Below are positions 1 to 64,000 of a stretch of DNA of 64,000 nt, piece by piece (positions within the stretch are counted from its first letter, which is position 1; the number at the start of each line of letters is the position of its first letter). Origin of the DNA: Rhodothermales bacterium (GTDB taxonomy: Bacteria > Bacteroidota > Rhodothermia > Rhodothermales > Bin80). Both the position numbers and the translations under genes were made by a program. The stretch is from contig CATQHT010000002.1 in NCBI GenBank assembly GCA_958296045.1, forward strand, positions 372,001 through 436,000, written 5' to 3'. The notes under the pieces are model-generated. The model did not search any database. It was not told the origin of the DNA and saw only the letters and a list, made by a program, of their open reading frames with translations.

Positions 1-341
1 CGCTAGACCTGAGGATCTGGAGCTTGATGTAGATGAGCGGTGAGTTGGGGGCCAGTCTGGCGCGGCACACCCAGGCTATTTCGCCGGAAGGTTGTCGGAG
101 AGGTGTCCTTCTCAACGGGATGCCCGATTCGAGCAGCCGGACAATCTGCGACCACATACTTGCCTCGGTAAGAGGTAAGCCGGATTCGGGGTTCAGGATG
201 TTCCAAGGGCGTACTTTGGTCGGCCGTTCGGGTGTGAAAGCCGTTCGTCGTTTGCGCTTCCGGATCAGCCCGATGAGCTGCTGGCGTATCCCGGCGCTGT
301 TTGCCTCTTGGCCCTCTCCGGGCTGGTCCCGAGAGGGCCTC
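1..341 (-). CDS. Partial uncharacterised ORF running off the left edge of the window (ends ...SPLIYIKLQILRSS at the edge)
   Basis: Open minus frame from ATG at 341 to the window edge: MRPSRDQPGEGQEANSAGIRQQLIGLIRKRKRRTAFTPERPTKVRPWNILNPESGLPLTEASMWSQIVRLLESGIPLRRTPLRQPSGEIAWVCRARLAPNSPLIYIKLQILRSS; not in the ORF track because it is open at the edge. Confidence 0.4.
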
Positions 342-1261
342 ATGTTCGATACCGATCATATGATGAATAACAGTTCATAGAACATGCCAAAGGGATCCAA
401 GATACGTAGAAAGCTACCATATGATTCCAAAAGGGTCAAGTCCAGCTCTGCCCTTGACCAGAAATAGGCGCAACAATTGGACTTACCACCGCAGGAATAG
501 CGTTGATGCTTGGTAACCGTCCCGTAGAATGCATTTGACCCGGGAGACGTGCCCCGCTGATGTTTGGGTGCGGTCCTCAATGGCAATGCGGAAACCTCGG
601 TTTCAGGCTGGTTGGGGTATCCTCACCTCGTTAGGGCAGCCATGGCTGGGAACCCGCGCCTATATTGGTATTCGCTGACATTCTTTGGGAGTCACGTTAT
701 GAGTGCGAGCGATCTTCTATGAAGGGTGTACCTGGTCAATGAGCGAGCGGCCATACGGCTGCAGTGCGGACAGGGACATGGCGTGTAACCGGCGCAAGTG
801 GCCTTGCCGCGCAGGTCTGCCAGCGTGTGCAACCGTAGGCCGCCCGTGAGGCATTGCGTAACGGATGGTCGGTAGCGGAGACTGGGCAATGGTCCTGCTC
901 CGCTATCCTCCAATGGAGGTGTCGGAGGATGAAGCGGTTGCCACTGGGGGTAGCTGCAGGTGGATCTCCCTGGACGGATTATGCGGTGCAGTAGCTCCAG
1001 GATACTGGACCGTTGGTCCAACCATTCATGGATTTATCATTCACTGCCGGGGGAGAGCATCCGACTGCCCACTAGCGCCGTCGCTCGTTAGATCTGGCCT
1101 TCGCGCATGTTCAGCATCCGCAGGGATTTGGCAAATCCTAACAGTTGCAAAACTTTCAGGGCCAAACGTTCGCCTCCGACGGTCCACGTGTCGGTATGAT
1201 GGACTTCATCAATGATGATGACATCCCGGTCGTCCACGCTGTAGCCCTTGTCCAGCAGTTT

Positions 1262-1500
1262 CTAAACGATGGCCTCGCTGACGGGGCGGAGAGTTCCACT
1301 CTCCACCGCTATGCGGCTTTGTCCTCGCAAGCCATCGTTAATATGGAGGACCAACTTGTGCCATTGCTTTCTGGGAATATTGATGGCTTGGCCCAGGTTA
1401 AGGACGGTCCGCTGTTTAGGAGCGCCATTGATCCGGTGGCATTCGACACGCGCGTAGCTGGTGGCCTTGGTGCGGGGATGTAAGGATTCATGTCTTGGCG
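1262..1500 (-). pseudogene. IS1634-like transposase N-terminal fragment
   Basis: RVECHRINGAPKQRTVLNLGQAINIPRKQWHKLVLHINDGLRGQ resembles the N-terminus of IS1634-type transposases (R..G..KQRTVLNLG); similar to the fragment at 52455-52640. Confidence 0.45.
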
Positions 1501-1729
1501 CGGATGTACTTACGGGCGTGCGGGCGGGTGTTGGGTTCCTTCGCGTCAACATATGGTTTGGTTTCGAAGCGGTTTGCGACTATTCCACTGCCTTGCAACT
1601 ATTGGTAAAATGAGCTTATACACTGATGTATATCACATGTACAGCGCTGATAATGGGACCACAATGCCACAAATCAGACGCCGAATTCGCTGCGCGCAAG
1701 TGACAAACTTGGGCCTAGTGTTCTCGGTT

Positions 1730-3082
1730 TCAGGCAGGGTCCCCCTTCGTGCGCTTGGACTTTATCAGGACCCAATAGAAGGCGAATGGCAATCCCGTGG
1801 CCACAAAGGCAAGGTCTATCAGGGAATTCTGTGGCTCAAACCAGAAACGTATCACGACAAGAGCAAGAATAACGACTAGATAGAGCGCAGGTAACACGGG
1901 GTAGCCGGGCATCCTGAAGGCGTCCTGCGCGCCCTCGTTTCGCGTCCGTAGTACAAAAAAGGAGACAGCGGTGACGGCGTAAAAGATCAGAACAGCGAAC
2001 ACCATCCCGGCAATGATGTTTTCAAATGAACCCCGCACCAGGAGAATTACCCCTCCCCACACGCAATGCGTCAGAATGGCGGCCGAAGGCGTCCGGTATC
2101 GTGGGTGTACCCGACGCAGAAAGCCGAAAAAGAGGCCGCGCCGCGCCATCATATAATAGATCCGTGAAGAAGCCAGCATCGTCCCGTTCACGCTACCCAT
2201 ACAGGAGATCACAACCACCACCGCAATGATGCTGGCGCCAATGGGTCCGACAAGGATGGTCATAGTCTCGGTAGCGACGCGCTCCGCGGCACGGAGGCCC
2301 TCAATGCCCAGCGTGCGGAAATAAACGGTGTTGGTAAGCAAGTAAACGACCGTCACAATCACCAAGCCCAGCGCTATACCTCGTGGCAATGCGCGGCGCG
2401 GATTTTTCATCTCTCCAGCCACATAACCGACGCGCTCCATGCCAATGGTCGTGAAGATGACCAGGTAAAGCGCAGCAATAAGGTTGGCGGCAGGGCCAGT
2501 GCTGGTTGCCACCGGCGCGGTGGTTTGGAGCTGGCCGCCAGATGCGCCCACCAGTGCCAGGCCCAAGATGATGATGAGCAGCAACCCGCCCACCTTGATC
2601 GCTGACGTGGCATTCTGGAAAATGCTGGCAGGCTTCGTGCCCGTGTAGTTGACAAACCCGATGATCGCAATTAGGCCGAGCGCCAATAGCGTCTGCTGAG
2701 CGGATGACAACGCCACGAAGTGCTCAATGTAGTCTACCGCAATAATGGACAGACCCGCGGCTGGACTGGTGCGGATAATAAAAAGCTGTGCCCACCCGAA
2801 CATGAATCCGGCAAAGGGCCCAAAAGCGCGAGTGATATACACGAATTCGCCGCCCGTCTCTGGAAGACGAGTGCCCAGTTCCGCATACAGCCAGCCACCG
2901 ACAAAAAGCAACATGGCCACGCCCGCCCATAGCCAGAACATGACCGGAAAAGAGTCGACCAACACCGCGATACGCTGAGGCGTCGCAAAGATGCCAGACC
3001 CAATGGTGATGCCCACCAGAATGCCCATGGCATCCACCCACGTGAGCACCTTCTTTAGAGAAGGCTGCGACGCTTCAGCCAT
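1730..3082 (-). CDS. APC-family amino acid permease
   Basis: 450 aa; GITIGSGIFATPQRIA, multiple TM segments, GYVAGEMKNPRRALPRGIALG typical of APC transporters. Confidence 0.88.
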   Translation of the reverse strand: MAEASQPSLKKVLTWVDAMGILVGITIGSGIFATPQRIAVLVDSFPVMFWLWAGVAMLLFVGGWLYAELGTRLPETGGEFVYITRAFGPFAGFMFGWAQLFIIRTSPAAGLSIIAVDYIEHFVALSSAQQTLLALGLIAIIGFVNYTGTKPASIFQNATSAIKVGGLLLIIILGLALVGASGGQLQTTAPVATSTGPAANLIAALYLVIFTTIGMERVGYVAGEMKNPRRALPRGIALGLVIVTVVYLLTNTVYFRTLGIEGLRAAERVATETMTILVGPIGASIIAVVVVISCMGSVNGTMLASSRIYYMMARRGLFFGFLRRVHPRYRTPSAAILTHCVWGGVILLVRGSFENIIAGMVFAVLIFYAVTAVSFFVLRTRNEGAQDAFRMPGYPVLPALYLVVILALVVIRFWFEPQNSLIDLAFVATGLPFAFYWVLIKSKRTKGDPA

Positions 3083-3144
3083 AGTTTCTGCTGTTTGGTG
3101 AAACGATGAATCGCTACGTTGCTCCTGCTGTGCCCCTGCACGCC

Positions 3145-4845
3145 CTAGAACCCGATGGCTCGGCCGTCATAGCTGCGCGAATCGGCGGCTCCGTACAACA
3201 AACCTCCTTCCACCGCAATACAGTGGGCACGCCCCTGCGAGCCGCGGAACCGAACCGAATGCCCTAATGCCTTATAAAGGCGCCGCGTATCCGGCGAAAT
3301 CCCCCAGGACTCAAAGCTGGTGACGTCAGGCAACCACTGGTGATGGATGCGCGAAGCCTCCACTGCCTGGGCAATGTTCATGTCGTGATCGACATAGTTG
3401 AGGATAACCTGTAGAACGGTGTTGATGATGGTGCGCCCGCCAGGCGACCCGACCACAAGGACGGGCTTGCCCTCACGCGCCACGATCACTGGCGTCATGC
3501 TCGACAACATGCGCTTCTCGGGCTCCACCAGGTTGGGAGGCGTGCCAATCATGCCGCGGCGATCCGTGCGACCCGGTACCGGGTTGAAGTCGCCCATCTC
3601 GTTGTTGAGCAGGAAGCCCGTGCCTGTGGCGACAATCTGTGATCCGTAACTGTGCTCTAACGTGTAAGTCAGTGACACCGCATTCCCAGCACTGTCCACG
3701 ACGGACAGATGGGTGGTTTCTTCACTTTCAGGTGTCACATACAGACTCGCGAATCGTGCCGAATCGCTGGCTGATGCACGCTCAAGGTCGATGCTCTGGC
3801 GCAACAGGTCCGCATACTCTTTGGAAGTAAGTCGAGCCACCGGCATTTCCGGGTTGAAGCGCGGGTCGCCCAGATGCTCGGCGCGGTCGGCAAAGGCGCG
3901 CCGCATGGATTCGGTCACCACATGTAGGTAGGCAGCAGAATTGTGACCCATACCTGTGAGGTCATAGCCCTCCAGGATGTTTAGCATCTCTACCAACGCG
4001 ACGCCACCGCTGCTGGGCGGACCCATGGCATACACGTCCCAGCTGCGGTATGTGCCGTGTACCGGGGCCTGCTCATTCGCCTGATATGCAGCGAGGTCCT
4101 CGAGAGTAATCATGCCGCCGTGCTGGGCAGAGAATGCGGCCAGAAGGCGCGCCGTCTCGCCCGCGTAAAACCCCTGGTGCCCATAATCCCGGATCCGCTT
4201 GAGCGAAGCGGCAAGCTCGGATTGGCACCAAAGTTCGCCAGGCTTATAGACCTCTTTGCCATCCTTCAGGAACGCGGCGCGCGTGGCACTGTAAATGGGA
4301 TCCTCTAACTGGCTCAAGTGCTGCAGGAATCCCTGCATTGCGCGCGTGGAAGGAATACCGTCTTCGGCAAGACGTACGGCCGGCTCCACCAGACTGTCCC
4401 ACGGCATGGAGCCCAGGCGCTCATGAGCGAGTACGAGGCCAGCCACGGTGCCAGGGACCCCGACCGACAGCATGCCCTCATGATTGCTGTTGTTGCGAAC
4501 TCGGCCCGCTTCGTCCAGAAACATCGTCGCCGTAGCGGCGAGCGGAGCCTTCTCGCGAAAGTTGAACGAGGTCACCGCGCCATCGGCACCATGATAGACC
4601 AGGAAGCCACCTCCTCCGATGTTGCCTGCCGAAGGCAGCGTGACGGCAAGAGCGAAGGCGGTGGCTACGGCTGCATCCACCGCGTTGCCACCCTGCTTGA
4701 GGACGCGCGTACCAGCCGCCGAAGCCAGATGATGACTTGAAACAACCATTCCGCGCTCCGCAGCGACCGGAATGCGCCCGCTTTGAGCCTGCGCGGCCGT
4801 CGTGAAGAAAACCGCAGCTACAACTGCAAGAAGAATGTGTCGCAT
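3145..4845 (-). CDS. ggt: Gamma-glutamyltransferase
   Basis: 566 aa with signal peptide; GGNAVDAAVATAFALAVTLPSAGNIGGGGF, TTHLSVVDSAGNAVSLTYTLEHSYGS (catalytic Thr), GSPGGRTIINTVLQVI. Confidence 0.92.
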   Translation of the reverse strand: MRHILLAVVAAVFFTTAAQAQSGRIPVAAERGMVVSSHHLASAAGTRVLKQGGNAVDAAVATAFALAVTLPSAGNIGGGGFLVYHGADGAVTSFNFREKAPLAATATMFLDEAGRVRNNSNHEGMLSVGVPGTVAGLVLAHERLGSMPWDSLVEPAVRLAEDGIPSTRAMQGFLQHLSQLEDPIYSATRAAFLKDGKEVYKPGELWCQSELAASLKRIRDYGHQGFYAGETARLLAAFSAQHGGMITLEDLAAYQANEQAPVHGTYRSWDVYAMGPPSSGGVALVEMLNILEGYDLTGMGHNSAAYLHVVTESMRRAFADRAEHLGDPRFNPEMPVARLTSKEYADLLRQSIDLERASASDSARFASLYVTPESEETTHLSVVDSAGNAVSLTYTLEHSYGSQIVATGTGFLLNNEMGDFNPVPGRTDRRGMIGTPPNLVEPEKRMLSSMTPVIVAREGKPVLVVGSPGGRTIINTVLQVILNYVDHDMNIAQAVEASRIHHQWLPDVTSFESWGISPDTRRLYKALGHSVRFRGSQGRAHCIAVEGGLLYGAADSRSYDGRAIGF

Positions 4846-4930
4846 GACGCTTATGTTTGGGGTATTCGCTCAAAGGTAGGAAAAGCCGATGCTTGATGGC
4901 GTGGTCCATTCCGGTGATGCCAGCCGCCCG

Positions 4931-7039
4931 ATGCTGAACTGGCGGTCTCTGAGATTGGGAGCGCTTGTGGTCGCCTGCGGCCTTCTTGCTCGATGCCAGG
5001 GTCAGACAGAGGGACAGGCGGACCCAGAACCTGTTAGGTTTGCAAACCTGAATTCCAATTATGTAGGTGATGCGGCCTGCTTCGACTGCCATGCTGAGCA
5101 GTGGCGCGGCTTCCAGGAGCACGGCATGGCCCGTTCCTTCTATCCGATGCGGCCAGACAATGCGGTAGAAGACTTTGCCGCGGTTCCGCTGTTTCATCCA
5201 GGCAGCGGGTACCACTACCGAGTTCTCGCGCGTGGGGACAGCTTCTATCAGGTGGAATACCGCCTAGATGACTTGGGCAACAAGACGCATGAGCTGGTGC
5301 GCAGGATGGACTACGTTGTAGGCAGCGGTAATGCCGCCCGCACCTATCTGACCGAATCCAAGGGGCGCCTCTACGAGATGCCGCTGACCTGGTATACGCA
5401 AGCCGCAGCCTGGGACTTCAGTCCTGGATATGAGCGCTACAACAAGCGCTTCAGCCGCCTGGTGCCAGACCGTTGCATGGCCTGCCACAACAGCTATCCC
5501 GCTTCGGTGCCCTTCGTGGATGGCAAGTACGAGGAAGTCCCCGAGGGGATAGGTTGTGAGCGCTGTCACGGGCCTGGAGAGTTGCACGTTCAAGAGCGCC
5601 TTGAAAGTTCTGAGGTGCAAGGCGCCATCGATCACACGATTGTCAATCCAGCCCACCTTACCATCGACCGGCAGATGGATATCTGCCAGCAATGCCACCT
5701 CCATACGACGGTATCTCTGCTGCGCGATGGCCGCGAAGCGTTTGACTTTAGACCGTCTGAGCGGCTGGAGGACTTTGTAGCGCTGTATTCTGCGCCTCAG
5801 GACGATGTGCCAGGCACTATTGACGTGATTTCACACGCAGCGCGCCTCAAGCAGAGCGCCTGCTTTGTGGTGTCACCTATGACGTGCACTACCTGTCATG
5901 ATCCGCATGAGGGGTTTCGTACCAAGGGGCCAGCATATTTTGACGAGACCTGTATCAGCTGCCACAAGGACAGTCCGGCTCAGGGGCACGGTGGAGGCGA
6001 GAGCTGTTCTGGATGCCATATGCCTAAGGTACCAGCAGCTGGTGCTCCGCACGCGTCCTTTACCGATCACTGGATACGCGACCCGAACCGGCATCTGCCC
6101 AATCCTGTGCCCGCGCACGAGCTGGAGGCCGGCGCACTGGTGCCTTTCTTCGATAAGGACAGCAGCGGATCTACGGCTGGGGCGTATGCTGCACTGGCCG
6201 CCTTGGTTCACGCCACGCAGCAGGCAGACGGCATGCTCTTGGAGCGCGCCATCCAGATGGCCGAGCCGGTACACCTCCAGGACCCCACCGGAGAGCTCAG
6301 TTTTGTGCTTGGTGTTGCGCTTACCAATATGGGGCGTGGTAGCGAGGCGATCGAACCGCTGCGCCATGCTGTGGCGCAGGCGCCCGTGCCCGAGCGTTTG
6401 AACGGGCTTGCGCAGGCGCTGGAGCAGTCCTCTGAGTCGCTCGGAGAGATTGCTGCACTATATGATTCGGCGCTCGCTCGGCAGCCTGCGCTGGCGGACA
6501 TCCGCGTCAATTACGGCGTTTTCCTGCAGCGGCAGGGGCAGCTGCAAGAATCGCTGCAGCAATTCAGGCTTGCTGCTACGGAAGCGCCCCTTCTCGTGCT
6601 GGCCCACACACATCTGGGTACTGTCTACATGCAAGATGGCGCGTTTGACATGGCAGAGGCTTCGCTCAGGCGCGCCATCGCTCTCGAGCCGGATGATGCG
6701 GACGCGCTTGGCAACCTTGGACTGATGTATGCCACTATGGCGGGCCGCCGCCATGATGCACGGGGGCTCTTTGAGCGCGCAGCGGAAGCGGCCCCGCTCA
6801 ATGCGGTGGCACAAGGTAACCTCGGCACCTGGTATCTGAATAATGAATTCCTGGACGAAGCCATTGCGCATCTGTCCCGGGCCGTAGAGCTGGAGCCTGC
6901 CTACCTGGGAGGCAAAATCAACCTAGCGACCGCGCATGCGCGGTCGGGCAACTACCTTCGGGCGCGCCGTCTGGCCCGGGAAGTGCTTCAGGTGGATGCG
7001 AACAACCCAACAGCGCTGCGCATCCTAGCTGCCTTATGA
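4931..7039 (+). CDS. Multiheme c-type cytochrome (7 CxxCH) with C-terminal TPR repeats, lipoprotein-like
   Basis: CFDCH, CMACH, CERCH, CQQCH, CTTCH, CISCH, CSGCH, then TPR units (LGNLGLMYATMAGRRHDARGLFERAAEAAPLNAVAQGNLG). The ORF track starts at 4889; MLNWRSLRLGALVVACGLLARC looks like the signal start. Confidence 0.88.
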   Translation: MLNWRSLRLGALVVACGLLARCQGQTEGQADPEPVRFANLNSNYVGDAACFDCHAEQWRGFQEHGMARSFYPMRPDNAVEDFAAVPLFHPGSGYHYRVLARGDSFYQVEYRLDDLGNKTHELVRRMDYVVGSGNAARTYLTESKGRLYEMPLTWYTQAAAWDFSPGYERYNKRFSRLVPDRCMACHNSYPASVPFVDGKYEEVPEGIGCERCHGPGELHVQERLESSEVQGAIDHTIVNPAHLTIDRQMDICQQCHLHTTVSLLRDGREAFDFRPSERLEDFVALYSAPQDDVPGTIDVISHAARLKQSACFVVSPMTCTTCHDPHEGFRTKGPAYFDETCISCHKDSPAQGHGGGESCSGCHMPKVPAAGAPHASFTDHWIRDPNRHLPNPVPAHELEAGALVPFFDKDSSGSTAGAYAALAALVHATQQADGMLLERAIQMAEPVHLQDPTGELSFVLGVALTNMGRGSEAIEPLRHAVAQAPVPERLNGLAQALEQSSESLGEIAALYDSALARQPALADIRVNYGVFLQRQGQLQESLQQFRLAATEAPLLVLAHTHLGTVYMQDGAFDMAEASLRRAIALEPDDADALGNLGLMYATMAGRRHDARGLFERAAEAAPLNAVAQGNLGTWYLNNEFLDEAIAHLSRAVELEPAYLGGKINLATAHARSGNYLRARRLAREVLQVDANNPTALRILAAL

Positions 7040-7118
7040 GGTCCGGGTTGCACGAAGCCGCAAGCCCTCGCTTCCTTAGTGCCAAACCTGCGCCAATGCT
7101 GTGACTGTAGCCATATCT

Positions 7119-9029
7119 ATGACCAGATTCGCCGAGCTTATTGCTGCTGTTATCCTGACCGCGATGTTGCTGGGAGGATGCCAGGTGGCAGAGAGCGGTT
7201 CTCCCTACCGCAACTTGGATGCCGAGTATGTGGGGATGGAGGCATGTGCCTCGTGCCATGCGGACAAGGCTGCGACATATGAGCAGTCCCAGATGGGACG
7301 ATCCTGGGAGCCGGCGACGCGAGCCAACAGCGCAGCGGACTTTGACAATGCGTTACCCGTCTACGACCCGCACCTGGACCTGTACTACCAGGCGCTCGCA
7401 CGCGGAGACTCGCTCTTCATAATAGAGTATCGGTTGGCTGACGGTGACACCATTCACCGCCGCATCGAGCGTGTAGACTACATCGTTGGGTCTGGGCACC
7501 ACACCAATTCCCACATCATGGATGTAGGAGGTTACCTGTACCAGATGCCGCTCACGTGGTATGTGCAGGAGAGCCGATGGGACCTGGCGCCAGGGTTTAA
7601 AGGTCCAAGAAACAACATGCGGTTTGATCGGCCTATAAGGACTAAATGCATCACATGTCACAATGGGATGCCAGAAATCGTGAAAGGCTCCTATAACAAG
7701 TACGATGCGGTACCGCACGGCATCAACTGCGAGCGTTGTCACGGTCCAGGCTCCGTACATGTCGATGCGATGCGGAGCGGTCGTGTCGTTGATGTCTCCG
7801 AAGAGATCGACTATACCATCGTGAATCCGGCAAAGCTGCCGGTCGAGCTACAGTTCAGCATTTGCCAGGGGTGCCACGTGCAGGGCGCGGCTGTGCCCAA
7901 GAAAGGCATGACGTTTGCGGATTTTCGACCGGGCATGCCGCTGGCATCCGTCGAAAACGTGTTCTGGCCCCGCTTTGCGGACAGTTTGCACCAGTTTGTG
8001 ATGGCATCCCATGGGGACCGGCTAACGCAGAGTGTATGCTTTAGAGAGTCACCACCGGAGCAGCCCCTCACCTGCATCACCTGTCACGACCCGCATGTCC
8101 CTATTGAGACGTTTGATAAGGGACGCTATGATGTGGCGTGCCAAAGTTGCCATGCACCGGCAGAAGTGGCAGAGCGGCATCTTGAGCCTGTAGAGGACGG
8201 CTGCGTGAGCTGTCACATGCCGGTTTCCGGGGCCGCAGACATCCCCCATGTCACGATCACCGATCACTTCATTCGTCGTCCTGACTCGGTCATAACATCT
8301 GTCTTGGCCGATGGCAGTGAGCGGGCTCGTACCCGTTTCGTGCGAATGGCCAGCCTCATCGATCCTGATCCGTCGCCAAAGGAGATCGCTCAGGGGTATC
8401 TAACGTACTTCGAAGAGGTGACCAATCACCCGGGATTCTTGGATTCCGCCGCCGTATATCTACGTGCTGCCGAGGAAAGGACGTCGCTGGAGGCGGTGGC
8501 TGCGCCGCTGATCCGGATGCACTACCTTGCCCGGGACTATCAGGCGTTGCTTCTTACCGCCCGCAACATAGCAATGCCTAAGGACGCGTGGACGGCCTTC
8601 CGTATCGGTGATGCTTATCTGGAGATGGCCAGTGGGGCCGCTGGGCTGCCGTACCTGGAGCGGGCCCATGCGCTTGCGCCCGCGACTCTGCAATTCAGTC
8701 GGCGCCTTGCATCCGCATATGTAGTTGTTGGGCGTTTAGCAGAGGCGCTGGCGGTCCTAACTGCCGTGCTTGAAGCCAACGACAGGTATGCCGATGCGTA
8801 CAGTGACCGCGGGTATGTCCATTTGGCGCTGGAGGATTTCATTCAGGCGGAGGCGGACTTGCACGTGGCGTTGGCGCTCAATCCCGATCTTGAGGCGGCG
8901 TTGGCCAATCTGGCTTCCTTGTACTTCAATACGAATCGCCATGAGGAAGCGCGGCCCCTGGTGCAGCGCTTGATAGCGCTGAATCCCACCAACCTGCAGT
9001 ACCGCCGTCTGTTGGCCAATCTTCGGTAG
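7119..9029 (+). CDS. Multiheme c-type cytochrome (7 CxxCH) with TPR repeats, paralog of the upstream gene, lipoprotein-like
   Basis: CASCH, CITCH, CERCH, CQGCH, CITCH, CQSCH, CVSCH; same domain layout; lipobox MLLGGC in MTRFAELIAAVILTAMLLGGC. Confidence 0.88.
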   Translation: MTRFAELIAAVILTAMLLGGCQVAESGSPYRNLDAEYVGMEACASCHADKAATYEQSQMGRSWEPATRANSAADFDNALPVYDPHLDLYYQALARGDSLFIIEYRLADGDTIHRRIERVDYIVGSGHHTNSHIMDVGGYLYQMPLTWYVQESRWDLAPGFKGPRNNMRFDRPIRTKCITCHNGMPEIVKGSYNKYDAVPHGINCERCHGPGSVHVDAMRSGRVVDVSEEIDYTIVNPAKLPVELQFSICQGCHVQGAAVPKKGMTFADFRPGMPLASVENVFWPRFADSLHQFVMASHGDRLTQSVCFRESPPEQPLTCITCHDPHVPIETFDKGRYDVACQSCHAPAEVAERHLEPVEDGCVSCHMPVSGAADIPHVTITDHFIRRPDSVITSVLADGSERARTRFVRMASLIDPDPSPKEIAQGYLTYFEEVTNHPGFLDSAAVYLRAAEERTSLEAVAAPLIRMHYLARDYQALLLTARNIAMPKDAWTAFRIGDAYLEMASGAAGLPYLERAHALAPATLQFSRRLASAYVVVGRLAEALAVLTAVLEANDRYADAYSDRGYVHLALEDFIQAEADLHVALALNPDLEAALANLASLYFNTNRHEEARPLVQRLIALNPTNLQYRRLLANLR

Positions 9030-9409
9030 CAGGGCTGCGGTTTGCAGCAGATCACTGGTGCAACGCGACGAGCACAGACGGCGCCAGTGGGTATGGCAGC
9101 GGCCTGTCTTGCGGCAGCGCTTTGATGGCGCGCCTCGCTTGGCGTGCGCCGTGGCGGTATCAGGCTACCCGCGAAGGATTCGAGCGATGAGGACGGGGGA
9201 GCAAAGGCTGTTCGGCACAAGATCCCGCTCGCTCCCTGGATGCCTTTGGCCCACATGGTGGTTTGAGCCTTTTCGGGGACTAGTACGCACTAGGTCGTGC
9301 CACACATTGCGCACGACAAAAGACCGTTGAGCACAGAATGCGTCCCAGGCCACGTAGTGGGCTGGGACATGTCGGTGGCCGCGATGCTCAGAACCGGCGC
9401 ATTGGCCGG

Positions 9410-10414
9410 TTACTCCAGCGTTTTCCAGTAGCGCTCTGCCAGTCGCAGCGGGGTCACCTTACCGGTTTCTATATGCTTAACAATCTGTGCGGCATGGAAG
9501 CGACCATTCTCAATGAACCACCGGCTGGTCTTGAGCCCACCGCATACGGTGCCCGCTAGGTACATGCCAGCGCGATTAGTCTCAAATGACGCTTCATCGT
9601 ATACGGGCGTGCGGTAGACATCATTGCGGGTGGCAATACCCAGCGCTTTAAGGAATGCGTAGTCGGGTCTATATCCCGTCATGGCGAGCACGAAGTCATT
9701 GTCCAGCGTTGCAGGTCCGTCGGGGCCGTGCAGCAGCAGCCGGCGCGGTTCGACGGCCGTGACTGCGGTGTTCAGCAGCAACCGTATGCTGCCCTCCTTG
9801 ATCCGGTTGTCGAGGTCCGGCTTAATCCAGTACTTGATGCGGTCGGAGAGCGCGGCTCCGCGGTGGATCAGCGTCACGTTCGCTCCGTGGCGGTAGCACT
9901 CGAGCGCTGCTTTGGCTGCCGAATTCTTGCCGCCTATCACGGCCATCCGCTGTCGCGTGTACGGATACGGCTCCCTGTAGTAGTGGGTCACCTTTGACAG
10001 GTCTTCACCTGGCACGTTCAGCAGGTTGGGAACGTCAAAAAACCCCGTTGCGACCACCACCTTGGCGCATGCTATGCTCCCCTTGGATGTTCGGACACAG
10101 AAGGCACCGTCGGTCCCTTCCACTTGGTGCACTCGCTCATAGGTTCGGATGCTCAGGTTTTCCTGCACTGCTACGCGGCGGTAATACTCTAGAGCTTCGC
10201 CGCGTGTCGGCTTGTACCGCAGCGTCGGGAACGGATAGCCGCCAATCTCCAGAAGCTCAGGCGTGGAAAAGAACTCCATATGGAGCGGATAGCCGACGAT
10301 GGAGTTCGCCAGCGCTCCTTTCTCGACAATTACCGCATCCATGCCGCTGCGCAGGGTCTCTATGCCACACGTCAGGCCGACCGGTCCTGCGCCAATGATC
10401 ACCACATCCGCCAT
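9410..10414 (-). CDS. YpdA-family flavin-dependent (bacillithiol-disulfide-reductase-like) oxidoreductase
   Basis: 334 aa; VVIIGAGPVGLTCGIE, VVATGFFDVPNLLNVPGED, AVIGGKNSAAKAALECYRHGANVTLIHRG, FVLAMTGYRPDYAFL. Confidence 0.8.
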   Translation of the reverse strand: MADVVIIGAGPVGLTCGIETLRSGMDAVIVEKGALANSIVGYPLHMEFFSTPELLEIGGYPFPTLRYKPTRGEALEYYRRVAVQENLSIRTYERVHQVEGTDGAFCVRTSKGSIACAKVVVATGFFDVPNLLNVPGEDLSKVTHYYREPYPYTRQRMAVIGGKNSAAKAALECYRHGANVTLIHRGAALSDRIKYWIKPDLDNRIKEGSIRLLLNTAVTAVEPRRLLLHGPDGPATLDNDFVLAMTGYRPDYAFLKALGIATRNDVYRTPVYDEASFETNRAGMYLAGTVCGGLKTSRWFIENGRFHAAQIVKHIETGKVTPLRLAERYWKTLE

Positions 10415-10849
10415 CTATCCATGAGGCAAAGTAAGTTCGCTAAAACATATTGCGGCTCCAATGGGTTTCGCGCGCAACGGTGGTTGCCGCGTCGTGAAAG
10501 GATGAGAGTGCTGCACCCGTCAGCTGCGCCTGTAGACGGTCCGAGACATATTCGGAAGGTAGTCTGCTCCCGCTCGTTTAGGCTGGTCGTCAACAGAGGC
10601 GCGGCGGTCAGTGCTTAGCGCTTTTTAGCGGAGGATATGGCCCTGCGGGAGGGCGGTGCGTTGTCAGGTATGGCCAGTCACGGGAGCCTGAATTTCCTCC
10701 AGGATGCGGCAACGCGATAGGGCTTAAGCCATTCAGCTAAGTTCCAGGGCACAGAGCGGGTCAGGAAGGGACATGCTGGCTTATTAGCGGACCTCGGCGT
10801 CCGGTTTGCGCGCTCGAGGGTTAGCATTAAGTCATCTTGATACACCGCG

Positions 10850-11580
10850 TGCAGCTTGACGGATGCGACAAGGCTATGCTCATGGATTCTGTGGGCAAAG
10901 TAAAGAAGCTGCTACCTCGTTTTCGTCCTGCGGCATAGGCAACAGCTTCTACTCTTACAAGAAGTTCGAGGCCTTGGACGCCTCTTAAACTTGAATGTGA
11001 TGCTCAAGCTTGGATTCCGCAATGCGGAAGCTTATAAGCGGGAGTCTAAGCCCACCTCCAGCGTGCGTGGCTACAGCACTCTTGTGTCTGCTACCAACAA
11101 CCTGCAACAGCGAGGGATGGCGCTGGTACGCACCCACGGTAAGGAGTACTTGGATCGGTCGGAATATGCAATCGACCCACGTACTAGCGACTGACCGACA
11201 CAAAAGATACCTTAGCAGCCTCAAGACCGAATTCTACCTCAGACCGATCTACCATTTCAAAGACGATCGCATCGCCACACACCCACATCGCAGCCTACAC
11301 CTACTATGCCTTCCATCTGATTCTGATCCGACTGAAAGCCCAAGGCATCAACCACAGCTGGCCCCGGATTCGCGACTTGCTCAGTACATGGCTACGCGTG
11401 ACCACGACCCTGACAGATGACTAGGGGTACCAGATTGTTAACCTTCAGGACACACGCCCAGACAAGGATGTCCGTCGAATTGCCGAGCTCTGCGGCGCTC
11501 CCTATCGCCTGCACCGGCTGCGCTATCTCATGCCCAGGAAGGCCACCACACTCTCCGAGGATACGGAAGAGCCGTAGTGG
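10850..11580 (+). pseudogene. Decayed IS1634/IS4-like transposase C-terminal part
   Basis: Frame-broken segments such as LKTEFYLRPIYHFKDDRIATHPHI / AAYTYYAFHLILIRLKAQGINHSWPRIRDLLSTWLRVTTTLTDD, resembling the 'LRPIYH..DRI.AHI' region of IS1634-type transposases. Confidence 0.5.
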
Positions 11581-11775
11581 CTCTTCCCTTAATTGAATGG
11601 GTACGATGTTGTAACCACCGGGAAACGATTTGGGGTGATGCGGATTCTTGGTCGTTTCTGGCTTGTTTCCAGGTCATCATCGCGAGGGTACCAATGTGAT
11701 CCAACTCCATTAACGCTATATCGCAATTGGAGAAAAATGCTGCTTATCTGTTGCTCATCCGCGTTCTTTGCCCAC

Positions 11776-11806
11776 CTTATTCACTAGTTGGAATTCGTGG
11801 GCGGCC
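11776..11806 (+). mobile_element. IS1380-end remnant (copy A)
   Basis: CACCTTATTCACTAGTTGGAATTCGTGGGCGGCC; matches the reverse complement of the sequence at 55640-55672 at the end of the IS1380-like element, and the + strand copy at 15735-15800. Confidence 0.65.
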
Positions 11807-11915
11807 CTTGGATGGCGATGTCGAACCCATGGGCTACCCTTCACCCGAGGCCTTCAAGCCATTCGAGCGCGGCGCCTTCGACCTCCGACTCGGTGAACGA
11901 AGAGGTGGGTGTCAT
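11806..11915 (-). pseudogene. hsdR: hsdR N-terminal remnant (type I restriction subunit), nonsense-mutated and truncated by an IS1380 end
   Basis: Minus strand from ATG at 11915, overlapping the hsdS stop (ATGA): MTPTSSFTESEVEGAALEWLEGLG(TGA)RVAHGFDIAIQG, matching the HsdR N-terminal style 'FTE..VE.AAL.WLEGLGWQV.HG.DIA.G' with Trp codon replaced by TGA. Confidence 0.75.
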
Positions 11916-13486
11916 GTCGCGGATTCCAATGCTCGCTCGGCATCGGGTACGCGGATCTCGCCCGAAATCAGCTTGGGGAGGAGGGTGTCACGGAGGGCAG
12001 CCAACGTCTGGGATTCCGCAACGACCAACCGGATGCGCGCGTCAAGACTCACAGACATGGCATCAAACGCTTCGGCGATGCGGCGAGCGGGCTCGGTAAC
12101 CTTCAGGGCTTGCAACTGCTCCTTGTTGATCGCGCCGAACACGGTTCCCGTGTGTTCGTATTCCCTCAACTCTCTCTGCAAGGCCCAAGCCGAATGGTAA
12201 GTGAATGAGCTTGAGCCCGACTTGTGTCTCAGTGCCGCCACGCCTCGTCCGACACAACACCGGTTCCATATCACGTTGATGTCCCCTACGGGAGCCCAGA
12301 CGCTGAGTAGCGTATCCTCTGGATTCGCAACGCGAGTCGGCGCGGAACAGAATCTCTGTTTCTCAGGGTAGCGAAAGCCGAACTCCGACCGGCCTTGGAA
12401 GAAAGGCAAGCCATCTCCATGGTGGTTGTAGGTACTACCCGGGGGCGACTGCCCCATCGCTAGTTTCACGCAGTCTCTCCGCGGCTTTACCTCCCACCCC
12501 TCTGGAATCTCCCCTGTCTCGGAATCCACGAGCCGGTCGGGGAACAGGTCGGCGAGGTCTGGCGGCAAGCCCGTGTCCCGGCCCTCCATCTTGGCTCGGA
12601 CCGGATCGAAATCGACGAACCAGGACTTGAACAGCGCCCGCGCTATTGCCTCCAGCGTCTCATTCATCCGCTGGTTCAACTCGATCTTGTCGTCCAAAGT
12701 GCCCAAGACGTGGGCGACGGCGCGTTGCTCAGAGACGGTCGGCACGGCAACCTCAATCTCAAGCGCGGATATGGGCGCAACTCGGTGGTGGCTGTCCGAC
12801 GTGCCAGTAACCCGTTCCAAGAGTGGGGTCCGAAAACTGGGCGACAAGCACAGATAATGAAGGAAGCGGCGATCAATTGATACGGGACGCAGGACCAGAA
12901 ACTCGGTGGAGCAGATCGCAGGCAAATCGTCGTAGACATCGGGAGCCCACACGCGAGGGAATCTCGGGTTGAGCCGGGATACGAGGACCGCATCGGACGG
13001 GACGGTGAATTTGTTGCTCTGGATCACCGAACCGGACTCTAGAACTGGGGACTGCCCATCATCGAAGGCGGAAATTGAATGAAGAGCAAAAAGTCGGTCG
13101 GGAAAGGAGGACGGTGTGATTTGCTCCTTGTGAATGGAGACGAGGCTCCCCAACGGACTACTACGCCAATTCAAGTCGGGTTCCCTGCGGTCCTGCACCA
13201 ACACTACCGGTTGCCGTTCGATCTCCTCACGAAAGCCATCCGACACCTCATGCCAATCCAGCACATCTACCCGCATCGGCAAGTCCGAATCCTCAAACGC
13301 TTCCTTTAACGCTGCGATCAAGCGCGGATTCAGTCGTCCGTGGCCTACAACTGCGATGTCCAGATCGGAGTGATCCCGCGCTGTCCAAGTGGCCCGCGAG
13401 CCAAACGCACGGACCTCACATCCCGGCACATGCTGGGCGAGAATAGCCTTCACCGTGGCGAGCCAGTGGGGGCTCAGGTCAATCAT
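11912..13486 (-). CDS. hsdS: MNT-type nucleotidyltransferase domain fused to type I restriction specificity subunit HsdS
   Basis: From ATG 13486: MIDLSPHW...AFGSRATWTARDHSDLDIAVVG (GSX10DXD) ... VDVLDW, then continuous into HsdS: WRSSPLGSLVSIHKEQ...LPAICSTEFLVLRP...PTVSEQRAVAHVLGTLDDKIELNQRMNETLEAIARALFKSWFVDFDPV...LPKLISGEIRV. Confidence 0.88.
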   Translation of the reverse strand: MIDLSPHWLATVKAILAQHVPGCEVRAFGSRATWTARDHSDLDIAVVGHGRLNPRLIAALKEAFEDSDLPMRVDVLDWHEVSDGFREEIERQPVVLVQDRREPDLNWRSSPLGSLVSIHKEQITPSSFPDRLFALHSISAFDDGQSPVLESGSVIQSNKFTVPSDAVLVSRLNPRFPRVWAPDVYDDLPAICSTEFLVLRPVSIDRRFLHYLCLSPSFRTPLLERVTGTSDSHHRVAPISALEIEVAVPTVSEQRAVAHVLGTLDDKIELNQRMNETLEAIARALFKSWFVDFDPVRAKMEGRDTGLPPDLADLFPDRLVDSETGEIPEGWEVKPRRDCVKLAMGQSPPGSTYNHHGDGLPFFQGRSEFGFRYPEKQRFCSAPTRVANPEDTLLSVWAPVGDINVIWNRCCVGRGVAALRHKSGSSSFTYHSAWALQRELREYEHTGTVFGAINKEQLQALKVTEPARRIAEAFDAMSVSLDARIRLVVAESQTLAALRDTLLPKLISGEIRVPDAERALESAT

Positions 13487-13898
13487 TTCGGGTCTCCAAC
13501 GCACGGAGAAGCGCACGGGCGTCGTGCACGAAATCCACCGTGCCCCGGTACACCGCTTTGGCCTTGTCGAAGTCACAAATGTGGGAAGTCGCGTTCCGCC
13601 CCTCATGGTGCCCCATCCACCTCCCGACATCGTTGATCAGGCGCTTCTCGGCGGCGAGGCGGAAGAGCTGACGCCTTGTCACGCCATCCGCGATGCCTGG
13701 ACTAATGTTCGCGTTCAGCCAGCGGGCGATGAGTTTCCAGCAGAGTTCATAGGTGATCTCGAAGTGCTGGACGACCCCGGCACGGATCGCGACTCGCTCA
13801 ATGTCAGCCAACTGCCCCATTCGCTCATCGTTTCCGCTCACGGCGGAAACTGCGGCAAGGGCATTGAGCGATTTGCGGAGGCTGTCGTACTGGATCAT
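13479..13898 (-). CDS. HEPN-domain protein, HI0074-family nucleotidyltransferase substrate-binding protein
   Basis: 139 aa; [17 protein letters not shown] and [18 protein letters not shown] (RX4H HEPN motif); overlaps hsdM by ATGA and the MNT-HsdS start by 8 bp. Confidence 0.85.
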
Positions 13899-15469
13899 CG
13901 CTGTCCCGTGACGTTCGTTCGAGTCCCCACCGGAAACCCTAGCACCTTCAGGTTCTCGGTGATCGCGGCATCGAGCCGAACCCCTTCGGACTGCTGTTCA
14001 CGAAGCTCCAAGACCAGCCGTTTCATTTTGTGCTCGAACGGCTCGCCGTCTTCCGCCTGCGGCCCCACCCCGACGTATCGGCCCGGCGTGAGCACGTGGC
14101 CGTGCTTGCGGACCTCGTCCATCGAGGCGCTCTTGCAGAAGCCGGGAACATCGGCGTAGCCGTTCCCCTCCTCAGTGGCTCGCCAAGAGTGGTAGGTGTC
14201 CGCGATCCGCGCGATATCTTGGTCGGTGAGTTCGCGGTGCGTCCGGTTCACCATGCGGCCGAGCTTCCTCGCGTCGATGAAAAGAACCTCTCCGCGTCGC
14301 TGACGCTCACGCCCTAGGAACCACAGACAAGCCGGAATCTGGGTCGAGTAGAAAAGCTGGCCCGGCAGCGCGACCATGCAGTCCACGAGTTCCGCCTCGA
14401 TCAAGTTTTTCCGAATCTCGCCCTCGCCAGACTGGCTCGACGACATCGCCCCGTTGGCCAGCACAAACCCCGCAACGCCCTTCGGCGCGAGGTGGTGAAC
14501 CATGTGTTGCACCCAGGCGAAGTTGGCGTTGCTCTTCGGCGGCGCGCCGAAACGCCAGCGCTTGTCCTCAGCCAGCTGCTCGCCGCCCCAGTCCGAAACG
14601 TTGAACGGGGGATTGGCTAGGATGAAGTCCGCTTTCAGGTCTGGATGGCGGTCGTTATGGAAGGCGTCCCCGTGGGCGATCTGGCCCCCGATCCCGCGGA
14701 TTGCTAAGTTCATCTTGGCGAGCCTCCATGTCGTGTAGTTCGACTCCTGCCCGTAGATCGAGATGGCGCCGCGCGCGTTGCTGCCGTTTGCGCTGCCGGT
14801 GGCGTGGGCACGAATGAACTCGACCAACTGCACGAACATGCCAGAAGAGCCGCAGCAGGGATCGTAGATCCGCCCCCGATAGGGTTCCAGCATTTCGACG
14901 AGCAGCCTGACGACGCTGTGCGGGGTGTAGAACTCGCCGCCCCTCTTTCCCTCGCCGCTCGCGAACTGCGAGAGGAAGTACTCGTACACGCGTCCGAGCA
15001 CATCCTTGGAGCGAGCTTCGGCGCCCCCGACGCGGATGTTTCCCACCATGTCGATCAATTGGCCCAAGCGCTGCTTGTCCAGCGCGGGCCGTGCGAAGTC
15101 CTTTGGCAGCACCTCCTTCAGTGCTGGGTTGTCCCGCTCGATGGCCGCCATGGCCCGGTTCACGGTCTGACCGATGGTCGGCTGCCGCGCTTCGGCCTCC
15201 AGGTGCGCCCAACGGGCCTCCGCTGGTACCCAGAAGATGTTTTCTGCGATGTACACGTCGCGGTCCTCCGCAGCCTCTTCACCCCAGTCGGCCAGCACCT
15301 CCGTGCGGCGTTCCTCGAACGCATCCGAGATGTACTTCAGGAAGACGAGCCCGAGCACGACGTGCTTGTACTCGGCAGTATCCAACGAGCCTCGGAGCGC
15401 GTCGGCCATCGCCCACAGCTCGGCCTCGTATCCGGTGGTGGCACTCCCATCGGTCTGCTTGGTGGTCAT
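13895..15469 (-). CDS. hsdM: Type I restriction-modification system methyltransferase subunit HsdM
   Basis: [105 protein letters not shown] (NPPF). Confidence 0.93.
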
Positions 15470-15734
15470 GTCGGTCGTCGTCCTCACTCTAGGTCGCTGT
15501 GGAGGAGCTGGGGAACTCGATCGCGGGGAAAGATAGGACATATCACCTCTCCTACCATCGTGTCCTTACCGATGCAGGATGTAAAGCCCGGTCCTCTGGT
15601 CACCGCAGCAGGCCCGCTACGACCTCAAGCGAGATCGTCGCCAGACGGACGGCGAAGAGGGCTTCGACACGGGTGTAGTCCCGAGCTTCCGGGCGGTGCG
15701 CTGCGAAATTGCCCAATGTCCTTCGCGCGCATAT

Positions 15735-15805
15735 CCCCACCTTATTCACTAGTTGGAAGTCGTGGGCGGCCGTTGGGGGAATGCCTGGAAGGCAGGAGTA
15801 TGACC
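15735..15805 (+). mobile_element. IS1380-end remnant (copy B), longer
   Basis: CCACCTTATTCACTAGTTGGAAGTCGTGGGCGGCCGTTGGGGGAATGCCTGGAAGGCAGGAGTATGACCTGT; parallels the reverse complement of 55600-55672. Confidence 0.65.
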
Positions 15806-16079
15806 TGTGGGCGCACCGTCTTGGTGGCCTCCTTGCCCTCTTACGTATTGTCGTCGTTCTCGTCTCCAGGTGATTGGTTGAACAGCGTTGCGAAGATGTC
15901 GGTGCGCGCCGCCGAGGACTGCTTACAGGAAACGTATTTGATCTCTGCCTAGTGTCCTTCCGCTTTGCCTCACATCCGGTAGAGTGCAGCTAGGCGCTCG
16001 GCATCGCAGTATTCCATTAACATGGACGTGAGCAGAAAGAAGTATTCCGGTTTGTCCAGCGACAACTAGAATTGAGACC

Positions 16080-16174
16080 AGCTACCTGCGGGAGCAGCCG
16101 TGTGCGTTAACGCGCACGCACGGATCTTTGCGGGGCCCAAGGGAAACCCTGGGGCTACCGCGATGATTCTTCAT
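16080..16174 (+). other. Group II intron 3'-end fragment (domains V-VI only)
   Basis: AGCTACCTGCGGGAGCAGCCGTGTGCGTTAACGCGCACGCACGGATCTTTGCGGGGCCCAAGGGAAACCCTGGGGCTACCGCGAT, nearly identical to the 3' end of the intron at 21280-21985. Confidence 0.75.
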
Positions 16175-16408
16175 TTGCATCGTGTATTCGGCAGAACACT
16201 TCCCAACAACAAGGCGCTGCCCGGCTGCGTGAATGGAACGGTTAGCGGCACTGCCGACTACGGCTACCTCACAACCAGCGCCATGAATCATGGTCGTCGC
16301 GAGACTCTAAGGGCGTAGCGAGGAATATGGGGCCGCTTCGTCAGCGGTGGGCTCGGCGGGTTGGTGCATGTACGCCTGCCTCCAAATCAGGCGTACGGCG
16401 GTCAGCGC

Positions 16409-16882
16409 TTATGCGTCGCGCCTGCGGCTGAAAAAGGCTTGCAACAATTGAGCAGAGCGCACAGCCTCTAATCCCGATACGACCTCGACCCGATGATTCA
16501 GGCGGGCGTCCTGGACGATGTTGTACAACGTGGATGCGCTGCCAGACTTCTCGTCTAAGGCTCCAAAGACGAGGCGGTCCAAGCGGGCTAGAACAATGGC
16601 GCCCGCGCACATGGGACAGGGCTCCAGAGTCACATATAGACAGCAGCCCGTAAGAGACTTAACCTGAAGCGTTTCGCACGCGGCGGTGATCGCGATCATC
16701 TCCGCGTGGGCCGTGGGGTCCGACAGCATCTCCACCTGATTGTGCCCACGGCCGATAATCTGCCCCCCACGGGTGACCACAGCTCCCACCGGGACCTCCT
16801 GGCATCCCAGCGCGCGTTCGGCCTGACGCAACGCCGCGTCCATCCAGCGACGGTCCGGCGCCAGTAGGGACGAAAGTGTCAA
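16409..16882 (-). CDS. tadA: tRNA-specific adenosine deaminase
   Basis: 157 aa; VPVGAVVTRGGQIIGRGHN, DPTAHAEMIAI, LYVTLEPCPMCAGAIVLARL. Confidence 0.93.
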   Translation of the reverse strand: MTLSSLLAPDRRWMDAALRQAERALGCQEVPVGAVVTRGGQIIGRGHNQVEMLSDPTAHAEMIAITAACETLQVKSLTGCCLYVTLEPCPMCAGAIVLARLDRLVFGALDEKSGSASTLYNIVQDARLNHRVEVVSGLEAVRSAQLLQAFFSRRRDA

Positions 16883-17106
16883 TACCGGTTGCGCCTCTGG
16901 AACATCGCCATCAGCCTAAGAATGATTGCCACCGCCAGCAATGCCACCAGCACAAAGACGGCGATCTTCAGCAGAAACCCGAACACCGGCAGGAGCATTG
17001 CCAGAACCCAGACAGCCATCACCAAGACGATCGCGACTACGAGGGCGCGAAGGATTGGTCCGAGGTTCATGGGGGTCTCAGTATGAAGGATTTTCTGGCA
17101 ACACAA
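16879..17106 (-). CDS. Small membrane protein, hypothetical
   Basis: 75 aa with two hydrophobic segments; likely start at the internal Met (MNLGPILRALVVAIVLVMAV...). Confidence 0.55.
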   Translation of the reverse strand: MCCQKILHTETPMNLGPILRALVVAIVLVMAVWVLAMLLPVFGFLLKIAVFVLVALLAVAIILRLMAMFQRRNRY

Positions 17107-18421
17107 CGAAAAACTCAGAAGCCGCCCGCGCGGTTCCGTCGGGCCCGAATCCGCCCAAGATCAGCACCTGACTCGTTCCTACCGTTGTGGCGGTATGGCC
17201 AAACCTGGACAATATTGGAGCCCGGCGCGCAAGACGATAGGAAGCACCGGACCTCTGCGAATACAGCTCGGTGTCCATCACAATGTCAGCAGTGGAATGT
17301 TGGCGCCCTCCAGTGAGCACAAGGAGGTTGTTCAGCACAGGTGCGGCCGCATGATGCGTGCGGGGGATATGTAGGGGAGAGGCATCGCCGATACGCGCCC
17401 CCTGTGGGGTAAACTCGAAGCTGAAGCTGGTCTCCTGCTCAAAGTTCGACTCAAAACGGGCACCAAACACGTAGTAGGGTCCTATCTGGATGCGATTGAG
17501 CGTGTGGCCATAAATCGCATCGCCAAGGTAGGGCGCTGTGGCCAATGAGTTCTCGGCCCACAGTGTGTCGTTCCCGATGCGGAATGATCGGAGATCTGGA
17601 CGTATTCCCAGGAAGGGATCGTTGCCGTAACGGGTGTCGCCAAGCCCTCCGTGCAAATCCAGAAACTCGCCATCACCCGTTCGCCGAAAGACCGCAACAT
17701 GGTGGGTGCGGCGAATAGGCTGCCCAACGACCACCCAATCCTGAAATGTCTGTGTCGCGGGATCATACGCCTCTGGCGTCTCCACCAGATCCGCAACACT
17801 GACCACGCTCCCCGAACGGCTGCCCCCGACAACCAGGACACGCCCATCGGACATCAGCGTCGCCGTATGGCCGGTCCTTGCATGAGAAAGCTCGGCAGTT
17901 GAACCCGAAAAGATGCTCCCTAGATGTGGAATGAAAAACAACGTGGAGTGCGCGGGCCCGTCAACATGCGAGACCCCGCCAATCACCACGATATCATTGT
18001 TAAAAAGCCTGGTGGTTGTGTGGCCACCGCGGGGGGAAGGTAACGCGGGGCTGTTGGCCACATGCTGGACAGGCAGAAACAGCGCATAAGCCGTATCCGC
18101 GGTCGAGATACCCTCAATGTCGGAAGTATCAAATATCAGCTCATTCACACCGCGCCGCAGGTTGATAGACAGCGCCCAGACCCGCTCGTTGCTGAAATAC
18201 TGCATGGCGGTGCCATTGACAGCAACAGCATCAATCGAGCGGAATGAGGCCGCGCGTACCTTAAGCTCGACTAGCGACTCCAGTTGTACAAGAGAGAGAT
18301 CTGGAGCCACAATCACCACATTCGGCTGTCCCACCTCGACAAACGGGCGCTCGCAGGCAGCCAACACAATAAGCAAAGCTAGCGCCGGAATGCGCACCAT
18401 CTGACCAGGCGAATGACACAT
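17078..18421 (-). CDS. Kelch-like repeat lipoprotein
   Basis: 447 aa; lipobox LIVLAAC; Kelch-type repeats (RTGHTATLMSDGRVLVVGGSRSG, RFGHTATTVGTSQVLILGGFG). Confidence 0.75.
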   Translation of the reverse strand: MCHSPGQMVRIPALALLIVLAACERPFVEVGQPNVVIVAPDLSLVQLESLVELKVRAASFRSIDAVAVNGTAMQYFSNERVWALSINLRRGVNELIFDTSDIEGISTADTAYALFLPVQHVANSPALPSPRGGHTTTRLFNNDIVVIGGVSHVDGPAHSTLFFIPHLGSIFSGSTAELSHARTGHTATLMSDGRVLVVGGSRSGSVVSVADLVETPEAYDPATQTFQDWVVVGQPIRRTHHVAVFRRTGDGEFLDLHGGLGDTRYGNDPFLGIRPDLRSFRIGNDTLWAENSLATAPYLGDAIYGHTLNRIQIGPYYVFGARFESNFEQETSFSFEFTPQGARIGDASPLHIPRTHHAAAPVLNNLLVLTGGRQHSTADIVMDTELYSQRSGASYRLARRAPILSRFGHTATTVGTSQVLILGGFGPDGTARAASEFFVVLPENPSY

Positions 18422-19117
18422 TATCTGGTACCCCGGGTCAGAAGTGGATGTTCTACTTGCGACAGACTGATTGTCGAGTGCTGCATGACGATGGGCATCG
18501 GGCAGGATGGTTTCAGGGCAGGATCACATTCCGATAGAGTCCCTGGGCACGTTGTGGTTCGCTGCTCAATCCCTGCGCCTGTCGCGACACCGTTGCCTAG
18601 CGGAATAGGCTTGGTCCGCGTATTCGCTGCCGAGATGGCACTGCTGTCTCTGACGTCATGCGGTTTCTGCAGACAGCGCTCATCCACGCCGTTAACGATA
18701 TCATCGATTGAACGACCCCACATGTGCCTAGGCTTGACGTTTAACAGTTTTCGCCTGTTTACCTCACCAGCGCAATGTCGATCCCCGACCCGGCTTCCCG
18801 TCCGAGGACAATGCCTATTCGACGCACGCTTGGCCACGGCACTTGTAGGCCACGGCGCAAAGCAGGCGCAATGCGCGTATCCCCTGGGCACCGTCGCCAA
18901 CCATGCGCACAAGTCACTGTTACCTGCATGCTCCTACATTAGGTCGCACCGCTCCTGGCAGAACGCTACCATATGGCTGCGAAGCCGGCGCAAAAGGTAC
19001 CAGCATTTGTCAATGCTAAGCATGTCTGATCCGGCTTAACGCAGTTGAGTGAATGGTCTGCGACATTGCATTACCAAGCAGTTTACGATCGTTCAACACA
19101 TAAGTGACATGTTATCA

Positions 19118-19870
19118 TCAATATGTTTTCTTGATCTCCCGATAATGCACGGACTCCAACACGAGTCCGTGCGCAGGCGCTGCCGGGCCTGCCTGTCGCC
19201 GGTCGCGTGAATCAAGAACACGCACCACATCCGTTGGCGCGCGACGCCCACGGCCCACCTCCAGAAGCGTTCCGACCATGGCCCGCACCATTCCGTGAAG
19301 AAACCTGTCAGCCTCCACCTCAAATCGCCACAAAGAAGGTCTGTCCTCACGCACCCACGTAGCACGCGTCACGTCACACACCTTGTTCTGCATTGCAGAA
19401 CGATGTAGGCAAAAAGCCCCAAAATGTTGCTTACGGACAAGGTATGCGGCCGCCGTGTTCATCACGCAGAAATCGATCGCAAATGGGAGCCTATAGCGGA
19501 ACCGTCGCGCCAATGCTACGGGCTGGCAGCTGACGTGGTAGTGATAACGCCGGCGGATCGCATCAAAACGAGCATGAAAGTCATCGTGCGCAGGGGCGAG
19601 TGCCAGTACCGCCACAGACGGCGGTGTAAGGGCGTTTACGGACTTCAGCACGCGGCGCACATCCAACAGGTCTGGCGCGGCAAAGTGGGCCACTTGGCCG
19701 CGCGCGTGCACGCCGCTGTCGGTGCGCCCAGCGCCAATCACCTGTACGGGCGCACGCAGTGCGACAGCCAATGCGCGCTCCAGCGTTTCCTGAACAGATG
19801 GCTGCCCCTGCTGGCGCTGCCATCCGCAAAACCCGCTGCCATCGTATTCGATCAGGATCCGATACTTCAC
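19118..19870 (-). CDS. truA: tRNA pseudouridine(38-40) synthase
   Basis: 250 aa; YDGSGFCGWQRQQGQPSVQETLERAL, GAGRTDSGVHARGQVAHF, RFLHGMVRAMVGTLLEVGRG. Confidence 0.94.
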   Translation of the reverse strand: MKYRILIEYDGSGFCGWQRQQGQPSVQETLERALAVALRAPVQVIGAGRTDSGVHARGQVAHFAAPDLLDVRRVLKSVNALTPPSVAVLALAPAHDDFHARFDAIRRRYHYHVSCQPVALARRFRYRLPFAIDFCVMNTAAAYLVRKQHFGAFCLHRSAMQNKVCDVTRATWVREDRPSLWRFEVEADRFLHGMVRAMVGTLLEVGRGRRAPTDVVRVLDSRDRRQAGPAAPAHGLVLESVHYREIKKTY

Positions 19871-20264
19871 GGTGGTGTTCTGGTGCCGTTCGGTTCATCG
19901 TACGAACAGGCCCGGTAAGCCCCCGAAAAGCACAGACCCAATATACTCCCACGAAGACGCAACAATCATGCCCTGGCAGCGCGTCTTAAATCAAATATTG
20001 GCCTGGGCGGTCATGCTTCCCGCCTGCTCTGCGGGTACGGACCTGCGAAGGGGCTTGATCCGTAATGCCCAGCTTACCTCTGGCGCAACATGCAGGCATC
20101 CGGCAGCGTGGTACGCGTCAGCGATTCTAATTTAGATGCATGTAGAGGCTACGGGGATACTTGGTTAGCAGACGATATGTGTATGATGGGTGTATGGAGT
20201 GACAATACCGGTCCTGCGATGCCCTGCTATAGGGTGCTCTCGTCTTTCACTCTGAGGTACACCC

Positions 20265-22330
20265 ATGAAACCAAGCAAGCTGCTGCGCGATGTGCTGAAA
20301 CGCATCCGATCGGCCGCCGGTACATTTGAGGATAACCGTTAGGGGCCCAATCTGCGCTACACGCTGGCCGATGCCGTGTTGAGCGCATTTGCCTGCTTCT
20401 TTCTGCAATCGCCCTCTTTTCTTGCTTTTCAGCGGAGGATGCAGGACGACGTGGGCCGTTCCAACTGCCAGACGCTGTTTGGCATGCAAGGCATTCCCTC
20501 TGACGGGCAGATCCGCAACCTGCTGGACCGCCTGGTGCCAGATTCATTTCAGCTCCTGTTTCTGCACCTGCTGGATACGCTTCGTTCCAAGGGAGACTTT
20601 TCGCCATTTGTACGTCTGAGGGATCGCATCCTCGTGGCGCATGATGGCATCGAGTTTCATTCCTCTCGGACAATCCATTGTCAGCAATGCTCCTCGCGTC
20701 GCACAGGCAAAGACAAGCGTCCCTCGTTCTTCCATACCATGGTGGCGGCGGTTGTGGTGGCGCCAGGGCACAACCGTGTGGTACCTTTGATGCCAGAGTT
20801 TGTCTGCACACAGGATGATCCTGGCGACCAGCACTCGGTGCGGCGTCGCAAGCAGGGTTGCGAGATCAATGCCGCTAAGCGGTGGTTAACGAAGTGGGGA
20901 GCTCGCATGGCTCGCTATCGTCCGGTATATCTGGGAGATGCCCTATATGCTACACACCCCTTTTGCCAACAGGTGCTCCATGCGGGCGCCGATTTCCTGT
21001 TTGTGGTCAAACCCAAGTCGCCACGCTATTCAAGTTTTTACACGAGCGCTATATCCAGAGCACCGATTGGATCCGGGTGCAGAACAAGAAGACACGTCGC
21101 TACGAAGAGCACTGCTATCGCTGGATGACCGATCTGCCGATTCGGAACACGGACGATGCCGTACACGGCACATGGGTGGAAAAGACCGTGCGGGTACGCC
21201 AAAAGCAGGGCACCTACAAGCAGAGACCTTCTACACGACGCTTTTCACCAGCCTGACGGTAACGAAGCACAATGTGCAGGTGCGCCAGGCTAACTGGTGC
21301 CAGTACAGGGAGTGAAAGTCTCCCGATGTGAAGGATTAACCATCCACGCATCTCCTCGAGCCGTGCGTTGGTACCCGCGAGGGTGCCAGCGAAGCGTCGG
21401 TAGAGGTGCGGGTGGGCAGGGCTAATGAGCACCGAAAATGTTATAGTCCGGGATGCCGAGGCTTTCTGCTTGGTCGAAGGCAACACCTTCTTTGCCGTTA
21501 ATGGTGAGGCGGAGGAGGGTCCCGCGGTGTCCAAGAACCCAGGCACGCACGTACGTACTGCATCGGGACCTGGGAGGTCTCTCCATTACCCATCCCTTCG
21601 GGGAGGGTCGCCAAAGCGTAGGCTAAATGCTGATCGGAGGATGTACGGTGGAGAGAAGTCAGATGTGACCATAGTAGCTACGAAGCCAGCGAACAACGCG
21701 TGGATGACCACGGGGCGGAGCCGGTGGAGCCAAGGGTCGCACCCAAGGGGAAAGCGGGAAGCTGGATTCATGCCGGACTCTGGGCCGGATTTCGTGAATC
21801 TTGTCCAATGGCTGTGGACTCAGAGCCACAGTCGGGGCGCAGGTGTACCGCTTACGGCTGGAGGTGGGTATCCCCACTTCCTAACGTCATGCGCGACAGC
21901 GCGACCTGCGGGAGGAGCCGTGTGCGTCACCGCGCACGCACGGATCTGTGCGGGGCCCCAGGGGAAACCCTGGGGCTACCGCGATGAGGTTGCTCGTTGT
22001 GGGCGGGCGCGCTGGAAGATCGAGAACGAGTGCTTCAAGCGCATCGCACGACACGGACAGAACTTCAAACACAATTTCGGGCATGGCAAAAATGGGCTGG
22101 CAAACCTGTTAGCCACCCTCAACCTGTTGGCATTTGCCGTGCATACGACGCTCGACCAAGTAAAAGGGTTGTGGAAGCAATGCCGAGCATCCTACCAGGT
22201 GCGCCGCGATTTCTTTGAGGCGTTGCGGGCACGTACGATACGCTACCCAATTCCCAACTGGCGAAGGCTCTGGGAAAGCATGTTGTTCCGTCCTCCTCCC
22301 CTGCTGGCGCCTTCCGCTGTGAGAGCCTGA
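20265..22330 (+). pseudogene. Decayed IS4-like/DDE transposase interrupted by a group II intron
   Basis: MKPSKLLRDVLKRIRSAAGTFEDNR(TAG)GPNLRYTLADAVLSAFACFFLQSPSFLAFQRRMQ...DFLFVVKPKS (frame 1), frameshift to ATLFKFLHERYIQSTDW...KQGTYK, frameshift to ETFYTTLFTSLTVTKHNVQ, intron, then EVARCGRARWKIENECFKRIARHGQNFKHNFGHGKNGLANLLATLNLLAFAVHT. Confidence 0.85.
21280..21985 (+). other. ORF-less group II intron (706 bp)
   Basis: 5' GTGCGCC...; D5 at 21915-21947 GAGCCGTGTGCGTCACCGCGCACGCACGGATCT; D6 GCGG-GGCCCCAGGGGAAACCCTGGGGC-TA-CCGC-GAT with bulged A at 21978; 3' end AT. Excision joins ...TVTKHNVQ | EVARCGRARWKIENE in frame. No reverse transcriptase ORF. Confidence 0.85.
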
Positions 22331-22631
22331 AAGATTGTATGTCGTAAACAGGATAACCGGGAATTCCAGAGGCCTGGAAGGCCGTCGTATGTCTGGGGTG
22401 GATTGGTGGCGCCTCAATTGTAGCTTCTCATTGCCCGTTTCCGTCCACCAACCGTCTACCTCACAGCCCGCGTGCGCGTAGCCTACCGCAAAACAAGACC
22501 CGTTCCCCCACTGAACGGTCCAAATTTAGAATCGCTGGGTACACGTACGAGAGCACAGTCGCCTTGCGGCGTATGGGTTATATTGCAGGTGATCGGTAGG
22601 TTCTCACCTTCATACGACAAGACATAAGACA

Positions 22632-23558
22632 ATGACCTTGTATAAGTCAGCTTTGTTATCAGGCCTGCTGATTGTGGGCTGGGCTTTTTCGACTAGTGCT
22701 CTTGCTCAAAGTAGCTGGTACGTCGGTGGGGAATTAGGGACCGGCCTCGCTCCTGGTGTCACGATGGACGGCGTCAGCAACGACCGCTCAAGCCTTTGCG
22801 ATGAGTTCATTAACCCGCTTTATGCCAGTGTGCCCGGCTGTACAGACCCGACCCGGGGTTCAGGCGACGGGTGGAAAGCCGCGTTTTCTGGAGCTACCGG
22901 CGCCATAGGCAGCGTCTCTCTCGGATACTACGTTATGCCGTGGATGCGTCTGGAAATCCAGGCTACCTCTTGGTCGGCGTCGTATGACGACGCTGTGCCG
23001 GTGGGGTCGGCCACGGGCGTTAATCTGGAGAAGCTGAATGATGAGATATTCATCGCTCGGGAGCGCCTTGGCACCTTTAACGCAATCGGAGGATTCCTAA
23101 ATGTCTATGTGGACCGCCCGATAGGGAGTGCCGGATGGGCGTTTTACGGCGGTGCTGGCGCTGGCATCGCAGACATGCGTGCTACCTATTCCAGCCTCTG
23201 GGTCCGCAACAGGGATCCAGACAAGATCGCGACAGGATCCGACCAGCCCAACGCCGAAGAGATCCGCAACAACTTGGCGGGTACGCTGAGCGATGGCAGT
23301 GCCACGCTGACGTCAACGGCGCCGGCCATCCAGTTTATGGTTGGTCTGGACCGGCACTGGACACGGCACTTGAGGAGTGGCTTAGTCATTCGCTACGTGA
23401 AGTACTTCGAGCTCGATAGCGACGAGTTGCAGTGGGACCCGCTGCGGACCCATGTGCCCAACCTTCGCCGCGATGGCAGCGAGGAGGTGCACGGCTTCAT
23501 GAAGACCAGCGATTTCGCTGCCTTCTCTGTCGGCCTCGTATTCATGCGGCGGCTATAG
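22632..23558 (+). CDS. Outer-membrane beta-barrel protein, hypothetical
   Basis: 308 aa with signal peptide (LLSGLLIVGWAFSTSALAQ); alternating barrel-type strands and a terminal aromatic-type strand. Confidence 0.65.
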   Translation: MTLYKSALLSGLLIVGWAFSTSALAQSSWYVGGELGTGLAPGVTMDGVSNDRSSLCDEFINPLYASVPGCTDPTRGSGDGWKAAFSGATGAIGSVSLGYYVMPWMRLEIQATSWSASYDDAVPVGSATGVNLEKLNDEIFIARERLGTFNAIGGFLNVYVDRPIGSAGWAFYGGAGAGIADMRATYSSLWVRNRDPDKIATGSDQPNAEEIRNNLAGTLSDGSATLTSTAPAIQFMVGLDRHWTRHLRSGLVIRYVKYFELDSDELQWDPLRTHVPNLRRDGSEEVHGFMKTSDFAAFSVGLVFMRRL

Positions 23559-23562
23559 CACT

Positions 23563-24138
23563 GTGCCAGACGCGCTCTGCAGCCGAAGCCGGCGCATAAT
23601 CCTGGCTGGCTTTATGGGCAGCGGCAAGAGTACGCTCGGGCCACCCTTGGCCCAGGCGCTGAACCTTGGGTATGCGGATCTGGATGAGGAGGTGGCAGCT
23701 CGCGCGCGGCGCAGCGTGGCGGACATCTTTGCAGCGGAAGGCGAAACGGCGTTTCGCAGGCTTGAGAGCGCGGTTCTGCGCGCTACCGAACCCGGATGCG
23801 TCTATTCGCTAGGTGGCGGAGCATTGACCTTTAGCAGCAACTTAGCTTGGATCCTGCGGCATGGCCTGCTGATATATCTGAAGGTGACGCCGGAGGAGTT
23901 GCACCGCCGGCTGATCGCCGATCCTGCAGAGCGTCCTCTCCTGTGCGATCGGCGGGGCCAGCGTTTGGCTGCCGCTCCCCTCATGGCCAGGGTACGGAAT
24001 CTTCTGGAGGCGCGAAGAACTATGTATGAGCAGGCGCACATCATTCTTTGCGCGATGGGTGATGTTGCAGAAGTCGTTCAGCGCGCCGCAGACGCCATCA
24101 GTGCCTATGAAGCAGCGAGCCGAAAGGTGCGACGGTGA
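23563..24138 (+). CDS. aroK: Shikimate kinase
   Basis: 191 aa; ILAGFMGSGKSTLGPPLAQAL (Walker A), YADLDEEV, GETAFRRLES, YSLGGGAL. Confidence 0.92.
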   Translation: MPDALCSRSRRIILAGFMGSGKSTLGPPLAQALNLGYADLDEEVAARARRSVADIFAAEGETAFRRLESAVLRATEPGCVYSLGGGALTFSSNLAWILRHGLLIYLKVTPEELHRRLIADPAERPLLCDRRGQRLAAAPLMARVRNLLEARRTMYEQAHIILCAMGDVAEVVQRAADAISAYEAASRKVRR

Positions 24139-24707
24139 TGCAATGTCGGGCCATGCGCGGCCAGGGCGGTATAGTGGGCACGCGTTGGATACCCCACATT
24201 GGAATGCCAGCCATACGCGGGATGCTCCAAATGTAGCGCGCGCATTATTCTGTCGCGCGTGACCTTAGCAATGATTGACGCGGCAGCTATGACCTGGCTG
24301 CGGGCATCACCGCGCGTAACGGTCTTCAGTGGCCACGGACTGGGTGAAAAAGCGCGATTACCGTCAACCAGCACAAAGTCGGGAGGCACCGTCAGTGCGC
24401 AGGCAGCTCCATGCATGGCTTCCAGGGTTGCTTGCAGGATGTTCGTTGCATCGATATGTCGGGGATCGCGCTGGCATATCGCCGTGGCTGTGGCATGATG
24501 GCGAATAATGGAGTAAAGCGTTTCGCGACGGGCAGGGCGTAGCTTCTTGCTGTCATCAATGCCAGGAAGCACCAACGAGGGTGGAAAGATGACGGCAGCG
24601 GCTACCACGGGCCCTGCCAGCGCACCTCGTCCCGCTTCATCAATGCCAGCTACATGGACAAAGCCTCGTTGCCAGAGCGCAGCTTCAATGTCGGTCGGAC
24701 AAGCCAT
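24105..24707 (-). CDS. rnhB: Ribonuclease HII
   Basis: 200 aa; VAGIDEAGRGALAGPVVAAAVI, GIDDSKKL, VIAAASIIAKVTRDRIM, YGWHSNVGYPTRAH. Confidence 0.93.
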   Translation of the reverse strand: MACPTDIEAALWQRGFVHVAGIDEAGRGALAGPVVAAAVIFPPSLVLPGIDDSKKLRPARRETLYSIIRHHATATAICQRDPRHIDATNILQATLEAMHGAACALTVPPDFVLVDGNRAFSPSPWPLKTVTRGDARSQVIAAASIIAKVTRDRIMRALHLEHPAYGWHSNVGYPTRAHYTALAAHGPTLHHRRTFRLAAS

Positions 24708-24839
24708 GGGCCTTGCGGCGTTTGCTGGGGCTCATATGCTGGATTAGCGCTGTACAATGTAGCTCCAGCAGTAATAGGGCGTCGATAGTTCGCATTGCTC
24801 CTGGAGGCGGAACTGTTACTCGGAAAACGGGGCCGGGCG

Positions 24840-25885
24840 ATAATGACTTCCCCGACGCGCGCGACCACCGAATCCGGGGTTAATCGACCACCGGTTCCAG
24901 CGCAAATCGATCAGTGGCGGCGTGCTGTCGGACGTAGGTCGGGTCGGTTCCGTCCGAAAGTCTGCATCTTGAACGGCTAGAATTATTGCCCGACCTTGTA
25001 GGAGGTTCGATTGACCAATCCGTGTGGTCTTAGCATGGCAACGAGAGTCAGGGGCACACCAGCGGTGATGTTTCCGGTGATCGCGCGTCATTTGCGTGGT
25101 ACGCAGCGTGCGGAGGCATTTTGCCAGGAGCATGGCATAACGCGTAGTTGGCTGATGTACTGGTACCGCAAGTATGGGGCATGATCGTCTGCGGTGGTGG
25201 GCGATGCGTTTGTGGAGGTTCCTTCCCCTGTTCAGCGGGACGGGGGAGCACTAATGGCATTACAGTTTCCAGGCGGCGCCTGTTTGCGTGTATTTTCGCT
25301 GGTGCAGTCGGCGTTCTTAGCAGCGCTGATTCATGGTGAGGGTGGCAGCTCATGTTAGCGCTGGGTCTTTGTCATCGCGTTTTCGTGTATCGCGAGCCGG
25401 CAGATCTGCGGAAGGGGTTTGACGACTTGTGCGGATTGATTCGTTCGGGGATGAAGCGGGATCCGTTGTCGGATGATGTCTATGTGTTCATCAATCGTCG
25501 TTGGATATGCGCTATTTCCGGTTGCAACGAATGCTCGAAGACGTTGCGCTGGCGCGAGCAGAGGGCCGGCTCCTGAAGCTGCTGCGTACGTTGTCGCGGC
25601 TTAGCGTGCTGGTTGTTGATGATTGGGGGGCTGAAAAGACTCACCAACGTGCAGCAAGATGATCTGCTGGAAATCTTGGATGACCGACACCAGGTCAGCT
25701 CCACCATTGCTACCAGCCAGCTCCCGGTGGAACGCTGGCATCAGGCCATGGAAAATCCTACGCTCGCAGATGCTATCCTGGATCGCCTCGTCCACAACGC
25801 GCACCGCATCCAGCTGACCGGCGACTCGATGCGTAAGCAAATGGCTAACGTGCACATGCCGGAAAACCCGGAAGACTCATCTTGA
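24840..25885 (+). mobile_element. Mosaic of decayed IS21 end, IS66 TnpA/TnpB fragments and IS21 IstB C-terminal fragment
   Basis: IS21-end-like TTAATCGACCACCGGTTCCAGCG near 24880; RGTQRAEAFCQEHGITRSWLMYWYRKYG (IS66 TnpA); MLALGLCHRVFVYREPADLRKGFDDLCGLIRSGMKRDPLSDDVYVFINRRW (IS66 TnpB); then [39 protein letters not shown] ... [40 protein letters not shown] (IstB). Confidence 0.75.
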
Positions 25886-26379
25886 TTCTAACCACAAACT
25901 CCCAGCAACCACAGGGCATGGCAGCTTACGTCACCATCGTAAGGCGGCTGGACAACCTCCAGCGCGGGTGTCCAGCTTGGATCGGATTGGGTGCACGAAT
26001 TCGTCGGATTATGCAGCCCGCAAATTAGTGGCGCCAAACCACCTCCACGCGGCACCGATCAGCTGAAATGCGCTCAAATAGCCGGACTTACAGATGGATA
26101 CTCCAGAAGAGCACATCTTCACGAAGTGACGAGGACTCGGGACTTTGCACATGTGACCTAGAACTCAAACCAAGCCGCTGTTTGTCCCGGCCCATTTAAC
26201 ATCGATCCGAACAACGAAGAGCAGAGGATAATCATAGCCGATCGGCCGCGGCGACCGGTCGACAAGAATGTGGATCACCTGCCTCTGCATCGCCAGGAGC
26301 AGCGCTCTAAGCAGGCTGGCGTCGACTCTATGAAGTCCACTCGCGGTGCGTGGATCTGCAAAGTAGTATTCTGCGCTCG

Positions 26380-26620
26380 CGAAATATCTGATGCTCTTAA
26401 GAAGAAGGCGCTATCGACCGGGTATCTGCAGGCGAATCAGACGACAATTCAGGTGCAGCATGCGAAAAAAGGCGACGCATCGTGGCTGCTACTGGATCTG
26501 CCCGGCTCCGAAATGCGATCTGGCGACTGGAGTATCGCACAGACAGTTCCCAGAGCACCTCCAAGCTGTCTTGAAGCACTATGCTGATACAATGTAAGCG
26601 GACGGGTACGTGACGTACGT
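26380..26620 (+). pseudogene. IS66 transposase fragment, frameshifted
   Basis: LKKKALSTGYLQANQTTIQVQHAKKG then, in another frame, THRGCYWICP; parallels TnpC at 58711-59535 (CVDETTMPVQDRSKIGKHHRGYYWVY). Confidence 0.6.
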
Positions 26621-26895
26621 CACTCTTGATGCCTCCCCACGCAACCTGCCTCGGGCGTCCCTGCTCTCCTGCCACCTTGCAACCGGCCGCCCAAGCCAGT
26701 CACAGACAGACAGCTGTATTGCAGCCCGCTAATCACTAGGCCGCTCGGACCTGTCAGGCATTACGCCTACCTGTCTGTTCTCGACCAACACTGCCTCCCA
26801 AGAAGCACGCACAGCCTCTTTTGCACTACTTTGTCGAAATGGATACCCATTCTTGTACCCGAGTCGAAACGGGCGGTCCTGCAGCTGCTCGATCG

Positions 26896-27348
26896 TCACT
26901 GCTTCGTGACCGTGATTGTTACGGCCGTCTCCCCTCCAGGGATAGTGCTGCAATCGTTATCATACGATTGCCAAGTGCTCGACACAGAGAGCCTATTCTC
27001 CGCTGTGGTGTAAGAACCCTCTACGGACTCAGATACATCACAATTGTCTTCCTCTATGCGAAAAGCCATCCCTACGTCTGGGTTTCGGCCTTCTTCTACG
27101 GTGCCGGTAAAGGACACGGAAAAGTCCTCCCCGTCTTCGTCGACCACGGATAATGTCCCCGTCAAGGCTGCCCCCGTCTGCTGAATCGTCATGTTCGCTG
27201 GCAATCTTCCCGTCACAGTGCTAAACGTAAACTGAAACTCGCCCGAATAGGATCCGGTCAGGTCATCGTAATCCGGTGAAGACGACGAATCGCAGCTCAC
27301 CGAGATCGTTGCAATCAGGATCCAGAATGGTAGTGACCTTATGTTCAT
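26896..27348 (-). CDS. Small lipoprotein, hypothetical
   Basis: 150 aa; lipobox ATISVSC followed by DSSSSPDYDDLTGSYSGEFQF; beta-rich. Confidence 0.6.
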   Translation of the reverse strand: MNIRSLPFWILIATISVSCDSSSSPDYDDLTGSYSGEFQFTFSTVTGRLPANMTIQQTGAALTGTLSVVDEDGEDFSVSFTGTVEEGRNPDVGMAFRIEEDNCDVSESVEGSYTTAENRLSVSSTWQSYDNDCSTIPGGETAVTITVTKQ

Positions 27349-28669
27349 GGTGCTCCTCCTCTTGAGTCATCCTGCTGTGCGTTGAGACCGACAAGCTATC
27401 GGAGCTTCCCATCCACTTCCGCAAAGCCAGCGTCGAATTCTCCATGGAGTTCCTAGGCGTGAGGCTAAAGTACTTCCGGTACGCCGGGCACCGATACGGC
27501 CAAGGCGTGCCGCTCACTGCCCGAGTGGTTCCGTCCGCACTTCCAAACTGCAGGCAAGACCGGCTGCCGTCTGCGCTAAACCTGGGAAACCTGCCCCACG
27601 TCTTGGAGGCCCGCGTGTAGCCCCTTCAAACCCGATGAATCACACTCCGCCGCGCCCTACGAGCGAAGCTGGCCTCATAGCCCGTCCCTTTGACCAATGC
27701 CGTCAGTCACTAGAACAGGTCACGGTCACTCGGATGCGTCTCTCCCTGCGTGTACCGGGTTCGGCGATACCCCACCACCTAGTTGTGCAGGCACATTAGC
27801 TGCCGCCAGTAATGGCCAAGCTCGGCTCGCTTGGCCTTGCTACGCCCAGTGACACGACGGTCTACGTTTTCACCTTGTAAGGCATCCAACCCTCACAGCG
27901 CACCTGAGTTCCATGGTCCTGTCATCGTTCGTATTTAAGTCCCCATACTTGCCCTAAGGCCACCCCAAGTGTAGCTCAGTGGCAACTTCGTCATCGCACG
28001 ATAGGGTAGAGGGGGCAGATTACCACCCACAGCGTTGATCGAACCGGAAATAGCCACACACGGCAATCCGTCCCGATTCGCTTGGCAGTCTGATTACTTA
28101 ACGCCTCAGTGGTGGCACCCCAGCCTCCGCACTGCCGGAATGGCCGACGAATGGGCAGCTGGATCCGGCGTTAATGTCAGAGCAGAAGCGTTACGCGCTG
28201 GCGGTCAGAATAGCTGCAACGCACGACAAATGGCGCTCAGAAAACTAATATGACACTCAGTAGCCCGGCACAATCGAGCCCCGTTGCGTCCACCTTAGGC
28301 GCATGGCAGAGTGGCACACCGCCTGAGCGCGCAGCACCTTCGAGCGGAGACTTTCAACATGCGCGGAGAATACCGCGGGCTTTGCTCTTTACAATGACGC
28401 AATGCATTCGCGCTGGGCGGGAAGCCACAAGCGTAGGCCACATCAGGACCGCGCCGAGTCCACGGTAGGGATAAAGCAGCGCTCACAACTTAGCCACAGC
28501 ACAGAACCTCGTCTGTGCGTGCCAGTGCAACCTCGCATTTCCCTGCCAACTTGTATCTTGAGGAGTAATCCGAAGGCGATGATCGCTCACCGCTGCTCCC
28601 AGGGGCGCACGGCCGCGTGGCCTTCGGGTACAGGCTCATCGCCCCGAAGTAAGGATCCGGCATCAGATT

Positions 28670-29815
28670 GTGCGAAAACGACAAGCAGCGCGTGGTGACA
28701 GAATGGCGGACAACGCGTTTCGCGGCCTCCTGGAGTTTATAGGGGACAAGAAGTTCGGATTCATCCGGGAAATCCGATCAGACGTGCCTAAAGGAGACGG
28801 TGATCCCTTTTGCCCGCCGCCCCTGATCCGCAGACTGAACCTCAGGGACGGTTGTGTCCTGGAAGGGACGCTGCGCCCTGGACGCAAAGGCGACATGCAG
28901 GTGCATCGGGTGCACAAAATTATGGGCGTCTCCCGCGCAGCATGGGCGCAGACCCGTCCGTTTGAGTCTGGACAGATCGTCTACCCAGATTCCAAACTGA
29001 ACCTAGTCAAAGGTCCCTCCGACATCACCATGCGGGTGGTGGACATGGCATGCCCAATAGGCAAGGGGCAGCGAGCACTGATCGTTGCACCCCCGCGTAC
29101 AGGCAAGACGGTAATCCTGAAGGAGATCGCCGCCTCCTTGACCCAGAACCACCCCGAGGTATCGCAAGTGGCCCTGTTGGTGGATGAGCGCCCTGAAGAG
29201 GTCACAGACTTCAAGCGATCCACCAACGCGATGATCTTTGCCTCGTCAAGCGATCGGGAAGAGATCAACCACGTGCGCGTATCGGTACTGGCACTGGAGC
29301 ACTCCAAACGCCTTGTCGAGATGAAACGCGACGTGGTGCTGCTTCTGGATTCGCTCACGCGCCTAGGACGTACCTTCAATCTGTGGGGCGAAGGATCCGG
29401 GCGCACCATGTCTGGGGGGCTGGATGCTGGCGCCATGAGAATTCCGCGCCGCCTCTTCGGTGCCGCGCGCAACATCGAGGACGGAGGTTCCCTCACGATC
29501 ATTGCCACCGCGCTCATTGAGACCGGCAGCCGCATGGATGAGGTCATCTTTGAAGAATTCAAGGGCACCGGTAACGCAGAAATTGTGCTGGATCGCGAAA
29601 TGGCCAATAAACGGGTCTGGCCAGCCGTCAACCTGCGCAAGACCGGTACGCGCAATGAAGAACTGCTCATGGGCGACATGACGCCCAAGTACCACCGGCT
29701 GTTTCGAGCGCTAAACAGCCGCCGCCCCATCGAAGCTATGCAGGCGATCACACGCCATATGCAAGTCTTCGATACCAATGACCAGATGGTCACCTGGCTG
29801 CTGAGGCACCTCTAA
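28670..29815 (+). CDS. rho: Transcription termination factor Rho (short form)
   Basis: 381 aa; GKGQRALIVAPPRTGKTVILKEIA, LLVDERPEEVTDFKR, LLLDSLTRLGRTFN, SGGLDAGAMRIPRRLFGAARNIEDGGSLTIIATALIETGSRMDEVIFEEFKGTGNAEIVLDR. Confidence 0.95.
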   Translation: MRKRQAARGDRMADNAFRGLLEFIGDKKFGFIREIRSDVPKGDGDPFCPPPLIRRLNLRDGCVLEGTLRPGRKGDMQVHRVHKIMGVSRAAWAQTRPFESGQIVYPDSKLNLVKGPSDITMRVVDMACPIGKGQRALIVAPPRTGKTVILKEIAASLTQNHPEVSQVALLVDERPEEVTDFKRSTNAMIFASSSDREEINHVRVSVLALEHSKRLVEMKRDVVLLLDSLTRLGRTFNLWGEGSGRTMSGGLDAGAMRIPRRLFGAARNIEDGGSLTIIATALIETGSRMDEVIFEEFKGTGNAEIVLDREMANKRVWPAVNLRKTGTRNEELLMGDMTPKYHRLFRALNSRRPIEAMQAITRHMQVFDTNDQMVTWLLRHL

Positions 29816-29826
29816 GCGCCAGCCTT

Positions 29827-31329
29827 GTGTGCGCTGACCTAGTTCCGTCGGGCAGCAGCATGCCTCCATCGTTTACATCAGCTACCAGCTTCCTTATGCG
29901 CAGCCCACTGGACACGATCGTTTCGCTTTGCAAACGGCGCGGGTTCATCTTCCCTTCGTCAGAAATTTACGGCGGCCTAGGTGCTACCTACGACTACGGC
30001 CCACTAGGGGTGGAGCTTAAGCGTAACGTGAGCGAAGCGTGGTGGCGAGCTATGGTGTACGAACACGAGAATATCGCCGGGATCGATGCGGCCATACTGA
30101 TGCACCCGAAGGTGTGGAAAGCCTCAGGCCACGTGGACGCGTTTCACGATCCCCTGATCGACGACAAAGCATCCGGCCGGCGCTACAAAGCGGACCAACT
30201 CATAGAGAATCACATCGAAAAGCTGCGTAAGCGTGGTCGCCAAGAGCGTGCCGACCACGTCCACGCCCAGCTGATCGCGGCACTTCACGCGGATGATATG
30301 CCCCAAGCGCTGCATGCCATAATCCTGGACGAACAGATTCGGGCTCCCGATTCAGGCGCCTGTGACTGGACCGAGGTGCGGCAGTTCAACATGATGTTCG
30401 AGACGCATGCCGGCGCGGTCAGCTCCAGCGATACACGCATCTACCTGCGCCCAGAAACCGCCCAAGGCATCTTTGTCAATGCCTTTAACGTGCGCGACAC
30501 CGCCCGCCTGAAGATGCCCTTCGGCATCGCCCAGATCGGCAAAGCCTTCCGCAATGAGATAGTGGCTCGCCAGTTCATCTTCCGAATGCGCGAATTTGAA
30601 CAGATGGAGATGCAGTTCTTCGTCGAACCCGGCACCCAGATGACATGGTTTGAGACGTGGAAACAGAAGCGCTGGCAGTGGCATCGTGCGCTGGGCGTAC
30701 CACCCTCCAAACTGCGCTGGCATGTCCACGAAAAGCCAGCCCACTATGCTGATGCCGCGGTCGACATCCAGTATCATTTTCCGATAGGCTGGCAGGAGAT
30801 CGAGGGTATCCATTCCCGAACTGACTATGACCTGTCCCGGCACCAGCAACTTGCTGGCAAGAAGATGCAGGTGTTTGACTCCAAGAGCCGTCAAAGGTAC
30901 GTCCCCTACGTCGTGGAAACCTCCGCCGGGCTCGACCGCACCATCCTGATGCTGCTTTGCGAAGCATACCGCGAGGAGAAGGCCAGCGGATCGCCTCGGA
31001 CAGTGATGGGCTTCGCGCCGGCTATCGCGCCATGGAAGGCGGCGGTGTTTCCGCTTATCAGAAGGGGTGACATGCCGCAGGTGGCGCGTGCCGTAGCACA
31101 ATCGATGCGCCGCGCCCACCATGTGTTTTACGATGAGCGCGGCTCCATAGGTCGGCGTTATCGCCGAATGGATGAAGCCGGGACGCCGCTATGTTTCACG
31201 GTCGACCGACAGACCCTGGAAGATGATACCATCACGGTGCGGGACCGGGACACCTCGACTCAGAAGCGAATCCACAAGGATCAGGCCGCCCGCTACGTCC
31301 ACGACCTTATTGCTGCGGCGCCCGAGTAA
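29827..31329 (+). CDS. glyQS: Glycyl-tRNA synthetase (alpha2 type)
   Basis: 500 aa; FIFPSSEIYGGLGATYDYGPLGVELKRNV, YLRPETAQGIFVNAFNV, FGIAQIGKAFRNEI, VVETSAGLDRTILMLLCEAYREE; true start probably the internal Met near 29860. Confidence 0.94.
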   Translation: MCADLVPSGSSMPPSFTSATSFLMRSPLDTIVSLCKRRGFIFPSSEIYGGLGATYDYGPLGVELKRNVSEAWWRAMVYEHENIAGIDAAILMHPKVWKASGHVDAFHDPLIDDKASGRRYKADQLIENHIEKLRKRGRQERADHVHAQLIAALHADDMPQALHAIILDEQIRAPDSGACDWTEVRQFNMMFETHAGAVSSSDTRIYLRPETAQGIFVNAFNVRDTARLKMPFGIAQIGKAFRNEIVARQFIFRMREFEQMEMQFFVEPGTQMTWFETWKQKRWQWHRALGVPPSKLRWHVHEKPAHYADAAVDIQYHFPIGWQEIEGIHSRTDYDLSRHQQLAGKKMQVFDSKSRQRYVPYVVETSAGLDRTILMLLCEAYREEKASGSPRTVMGFAPAIAPWKAAVFPLIRRGDMPQVARAVAQSMRRAHHVFYDERGSIGRRYRRMDEAGTPLCFTVDRQTLEDDTITVRDRDTSTQKRIHKDQAARYVHDLIAAAPE

Positions 31330-32445
31330 GTCCCTCAAGGTCGGCCACGGTTTTCTCGACTGCTTCCCATACGCGCAGCGCATTGCCGCCCAGGATGCCT
31401 CGCGGCTGTTCATTCGAATAGCCCCAGCGTAGCAGCTCGGCCACGAGATTCGGGAACATAGATGCATCCTGCAGGCCATCCTGCAGGGACGTGACCCCGT
31501 CAACGTCGGAATCCAGCCCCAAGTGGTCGGCGCCAGCCAACGCTACTGCATGATCTATGTGGTATACCACCTCTTCCAGCGTTCCTATGGGATGCGCTTT
31601 GCGTGCTTGCTCAAAGGTGCGGACGCCTTCTTTGGAATAGCACTCGAAGCCCTGGACGTCTAACGCGGCCTCCACCGAGTCCCTGAATTCCTGCTGACGG
31701 GCAGGGTACCCGCTGTGCAAAAAGGTGGACCCGAAGCTGATCATCAGCACACCGCCATTTGCCGCGAGCTTCTGGATTAGCGCGTCGCTCATGTTACGCT
31801 TCCAGCCCCGGGCATAAAGTGGCGGGCAGACGAATGCGATGCGGTTACCGGAGCCTGGGAACGTTCAAGCACCTGCTAAGCGGTCTCGTCGGTCAGATGG
31901 GATATATCGCTCATGATGCCCAGCCGATTCATCTCGTCCACGACTGTCTTCCCGAACGGGCTCAATCTCTACCAAGTGCGCGTATTGTCGTAGGATGAAT
32001 CGCACAGCTGATTGTCTCTGGCATGCGCCAGCGTGAGATATCGGACGCCGCGGTCGTAGAAATGGCTCAGGTTGGCCAGGGACTCAATCGGAGCACCATT
32101 CTCTATCCCCCTCGGCAACGATACCAACCCGCGTTCCTTGTGGAACCGGACCTCGACGGCAGAGGTGGCCAACGTGAACCGGTCGAGTGCGGCATCGGCT
32201 ATGCTGACCACCATGCCATTAAGCGAGTCGGCAAGAGATGCTGCAGAACCCGGAACAACCTGCCGTGCGCTGGGAACATAAATGAACATGAACGGCGCGT
32301 TGAACTCGCCGGCTATCGCGCGTGGATAGTCAAAGTCGCCTCCGTATGTGGCGCGGCTGATGTCTTCGGGGTAGAGCGCAAGCGATACGGCACATTGATG
32401 TGGTCATCCACGATGATCATCTCCGCCGTGAGTGCATGTGCACTT
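31307..32445 (-). pseudogene. Membrane (renal-type) dipeptidase, frameshifted
   Basis: IVDDHINVPYRLRS (N-term frame), NGMVVSIADAALDRFTLATSAVEVRFHKERGLVSLPRGIENGAPIESLANLSHFYDRGVRYLTLAHARDNQLCDSSYD (middle), NGGVLMISFGSTFL...YHIDHAVALAGADHLGLDSDVDGVTSLQDGLQDASMFPNLVAELLRWGYSNEQPRGILGGNALRV (C-term) in different frames. Confidence 0.8.
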
Positions 32446-32563
32446 CCTAAGTGATGGTGATCTGCAGCATCCTACCGGGCACACGCCAGTGGCCAGAGAA
32501 CAAGTATGGACACCAGGAAAAGCGAACGACTGCGCGTCTTAGGAGACGGTCGATAGAGCAACG

Positions 32564-34249
32564 TTATCGAGCGTACGAAGTGGCGCGCACCTCGCGGATC
32601 ACGGTCACCTTGATCTGGCCCGGATAGCGCATTTCATCTTCGATGAGCTGGGAGATGTCGGACGCAAGGGAGCCAGCCTTCGAGTCACCGATCTTGTCAT
32701 GGTCGACAATGACGCGCACCTCTTTGCCAGCCTGGAACGCAAACACGCGCTCTACGCCTTCAAACGACGAGGCCAGCGTTTCAAGCTGCTCAAGGCGCCT
32801 GATATATTCCTCAATTGTGGACCGCCGGGCACCGGGCCGTGCGGCGCTGATGGCATCGGCCGCTTGGATGATGGGTGAAATCAGGGCGGTCATCTCAATC
32901 TCATCATGGTGGGCGCCTACTGCGTTGCAAACCGCGGGATGCTCCCGATATCGCTTGCAGAGATCCATACCGACTAGCGCGTGTGACCGCTCTGACTGGT
33001 CAGTGATCACCTTACCTATGTCGTGCAGCAGTCCAGCACGGCGTGCCAGGTGGTGGTCCATACCCAGCTCCACGGCGATGAGCGAAGCGATCCGGGCGGT
33101 TTCCAGCGAATGAGCATACAGGTTCTGGCCGTAACTGGTCCTGAAACGCATGTGCCCGACCAGCCGCTTTATCGCGGGATGCAGGTTTCGGATCTTGAGT
33201 TGGATCACAGCCCGCTCACCCTGATCGACCATATCCTCTTCGAGAGACTCGGTGGCCGCCCTCACTTTCCGCTCAATGTTGGATGGGTTGATCCGACCAT
33301 CTTTGACCAGCGTCTGCATTGCACGACGGGCGATCTCGCGCCGCAGTGGATCAAAGCACGATAGCACTACGGTGTTGGGCGTGTCATCGACAATCACCTC
33401 CACACCGGTTGTGGTCTCAAAGGCCCGTATGTTGCGCCCTTCACGCCCGATGATGCGGCCCTTGACCTTGTCAGACTCGAGGTGTACGATGCTGGCAGTG
33501 TTCTCGACCGACAACGACCCCGCGGTGCGCTGAATAACCGTCAGCACCACTTTGCGTGCACTGTGCCGCGCCATCCGCTTGGCGTCTTCTATCGCTCGGT
33601 GCACCAGCACCGCACCTTCCTCTTGGGCGCGTTCGACCATAAGCTTCTTCAGCTCCTCGCGCGCCTCCTCGGCGCTCATGCCGCCGATCTCGACCAGGCG
33701 CTGGGTCTGTTCTCCAATCGCCCGGTCCAGATCCACCTTTAGGGCCTCAATGGCCTCCACTTTCTTACCAATGGCCTGCTCCCGTTCGTCCAGCGCAGTC
33801 TGCTTTGCCTCGGAGCTGGCCATGACTTTGGCCGCCCTGACAGATAGAGACTTAGCGTCGCTGTTGAGCTTCTTGGCTTGGCGATGCAACAGCTTCAGCG
33901 CTGCATTAGCCTTTTGTAGCAGCGCGTCGCGCTTGTTCAGTCCCTGCGTCCTGCTGTTGGCCTTGTGCTCACGCCGCTGAAGCCTCTGCCGCATACGCCG
34001 CAGCTGGTGCCGGGACTTATCACGCTCGGCTTCAAGAGCGTCTCGCTCTTCCGCTAAGGCCGCGCTGGCTTCTTGGACAAATTCGTCGCGGTACCGGCGC
34101 GCTGACTCCTGGGCCCCAGATACCAGACGCTCTGCCTCTCGCTCGGCAGCTTCTATTCGCTTCCGGTTGCTCCGCCTAAGGAGCCAATGCTGCGCAGCAG
34201 CGCCAAGCCCAAGCCCCAACAGCAGGACGGCAATCAGTGTACCGTCCAC
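32564..34249 (-). CDS. rny: Ribonuclease Y
   Basis: 561 aa; N-terminal TM plus coiled coil, KH domain KGRIIGREGRNIRAFETTTGVEVIVDDTPNTVVLSCFDPLRREIARRAM, HD domain ARRAGLLHDIGKVITDQSERSHALVGMDL. Confidence 0.96.
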   Translation of the reverse strand: MDGTLIAVLLLGLGLGAAAQHWLLRRSNRKRIEAAEREAERLVSGAQESARRYRDEFVQEASAALAEERDALEAERDKSRHQLRRMRQRLQRREHKANSRTQGLNKRDALLQKANAALKLLHRQAKKLNSDAKSLSVRAAKVMASSEAKQTALDEREQAIGKKVEAIEALKVDLDRAIGEQTQRLVEIGGMSAEEAREELKKLMVERAQEEGAVLVHRAIEDAKRMARHSARKVVLTVIQRTAGSLSVENTASIVHLESDKVKGRIIGREGRNIRAFETTTGVEVIVDDTPNTVVLSCFDPLRREIARRAMQTLVKDGRINPSNIERKVRAATESLEEDMVDQGERAVIQLKIRNLHPAIKRLVGHMRFRTSYGQNLYAHSLETARIASLIAVELGMDHHLARRAGLLHDIGKVITDQSERSHALVGMDLCKRYREHPAVCNAVGAHHDEIEMTALISPIIQAADAISAARPGARRSTIEEYIRRLEQLETLASSFEGVERVFAFQAGKEVRVIVDHDKIGDSKAGSLASDISQLIEDEMRYPGQIKVTVIREVRATSYAR

Positions 34250-34310
34250 TATTATCCTCGATGATGATCCTCACACGAACACCCATAGGGTGGTGAGACA
34301 CGACATGCCT

Positions 34311-34506
34311 CGCATCCGCAGTGGCGGGAATAAAGAACCCATCGATACATGATGGGCACTGACCCGAACCTATCCGTCTTCCTCGGCCCCGCAATGGGGG
34401 AACCCCTCCGATGTCGGAAGAGCCTGAGGTCTGATGTCCAGGCTCGGAGATCAGCTCCCTTTAGGTGCAGTGTCGGTTCAAAACAGCCAGCACCACTGCG
34501 GATGCC
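34311..34506 (-). ncRNA. ssrS: Candidate 6S RNA
   Basis: About 195-nt intergenic segment between zapA and rny. Closing stem GCATCCGCAGTGG (minus strand start) pairs with CCACTGCGGATGC (minus strand end). zapA adjacency is a known ssrS context. Confidence 0.6.
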
Positions 34507-34554
34507 AGACAGTCGCATGGAAAGGTACCCCGAAGGGGCGGAGGGGGTTCCGCC

Positions 34555-34842
34555 TTAGGCCTTTAAGGCGGACTTGAGCTCGCCCTCCATATGCTGCATC
34601 TGACGGTACATGGTCTGCAACACCGAGTTGGAGGTGTCTCGCATCGTGTGCACCTCCTCGGCCAGAGTCAGTGCCGCAATGACGGCAGCCACCAAGTCAG
34701 ACTGGTGGGGATGGTCCTTCTTGAAGAACTGCATGTACGAGTCAACCGTCCGGGCCACCTCATACATCGCGTCTTCATCCTGTTCGTGCACGCGGAGCGG
34801 ATACTCCTTACCAAGGATGCGGACCTGAATGGACTTTTGCAT
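34555..34842 (-). CDS. zapA: Cell division protein ZapA
   Basis: 95 aa; MQKSIQVRILGKEYPLRVHEQDEDAMYEVARTVDSYMQFFKKDHPHQSDLVAAVIAALTLAEEVH. Confidence 0.88.
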   Translation of the reverse strand: MQKSIQVRILGKEYPLRVHEQDEDAMYEVARTVDSYMQFFKKDHPHQSDLVAAVIAALTLAEEVHTMRDTSNSVLQTMYRQMQHMEGELKSALKA

Positions 34843-34843
34843 C

Positions 34844-35158
34844 CTAACTGCTGGTTTCTGCCAAGTAGGTGTCGATAGCCTTTATGAAGCTCTTCACCTG
34901 ATGGTGGAGCTCTTCCGGCTCTTCGTCGAACGTGACCGTGATAAGGCCGGGATCGACGACTCTCCCGGCTTCCAGCTCTTTGAGCTGTGCCGACAACGCA
35001 GCATTCTCTTCCTTGAGGCGCCTGAGCTCTCTTGCCGCCTGCCTGACCAGCCGGCCCAAGTTGCGTAAAGCCTCCGCACTCCGAGCCGATGAGAACGGGG
35101 GAGGATCCTGTGTACCCTCTGGCGCCGTCGGAGCCGTCTTCTGCCCGTCTTGACTCAT
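34844..35158 (-). CDS. Coiled-coil protein (ZapB-like position and architecture), hypothetical
   Basis: 104 aa; NLGRLVRQAARELRRLKEENAALSAQLKELEAGR immediately upstream of zapA. Confidence 0.55.
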   Translation of the reverse strand: MSQDGQKTAPTAPEGTQDPPPFSSARSAEALRNLGRLVRQAARELRRLKEENAALSAQLKELEAGRVVDPGLITVTFDEEPEELHHQVKSFIKAIDTYLAETSS

Positions 35159-35225
35159 GCTCTGACGATGTGTTATAACCTAATGTAGCGCATTTTTGCG
35201 ACTAATGCCGACTGCCAGCGGCTCG

Positions 35226-37688
35226 CTAAGGGCCCCGCAGCTCCGCGCCGTGCCGCTGCGAAAGCACACGCAGGATCTTGCCGATTGCCTCTTCCACCTC
35301 GCGATCGCGCAGCGTGCGCGCAGCGGCGAAACGTAACGTGAATCCGATGCAGTGGTGGGTTCGCTCAGCCTGGTGGTGGGGGAACAGGTCAAACACCGTC
35401 GTCATTTTCAAAAGCGGCTTCCCAGCCTCCTGGATGGTGGCACCGAGCGCAGCAGCAGGCACTCTACGATCCACCACTAAGGAGAGGTCTCGCGTCACGG
35501 CTGGAAACCGGCTCACCGGAGCATATCGACGCGCGGCGTGGTCCTTGACCTGCAGCACGAGCCGCGTCCAGTTGAACTCGGCGAAATATACGGGCTCCCG
35601 TATGTCACGTGCCGTGCTGACCGTATTATTCAGTCGCCCCATGCGGCCGATCTCGACGCCATCGGAGCGAATCACCGCATGATAATGCGTCAGAACCGTC
35701 GCCGCATGCGACGTCTCCATAGTGATCGCGAGCACTCGCAGCGCTTCGAGCAGCGTTTCCACATCGCCTTTGAGGTCATAGAAGTCGGCCACGCGGGCTT
35801 TTTCTCCCCATTCTGGAGGGGCCACCAGGCCGCTTATGACCATCGCCAGAGCATCGTATTCGGAATACCCGGGGATGCAGGTGACATGATCGGCGACACG
35901 ATGAAAAACGTGACCGAACTCAAAAAACCGCAGCACCTGCTGACCGTGCTTCTGGTTGTGGCTCATCACCTGCAGCGCTCCCGGCAGCAGGCTGGGTCTT
36001 AGCGTGGTCATCGTCCGAGATACCGCGTTGAGCGTCTCTACTACAGGTCCTCGCGCCGCGAGAACCGCGTGGCAAAAAGTCTCCGCTTCTGCCTTCGGTA
36101 ACAGGCTGTTGGTATAGATCTCCCGGTATCCGCGCCCTCCCATCATGCCATAAACCTCAGCACGCAGCTGGTCTTCCGGGCGCGGCTGCGGCACGGAGCC
36201 CAGAATCTGCGTGCCCTGTGGCAGCGGGATGTTGTCCAGTCCGTGGATGCGCGCAACCTCTTCTATGAGGTCTATCTCCTGCGACACGTCTGGACGCCAG
36301 GGCGGTACTTGACATCGCCACCCACGCTCTGTGCGCGTGGGCTCCAGATGGAAGCCCAACGCTTCTAGGATCCGTGCCGCCTCCGTGTCCGGGATCGACA
36401 TGCCTAGGATCTTCTGGATACGCCGGCTCCGCAGCCTTACCATGGGCGTGATTTGCGGATTCGGGTGTGCATCGACCATTCCGTCTGCCACAGTTCCCCC
36501 GGCTAACTCCGCGATCAAGGCAGCGGCGCGTGCCGCCGCCCACGGTTGGTCTGCCGCATCCACCCCCCGCTCAAAACGGTAGGAGGCATCTGTGCTAAGG
36601 CCCAGCGCGCGCGCAGAACTGCGCGTGCAGGACGGATCAAAGTATGCACTCTCCACCAGCACACACGTAGTGTCTGACGTGACCTCAGTATTCTTGCCAC
36701 CCATGATGCCACCCAGCGCGACGGGGCGCTCAGCGTCGCAAATCAGGACGGTACCAGCCTTGAGGTGGCGCTCCTTGCCGTCAAGAGTGGTGAACCGTTC
36801 CCCCTCTACAGACTCGCGCACGACGATGGTGTGTGTAGCGATCCGATCGTAATCGAAGGCATGGAGCGGCTGGCCGCATTCGAACATCACCAAGTTGGTG
36901 ACATCGACCACATTGTTTATGGGCCGCAGTCCAATAGAGAAGAGGCGCCGCCGCAACCACAATGGTGAGGGCGCCACTGTGACGCCATACACGGTCATTA
37001 CCACATAACGCCGGCACTTATCGGGGCACTCGATCCTGACCGAAACGTCCTTCGCTGCGCGGCCTCCAGGCGCCGGGACTGCCACCTGGGGTCGCCGAAG
37101 CGGCAGGTCGCAGCAGGCGCTGATGTCGCGGGCTGCGCCCATATGGCAGGCCGCGTCTGGACGGTTGGGAGTAAGTGCGACGTCAAAAACCGTGTCACTG
37201 GCGGTTACTCCAGCGCGCTCCAGGTAGGCGGCAAAAGGCTCGCCCGGTGCCGCATGATCGTCCAACACCAGGATGCCGCTGTGATCGCCCGAAAGCCCGA
37301 GCTCGTCCTCCGCGCAGATCATGCCCATCGACACCACACCACGAATCTTGGACTTCCTGATCTTCAGCGGCCTTGCTTTTCCAGGCAGCCGCAGCGCAGC
37401 GCCCACCGTGGCTACCGCCACATGTTGGTCTGCGGCCACGTTGGGTGCGCCGCAGACGATCCCAAGCGGTGCTTGCTGTCCTACTTCCACCTTGCAGACG
37501 GTCAGGCGGTCCGCATTGGGGTGCGGGCGGACATCCAGCACCTGGCCGCACACGATGCCGCGCACCGTGATGTCGCAGCGTATTTCGTCGTCCACCTCCA
37601 GCCCGCACATGGTAAGTCTGTGGCTGAGCTGGTCCGGCGTCAGCGAATGCGGGACGTACTGCGCAAGCCAGTGGCCCGAAATCTTCAT
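35226..37688 (-). CDS. pheT: Phenylalanyl-tRNA synthetase beta subunit
   Basis: 820 aa; VVCGQVLDVRPHPNADRLTVCKVEVG, GLRPINNVVDVTNLVMFECGQPLHAFDYDRI, RDLSLVVDRRV, FDLFPHHQAERTHHCIGFTLRF. Confidence 0.95.
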   Translation of the reverse strand: MKISGHWLAQYVPHSLTPDQLSHRLTMCGLEVDDEIRCDITVRGIVCGQVLDVRPHPNADRLTVCKVEVGQQAPLGIVCGAPNVAADQHVAVATVGAALRLPGKARPLKIRKSKIRGVVSMGMICAEDELGLSGDHSGILVLDDHAAPGEPFAAYLERAGVTASDTVFDVALTPNRPDAACHMGAARDISACCDLPLRRPQVAVPAPGGRAAKDVSVRIECPDKCRRYVVMTVYGVTVAPSPLWLRRRLFSIGLRPINNVVDVTNLVMFECGQPLHAFDYDRIATHTIVVRESVEGERFTTLDGKERHLKAGTVLICDAERPVALGGIMGGKNTEVTSDTTCVLVESAYFDPSCTRSSARALGLSTDASYRFERGVDAADQPWAAARAAALIAELAGGTVADGMVDAHPNPQITPMVRLRSRRIQKILGMSIPDTEAARILEALGFHLEPTRTERGWRCQVPPWRPDVSQEIDLIEEVARIHGLDNIPLPQGTQILGSVPQPRPEDQLRAEVYGMMGGRGYREIYTNSLLPKAEAETFCHAVLAARGPVVETLNAVSRTMTTLRPSLLPGALQVMSHNQKHGQQVLRFFEFGHVFHRVADHVTCIPGYSEYDALAMVISGLVAPPEWGEKARVADFYDLKGDVETLLEALRVLAITMETSHAATVLTHYHAVIRSDGVEIGRMGRLNNTVSTARDIREPVYFAEFNWTRLVLQVKDHAARRYAPVSRFPAVTRDLSLVVDRRVPAAALGATIQEAGKPLLKMTTVFDLFPHHQAERTHHCIGFTLRFAAARTLRDREVEEAIGKILRVLSQRHGAELRGP

Positions 37689-37709
37689 GCGTCTGCGGTA
37701 TGACTCCCG

Positions 37710-38792
37710 TCAGAACTGGGACAGAAACCTGACATCGTTCTCGTACAGTATGCGGATATCATCGATGCCATAGAGCAGCATGGCAGGACGCTCAATGCCC
37801 ATCCCGAACGCGTAGCCGGTATATCGCTCCGAGTCTATGCTCACGGCTTCCAGCACGTTGGGGTGCACCATGCCCGATCCGAGAATCTCCATCCACCGGC
37901 CGCCTGAAGGCAGATCCCACCACACATCCAGCTCTGCGCTCGGTTCCGTGAACGGAAAATAGCTGGGGCGAAAACGCAGCCGTACGCCGGAACCGAAAAA
38001 GGCGCGCGCGAATGTATACAGTATATGCTTCAAGTCCGCCATGGTGATGCCTTCATCCACCACCAGTCCCTCTACCTGATGGAACAGACAGTAGGATTTG
38101 TATGTGATCGATTCATTGCGGTACACACGCCCCGGCGCGATCAACCTGAAAGGCACTTGTCCGGCCAGCATCGAGCGAATCTGCACTGGGGACGTATGCG
38201 TGCGCAGCATGATGCCGCCTTCGCCGCTCTCGGAAGCCTCCAGAAACAGCGTATCCTGCATGTCACGCGCCGGGTGGTCCTCCCCGAAGTTGAGCGCCGT
38301 GAAGTTGTGCCAGTCGTCTTCGATTTCAGGTCCTTCCGCGATACTGAAACCGATGCCCTCAAAAATGCTGGTGATGGTGCGCAGCGCTTGCGTGAGCGGA
38401 TGGACGGACCCCAACTCACGCTGCCGGCGGCCAGGCAGTGTGAGGTCTATCGGTGCTTCGCCAGACGCTGCTGTGCGCTGCTGCTGCGCCACTTTGCGGG
38501 CTGCTTCTAGGCGCTCCTTTGCCTTCTGGCGTAGCCCGTTGAGCGCGATGCCGGCGGTGCGCCGCTCACCTGGAGGCAGGGCAGGGATCTGTTTGAAGAG
38601 GTGCGTCACCAGGCCGCGCCGCTGCCCCAGATATCGGACCCGAAACGCCTCCGCCTCGCTTGCGGTCTGCAGCCGGGCACTCTCTACGCCTTGGGCCAAG
38701 GCCTTGACCCTTTCTAAGAGGGACGCAAGCGTGACCTCTTCGCCCATCACATCAGCGCCCGAAAATCCTTCGGTCCCTCGCATCGCTGTCAC
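37710..38792 (-). CDS. pheS: Phenylalanyl-tRNA synthetase alpha subunit
   Basis: 360 aa; [87 protein letters not shown]. Confidence 0.96.
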
Positions 38793-38872
38793 CTTGGCAC
38801 CTGCAGCCTAGCATAGGATCGCTGCACGTCAGGCAGACGCGGTCGCGGCCATCCGGTGCTCAGGCTGCGACG

Positions 38873-39229
38873 TCAGGATTGCGCAGCGCGCGCTTCCTGC
38901 ACCACGCGGGTGAAGGCCACCGGATCGTGAAACGCCAGATGTGCCATCACCTTTCGATCCAGCTCTATCCCAGACTTGTGCATGGCGCCAATCAGTCTGG
39001 AGTAGGTGGTTCCGTTAAGGCGCGCTGCCGCATTGATGCGCACAATCCAGAGTCGGCGAAAATGCTGCTTCCGCTTGCGCCGGTCGCGATAGGCATACTG
39101 CAGCCCCTTTTCGACGGCGTGCTTAGCAACCGTGTAAACTTTGCTGCGGCCGCCCCAATAGCCTTTGGCCATGTTGAGGACGCGCTTGCGCCGACGCCTA
39201 GAAGCGACCGAGTTACGTGCACGTGGCAT
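38873..39229 (-). CDS. rplT: 50S ribosomal protein L20
   Basis: 118 aa; [73 protein letters not shown]. Confidence 0.97.
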
Positions 39230-39244
39230 GCATTCGCTGCTTTG

Positions 39245-39439
39245 TCAGTTGCCAAGGAGCCGATCCATGCGCGGCTGATCCCGCGCATCCACCAGCGTCT
39301 TCTTGCCCAGGTTGCGCTTGCGCTTGCTGCTTTTCTTGGTCAGGATATGACTCTTGAAAGCCTTCGAGCGCTTAAGCCGCCCAGCTGCGGTGCGGCGAAA
39401 CCGCTTCCTGGCGCCGCTGTTCGTCTTCATCTTAGGCAT
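39245..39439 (-). CDS. rpmI: 50S ribosomal protein L35
   Basis: 64 aa; [44 protein letters not shown]. Confidence 0.96.
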
Positions 39440-39556
39440 AACGCTGCGATGATTCAGTTCAGCCTAGTGGAACCCGCGCAACAGAGTACGGTTCCCGCAA
39501 GCACCTTCGGCAGCGTGGCCGAGGTGAATCCACAGGAATTTGACAACAGGTCGAGC

Positions 39557-40075
39557 CTATTTTGTTTTGCGTGGCGCTAGGATTATCGTCATGCGCCGGT
39601 CTTCCATTCGGATCGCTGTATCGACCTTAGCCACATCCTCCAGCTCCTTGATCAAGCGGGCCAACACGAGGCGTCCGTGGTCCTTGAATATGATGTCGCG
39701 CCCACGAAACTGTACATAGACCCGCACCTTGTTGCCCGCACTCAAAAATCCGCGGGCGTGCTTGGCCTTGAATTCAAAGTCGTGCGTGTCGGTGCGCGGA
39801 CGAAAGCGCACGGCCTTCATCTGCGTGCTATGCTGCCGTTTGCGTGACTCTTTTTCCTTCTTTTTCTGCTCATACCGGTACTTCCCAAAGTCCATGACTT
39901 TGCATACCGGCGGGTCCGCCATGGGCGCGATTTCCACAAGGTCGAGATTTTGCTGGCGTGCTATTTTCAGCGCGTCATTGATGTGGTATATGCCGTGCTT
40001 GCCCTGGGGGTCGACGACGCGGACCCGTTGAGCCCGGATGTCCCGGTTTACGAGTGTTCTGCTTCTTTTTGCGAT
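39557..40075 (-). CDS. infC: Translation initiation factor IF-3, non-canonical start codon
   Basis: ORF track gives only 39557-39937. The conserved N-terminus IAKRSRTLVNRDIRAQRVRVVDPQGKHGIYHINDALKIARQQNLDLVEIAP continues upstream in frame to ATC at 40075, with no ATG/GTG/TTG before the TAA at 40105-40103. Confidence 0.92.
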   Translation of the reverse strand: MAKRSRTLVNRDIRAQRVRVVDPQGKHGIYHINDALKIARQQNLDLVEIAPMADPPVCKVMDFGKYRYEQKKKEKESRKRQHSTQMKAVRFRPRTDTHDFEFKAKHARGFLSAGNKVRVYVQFRGRDIIFKDHGRLVLARLIKELEDVAKVDTAIRMEDRRMTIILAPRKTK

Positions 40076-40186
40076 AGTCAGTATGGGTGTTGGTACAACA
40101 GGTTACGGCCTGTGCCATGGCACCGCATCCGGGAAGGCGGCAGGGCTACCCCGTGCGGCCGCTGGATCAGCGGAAGCCACGACCAG

Positions 40187-40263
40187 TGGTGGGTCCTAAT
40201 GGATTCGAACCATCGACCTCTACGATGTCAACGTAGCGCTCTAACCAACTGAGCTAAGGACCC
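40187..40263 (-). tRNA. tRNA-Val (anticodon GAC), CCA encoded
   Basis: GGGTCCTTAGCTCAGTTGGTTAGAGCGCTACGTTGACATCGTAGAGGTCGATGGTTCGAATCCATTAGGACCCACCA; anticodon stem CTACG/CGTAG, loop TTGACAT. Confidence 0.95.
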
Positions 40264-40303
40264 TCGCGCACAAGATACAATCTTGAGGTTCGCAAGGGGC
40301 AGT

Positions 40304-40984
40304 TCAGAGACTGAAGGCCGCATGAATCATCGGAACCGTACTTTGCGGAGGAGCCGTCAGCGCCACGGTGACCCGCTGGCGCTGGGCGCTGCGCCGGGCG
40401 CTCAATGCGGCAATGATCCTGTTGACCACCAGGGCTGCCAGCATTGCCGTCCTTCGTTGCGTCCACGTGTCTGCCTGACGCCGGAGATCGCGAAACGTAA
40501 GCATATTTGCTTCGGACTGCCAGTGCCACTGGTAGGCGGGATCATTAACATAGCCGACCTGGTCCCACCGTCTTCGCCGCAGCTGATCCGCGCGATATGC
40601 ATCGGAGGAGAGATAGGTGCCGAGAGTCACAAAAAACCGCCGATCTTTGCCGTCAAGCAGCGCGTCTGCATAGGTGGTGGCCCACGTTCGGTAGCTTTGG
40701 ACCGTCTGTTGCCGCTGCCATTGGCTGGTGACCAGCCCAAGCCAGAGGCTGGCTTCGGCCAGCACAAAGTAGCTGGCGGCACCTCTCCAGCTGCCTTCCT
40801 GCACCTGGCTGTGTCCGAGCCCGGGCAAGAGCAGGCTGAGCGCCGCTGCGCGGCCAGGGGAGGTCTGGCCAGCGGCCGGAAGGGCCACGGTCAGAAGGGC
40901 GAGGAGAATTCCGAATTGCTTCACGGCGCTTTGTACGCACAAGCCGGTTAAAGGATGAACGGTTGCGCGGTGTGCCGGGTGCAT
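40304..40984 (-). CDS. DUF5683-like membrane-associated hypothetical protein
   Basis: AAALSLLLPGLGHSQVQEGSWRGAASYFVLAEASLWLG ('LPGLGQ.Y' style); start chosen at MHPAHR because the longer ORF overlaps nfi. Confidence 0.6.
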   Translation of the reverse strand: MHPAHRATVHPLTGLCVQSAVKQFGILLALLTVALPAAGQTSPGRAAALSLLLPGLGHSQVQEGSWRGAASYFVLAEASLWLGLVTSQWQRQQTVQSYRTWATTYADALLDGKDRRFFVTLGTYLSSDAYRADQLRRRRWDQVGYVNDPAYQWHWQSEANMLTFRDLRRQADTWTQRRTAMLAALVVNRIIAALSARRSAQRQRVTVALTAPPQSTVPMIHAAFSL

Positions 40985-41112
40985 GGGAGAAGTGGGTTGG
41001 TTGCCGGGATGTTGCTTCGGCGTGCCGCATGGAACCGTGCTCTCTGGCATCGTGACAGGTTCGGGGGTATGAAAGAGGTGGCCCGCGTCACATTCCTCGG
41101 CAGCCTTACGCC

Positions 41113-41775
41113 ATGATCTGCGAGCACCGATGGGACCTGTCGCCTCAGGAAGCGATTGCGCTGCAGCGGGAGCTGGCGCCTCGGGTTCGCGAAGAGCCAT
41201 GGGTCCACAACGCGCCGCGCGTCGCGGCCACGGACGTATGTATCCGCGGCGGCAGGGCATATGCCGCCGTAGTTGTGGTAGCGATACCCGAGTGCGTCAT
41301 TGAGGATCGGAGTGTTTGGTGCATGCCAGTCCCGTATCCGTATGTGCCAGGTCTCTTAGCATTTCGGGAAATTCCGTGTATCCTGCGCGCCCTCGAAGTG
41401 CTAAGCACGCCTTATGATGTGCTGATGGCCGATGGCCACGGCCGTGTGCATCCGCGTCGTTTCGGTCTGGCGTGCCACCTGGGCGTGCTGTTGGACAAAC
41501 CGTGTGTGGGAGTGGCTAAGCGGCCGTATGTGGGCATCCACAAAGCGTTGAACCTACAGAAGGGCGCTACTGAGCCGCTTTTGGAATGGCGCACCGGCGA
41601 GGTGCTGGGAATGGCGGTACGGACGCGAGCCGAGGTCACACCCGTGTATGTGAGCGTGGGGCACCGGATGTCACTCAAGGATGCCGTGGCACTGACGATG
41701 CGGTGCACCACTCGTTTCCGTATTCCCGAGCCGATTCGCCAGGCGCATCTGCTGAGCCGACGTGGACTGTCCTAG
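41113..41775 (+). CDS. nfi: Endonuclease V
   Basis: 220 aa; ATDVCIRGGRAYAAVVVVAIPE, YPYVPGLLAFREIPCILRAL, LMADGHGRVHPRRFGLACHLGVLLDKPCVGVAK. Confidence 0.93.
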   Translation: MICEHRWDLSPQEAIALQRELAPRVREEPWVHNAPRVAATDVCIRGGRAYAAVVVVAIPECVIEDRSVWCMPVPYPYVPGLLAFREIPCILRALEVLSTPYDVLMADGHGRVHPRRFGLACHLGVLLDKPCVGVAKRPYVGIHKALNLQKGATEPLLEWRTGEVLGMAVRTRAEVTPVYVSVGHRMSLKDAVALTMRCTTRFRIPEPIRQAHLLSRRGLS

Positions 41776-44183
41776 AGTGTCGCCCGGATGCGCACATTAA
41801 CCGTGCGCGGCGTCAGACGGGTAGGGATTCGCTGCCAGATTCCAGAGCCGTCGGGTACCCAGGAGAAGGCCACCGTGTTGGTGACGTCAAAGATGTTGAG
41901 GACTTCGGCTGTGAGCTCGATGGCCGCAATCGGAAGCGAGAGCTCTTTCGTGGCCCCAAAATCCATGCGCCGATACGATGGGTAGCGTTCCGAAAGCCGT
42001 CGACCTGGCATCTGGGTGACTACGGATCCCACGCGCGTCCCGGGGATCGGAGGCGTGTAGGGAAGCCCGCTGCCGTAGATAGCGCGCAGGTGCAGCTTCC
42101 ACGACTTATCGGTTGGAATATAGTCCTGAATGTACACCGAGATCGTGTGTCGCTGGTCCGTCGGACGCGGATTCCATCCCGTCCGCTGGGGTGTCTGATA
42201 ACGGGCCAGAAATTGCTCATGCGTCACAAGAAGCCCGTAGTTGACCCAGCTTTCCAGCCCGGGCACAAATTCACCACGGGCCTGCAGGTCGAGCCCCCAG
42301 GCGTAGGCCTGTGCGTCATTCTGACCGGAATAGTTGATTCTGACATTCTCCAGCGAATAGGAGATGACGCGACTCAGCGATTTCCAGTACGCTTCTGCAC
42401 GGACGTAGAGCCGCCGAAGGGGCAGAAACAGCTCACCGCCAGCGACCGCCTGCAGCGACCGCTGGGACCGGATATCTCTGTTGAGCGTGCTTTCAAGAAT
42501 GGCTCCAGCCTCGGGCGTGCCGCGCAACTCCCTATACGTTGGGGCTTGGTGGTACAGGCCAATGGATCCGGCGAGGTTGAGGTGTTCGGAGGCTTGCAGC
42601 CGCATAAAGAAGCGTGGAGAGACGGTCCATTCGCGGTTGAAGGAAAAATAGTCGGCACGCATGCCAGCGGTCACTATGAACCCGGGCGCAACCTGTACCG
42701 CGTCCTGCGCATATAGGCCGGTCTGCATCTCGCTCAGCCGTGCTGTTGCGCGCACGCTGTCGACCACGATGCGCACGGGATCCCCGTCGGTATCGACACC
42801 CGAGACGGTGGAGGCCTCATCGATCTGATCCTCAAACAGGAGGCGGCGCACCTGCCATCCTGCTTCTGCGAGGTGGCGGCCCCGCAAGTATTCATAGCGC
42901 CCCTTAAGGGTGGTCGTCGTTACTCGGACACGGTTGTCGGCGACATCTTCCTGCTGCGCGTTGCCGCGTGGCACTTGATCGTAGTCGCCGTCCGGATCAG
43001 TTACCACATCATAGATGATGCTGTTGCCCAAAAGCAGCAGCAGCTCAGTCTCATCGGTCCGAAACACGGACACATCATGCTCTACCGTTACGCTTGGTGT
43101 AATGCTCGAAAGGAGCCGAATGCCGCCAAACTGGGTGACGTACCCATCGTTTTCTGAGCTCCGGTCGTCATACTGGATCCAAACCGACTTAAGGTTTCCC
43201 GTTGCTCTGTTGCCACGCACGGTACCATAATACGTGCGGCGGCTGCGCGGGTCCAGCGCGAAGGCGTGGCGCGCCCAGATGCCCAAACCCTCAAGCGTGT
43301 GCGCACTGGAAATCGACCACCTGAACAGGCCCTGCACATCGGTGTAGTCCGGCTCGTAATTGCCTTTGAGCTCCTGTGTCGCGAAGAATCGTTTGGCTTG
43401 CGCTTTGCGAAAGCTGGCAATCCATGCCAAAGCGCCATGTGTGGCGCTGGCGGTGGCACTGGCATCCAGCAACGATACGCTGGTCGAGGCCCGAAACGTG
43501 TCCGAAGCCGCATAACGGATGTCGAGCGATGAAGAGATCTTACCGCCATAGCGGGCAGGGAATCCTCCGGTGTACAGCGTGATCCGCCGGGCAAGGTCGG
43601 GATTGAGCAGGCCCAGTCCTTCCTGCTCCCCTTGGCGGGGACGGAACGGCATATAGACTTCGAAGCCGTTGACGAAAATCAGGTTCTCGTTGAATCCGCC
43701 TCCGCGTACGGAGTACTGGTTGGAAAGCTCGTTGGTCGCTGCCACGCCCGGCAGCGAAGCCAGCGCCTGAAATCCCTTAAACGGTGTCGGAATGGCACGG
43801 ACATGTTTCGGCTTGATCCTCTGGATGCCCGCGCCTTCGGCTGATTGATCCACCACGGTAACCTCTTCCAGCTCCACGGCGACAGGCTTTAGCCTCACTG
43901 TCAGCTCTGTAGGAGGGTTCTGCACGACGGTCACGCTGTCCGTCACGGGGGCATAGCCTACCGACGAGAAGCGCAGCGCAAAGCGTCCCGCGGGCAGCCG
44001 CAAAAGGTAGCGGCCATCGGCCTGCGTCGCGGTGCCGAAGTTGGTGCCGTCGACCAGCACGGTGACGCCCGGCAGAGGGGTGAGGGTTGTGGCGTCAAAC
44101 GCGAACCCGGTAACCGTGCCCCACACCTGCGCTTCAGACGGGAGTGCGGCGGACAGCGCCGCCAACAAAAGCAGAAACCGCAT
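41772..44183 (-). CDS. TonB-dependent outer-membrane receptor with N-terminal carboxypeptidase-regulatory-like domain
   Basis: 803 aa; GTVTGFAFDATTLTPLPGVTVLVDGTNFGTATQADGRYLLRLPAG, plug domain LPGVAATNELSNQYSVRGGGFNENLIFVNGFEVY, barrel to the C-terminus. Confidence 0.92.
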   Translation of the reverse strand: MRFLLLLAALSAALPSEAQVWGTVTGFAFDATTLTPLPGVTVLVDGTNFGTATQADGRYLLRLPAGRFALRFSSVGYAPVTDSVTVVQNPPTELTVRLKPVAVELEEVTVVDQSAEGAGIQRIKPKHVRAIPTPFKGFQALASLPGVAATNELSNQYSVRGGGFNENLIFVNGFEVYMPFRPRQGEQEGLGLLNPDLARRITLYTGGFPARYGGKISSSLDIRYAASDTFRASTSVSLLDASATASATHGALAWIASFRKAQAKRFFATQELKGNYEPDYTDVQGLFRWSISSAHTLEGLGIWARHAFALDPRSRRTYYGTVRGNRATGNLKSVWIQYDDRSSENDGYVTQFGGIRLLSSITPSVTVEHDVSVFRTDETELLLLLGNSIIYDVVTDPDGDYDQVPRGNAQQEDVADNRVRVTTTTLKGRYEYLRGRHLAEAGWQVRRLLFEDQIDEASTVSGVDTDGDPVRIVVDSVRATARLSEMQTGLYAQDAVQVAPGFIVTAGMRADYFSFNREWTVSPRFFMRLQASEHLNLAGSIGLYHQAPTYRELRGTPEAGAILESTLNRDIRSQRSLQAVAGGELFLPLRRLYVRAEAYWKSLSRVISYSLENVRINYSGQNDAQAYAWGLDLQARGEFVPGLESWVNYGLLVTHEQFLARYQTPQRTGWNPRPTDQRHTISVYIQDYIPTDKSWKLHLRAIYGSGLPYTPPIPGTRVGSVVTQMPGRRLSERYPSYRRMDFGATKELSLPIAAIELTAEVLNIFDVTNTVAFSWVPDGSGIWQRIPTRLTPRTVNVRIRATL

Positions 44184-44236
44184 GCTGCCGTAGCTAAGAA
44201 TTAGGAGAGCGTAGCGGTGGGCGGCAGTAGGCGCGG

Positions 44237-45235
44237 TTATTGGGACCAGCAGGTGGGAGTACGATCCCAGCGGTGGGCTTGTAACGACTGCAGCAGGGAC
44301 GGGTTCAGCGGACCCGCGTCGCTTGTGGCCATGTTGGATTCAACATGCCGGGCTTTGCGCATGCCGGGGATGATGGTGCTCACGGCCGGCTCGCTCAGTA
44401 TGAAACGGAGTGCCATGGCGGCCATGGTAGATCCGGCTGGCACCAGTGGGCGAAGCCCTTCCGCGCGCGCCACGCTGCTCTTGAGATTCTCTTCCACAAA
44501 GTACGAGTTGCGCCAGTCGTCCTCCGGCCAGGTGCTGTCGAGTGTGAGGTTGCCTGTCAGCGTGCCCTCATCAAACGGCACGCGCGCAATGATTCCCACG
44601 TTGTGTTCCCGACAAGCGGGAAACAGTAAGTCCTGCGGATTCTGATCGAAGACGTTGTAAATCACCTGCACGCAGTCCACCAGCCCGCTTCGCACCGCTT
44701 CCACGCCGTTCCATGGCTCCCACCGGTTCACGCTGATCCCGATCGCTCTGATGCGTCCTTGATTCTTCTGCTCGATCAGCTCTTCGATCCACCGGTCGTC
44801 CTGGAGCCAAGTGTCTTCCCAGGTATGGAGCTGCATCACGTCAATACATTCCAGGCCGGTGTTTGCAAGGCTGCGCGTTACATATTCGCGCACATGATCT
44901 GGCGGAAAGCAGTCGTCGAGCGTGAAGGTGCGCTGACTGGGCCATTGCCGGTTCCTGGGGGGCACCTTGGAGGCGGTGTACAGCCGTTTGTCGGGATTCG
45001 CTTTAACTAGGCGGCCCAGAAGCTGCTCGCTATGACCGTTGCCATACGCCCAGGCGGTATCGAAAAAGTTGCATCCCAGATCCACGGCCATCTGAAGTGA
45101 GCGCAGGGATTGGTCGTCATCGGAGCCTGACCACCCGGCCATGCCCCACATGCCGTAGCCGATTTCGCTTACGGGCCAGCCGGTACGTCCGAAGTTGCGG
45201 TACTGCATAGGGTACAGGTTGTTGATTTGATACAA
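44237..45235 (-). CDS. Aldo/keto reductase
   Basis: 332 aa; MQYRNFGRTGWPVSEIGYGMWGMAG, FFDTAWAYGNGHSEQLLGRLV, PAVSTIIPGMRKARHVESNM. Confidence 0.9.
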   Translation of the reverse strand: MYQINNLYPMQYRNFGRTGWPVSEIGYGMWGMAGWSGSDDDQSLRSLQMAVDLGCNFFDTAWAYGNGHSEQLLGRLVKANPDKRLYTASKVPPRNRQWPSQRTFTLDDCFPPDHVREYVTRSLANTGLECIDVMQLHTWEDTWLQDDRWIEELIEQKNQGRIRAIGISVNRWEPWNGVEAVRSGLVDCVQVIYNVFDQNPQDLLFPACREHNVGIIARVPFDEGTLTGNLTLDSTWPEDDWRNSYFVEENLKSSVARAEGLRPLVPAGSTMAAMALRFILSEPAVSTIIPGMRKARHVESNMATSDAGPLNPSLLQSLQAHRWDRTPTCWSQ

Positions 45236-45378
45236 TAGTGTGCTGATTCCGGTACACCAACGCGGCTGGATACGCCTTCAGGCGGCATTCTGGTTCACGG
45301 GCCCCGTTTTTGCATAAACAGGGCACAGAGGCGGAGGTTGTTCCGTTGCAAGTCCAGTCACCTTGCTATCTTGCCCCT

Positions 45379-46815
45379 ATGTCTTCCCGCAGAGTTATGA
45401 CTCCTACCAAGCGTGCAACGTCCCGCACGGCGGTCTTTTCGCTCGCCACTGCGGCACTTCTCATTCTGATCGGCGGTTGCTACACGCAGTTGGGCTACCG
45501 CTATGTCGACCGCGAGCCTGACTACGAGGAGGTGACCGTTTACGAGACGGAGGTAGGCGACAGCGTCGTTGTGGACAAGTATTACCATGATGAGGTCTAC
45601 ACGCATGTCGAGCCGTACCGGTATCGCCGGTATTTTTCGCGCTTTTACGGCTACCCCGGGCATCTATATGACCCGTGGTACGACGACTACGGTTTTGGGA
45701 CGAACATCTACCTGAGCATTAGCTTCGGCAGTCCTTGGTACCAGCCGTTTTATTACCCTTTCTTATATGATCCGTTTGGGTTCCCGGGGCATTATGGCTA
45801 TGGCTATGGAAATGGCTACGGCTACGGGCACGGCTACGGCTACGGGCACGGCTATGGCTACGGCGGCTGGGGCTATCCGAATTATGCCAACTATGGTTGG
45901 GGCGACGACAGCAATTACGGGCCACGCGGGCCCAGTGTTGGTCGCGGCGGGTTGCCCACAGGCGGCCGTACCGGCTACAATGGCCGCTATGGGTGGGGCG
46001 GAACGAATACGGGAGGTGGCCTGGCAGGGCGCGGTGCCCGCCGCTCTGGCGTAACATCGTATACCTCCGATTCCGGTGACGATGGTGACAGCGGGCGTAT
46101 TGGCCGCGGCGGTGTCAGGTCCAGCAGCGGGGCCCGAACGACCGCAAGGCGCGTTCCCGGTTCTGGTCGTACCGGCAGCTCGACGTCTTCGTCTGGCAGG
46201 GTAGCACCGCGCAGGACTACCACTTCCGGGGGAGGCACTCGTACCACTGTAGGTCGAGGTGGTGTGACCTCACGCAGCACGCCGTCGCGCACGGTAGGGC
46301 GCACTCGAAGCTCGGGGACTACGACCCGCAGCACCGGTCGCGTGTCCAGCACACGCACGCGGAGCTCTTCTAGAAGCGGTTCAGCCAGTCGCGGACGCAC
46401 CACCACCCGTCGGAGCGGCACCGTTTCAAGGACAAAGTCCCGTTCATCGGGCAGCACTTCGCGTGCTCCGGCCCGTTCATCGGGTAGCACTTCGCGTGCT
46501 CCGGCCCGTTCGTCTGGCAGCACTTCGCGTGCTCCGGCCCGTTCATCGGGTAGCACTTCGCGTGCTCCGGCCCGTTCATCGGGTAGCACTTCGCGTGCTC
46601 CGGCCCGTTCATCGGGTAGCACTTCGCGTGCTCCGGCCCGTTCATCGGGTAGCACTTCGCGTGCTCCGGCCCGTTCATCGGGTAGCACTTCGCGTGCTCC
46701 GGCCCGTTCATCGGGTAGCACTTCGCGTGCTCCGGCCCGTTCGTCTGGCAGCACTTCGCGTGCTCCGGCCCGTTCGTCAGGTGGGAGTAGCCGTTCCCCC
46801 AAACGGGGCAACTAG
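45379..46815 (+). CDS. Low-complexity lipoprotein: Tyr/Gly-rich centre and Ser/Arg-rich repeat C-terminus
   Basis: Lipobox LLILIGGC; GYGYGNGYGYGHGYGYGHGYGYGGWGYP; ten SSGSTSRAPAR repeats; start at MSSRRV within the longer ORF 45310-46815. Confidence 0.8.
   Translation: MSSRRVMTPTKRATSRTAVFSLATAALLILIGGCYTQLGYRYVDREPDYEEVTVYETEVGDSVVVDKYYHDEVYTHVEPYRYRRYFSRFYGYPGHLYDPWYDDYGFGTNIYLSISFGSPWYQPFYYPFLYDPFGFPGHYGYGYGNGYGYGHGYGYGHGYGYGGWGYPNYANYGWGDDSNYGPRGPSVGRGGLPTGGRTGYNGRYGWGGTNTGGGLAGRGARRSGVTSYTSDSGDDGDSGRIGRGGVRSSSGARTTARRVPGSGRTGSSTSSSGRVAPRRTTTSGGGTRTTVGRGGVTSRSTPSRTVGRTRSSGTTTRSTGRVSSTRTRSSSRSGSASRGRTTTRRSGTVSRTKSRSSGSTSRAPARSSGSTSRAPARSSGSTSRAPARSSGSTSRAPARSSGSTSRAPARSSGSTSRAPARSSGSTSRAPARSSGSTSRAPARSSGSTSRAPARSSGSTSRAPARSSGGSSRSPKRGN
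46444..46773 (+). repeat. Ten exact-register 33-bp tandem repeats
   Basis: Unit TCATCGGGTAGCACTTCGCGTGCTCCGGCCCGT; copy 1 TCATCGGGCAGC, copies 2 and 4-9 TCATCGGGTAGC, copies 3 and 10 TCGTCTGGCAGC; ends with TCGTCAGGTGGG at 46774. Confidence 0.97.
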
Positions 46816-46878
46816 GGCAGATTGAGCGGTAGCTAATCTGCTGAAATGAGGTCCGAAATCCACATTTGCAGGATAGGT

Positions 46879-48480
46879 ATGTACAAGAAGATCCAACATC
46901 TTACCACGGCGGCCGCTCTGGGATTGCTTGTTTGGTGCGGAACCGGTCAGGTACAGGCGCAAACCGCAGAAGACGGACTTCGCCTCGGCCAGCGGACATC
47001 TGCATCTGGTGCACGCATGGTCGGTCTCGGGACGGCGGGTTATGGTGGGTTCGGTGATGTGGCCTCCATATATGGTAACCCGGCAGGGCTTGGCTTGGTG
47101 ACCCGGTCCTCCATTTCAGGGACGCTGACCACCTGGCGGACAGAGGATGCCGCATCCTCCAGAACGCGCGGATTCAGCACTAGTGCTCTGGATCAAACAG
47201 CCTCCAGCATCGGTCTTAGCAATGTAGGATGGCTATACAGAGCACCGACCGCGCGAGGGGCACTCGTGATCGGGCTGGCCTATAACCAGGTCGCGAGTTT
47301 CGATCGTAGCATGCGCTTTAATGGAGAGAATTCCCAAAGCACGATCTCCACATCATTCCTGCCGTTTCCAGGCGAGTATCGACTGTCCGAAGAGGGTGGC
47401 CTCGCAGAGCTAGGTGACTACGTCTTTCCTGCATTCAATGGTGGTCTGATAGAGTTTTTTCCAGAATTCAGAGCTGACGATCCAGAAACCTATCCTTTTC
47501 TGGAGGCGGTCATTCCGGGAACCACCATTCGCCAGGGCGGCACCGTCAATGAGTCTGGAGGTCTGGGCGAGGCCAGCTTGGGCGGCAGCCTCGAAGTGGC
47601 CGAAGGCATGCTAGTGGGTGTTTCACTAAACCTGGCCTTCGGGCGCTATGATCTGCGCAGCACATTTGAAGAGGAGGACATCCATGATGAGAACGGACCT
47701 AATGACTACAGCGTATTGCAGGATGACGGCAGCTTGCTGGAGGGGTTTGACTATCTGAGGTTCAGGCAGCGCGTTTCATCCGATCTCCTGGGCGTTAATC
47801 TGCGCATCGGTTTTTCCACCAAAGTGACTTCCTCCTTGCGCTTGGGCGTGTCGCTGGAGACACCTACACAAATCAATATCGACGAGTCGTACGGCACCTC
47901 GTACGAAACGCACTTTGATGACGGTGGCATACTCTCTTATGGCGACCAGTCCGACGACATTGGCAATGGCACGTATTCCTACACGCTGCATACTCCATCG
48001 CGGATAGGTGCTGGAGCATCGTTCGAGCTGCAGCGGATCACAGTGCTGTTAGATGTGGAGGTTGTGGACTGGAGTGGCATGCAGTTCAGCTCAGATGATG
48101 AAGGAACCTTTGACGACCTCAACGACCAGATCAGTCAGGACTATGGCACTGTCGTCAACATGAGTGGCGGCATGGAAGTGGGATTCGGACCGTGGCAGAT
48201 TCGGGGAGGGGTGTCGATGCGTCCAGATCCGTTTCTGAACGAGCTGAGCACCAGCAGCGGTGGTAGCCTCAACCGTGATCAGCTGCAGTTTTCGGCTGGG
48301 TTCGGGTTTACCTTTTCAGAAAACATGCAGCTCAATGCCGCCTGGTCGATGGGACAGTTTGACGGTTCTTACCTGCCCTATCCTGCAGATACCTACGGCC
48401 CACGCCAGGAGCACATAGTGCATATTGACGAGGCGGTTACGCGGCAGCAGGTGATTGCAGGCATGATCTACCGCTTCTAG
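46879..48480 (+). CDS. OmpP1/FadL-family outer-membrane protein
   Basis: ASGARMVGLGTAGYGGFGDVASIYGNPAGLGLV; signal peptide; FSAGFGFTFSENMQLNAAWSMGQF C-terminal barrel. Confidence 0.82.
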   Translation: MYKKIQHLTTAAALGLLVWCGTGQVQAQTAEDGLRLGQRTSASGARMVGLGTAGYGGFGDVASIYGNPAGLGLVTRSSISGTLTTWRTEDAASSRTRGFSTSALDQTASSIGLSNVGWLYRAPTARGALVIGLAYNQVASFDRSMRFNGENSQSTISTSFLPFPGEYRLSEEGGLAELGDYVFPAFNGGLIEFFPEFRADDPETYPFLEAVIPGTTIRQGGTVNESGGLGEASLGGSLEVAEGMLVGVSLNLAFGRYDLRSTFEEEDIHDENGPNDYSVLQDDGSLLEGFDYLRFRQRVSSDLLGVNLRIGFSTKVTSSLRLGVSLETPTQINIDESYGTSYETHFDDGGILSYGDQSDDIGNGTYSYTLHTPSRIGAGASFELQRITVLLDVEVVDWSGMQFSSDDEGTFDDLNDQISQDYGTVVNMSGGMEVGFGPWQIRGGVSMRPDPFLNELSTSSGGSLNRDQLQFSAGFGFTFSENMQLNAAWSMGQFDGSYLPYPADTYGPRQEHIVHIDEAVTRQQVIAGMIYRF

Positions 48481-48566
48481 GCGCAGGTAGCCAGCCTCTT
48501 GCCCAGATAGGTTTGGGAGTGGGAGCGAGCTCTCAGTAGTGCTGGCTATCTTGGCGCGGCGGGCAC

Positions 48567-49604
48567 TTATGGCACACTGGATGTGTTTGCCCGTCGTCGT
48601 CGCAAGTAGGACCTTAGCCGCGCCGCATCGCGGTTGTGACCGCTTAGCGTGGCATTAAACGCGTGCCCGCCCTCGGGACTGGCCACAAAAAACATGTAGT
48701 CGTGGTGCTCTGGGTCAGCTGCGGCCTCGAGGGATTGGCGCCCTGGGTTCGTGATCGGACCCGGCGGCAGCCCCCGAAACAGATACGTGTTGAAGGGATG
48801 CTTCAATCGGTAGTCCGAATAGAAGAGGCGCCGCTTTGCGCCCTCAACTTTCATCAGCCCGTACTGGACCGTGGGGTCCGCCTGCAGGGGCCAGCCTCGC
48901 TCCAGCCGATTCAGGTACACCCCTGCCACGGCCGCTTTCTCGCGATCTACGCTGGTTTCCCATTCGACAATGCTGGCCAGGGTGATCACATCCTCCTGGT
49001 CCAAGTGCAACCCGCGCTTGGTAGCCAGTGTGTCCAAGTGGTCCTCAAGGAACCTGTCCATATAGCGCTTGATGTACGTTACCACACGGACTGCACTCTC
49101 GTTACAATAGAAGTGGTAGGTATCTGGGAGCATGTGTCCGAACAGGTGCCTGGGCTTGGTGCCCAGATCGGCTGCAAGCGTCGAGTCATTCAGTGCCGCA
49201 AGAAAGTCCGAGTCGTCAAAAACCATGTTGCGCGATGCCACCCGAGCCACCGCGTTGGGATGCGACCCCGACGGGATCCTCACTGGCACGACCGTCTGCT
49301 CTCCAGCACGCAGACGCCGCAGGAGCTGATACGGCGTAGCCGCGTGGCTGAACTCGTAGCATCCAGGCTTGATCTGGGTACCCCAGCCCGTAGCCCGGGC
49401 CAGCGGAAGAAAAGCCCATCGCCAAATCAGCATCTCCTGCGCCATAAGCGAGTCGGTCACGGCATCCACTGACGGGCTGGGAGGAATGCGCACCCACCGT
49501 GGGCTGGGCGGCTTCGGCGGCTTCTGAACAAAGACCACCAGGTAGGCAAGTGAGGCCGCAACAACAACCAAGCCAGCGACAACCGTACTCAGCTTTCGTA
49601 CCAT
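48567..49604 (-). CDS. mltG: Endolytic transglycosylase MltG
   Basis: 345 aa; VITLASIVEWETSVDREKAAVAGVYLNRLERGWPLQADPTVQYGL, FNTYLFRGLPPGPITNPGRQSLEAAADPEHHDYMFFV. Confidence 0.94.
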   Translation of the reverse strand: MVRKLSTVVAGLVVVAASLAYLVVFVQKPPKPPSPRWVRIPPSPSVDAVTDSLMAQEMLIWRWAFLPLARATGWGTQIKPGCYEFSHAATPYQLLRRLRAGEQTVVPVRIPSGSHPNAVARVASRNMVFDDSDFLAALNDSTLAADLGTKPRHLFGHMLPDTYHFYCNESAVRVVTYIKRYMDRFLEDHLDTLATKRGLHLDQEDVITLASIVEWETSVDREKAAVAGVYLNRLERGWPLQADPTVQYGLMKVEGAKRRLFYSDYRLKHPFNTYLFRGLPPGPITNPGRQSLEAAADPEHHDYMFFVASPEGGHAFNATLSGHNRDAARLRSYLRRRRANTSSVP

Positions 49605-49607
49605 AAA

Positions 49608-50075
49608 TTAGAAGTCAGGCATATCCTGATACTTTTTACGCTCTAGCGCGCGCGTTTCGTCAATGATGCGCTCGAAGAGGCGTCGCACAGCGCTGTTGTC
49701 GAGCGGTCCACTATTGGCATTGGTAACGTTATGGATAACCTCTTGTTCGCGCATGGGCAGGTATACGGGCATCCCGAGCTGCTTCTTGATTAGGCCGATT
49801 ACATTTGCGCATTTGGCACGCTCGCTCAGCAGCAGGAGTACCTTCCGGTCAATAGCATCGATGCGGGCGCGCAGCGGAAGCAGGTCCTCTTGCGTGGGTG
49901 CGGTCGGAACAGAGGACGCTAGGTCCGCCTGAGGATTCTGCAACGGTTGGTTCAATTCGAAATGGCAGTGACAGGCTGGGTCAGGCCCAGGGTCCCGGTC
50001 GTGGTACGGTCCAGCGCAAAGTACGGAATCAGGCATCACCTCAGGCCCTTTCGAGAACAATTCGCAGGCAGCCAC
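49608..50075 (-). CDS. Chorismate mutase domain protein
   Basis: 155 aa; LLPLRARIDAIDRKVLLLLSERAKCANVIGLIKKQLGMPVYLPMREQEVIHNV; start possibly internal (MPDSVL). Confidence 0.82.
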   Translation of the reverse strand: MAACELFSKGPEVMPDSVLCAGPYHDRDPGPDPACHCHFELNQPLQNPQADLASSVPTAPTQEDLLPLRARIDAIDRKVLLLLSERAKCANVIGLIKKQLGMPVYLPMREQEVIHNVTNANSGPLDNSAVRRLFERIIDETRALERKKYQDMPDF

Positions 50076-50135
50076 GTATTGACTGCCATCGACTGGTGAT
50101 GTACATTTTGTCTGGTGAACCTAGACCCGATACCC

Positions 50136-50696
50136 ATGCGAAAGACGCTAGCAGTTGTGATTCTTGTCGCGGCCGCGGCCATTCCTATGTCGGCTGACGC
50201 GCAGTTCAGGGACGCGGTCGCGCACAATCGGCCTTCGGCCCGCCTGTACCAGGCGACCGGTGCGCTGGGATCGGTGATGAACAAGATCTTCAGCCCGTCC
50301 GTTTTCAAGATGAGTCATTCGGTGGAGATGTCGGCTGGCTCATTTGGCGGGCAGGGCTATTCCATGGGGATGTACACCAACACGATGGCATGGCAGTTCA
50401 GCGAAAAGCTGGCGATGCGTGCGGATGTCGCGGTGGCCTACTCGCCGCAGAACCAGAATCTGGCGCGCCTGGGAGCGCAAAACTCAGGGCCTCGTGTCTT
50501 TCTGCGCAATGCGGAAATTGCCTGGCGCCCTTCTGAAAACTTCCAGCTGAATATCCAGGTCCGGCAGGATCCTTACGGTTATCGTCACCCGTTTGTAAGT
50601 CCGTATGGTGGGTATTACGGGTACGGATTCTCCCCGTACTTATCGTATCGCTCTGGCTACAGGGGCGGCCCATTTTGGCGCAGCCGCCGGCAGTAG
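50136..50696 (+). CDS. Secreted hypothetical protein
   Basis: Signal peptide MRKTLAVVILVAAAAIPMSADAQ; Gly/Tyr-rich C-terminus; start chosen at the internal Met of ORF 50115-50696. Confidence 0.6.
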   Translation: MRKTLAVVILVAAAAIPMSADAQFRDAVAHNRPSARLYQATGALGSVMNKIFSPSVFKMSHSVEMSAGSFGGQGYSMGMYTNTMAWQFSEKLAMRADVAVAYSPQNQNLARLGAQNSGPRVFLRNAEIAWRPSENFQLNIQVRQDPYGYRHPFVSPYGGYYGYGFSPYLSYRSGYRGGPFWRSRRQ

Positions 50697-50711
50697 GCCC
50701 GATACAGCACC

Positions 50712-51200
50712 ATGACCCGACGACGAGCCCACATCATAGGATTGAATGTGATTCTGACTGCCATGGGCTTTGTTGTGCTGGCGTTGGGTTGGCAGATGGT
50801 CCAGCGCCTCCGCATTACGCCCGTGGTAGCACAGCAGGCAGTGATGCGGGCGGACATTTATCCGTCCGCTACGGACATCTATCAAGTGGAGGTTCGTAAC
50901 GGTGCTGGCATCAATGGCGCGGCGCAGACGCTGCGAAGCTACCTGAGGTCCAAAGGATATGATGTGGTGGAGGTAGGCAACCATCGCTCATTCGATGTTG
51001 AAAGGACTGAGGTGATCGACAGGGTTGGTAGCCTTGATATAGCGATTGAGGTCGCAGCCTCGCTGGGGCTAAGCAGTGATCGAGTTAGGCAGGAGGAGGT
51101 TGGCGGGTATTTCATCGATGCGTCGGTAATCATTGGCAGAGATTATTACCTGTTGCCTCCGTTTGCGGACGCGGCAGTTCCCGGTGACGTGCAGCTCTAG
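50712..51200 (+). CDS. LytR C-terminal-domain-like membrane protein
   Basis: 162 aa; N-terminal TM then VEVRNGAGINGAAQTLRSYLRSKGYDVVEVGN...DIAIEVAASLG. Confidence 0.75.
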   Translation: MTRRRAHIIGLNVILTAMGFVVLALGWQMVQRLRITPVVAQQAVMRADIYPSATDIYQVEVRNGAGINGAAQTLRSYLRSKGYDVVEVGNHRSFDVERTEVIDRVGSLDIAIEVAASLGLSSDRVRQEEVGGYFIDASVIIGRDYYLLPPFADAAVPGDVQL

Positions 51201-51212
51201 CAGCTCTAGTTA

Positions 51213-51620
51213 TTGAAAGCCTCCACCGCATCTGAGCGCCGTGCGCTGGGCGCGTCGTCGAAAGCGTTGGCTCGGCATGCCGTAGCAGCGGTCCTCGACA
51301 AGAAGGCCGAGGACGTGGTCGTGATGGATATGCGCGAAGTAAGCGGCTTGGCGGATTACTTCGTGTTGTGCTCTGGGGTCAGCGACAGTCAGATCCGGGC
51401 GATCCAAGAGGCCGTAGAAGCAAGGATCCGCGGAGCAGAAGATGAGCGTCCCTGGCATCGGGAGGGCGAGGATTTTAGGCAGTGGGTGCTTCTGGACTAT
51501 GTTGACTTGGTGGTCCACATTTTCAGCAGAGAGCGGCGGGCGTTCTACAACCTCGAGCGGTTGTGGAATGACGCGCCTCAGGAAACGGTGACCGGCGATG
51601 CGTGCACAATGCTTACATAG
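51213..51620 (+). CDS. rsfS: Ribosome silencing factor
   Basis: 135 aa; DKKAEDVVVMDMREVSGLADYFVLCSGVSDSQIRAIQEAVE...GEDFRQWVLLDYVDLVVHIFSRERRAFYNLERLW; TTG start. Confidence 0.93.
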   Translation: MKASTASERRALGASSKALARHAVAAVLDKKAEDVVVMDMREVSGLADYFVLCSGVSDSQIRAIQEAVEARIRGAEDERPWHREGEDFRQWVLLDYVDLVVHIFSRERRAFYNLERLWNDAPQETVTGDACTMLT

Positions 51621-52125
51621 GGATCGCGTGTTGCGTTGGCCGCTTTTGGCACTGCTCCTGGTTGCAGGGTGTACCGGAGCCCGTGAGGCACCTGTTCCTG
51701 ATGCTCAGTTTGGTCACCGGTATGAGGATCCCGCGCCTGACGGGCGGCTGACTGCAACGGTGGTACCTGCCAAGGAAGGCGAAGAGTACCGGTACTTCCC
51801 TGCCTCTGTGGAATCCGTTACGGTGCGGCCCGCCCCATTTGATGAAAACATGCCTGCCGACAGCCAGGAGGTGGCGGTGGAGGTGCTGATCAAGGGTGCG
51901 CTGCCTGATGCTTGCATGCAGCTGCACGCCTTTAGCCAGGAGCGCACGGGCAACATCATCAGTGCCACTTTCCAGATGCGTCGAGCACAGTCGGCCGTCT
52001 GCGCCACAGTGCTCCGACCGTATCGATTCTACGTCCTGCTGGAGGGTATGTACGAGCCAGGGCATTACACGCTCAGGCTAAACGGTCGCGCCTTCCCGTT
52101 TCAGGTGAGGCCTGCGCGCTCCTAG
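51598..52125 (+). CDS. Lipoprotein, hypothetical
   Basis: 175 aa; WPLLALLLVAGCTGAREAP lipobox. Confidence 0.6.
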   Translation: MRAQCLHRDRVLRWPLLALLLVAGCTGAREAPVPDAQFGHRYEDPAPDGRLTATVVPAKEGEEYRYFPASVESVTVRPAPFDENMPADSQEVAVEVLIKGALPDACMQLHAFSQERTGNIISATFQMRRAQSAVCATVLRPYRFYVLLEGMYEPGHYTLRLNGRAFPFQVRPARS

Positions 52126-52454
52126 CTAGCATAGGCGTCGCCTTGATGGCAGGGTGTGGCAGCGGCTTGACAATGTGGCGGCTGGGCATACGAGGCGATG
52201 GAACAGCGCTGTGACGTGTAGCCACGAGATGGGTATGAGGAGGGGCTTACTTGCCTGACCCACCTTTGTCGCTCTGGCTGACGGCGGGGCCTCGTTCGTC
52301 CTGATTTTCCTCCTAGCGGGCCGATATCAGCGCCGTTTTGCGTCGATATTGCCGCCGATCGCGTTGTAGTGAAATACATAGGCCCCCCGGGCACCCGCCG
52401 CAAATAGCGCCGTAACACCACCCCGGACCAGACGCGCAGCACCATGCTTCGTAC

Positions 52455-52640
52455 GAGCCTCTAATTACCGCCGCAAAAACGGCCAGGTGCGAACCTCATT
52501 CGCGCTCCTTCAATCCGTACGCGTCGAAGGACAATCCACCCACCGTACCCTACTCAACCTCGGACGGGATTTCAGTATCCCTAAGCAAGACTGGCCCGAA
52601 CTCGCCAAGCAGGTCACCGCCCGACTAAAAGGACTAGCTC
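52455..52640 (+). pseudogene. IS1634-like transposase N-terminal fragment
   Basis: SNYRRKNGQVRTSFALLQSVRVEGQSTHRTLLNLGRDFSIPKQDWPELAKQVTARLKG. Confidence 0.5.
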
Positions 52641-52833
52641 GCATCCCCGTACAGGAAGAGTGCAAATTCCGATGGAAGTGCGCCACCAATTCCAGAGCAT
52701 GCGCGCCACGTACATGCACATGTGTGCATGGTGGTTGTTGGAGCTGGTTTGATCGGGGGTATAACGTCGTGTAGAAGGTCCCCTTGTCATCGTTATTCTG
52801 GGTCTTTGTTTAATCAGACAAGAGGCCCAGAGC

Positions 52834-52990
52834 CATGGCAACCCATCGTATTCCCATGAAGAGAGTTAGGTGCATTTTGGTGCTTTACTTTGAGCGATCC
52901 TACTCTGAGCGTCGAATCGCTCAGCATGTAGGAGTTGGTCGTCGTACGGTATCTCGCACGCTTTCGCGGTTGAACCCGCATAATTCACGT
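52834..52990 (+). pseudogene. IS21 IstA-like N-terminal HTH fragment
   Basis: MATHRIPMKRVRCILVLYFERSYSERRIAQHVGVGRRTVSRTLSRLNP, then lost. Confidence 0.6.
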
Positions 52991-53142
52991 CTGAGATTTG
53001 CATAAAACAGCAGCAAAGCATTGCATGGATACTTTGTTACAATACATATAACCCTGAGTGCATCAAATTTCAACTAGAAGGGCGTTTATACGGTCCATTT
53101 CAACGAATAAAGAGGCTTTTGCCTATTGATTTACAGCGGATG

Positions 53143-53232
53143 GCCCCAAAACAAGAGTTTGGCGTGCTTCTGCTCGCCCGCTTAATTGCATTTAGGCCAT
53201 TGTATAAACATAGTTTATACGTGTTTTGGGGC
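53143..53232. repeat. Inverted-repeat structure: 11-bp arms enclosing an 8-bp palindrome
   Basis: GCCCCAAAACA (53143-53153) and TGTTTTGGGGC (53222-53232) are perfect reverse complements; inside, GTATAAAC-ATA-GTTTATAC (53202-53220). Confidence 0.75.
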
Positions 53233-53239
53233 AGTTGGC

Positions 53240-55672
53240 GGGATAGTACGGATTCACCCGCTGGGTGAACGATCCGTGGCCCATTTTGGGCCCTTTTGCC
53301 CGTCCTAGCAGGTATCCACTTTCCGGGCAGAGCCGGAGATTTCTGCGCCTGGGCGAGCTTGAGAGGGGCACCAAGAGGCAGGCGGATCGGTCTGCTAGAC
53401 GGCGGACATTGTCATGGCCGATTCGGCATTGCGAGTGCGGCCTGCATCGGTCGCATGCACGGCACTGGGTGCAGGATGGTTATGGGCTGTTTGCGGCGAG
53501 CCGGGAGCACCGTGCCAGGGTTATGGGCCCTGGCGGCAATGGCCGAAGGGCTGTGGGCCGTGGCACGCGAAGCGGCATTACGCACGATTTGACTCTCATA
53601 CTTCACTTTGACAAGACTTGTAATCACCTTTGGACTGCCTCATTGTTGCAGCGTGTAGGACGGTACAGCAGCCATGAGGCAGGGGGTCCCCTTACCCGCT
53701 GGGCGGGCTTGCGCACACCAGCACGAGCGCGTCACGGTGCCAGAAGGACCGCTACACGTACCATTCATGATCCAGTGAGCCCATGTCCGCATCCAACACG
53801 TTGAAAACGTTCGCGTCGCACAACCGCTCGGTTAAGGTGAGTTTTGATAAGCCCGATCAGGTGACGTCCGATGCGGACGCCTTTGTTGGTCGTCGCCTGC
53901 TGGACTTGACGGGCTTGATGTCGATGCTGATGGAGGGCTTGAAGGACTCCCGCGACGAGCGCCGTGTCCGGCACTCGCTGCCTGAGCCGCTGCTGCAGGT
54001 GCTGCTGTCGTTCATGCAGGGATGGGATCGTCTGCGCTCAGCGGAAGACTTAAAGAACGACCCCGCCTTCCGCGTGGCCTGCCGTGACCAGCGAGGTGCA
54101 AAGGTGCTAGAGGCCGAACACCGCTTAGCTTCGCAGCCGACGCTGTCACGCACTATTGACCAGCTCAGCGAAGAGCCCAAGCTCCAGCATCTGGCCGACA
54201 CGGTCACCCGGCTGGGAATGGAGACGATATACACCCGCAACGGAGGCAAGCGCGTGCCGGAGCTGGTCATCGACGTGGATAGCTATCCCGTAGAAGTGTA
54301 CGGGAAGCAGGAAGGCAGCGAATATAATGCGCACTATAGGCACAGGATATATTTGCCTATGGTGGCCACATGCGGGCCCACGGGGGATGTGCTGGGAGCG
54401 GAACTGCGTCCTGGCGCTATGAATGACGCAAGAGATAGCCATAAATTCATCCACCGGATTGCGAAAGCAGCGCAAAAGCACATCGCCGAACGGATTATCG
54501 TGCGTGCCGACGCGGGCTTCAACAGCCCCATCACGTACGAGAGCCTCGAAAACGATGGCATCGACTACGTCATGCACCTGAAAAGGAACAAGAAACTGAA
54601 AACGTTGATGGAGGAGACCGTGGCCCAGCACGGCGGATCACCTACGCACTGCATAGAGCTGACCTATAAAGCGGAGTCTTGGAACCAGGCCCGGCGCGTG
54701 GTGATGGTGCCCAAAACGTACTCCAAGGCCGAGCCGGAATACTACTTTCTGCTCACGTCCTTGTCAAAGGAAGAATGCGATGCCCAGAGCATGGCTGACT
54801 TCTACCGGATGCGAGGCAAAGCGGAAGCACACCACGCAGAGATCAAATATGCTTCCTGTCAGCTGTCCTCGGCGGCGCGCCCCAACATGTTCGAGAAAGT
54901 GGTCAAGCAATCACTCGGAGACGAGAGCGACAGCAAGACCCAAGACGAGAGCGACAACAAGATCCAAGACGAGAAGGCTACCAAGACGGTGCGCCCTCAG
55001 AATGCGGTACGCTTGCTACTGAATGTGATGGCCTATCAGCTGATCCACATCGGGCGCCGCCAAATGATCGCCCCCGACTACTTGGCTCCCAGAAACTGGC
55101 CCTTGGGACTACCGACCGCCACAGAACCCCCACCAACAGACGTTGGTCCGCTGCCAGAGCCAAGTAGCAACGGCACCGCCGAAGCAAACACCGAGAAGTA
55201 CGACAAGCAGATGAAGCCTGAGCCCGTACACGCGCCGCTCATGCATGTGCGCAGATTCAGGGAGAACGTGCTCAAGGTAGGGGGACGCCTGACCAGACAT
55301 GCACGGCGGCTGCACTTCTATCTCGCCGAGTCCGCAAAGAAGCTGTGGGAGACCTTCTGGGAAAACACATGGAAGCTGCGCTGGCAGACCCTGTGCTGGC
55401 CGAGTCTGCCTAAACGGTGCTAAGAGGCCACCACCCGGCTTCCTGACCACGTTAACGCACCTCCCCAAGGGCGACCAACCAGAGCCCAGCGCCAAGCTAC
55501 GCCCGCACGACATTAATTCGCCCCGCTGAGCGGCAAAAGGACACCCTGAGCGCGCCGCAATCCCGCGAAATCGCTCTCTCGCTCCACGACTAGGCCCCAT
55601 CAACAGGTCATACCCCTGCCTCCCAGGCATTACCCCTCCACGGCCGCCCACGAATTCCAACTAGTGAATAGT
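53240..55672 (+). mobile_element. IS1380-family insertion sequence (left boundary approximate)
   Basis: Contains an intact-looking 546-aa transposase; the right end TATTCACTAGTTGGAATTCGTGG (read inward) recurs as remnants at 11776 and 15735. Confidence 0.6.
53783..55423 (+). CDS. IS1380-family transposase
   Basis: 546 aa; LVIDVDSYPVEVYGKQEGSEYNAHYRHRIYLPMVATC, RADAGFNSPITYESLENDGIDYVMHLKRNKKL, DFYRMRGKAEAHHAEIKY. Confidence 0.85.
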   Translation: MSASNTLKTFASHNRSVKVSFDKPDQVTSDADAFVGRRLLDLTGLMSMLMEGLKDSRDERRVRHSLPEPLLQVLLSFMQGWDRLRSAEDLKNDPAFRVACRDQRGAKVLEAEHRLASQPTLSRTIDQLSEEPKLQHLADTVTRLGMETIYTRNGGKRVPELVIDVDSYPVEVYGKQEGSEYNAHYRHRIYLPMVATCGPTGDVLGAELRPGAMNDARDSHKFIHRIAKAAQKHIAERIIVRADAGFNSPITYESLENDGIDYVMHLKRNKKLKTLMEETVAQHGGSPTHCIELTYKAESWNQARRVVMVPKTYSKAEPEYYFLLTSLSKEECDAQSMADFYRMRGKAEAHHAEIKYASCQLSSAARPNMFEKVVKQSLGDESDSKTQDESDNKIQDEKATKTVRPQNAVRLLLNVMAYQLIHIGRRQMIAPDYLAPRNWPLGLPTATEPPPTDVGPLPEPSSNGTAEANTEKYDKQMKPEPVHAPLMHVRRFRENVLKVGGRLTRHARRLHFYLAESAKKLWETFWENTWKLRWQTLCWPSLPKRC

Positions 55673-55897
55673 ATGGGTTGAAGCGTATCCGTCCGAAAAT
55701 CCGTTTATTTCAGCTGATTAGTGCCGCGCGGAGGCGAGTTTGTGTCGATGTTTGTCGGCAGGCTGCATATTCCACGGAAAAAAACCACTCGTTCCACGGT
55801 ATGGCGACCACCGATTCCACGGTTAATCGACCACCTGATTCGGCGTGCTGAGTCCGCGCTGGATAGCGCTGCATCGTGACTGTTCTGGGTACCATTT

Positions 55898-56677
55898 TCA
55901 CGGCTGTCTGGCGTCAGTTACGCTTGTCTTCTCTGGAAGGTTCTGCCATTTTGGCAGACGCTGTCTCATGGACTCTCCCTTCAGCGCGATGTGGTGTGCA
56001 TTGTGAATGAGGCGATCCAGGATAGCATCAGCGAGTGTTGGGTCTTCCATGCCTTCGTGCCACACACTCACAGGCATCTGGCTGGTAACGACGATGGATC
56101 CCTTCTGATACCGATCATCGATGAGCTCAAGCAGATCCCGCTGGTGCAGCGCACTGATTCGTGACAACCCCCAGTCATCGAGAACCAGTAGGTGGAAGCG
56201 CGTCAACTGCTTCAGCAGTTTCAGGAAGCGTCCGTCCCCGTGCGCGAGTTGCAGATCTTCCAGAAGACGATGCAGTCGGTGGTAGCGTACGGTGAACCCC
56301 TCCATGCAGGCTTTATGCGCCAGCGCGCACGCCACGAAGCTCTTACCGACACCGGTGGGTCCGGTAATGATCACATTGTGATGTTTGCCCACCCAGTCGC
56401 AGGTGGAAAGCGAGGCCATCAGGCGCCGATCCAGATTGCGACCGCGACGATAGTCCAGATCGGCCATGGAGGCCTCTTGGCGTAACCGGGCGCGGCGTAG
56501 GCGCGACCGCAGGCGATTGTTGTATCGCACGATCTCCTCGTGGTCAACCAATAGGCCCAGGCGGTCCATGAACGGGAGCTGTTCCATTTCCGGTTGGGTA
56601 AGCTGATCACGCAGCGCGCGCGCCATGCCATGCAGACGCATCTGCTCGAGCTTGTCAAGGGTAGGGTGTAGGAGCAT
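55898..56677 (-). CDS. istB: IS21 helper ATPase IstB
   Basis: 259 aa; VIITGPTGVGKSFVACALAHKA Walker [45 protein letters not shown]. Confidence 0.94.
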   Translation of the reverse strand: MLLHPTLDKLEQMRLHGMARALRDQLTQPEMEQLPFMDRLGLLVDHEEIVRYNNRLRSRLRRARLRQEASMADLDYRRGRNLDRRLMASLSTCDWVGKHHNVIITGPTGVGKSFVACALAHKACMEGFTVRYHRLHRLLEDLQLAHGDGRFLKLLKQLTRFHLLVLDDWGLSRISALHQRDLLELIDDRYQKGSIVVTSQMPVSVWHEGMEDPTLADAILDRLIHNAHHIALKGESMRQRLPKWQNLPEKTSVTDARQP

Positions 56678-58239
56678 CAGGCCTTCGAGGTTTGGTGAGG
56701 AGAATCCGATTTGGTGTCGTAATAGCTTGGGCCCCGGATGTTGTCATGGTCTATGGGAGGCGGAGACTCCGAGTCCAGCGGATGCTTGTCGAGTCCATTC
56801 TTCAGGATGGACGCGATGCTCCTGTACGAGCGGGTGCCGATAGCGATTGCCCGCGTACACGCGTTTTCCATGCGGCTCTTACCGTAGATGCGAGCCAAGC
56901 GGAGCAGGCCCATGAGCGTGCGGTAACGAATCAGCGGGTGCCGCTCAGCATTGATGATCTGCCGCACGATATTGTGTGTGTCCGGCCCGATGCGTTCGGC
57001 CTCGGTTACGAAGCGGCTCATATCGTTCATTTGGCGTTGGGCGTCCGGCATGTGTTCATCCTTGGTGGTGACCCCTTTCTGGTGGCTACGCGGGTGCGTC
57101 GCCACCCGTTTGTCGTCAAAAAATACCTCAAGGGTGGTATCTGTAAGGCGAACCTGTACCGAACACCCTACATATCGATAAGGAACGCTATAACGGTGCC
57201 AGCACACCTCGATGTGCGCATCTCTGTGCACCTTGGCTTTGCGCCACTCCGCGTGCTCGTACGGCTCCGCCGGCAAGGGCTTCATCGCTGATCGCTCCCA
57301 CGTGTCAAACCAGCTCTTACGACTGCCTTCCAGCTTCTGAAAAGGCCGCTCGTTAAGCTCCTTCAGATGAACACGAATGTGCCGGTTCACGTGCGCTAGA
57401 CCGATGAAACGCTTATCGCTTAACGGAGCCAGAATGCGCCTCTCTGCATGCAACACGGCTTGCTCGACCTTGGCCTTGTCCCTGGGCTTCCCGGGACGCG
57501 TAGGCACAACCACGGTCTTGTAGTGCATCGCAAGGTCCTGATACGACGGATTGATCTCCGGATCGTATCGGTGGGCCTTGCGCACGCCACTCTTCAAATT
57601 GTCACAGACCACATAGGAAGGCACCGCCCCGAAATACTCGAACATGCGACGATGCGAGCCCAGCCAGTCCCCAAGACGCTGCGTCCACGTCGCCTCAACG
57701 TAGAGATAATTGGAGAATCCCAGCACACCAACAAAGATCTCCACCCGACGCCGCTTACGCGTAAGCTGGTCTATCGCCTCCAGGCGCATGCCTGCATAGT
57801 CCACGAAGGCCGAATGACCCGCAGGATGATCCATCGGAACCGTCACCTGGCCGAATTCCTTCTTCCAGGCAGAGTAAAGAGCGCAGAACTTGCTGTAGCC
57901 GTAACCATCGCTGTGGTCCCGCCTGTACCGCTCCCACATCAGGCGCCGCGTGAACCCCTTGACCTGCATCTTACGCTCCACCTCGGACCAGTCCGGCAAC
58001 GGACGCGTCTCCTTGGCAACCTCCGGCGGACCATAAAGCAATGCCTTCAACTTGGCCTCCGGCATACCCTCGGGCAAAGGCCAATGCACACCCGCTGCCT
58101 TAGCACGACGCAAGTAACCAAGTACCGTGCTGTGCGATATTCCCAGCGCACGACCGATACCACGTACGCTCAAATCAGACTCCGCAGACAACCGCAGAAC
58201 GTCCCACAAAACACGCATAACAACCCTCTTGCTTGGCAT
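56677..58239 (-). CDS. istA: IS21 transposase IstA
   Basis: MPSKRVVMRVLWDVLRLSAESDLSVRGIGRALGISHSTVLGYLRRAKAAG; DDE residues in SAFVDYAGM, VVCDNLKSGV, KAKVEQAVLHAERRIL; start at 58239 inside ORF 56677-58485. Confidence 0.94.
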   Translation of the reverse strand: MPSKRVVMRVLWDVLRLSAESDLSVRGIGRALGISHSTVLGYLRRAKAAGVHWPLPEGMPEAKLKALLYGPPEVAKETRPLPDWSEVERKMQVKGFTRRLMWERYRRDHSDGYGYSKFCALYSAWKKEFGQVTVPMDHPAGHSAFVDYAGMRLEAIDQLTRKRRRVEIFVGVLGFSNYLYVEATWTQRLGDWLGSHRRMFEYFGAVPSYVVCDNLKSGVRKAHRYDPEINPSYQDLAMHYKTVVVPTRPGKPRDKAKVEQAVLHAERRILAPLSDKRFIGLAHVNRHIRVHLKELNERPFQKLEGSRKSWFDTWERSAMKPLPAEPYEHAEWRKAKVHRDAHIEVCWHRYSVPYRYVGCSVQVRLTDTTLEVFFDDKRVATHPRSHQKGVTTKDEHMPDAQRQMNDMSRFVTEAERIGPDTHNIVRQIINAERHPLIRYRTLMGLLRLARIYGKSRMENACTRAIAIGTRSYRSIASILKNGLDKHPLDSESPPPIDHDNIRGPSYYDTKSDSPHQTSKA

Positions 58240-58710
58240 AAGTACCCCTCTTTTGGTAAGTAAAGAGGGTACGATACCACCTGCGCTTGACCTGCCGCCA
58301 TCACCCGCGACAGGCAACAATAACCCGTTTCTAACTCCGCCAGACTGCCAATTTGGCAGGCCCGTTAACCGACCTCCTACACCCCGCCGCCACCGGTCGG
58401 CGCGCGCCAGCTCAGGTGGTCGATTTGCCGTGGAACCACTGGTCGATTTGCCGTGGAATCGGTGGTCGATTTCCCGTGGAACCACTGGTCGATTTGAAGC
58501 GGAATACGCAGGCAGGCTGAGCGCTACAGGGTCGTAGGGACGCTGGGCGCAGCCGGTTGGCAGCTTACCTTGCTGGCGTGACTGTGTTACGGCAGCTGCC
58601 CAAGCGACCTGATGGGTGCTCCAGGGGAGCTAGTGGTGGGTGCACGCAGGGCGCTCGCGTGACGGTGCACTGCTGTGCAGGTCTTGCGTTCAAAAGCGGC
58701 ACAGAGGGGC

Positions 58711-59585
58711 TTATGCGCTGGCGCGCACGGGTGGGAGCGGCATCTGTGAGGTGGGGGCGCTTTCACGTTTGGTCCACCGATGTGGCAGCAATTCGCCGAT
58801 GGCGGTGGTGTGCGTCGGCATGCGCTTTAGCACATCTTCTAGCCAGGCTTGTGGATCAATGCCATGCAGTTCGCAGGTGCCCAGCAGCGAGTAGATGATA
58901 GCAGCGCGTTGGGCTGCTTTGTGTGACCCGGCATGCAGGTAGTTCTTGCGCCCCAGCGCTAAGGGTCGGATGCTGTTCTCGACGAGATTGTTATCAATTT
59001 CGATCCGGCCGAAGCTTACGTACCGGAACAGCTTGTCCCACCGGTTCAGGGTATAGTTGACGGCTTTGCCCCAAGCGCTTGCTGGCGTGCCAGGGTGCTG
59101 TTGAAGCCATGCCTTGAGTCCTTCCAGGATGGGGACCGCCTCTTTTTGACGCGCTTGGTAGCGCTCGGTCAGCGTGCAGTTCGCCTCGCGCAGCCTGCGC
59201 TCTATCTTGTACAGCTGCTGGATCGTCGTCAGGGCATGCTCGGCCCGTTCCGGATCGCTCTGTTGTGCTTGGACGAACTTACGTCGGGCATGGGCCCAAC
59301 ACCCGTGCAAGATGATATCTGGATTGTGACCAAGTACATTGTAGGCGGCGTAGCCATCGCTCTGAACATGCCCTTTGAAGTCCCGGAAAGTGTGGAGCAG
59401 CCCTTTCTGGTCGCGGCCTTTACGATACTCCATCCACACGAATCGGCGCTCCGGTGACCGGTACACCCAGTAATACCCACGGTGGTGCTTGCCGATCTTG
59501 CTGCGATCCTGCACCGGCATGGTCGTCTCGTCCACGCAGAGGTATCCGCTCTTGAGGGACTCTTTTATGAGCCTTGGATTGCACT
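58711..59585 (-). mobile_element. IS66 TnpC transposase, 5'-truncated
   Basis: LIKESLKSGYLCVDETTMPVQDRSKIGKHHRGYYWVYRSPERRFVWMEYRKGRDQKG...GCWAHARRKFVQAQ...NNLVENSIRPLALGRKNYLHAGSHKAAQRAAIIYSLLGTCELHGIDPQAWLEDVLKRMP; the N-terminal half of TnpC is missing. Confidence 0.88.
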
Positions 59586-59779
59586 TCGAGGAGCGCCGCG
59601 GTGGGGAGTGAGTGCCCTACAAGCATTGAATTGTCCAAGACAAGCGCCGCGTCAGTGACCGGTGGCGCCGGACTGTTGTCGCCCGCAAACCAGAGCCGCA
59701 GGCCACTGAGCGCAACCAGAGCTGCCAGAAATGACAGGCCAAACCACATGGTGTACTGCAAACGACTAGTCATCCGCAT
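59585..59779 (-). pseudogene. Membrane-anchored protein truncated by IS66 (possibly redoxin-like)
   Basis: MRMTSRLQYTMWFGLSFLAALVALSGLRLWFAGDNSPAPPVTDAALVLDNSMLVGHSLPTAALLEVQS, then enters IS66 sequence; overlaps the propeller gene stop. Confidence 0.5.
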
Positions 59780-60878
59780 CCTGAGGTAAAATAAAGCGGT
59801 ACCGGAGGATCAAGGGGTTGCCTACATCACCATCAGCCAATGGCTCATGGTCTCCTTGGCTATAGATGTAACCATAGCCTGCGGCTAGAGGCTGGTCAGG
59901 AGTGATCGTACTGCGAGGGGGAAAGCGACCGACGTTACTGGCAACGCTGATTCCATAGTGGTACCCAGCGCCTTCTACCCCCTCCAGCTGCCACTGATCG
60001 GCTAGATTTCTATACAGTACCATACGAGTCTGACTGGTGAGCGCAATGACTGCGTCTGTCGTGAGGTACTTGTCCTTTTCCGCTCTCATCTCCTCTCTAG
60101 ACATATTTCGCTGTATATCCTGGGGCCGCGGCGAATAAAACTCTGGACGCTGTTGTGTTGACTGCGCATCGACTCGCACAGGTATCGCGTCCATGCTCTC
60201 CAGGTACGTGAAGTACGGTCCATCACCAAAACAGTCAATGCTACGGTCCCACTTCCCGCTAAAGGGGAAGTTAAGCCTGGGGAATTTAGGCCATTCCACA
60301 GGGATGTCCCGCAGGCTCTGGAGTTCAAGCGAATACACCGCTACGCTATTATGACTCGATGACGTGATATAAGGGTCAGGCCAGACAAGAAAGAAGAGGG
60401 AATCGCCGCTCGCACAAAATCCCTTAGTGCGGTGGAGCATTCGCCGGGTGGCGCTAATACAGCGGCCATCTGCGGTGAGAACCACCACCCTGTCCCCAAG
60501 GTCCTTCGTGACTACGTGACCCCTACCCGCGAAACGCGCACTATAAGGAGTAAGGTCCTCGTCATCAGGCAAACACTTCTGCGGCGCGTAGGTCCTGATA
60601 TGCTCCCCTGACGACGCAAACAGGTTAACGCCACCCCCTATGAAATCAGTCACCAAGAAGTCTCCCTCCTGATTGACATCCAAGAACATGATCGCACCTA
60701 TGATGATGGATGAATCCAAACGGACGGTGTCCGCAGGAGCAAACAGCTCATCAAATGGCACTACCGGTGCGTCTAGGATCTGACTCTCCTGGGGAGCAGC
60801 AGTACATCCAACCGAAAGCACAGCCACCAACAGCCACAGCCTCATAACCACGACATGCTGGTCAGTCATGGGCCGCAA
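59766..60878 (-). CDS. 6-bladed beta-propeller lipoprotein
   Basis: 370 aa; lipobox AVLSVGC; IIIGAIMFLDVNQEGDFLVTDFIGGGVNLFASSGEHIRTYAP, propeller-blade style seen in Bacteroidota 6-bladed propeller proteins. Confidence 0.78.
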   Translation of the reverse strand: MRPMTDQHVVVMRLWLLVAVLSVGCTAAPQESQILDAPVVPFDELFAPADTVRLDSSIIIGAIMFLDVNQEGDFLVTDFIGGGVNLFASSGEHIRTYAPQKCLPDDEDLTPYSARFAGRGHVVTKDLGDRVVVLTADGRCISATRRMLHRTKGFCASGDSLFFLVWPDPYITSSSHNSVAVYSLELQSLRDIPVEWPKFPRLNFPFSGKWDRSIDCFGDGPYFTYLESMDAIPVRVDAQSTQQRPEFYSPRPQDIQRNMSREEMRAEKDKYLTTDAVIALTSQTRMVLYRNLADQWQLEGVEGAGYHYGISVASNVGRFPPRSTITPDQPLAAGYGYIYSQGDHEPLADGDVGNPLILRYRFILPQDADD

Positions 60879-61171
60879 TACAGGCAGGACACGTATTCGT
60901 TCGCTCCAGGGTCACAGCACTTCTCGCCAGCCAGCACATGGAATGTAGTGCATGGGCCAAGACAACCCACGACATAGCAGTCTTCACCACACGCATCAAA
61001 AGGCAACCTATGCCAAAGTAATTGCGGCACCGTACTGGCCTGAATGTTCTCAGGATGTGGCACGATAAATGCGGACACAAGGACAACACAGACTAGGCCC
61101 CCGAGCGCGCACAGGATGCGGGCTTACGCAGCAGAGATAGCCCGGCGCGGAAGGTTAACAAAGGTTTTCAT
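60866..61171 (-). pseudogene. Cys-rich small secreted/anchored peptide gene with an internal TAA
   Basis: From ATG 61171: MKTFVNLPRRAISAA(TAA)ARILCALGGLVCVVLVSAFIVPHPENIQASTVPQLLWHRLPFDACGEDCYVVGCLGPCTTFHVLAGEKCCDPGANEYVSCLYCGP; 8 Cys; coding end overlaps the propeller start. Confidence 0.6.
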
Positions 61172-61412
61172 GGCATCAAGTCCCGGCGGGACTGATTGGT
61201 CATAGGTTGCCGCGGCTGGCGCGTCCGGCAACGCGACGCTGTGCGGCAACAGGCACTTCGACGAAGCCCCCCACCGCCGAACATGCACTACACGGTACAA
61301 CATGAAGATATGCATTCTGCGAACAAGAATCCTGTGCCTCGGTGCCTCGCCAGCGATTCTAAATTTGGAGCTTTCGGTGGAGACCCGAGAGGTCCAAAGC
61401 GGTGGGCGCGCT

Positions 61413-61600
61413 AGTTTTCCAGAAAGAGGTCCTGCTCACGCTCGGCGCTTGCGCCCGTCACGTTGTCCGTGACCGCCACATGCAGCGTATAAAGACCCGG
61501 CTCCTGGCGTGAAGCATCCAGGATCTGGTAGAGATTCTCACGAGTCTCGGTGCCGGATCCGTCGTAAGACACCGACACGCCCTAGCGCCGACCGCCAAGC
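61413..61600 (-). pseudogene. C-terminal fragment of a GWxTD-type/hypothetical secreted protein
   Basis: Minus strand GVSVSYDGSGTETRENLYQILDASRQEPGLYTLHVAVTDNVTGASAEREQDLFLEN, upstream part lost. Confidence 0.4.
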
Positions 61601-61743
61601 AAGCGACCCAACGTGCGGGAAAGGCCACGGCGCATGTCTTTGGGAGTAAGCGTGTGTTCAGCGACAATTAGAATTGCGGGGGAAGGAATCGGTGAGATGC
61701 GTATCTACGGGCAGGATTGTTCACCTGTCAACACGCATTCATT

Positions 61744-62345
61744 ATGGTTACCGATCAGCAAGTCAAGCTCCTGTTCAAGCTCGTTAACGGGAAAAAGAGG
61801 GCACGATCAACGGCTGCGGCGAAGGCTGGTATGTCTGAGAACACCGCACGCAAGTACCTGCGTGCGGGCAAACTGCCGAGTGAGATGAAGACCGAGCGAA
61901 CGTATCGCACGCGTCCAGACGCGTTTGCGGATGTATGGGGCGAAGTACTGCCCTATTTGGAGGAGAACCCCGGGCTGGAGGTCAAGGCTGTGTTCGAGGA
62001 CTTACAGCGCCGCCACCCTGGCCGGTTCCATTCGGGTCAGCTGCGCACATTACAGCGGCGTGTGAAGCGGTGGCGAGCCGAAGCGGGTCCTGGGAAGGAG
62101 GTCTTCTTTGACCAGGCATACGAACCTGGTGAGCGGGCGCAGTCGGACTTCACCTGCATGAACAAGCTGGGCGTGACCATCCAAGGCCAGCCGTTTAAGC
62201 ATATGCTGTTCCACTTCGTTTTGGCCTACTCCAACTGGGAGGCGGGTACGATCGGCAAGTCTGAGAGCTTTGAGGCGCTAAGTGAGGGCTGCAGAACGCG
62301 CTCACGCAGTTGGGTGGTGTGCCCCAGCTGCACCAGACCGACTCG
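61744..62345 (+). pseudogene. IS21 IstA-type transposase, N-terminal part
   Basis: MVTDQQVKLLFKLVNGKKRARSTAAAKAGMSENTARKYLRAGKLPSEMKTERTYRTRPDAFADVWGEVLPYLEENPGLEVKAVFEDLQRRHPGRF...QSDFTCMNKLGVTIQGQPFKHMLFHFVLAYSNWE; frameshift near 62290, continues in the next ORF. Confidence 0.85.
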
Positions 62346-63440
62346 ATGAGCTGTGCGGTACGCAATCTGAAGCGTACCGAGAAGGAGGGAGCCCCCTTTA
62401 CCGATCGATATGGTGCTCTGATGCGGCACTACGGGATGGATGGCAACTTGTTCATGAGCGAGCAGCTCAGGACACGCGAGCTGTCGATAGTGAGTCGCAT
62501 TGTTGCGGTAGATGCTAAGGAAAAGCTCTTGGCCCTGGAGGAATCCACATTAGCTGCGTGGCTGGCAGGCATGCTGCGTGGTTACGTGGATAAGCTGGTG
62601 GTCTGTGATCCACGCCAGAATGCGCTGATTAGCAGGAGTGCGAGCAAGGACGACTTAACGGATGCGTTCCGCTTGGCCCGTCTGCTGCGGATGGGTGAGC
62701 TGCGACCGGTCTATCACTCGGATCATCAACACCGCGCCACCTTCAAGGCTATCGCGCAGCAATATCTCAAGCTGCGCGATAGCCAACACAGTCTGAAGAC
62801 CATCATAAAGGCGAAGTATCGGAGAGCGGGTGTCTTGCGCGTAGACGGGACAACGGTTTTCAGCGCGGCACACCGCAAGAGTTTTTTGGAGCAGCTGCCG
62901 AACGCTCCCACTCGTGAGATGGTATCGGATGATTATGATGTGCTGGATTCAACAATCGCGGCGCAGCAGAAGGCGCAAGACCGGATGATCCGAGAGGGCA
63001 GACGGTACCCAGAGATTCAGCAGTTCATGAAGATGCCCGGAGTGGGACCGATCAGTGCTCATATCTATGATGCGTTCATTCAGACGCCGCACCGTTTTGC
63101 GACCAAGCAGCGGCTTTGGCGCTACTGCAGGCTGGGCATTCGCACACGCAGTTCTGCTGGAAAGCCGCTGGCGTATAAACGTCTGGATCGCTCGGGCAAT
63201 GGCGAGCTCAAGGCCCTTAGCTATCGCGCCTGGATGAACGGCATACGCGGCGGTAAGGACTCGAATGAGGTGAAGCGCTTTTTTGAGGCCTCGCTGGATC
63301 GCACGAACAACCGCACACATGCGCGCCTGAATACGCAGCGCAAGATTCTGGCCGTGCTGTGGACCATCTGGAGAAAACAGACAGCCTACGACCCCAACCT
63401 CTTCTTTCCATTGACCCCAACCGCACAAGCGGTCTGCTGA
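62310..63440 (+). pseudogene. Chimeric ORF: IS21 IstA fragment joined to an N-terminally truncated IS110-family transposase
   Basis: MGGVPQLHQTDSMSCAVRNLKRTEKEGAPFTDRYGALMRHYG (IstA) then LAAWLAGMLRGYVDKLVVCDPRQNALISRSASKDDLTDAFRLARLL...MKMPGVGPISAHIYDAFIQTPHRFATKQRLWRYCRLGIRTRSSAGKP (IS110 DEDD and Transposase_20). Confidence 0.82.
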
Positions 63441-64000
63441 GCCATTAGCAGCAGCGAAGGCCTTGTGCATGGCAGCCGCGACAGGCGGATACGGGTAGCC
63501 GGGAAATGCTCCACAGCGAGTATAAATGCCGTACGGTAAGTTCGAAACATAGCGTAGCACCCCGGCCTCCATGCCCCATATGACTATAGATCCCATTAGT
63601 GGGAATCTCATAAACGAGCCTGGCAATCGAAAAGCCCTGCCAACCGTCATGCACATCCGTTACCCCGCTGGCTACCAGCCCATGCACTGACCCCTCGCCT
63701 ACGCACGGCTCTACTGCAGATGCGGTCCTGACCGGGAGTCACGCGCGACCTGAAAAATCTCGCCCATTTTTCAGGATGGGGGACCTATGGGCTTGACTTT
63801 CTTTTTGAAACGAGCCTCGCTGCTCCAGTGGACGTGGCTGCCCCGTTATGTTAGGGATTGTCTTCGCCCAACACCACGACCTCGCTCAACGCCACATTGC
63901 TCGGATCACACAAAGCCCCTCGCGCACGTTCGCGGGCTTTTGCTGGACGACTCCATCCCATCGTAGCTAAGCTTGAACACATGCGCCTGTTTGGCATGGC

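Follow-up and report, generated by a model that had tools for sequence, protein, structure and literature searches.

The 706-bp insert at positions 21280-21985 (+ strand) of the window, i.e. the whole 64,000-nucleotide stretch of DNA analysed here, is, on covariance-model and comparative evidence, a genuine ORF-less group II intron, hereafter named intron N. The comparison of its copies in the source genome (an assembly of 4.78 Mb in 4 contigs, 96.7% complete) further suggests that N is very probably a mobile intron, which would have lost its reverse transcriptase (RT) through a deletion in domain IV and spread by retrohoming with the help of the RT of a sister intron, M.

Group II introns begin with GUGYG and end with AY, and are recognised by a 34-nt domain V (D5) with an AGC/CGC triad and a two-nucleotide bulge, and by a domain VI (D6) with a bulged A 7-8 nt from the 3' splice site; in their mobile retroelement form, an RT/maturase ORF is carried in domain IV. 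The ends of N, GTGCGCC starting at 21280 and CTACCGCGAT finishing at 21985, satisfy the end consensus of the group (GTGCG...AT). The Rfam covariance model RF02005 (group-II-D1D4-6) matched the domain I core at 21315-21539 (+) with 175.5 bits (E 3.9e-51; cut-off 49 bits), while a local scan of the D5-D6 region with RF00029 gave a match at 21913-21985 which stops on the predicted last base of the intron and scores 37.0 bits (E 1.6e-5), narrowly missing the gathering score of 40 by 3 bits. Specifically, D5 has the classical 34 nt (21914-21947, +), with the catalytic AGC at 21916-21918, and is followed by D6 (21948-21982, +), in which the unpaired branch-point A (21978) occupies the eighth place counting back from the 3' end. 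Following alignment with sister introns and relatives, changes on both sides of a pair that preserve the pairing were found in 70 of the 131 pairs of the D1-D4a consensus, and in 8 of the 26 pairs of D5-D6. These data bear out the initial annotation, which had proposed an ORF-less group II intron with an AGC-bearing D5 and a bulged A at 21978, and had indicated covariance models as the means to check it. In addition, ORF translations and the comparison with M revealed no RT within the 706 nt, as the same annotation had stated, and a 301-aa frame beginning inside N only reads through the ribozyme into exon 2.

The gene interrupted by N is an IS4-like DDE transposase gene, of which about 20 other copies, together with fragments, occur in the genome. 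Exon 1 (20265-21279, +) corresponds to the 5' part of the gene, is frameshifted and is 96% identical to the intact copy L081, and exon 2 (21986-22330, +) corresponds to the 3' part. Transposase copies L080-L083 are uninterrupted across ...CACAATGT[G/A]CAG/GAGGTTGCTC..., where the slash marks the intron N junction, and exactly reproduce the junction 21279/21986 previously deduced from the window; in particular L081, an intact relative that could have placed the junction elsewhere, agrees with it, retaining an open 453-aa frame that reads TVTKHNVQEVARCGRARWKIENE over this point. Compared to L081, the window transposase has lost 4 nt near 21022 and gained 2 nt at 21222-21223; these two frameshifts both precede the intron and bear out the decay already suspected. 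Pfam searches on the two pieces of the window transposase returned no matches, and weak DDE/IS4 matches were obtained with the intact transposase copy only. Since the host transposase is already frameshifted, splicing would bring no visible benefit at the window site. The window also contains a truncated copy of N at 16081-16164 (+), reduced to the D5-D6 end (intron positions 622-706, 92% identical); near it, ORFs resembling type I restriction-modification specificity and methylation subunits lie on the - strand at 11912-15541.

Other ORF-less copies, the search for which had been suggested by the initial annotation, proved to be numerous. The genome contains 17 contiguous full-length copies of N, with identities of 94-100%, and eight copies interrupted by other introns, amounting to about 25 places in total; among the family genomes compared, RF02005 matches number 58 in the source genome and at most 16 in any other. 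N is found in IS transposase genes, in a small number of ordinary genes and within other group II introns. It lies on the sense strand in two genes, one for a peptidase M1 (L015) and one for a PD40 beta-propeller protein (L016), and when their exons are joined in silico the reading frame stays open over 727 and 709 aa, respectively. In two further long genes (L009 and L010) N is antisense, so that splicing would be no rescue for the host gene. At L009 (C3:1768900-1772600) the antisense copy separates the halves of an 857-aa frame, the second of which matches an Orn/Arg/DAP decarboxylase domain, and this host gene may be split.

These antisense insertions, the four 3'-truncated copies (L026, L027, L028 and L035) and the decayed transposase of the window would be compatible with N being a dead or dying relic, whose copies were left by earlier movement and which neither splices nor moves now. 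However, some copies are 99-100% identical despite lying in unrelated sites, D5 and D6 are intact and show compensatory changes, host genes that are not mobile still give long open frames once their exons are joined, and the RT genes are intact; all together, we regard a relic as distinctly improbable and a mobile N as the preferred reading.

A full-length relative endowed with an RT ORF, whose search had likewise been indicated at the outset, was found in intron M, 1926 nt long, which encodes an RT/maturase (357 bits against group_II_RT_mat) with the full 504-aa frame intact in nine copies. M and N are about 81% identical over D1-D4a (first 474 nt), and they have in common the 3' end of the ribozyme, the RF02005 class and a helix in domain IVa, the region where maturases bind. 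In the window copy, domain IVa and a leftover 5' end of the lost RT ORF (GEKSD..IVA..PAN, compared to MEKSDTGIVAKKAAN in M) map to 21650-21753 (+), as supported by the N/M alignment and by a covarying helix (A2 columns 396-473), while a putative leftover 3' end, suggested by translation (..VMRDSATCGRSRVR, compared to YVAMHAGATQGRSRMR in M), maps to 21887-21933 (+) and extends into D5. Because both ends of the M-type ORF are recognisable on the two sides of the gap, N appears to have arisen by internal deletion. The 3' end of M reads ...GAG, unlike the usual AY (L032, L037, L063 and other M copies), and was placed there because M and M-containing N occupy the same site in P introns, a further intron type described below.

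Outside the source genome, one scan of genome contigs found relatives of the M RT, with identities of up to 66%, in many phyla. An N-type ORF-less intron, 74% identical and retaining the ...CGCGAT end, occurs in another genus of the same family, which argues for long-term upkeep without the ORF; a different ORF-less form, closer to M, is present in other genera of the family, and taken together the two forms suggest that ORF loss is old or repeated. Nested intron fragments of the same kinds were also observed in the genome of a further member of this family, G016 (L180, L181 and L183).

We infer, with good support, that N needs a maturase in trans, and the RT of M is the likely enzyme acting on it. 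Two further intron types of the genome, F453 and E, have intact RTs as well, and RTs in Thermosynechococcus elongatus serve several introns (PMC2882425), so that a protein from F453 or E might act instead, as might a host factor, or N could self-splice free of protein. The ribozymes of F453 and P (RF01999) and that of E (RF02003), however, belong to classes other than that of N, while M shares with it both RF02005 and the IVa helix; the supply of the function by something other than M is accordingly judged unlikely, and the RT of M is retained as the candidate.

In group II introns, the insertion site is specified by pairing between the exon-binding site of the intron (EBS1) and IBS1, the six bases with which the 5' exon of N ends. 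Intron positions 183-194 form a loop with a pairwise diversity of 0.25, compared to 0.02-0.07 elsewhere in N. Within this loop, bases 187-192 pair with the copy's own 5' exon better than with the exons of the others (mean score 7.88 vs 4.00, z 6.9, 0 of 2000 shuffles), a test performed on 24 distinct N insertions, any copies alike in both site and EBS1 entering it as a single case. Clear pairs are TTCTTG/CAAGAA (L063), TCTATC/GGTAGA (L033) and CTGCTT/AAGCAG (L010). Judging by this covariation, EBS1-IBS1 pairing specifies the insertion site of N. In the window, EBS1 corresponds to CTGCTT at 21466-21471 (+), in the copy-specific hypervariable loop, and IBS1 to GTGCAG at 21274-21279 (+), the last six bases of exon 1. 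The initial annotation had instead assigned EBS1 to CTGCAT at 21558-21563 (+); this motif is near-invariant in N copies despite their differing targets and shows no comparable covariation, and the assignment has to be abandoned. The pairing of the window copy is imperfect, with four Watson-Crick pairs, one G-U and one mismatch, so this copy could have come by less specific retrotransposition; poor pairing is also found in some other N copies (L022 and L027).

Many of the hosts are IS transposase genes, and one IS605-type target recurs at several loci (L011, L013, L029 and L035), as might be expected if N owed its spread mainly to recombination and to hitch-hiking on DNA transposons rather than to retrohoming. 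On the other hand, the targets are unrelated to one another, the junctions are exact and without target duplication, and the EBS1 of each copy matches the IBS1 of its own site, all of which makes hitch-hiking as the main route extremely improbable.

The data are therefore best read in terms of retrohoming, and the following course of events may be proposed. An internal deletion in domain IV would have removed the RT from N, while the whole ribozyme and domain IVa were kept. The RT/maturase produced by M copies at other loci would bind the excised N RNA, which would reverse-splice into DNA at sites where the final six 5'-exon bases can pair with EBS1; the RT of M would then copy the reverse-spliced intron. 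New EBS1 sequences would give access to new targets, namely IS transposases, a few ordinary genes and group II introns. It should be specified that we infer both the splicing of N in the cell and the trans role of M from sequence comparison.

The insertion of introns into other introns is a general feature of this genome, in which five intron families (N, M, P, F453 and E), belonging to three Rfam ribozyme classes, invade each other up to four levels deep. P is ORF-less (679 nt, RF01999), while F453 (1899 nt, RF01999) and E (1968 nt, RF02003) encode an RT. M occupies a single position of N, 387/388 in domain IVa, in seven N copies spanning the diversity of N, and its EBS1, GCATTT, pairs with AGATGC/T at this site; the corresponding position of the window copy (T387/G388, 21666-21667, +) is empty. 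Variants of M found within P and F453 have an EBS1 altered to fit those sites. Two nests reach four levels, F453[P[N[M]]] at L063 (C3:762000-772000) and F453[M[P[M][N]]] at L058 (C3:2352000-2371000), and when the inner introns were removed by script each host returned to within about 3 nt of its reference length, the outer M of L058 with a 295-nt element in addition. This element, located at 11554-11848 of L058, is MITE-like and has terminal inverted repeats CCCAAGTTTGTCA...TGACAAACTTGGG. Tandem insertions at one site were observed at L025, L029 and L033.

A different kind of target emerges from the E-type introns. In six of the seven cases in the source genome, the 3' end of E abuts directly on the D6 of a second group II intron, placing E immediately behind the D5 of its host, the hosts being N in three cases and F453- or P-type introns in the other three (E copies L191-L196). 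Where the 5' end of E is complete (L065, L066 and L064), a D5 hairpin is found directly upstream. In N, the insertion position lies just 3' of D5; it is filled in L065 and L066, and empty in the window copy (21945-21946, +). Comparable indications came from plasmid E-type relatives, whose RTs are 56-64% identical: a D5 hairpin lies directly upstream at nine distinct sites (L219, L220, L221, L224, L226, L227, L229, L232 and L233), in plasmids of Bradyrhizobium, Caballeronia, Paraburkholderia and Cupriavidus, with the host D6 following at several of them, while four other sites are not after D5. Since this plasmid sample was partly picked with a D5-containing query, it is biased to D5 sites and the fraction is not a rate. 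Less biased in this respect are the copies of the source genome, given above, and six hits of a protein search in different organisms (H1, H2, H3, H7, H16 and H17), of which three lie after D5.

In conclusion, we consider it probable that the E lineage (RF02003) targets the D5 hairpin, landing exactly between D5 and D6 of introns of at least two unrelated ribozyme classes. D5 is the element least open to change in a group II intron and, if this proposal is true, E would for this reason be a parasite of group II introns generally, with N as one host. In other genomes of the same family, the E RT has one match only, a relative with 42% identity. The best PDB matches of the E RT are the GsI-IIC RT and another group II RT, the same chains matched by the RTs of M and F453, so that these matches do not discriminate between RT classes. 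A literature search for introns targeting D5 found no report in the sources covered, most subscription journals being outside this coverage. A D5-directed lineage, if confirmed, would represent a new kind of group II target and a natural system of hairpin recognition.

Group II introns that lack an ORF and depend on an enzyme supplied in trans commonly serve as a model of how self-sufficient retroelements might have turned into the scattered, protein-dependent kind of intron seen in eukaryotes, and to our knowledge few bacterial cases exist. A literature search on group II introns in sponge symbionts returned no relevant report. The source genome offers a rich case besides the cyanobacterial one, in which a single ORF-less family numbers about 25 copies and is accompanied by the presumed donor enzyme; retargeting is visible in EBS1, and the four-level nests directly show in which order the introns invaded.

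By comparison with known systems, the way of life proposed for N matches that of the ORF-less introns of T. elongatus, and in this respect is already known. There, too, the ORF-less introns (TeI3/TeI4) derive from a sister RT intron by a deletion in domain IV that left both ends of the ORF (PMC2882425), families differ in EBS, and insertions occur in IS elements and in domain IV of introns near the start of the RT (PMC2882425). The two systems differ in that in T. elongatus an ORF-less intron lies inside an RT-bearing one, while here it is mostly the RT-bearing M that lies inside the ORF-less N, and in that all 28 introns of T. elongatus are of one lineage (PMC2882425), compared to five families and three ribozyme classes here. 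Moreover, trans-mobilisation of the ORF-less TeI3 introns by a driver RT was demonstrated by experiment (PMC2882425), while in the present case such a role is suggested by sequence. Repeated homing of introns into introns, with both ORF-less and RT-bearing forms, is also described for the nests of Methanosarcina acetivorans (Dai and Zimmerly 2003, as cited in PMC4424553); according to that secondary account, these belong to an archaeon and reach five introns per nest, while the nests reported here are bacterial, four levels deep and of mixed ribozyme classes. In the bacterium Trichodesmium erythraeum, one intron-in-intron arrangement, or twintron, occurs in a protein gene, and its ORF-less introns are likewise thought to need trans maturases; its sequential splicing was seen in the cell (PMC4649490), while our nests are known from their sequence. 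As regards E, group IIC introns insert after terminator or attC hairpins (PMC4424553, PMC7923331), and E similarly lies right after a DNA hairpin and has a short 5'-exon motif ending in T, with the difference that its hairpin is the domain V of another group II intron. By analogy, D5 may be one more hairpin used in this way. Set against these systems, the present genome may surprise specialists by mixing introns of several ribozyme classes and by nesting them so deeply for a bacterium, and most of all by the candidate D5-directed lineage.
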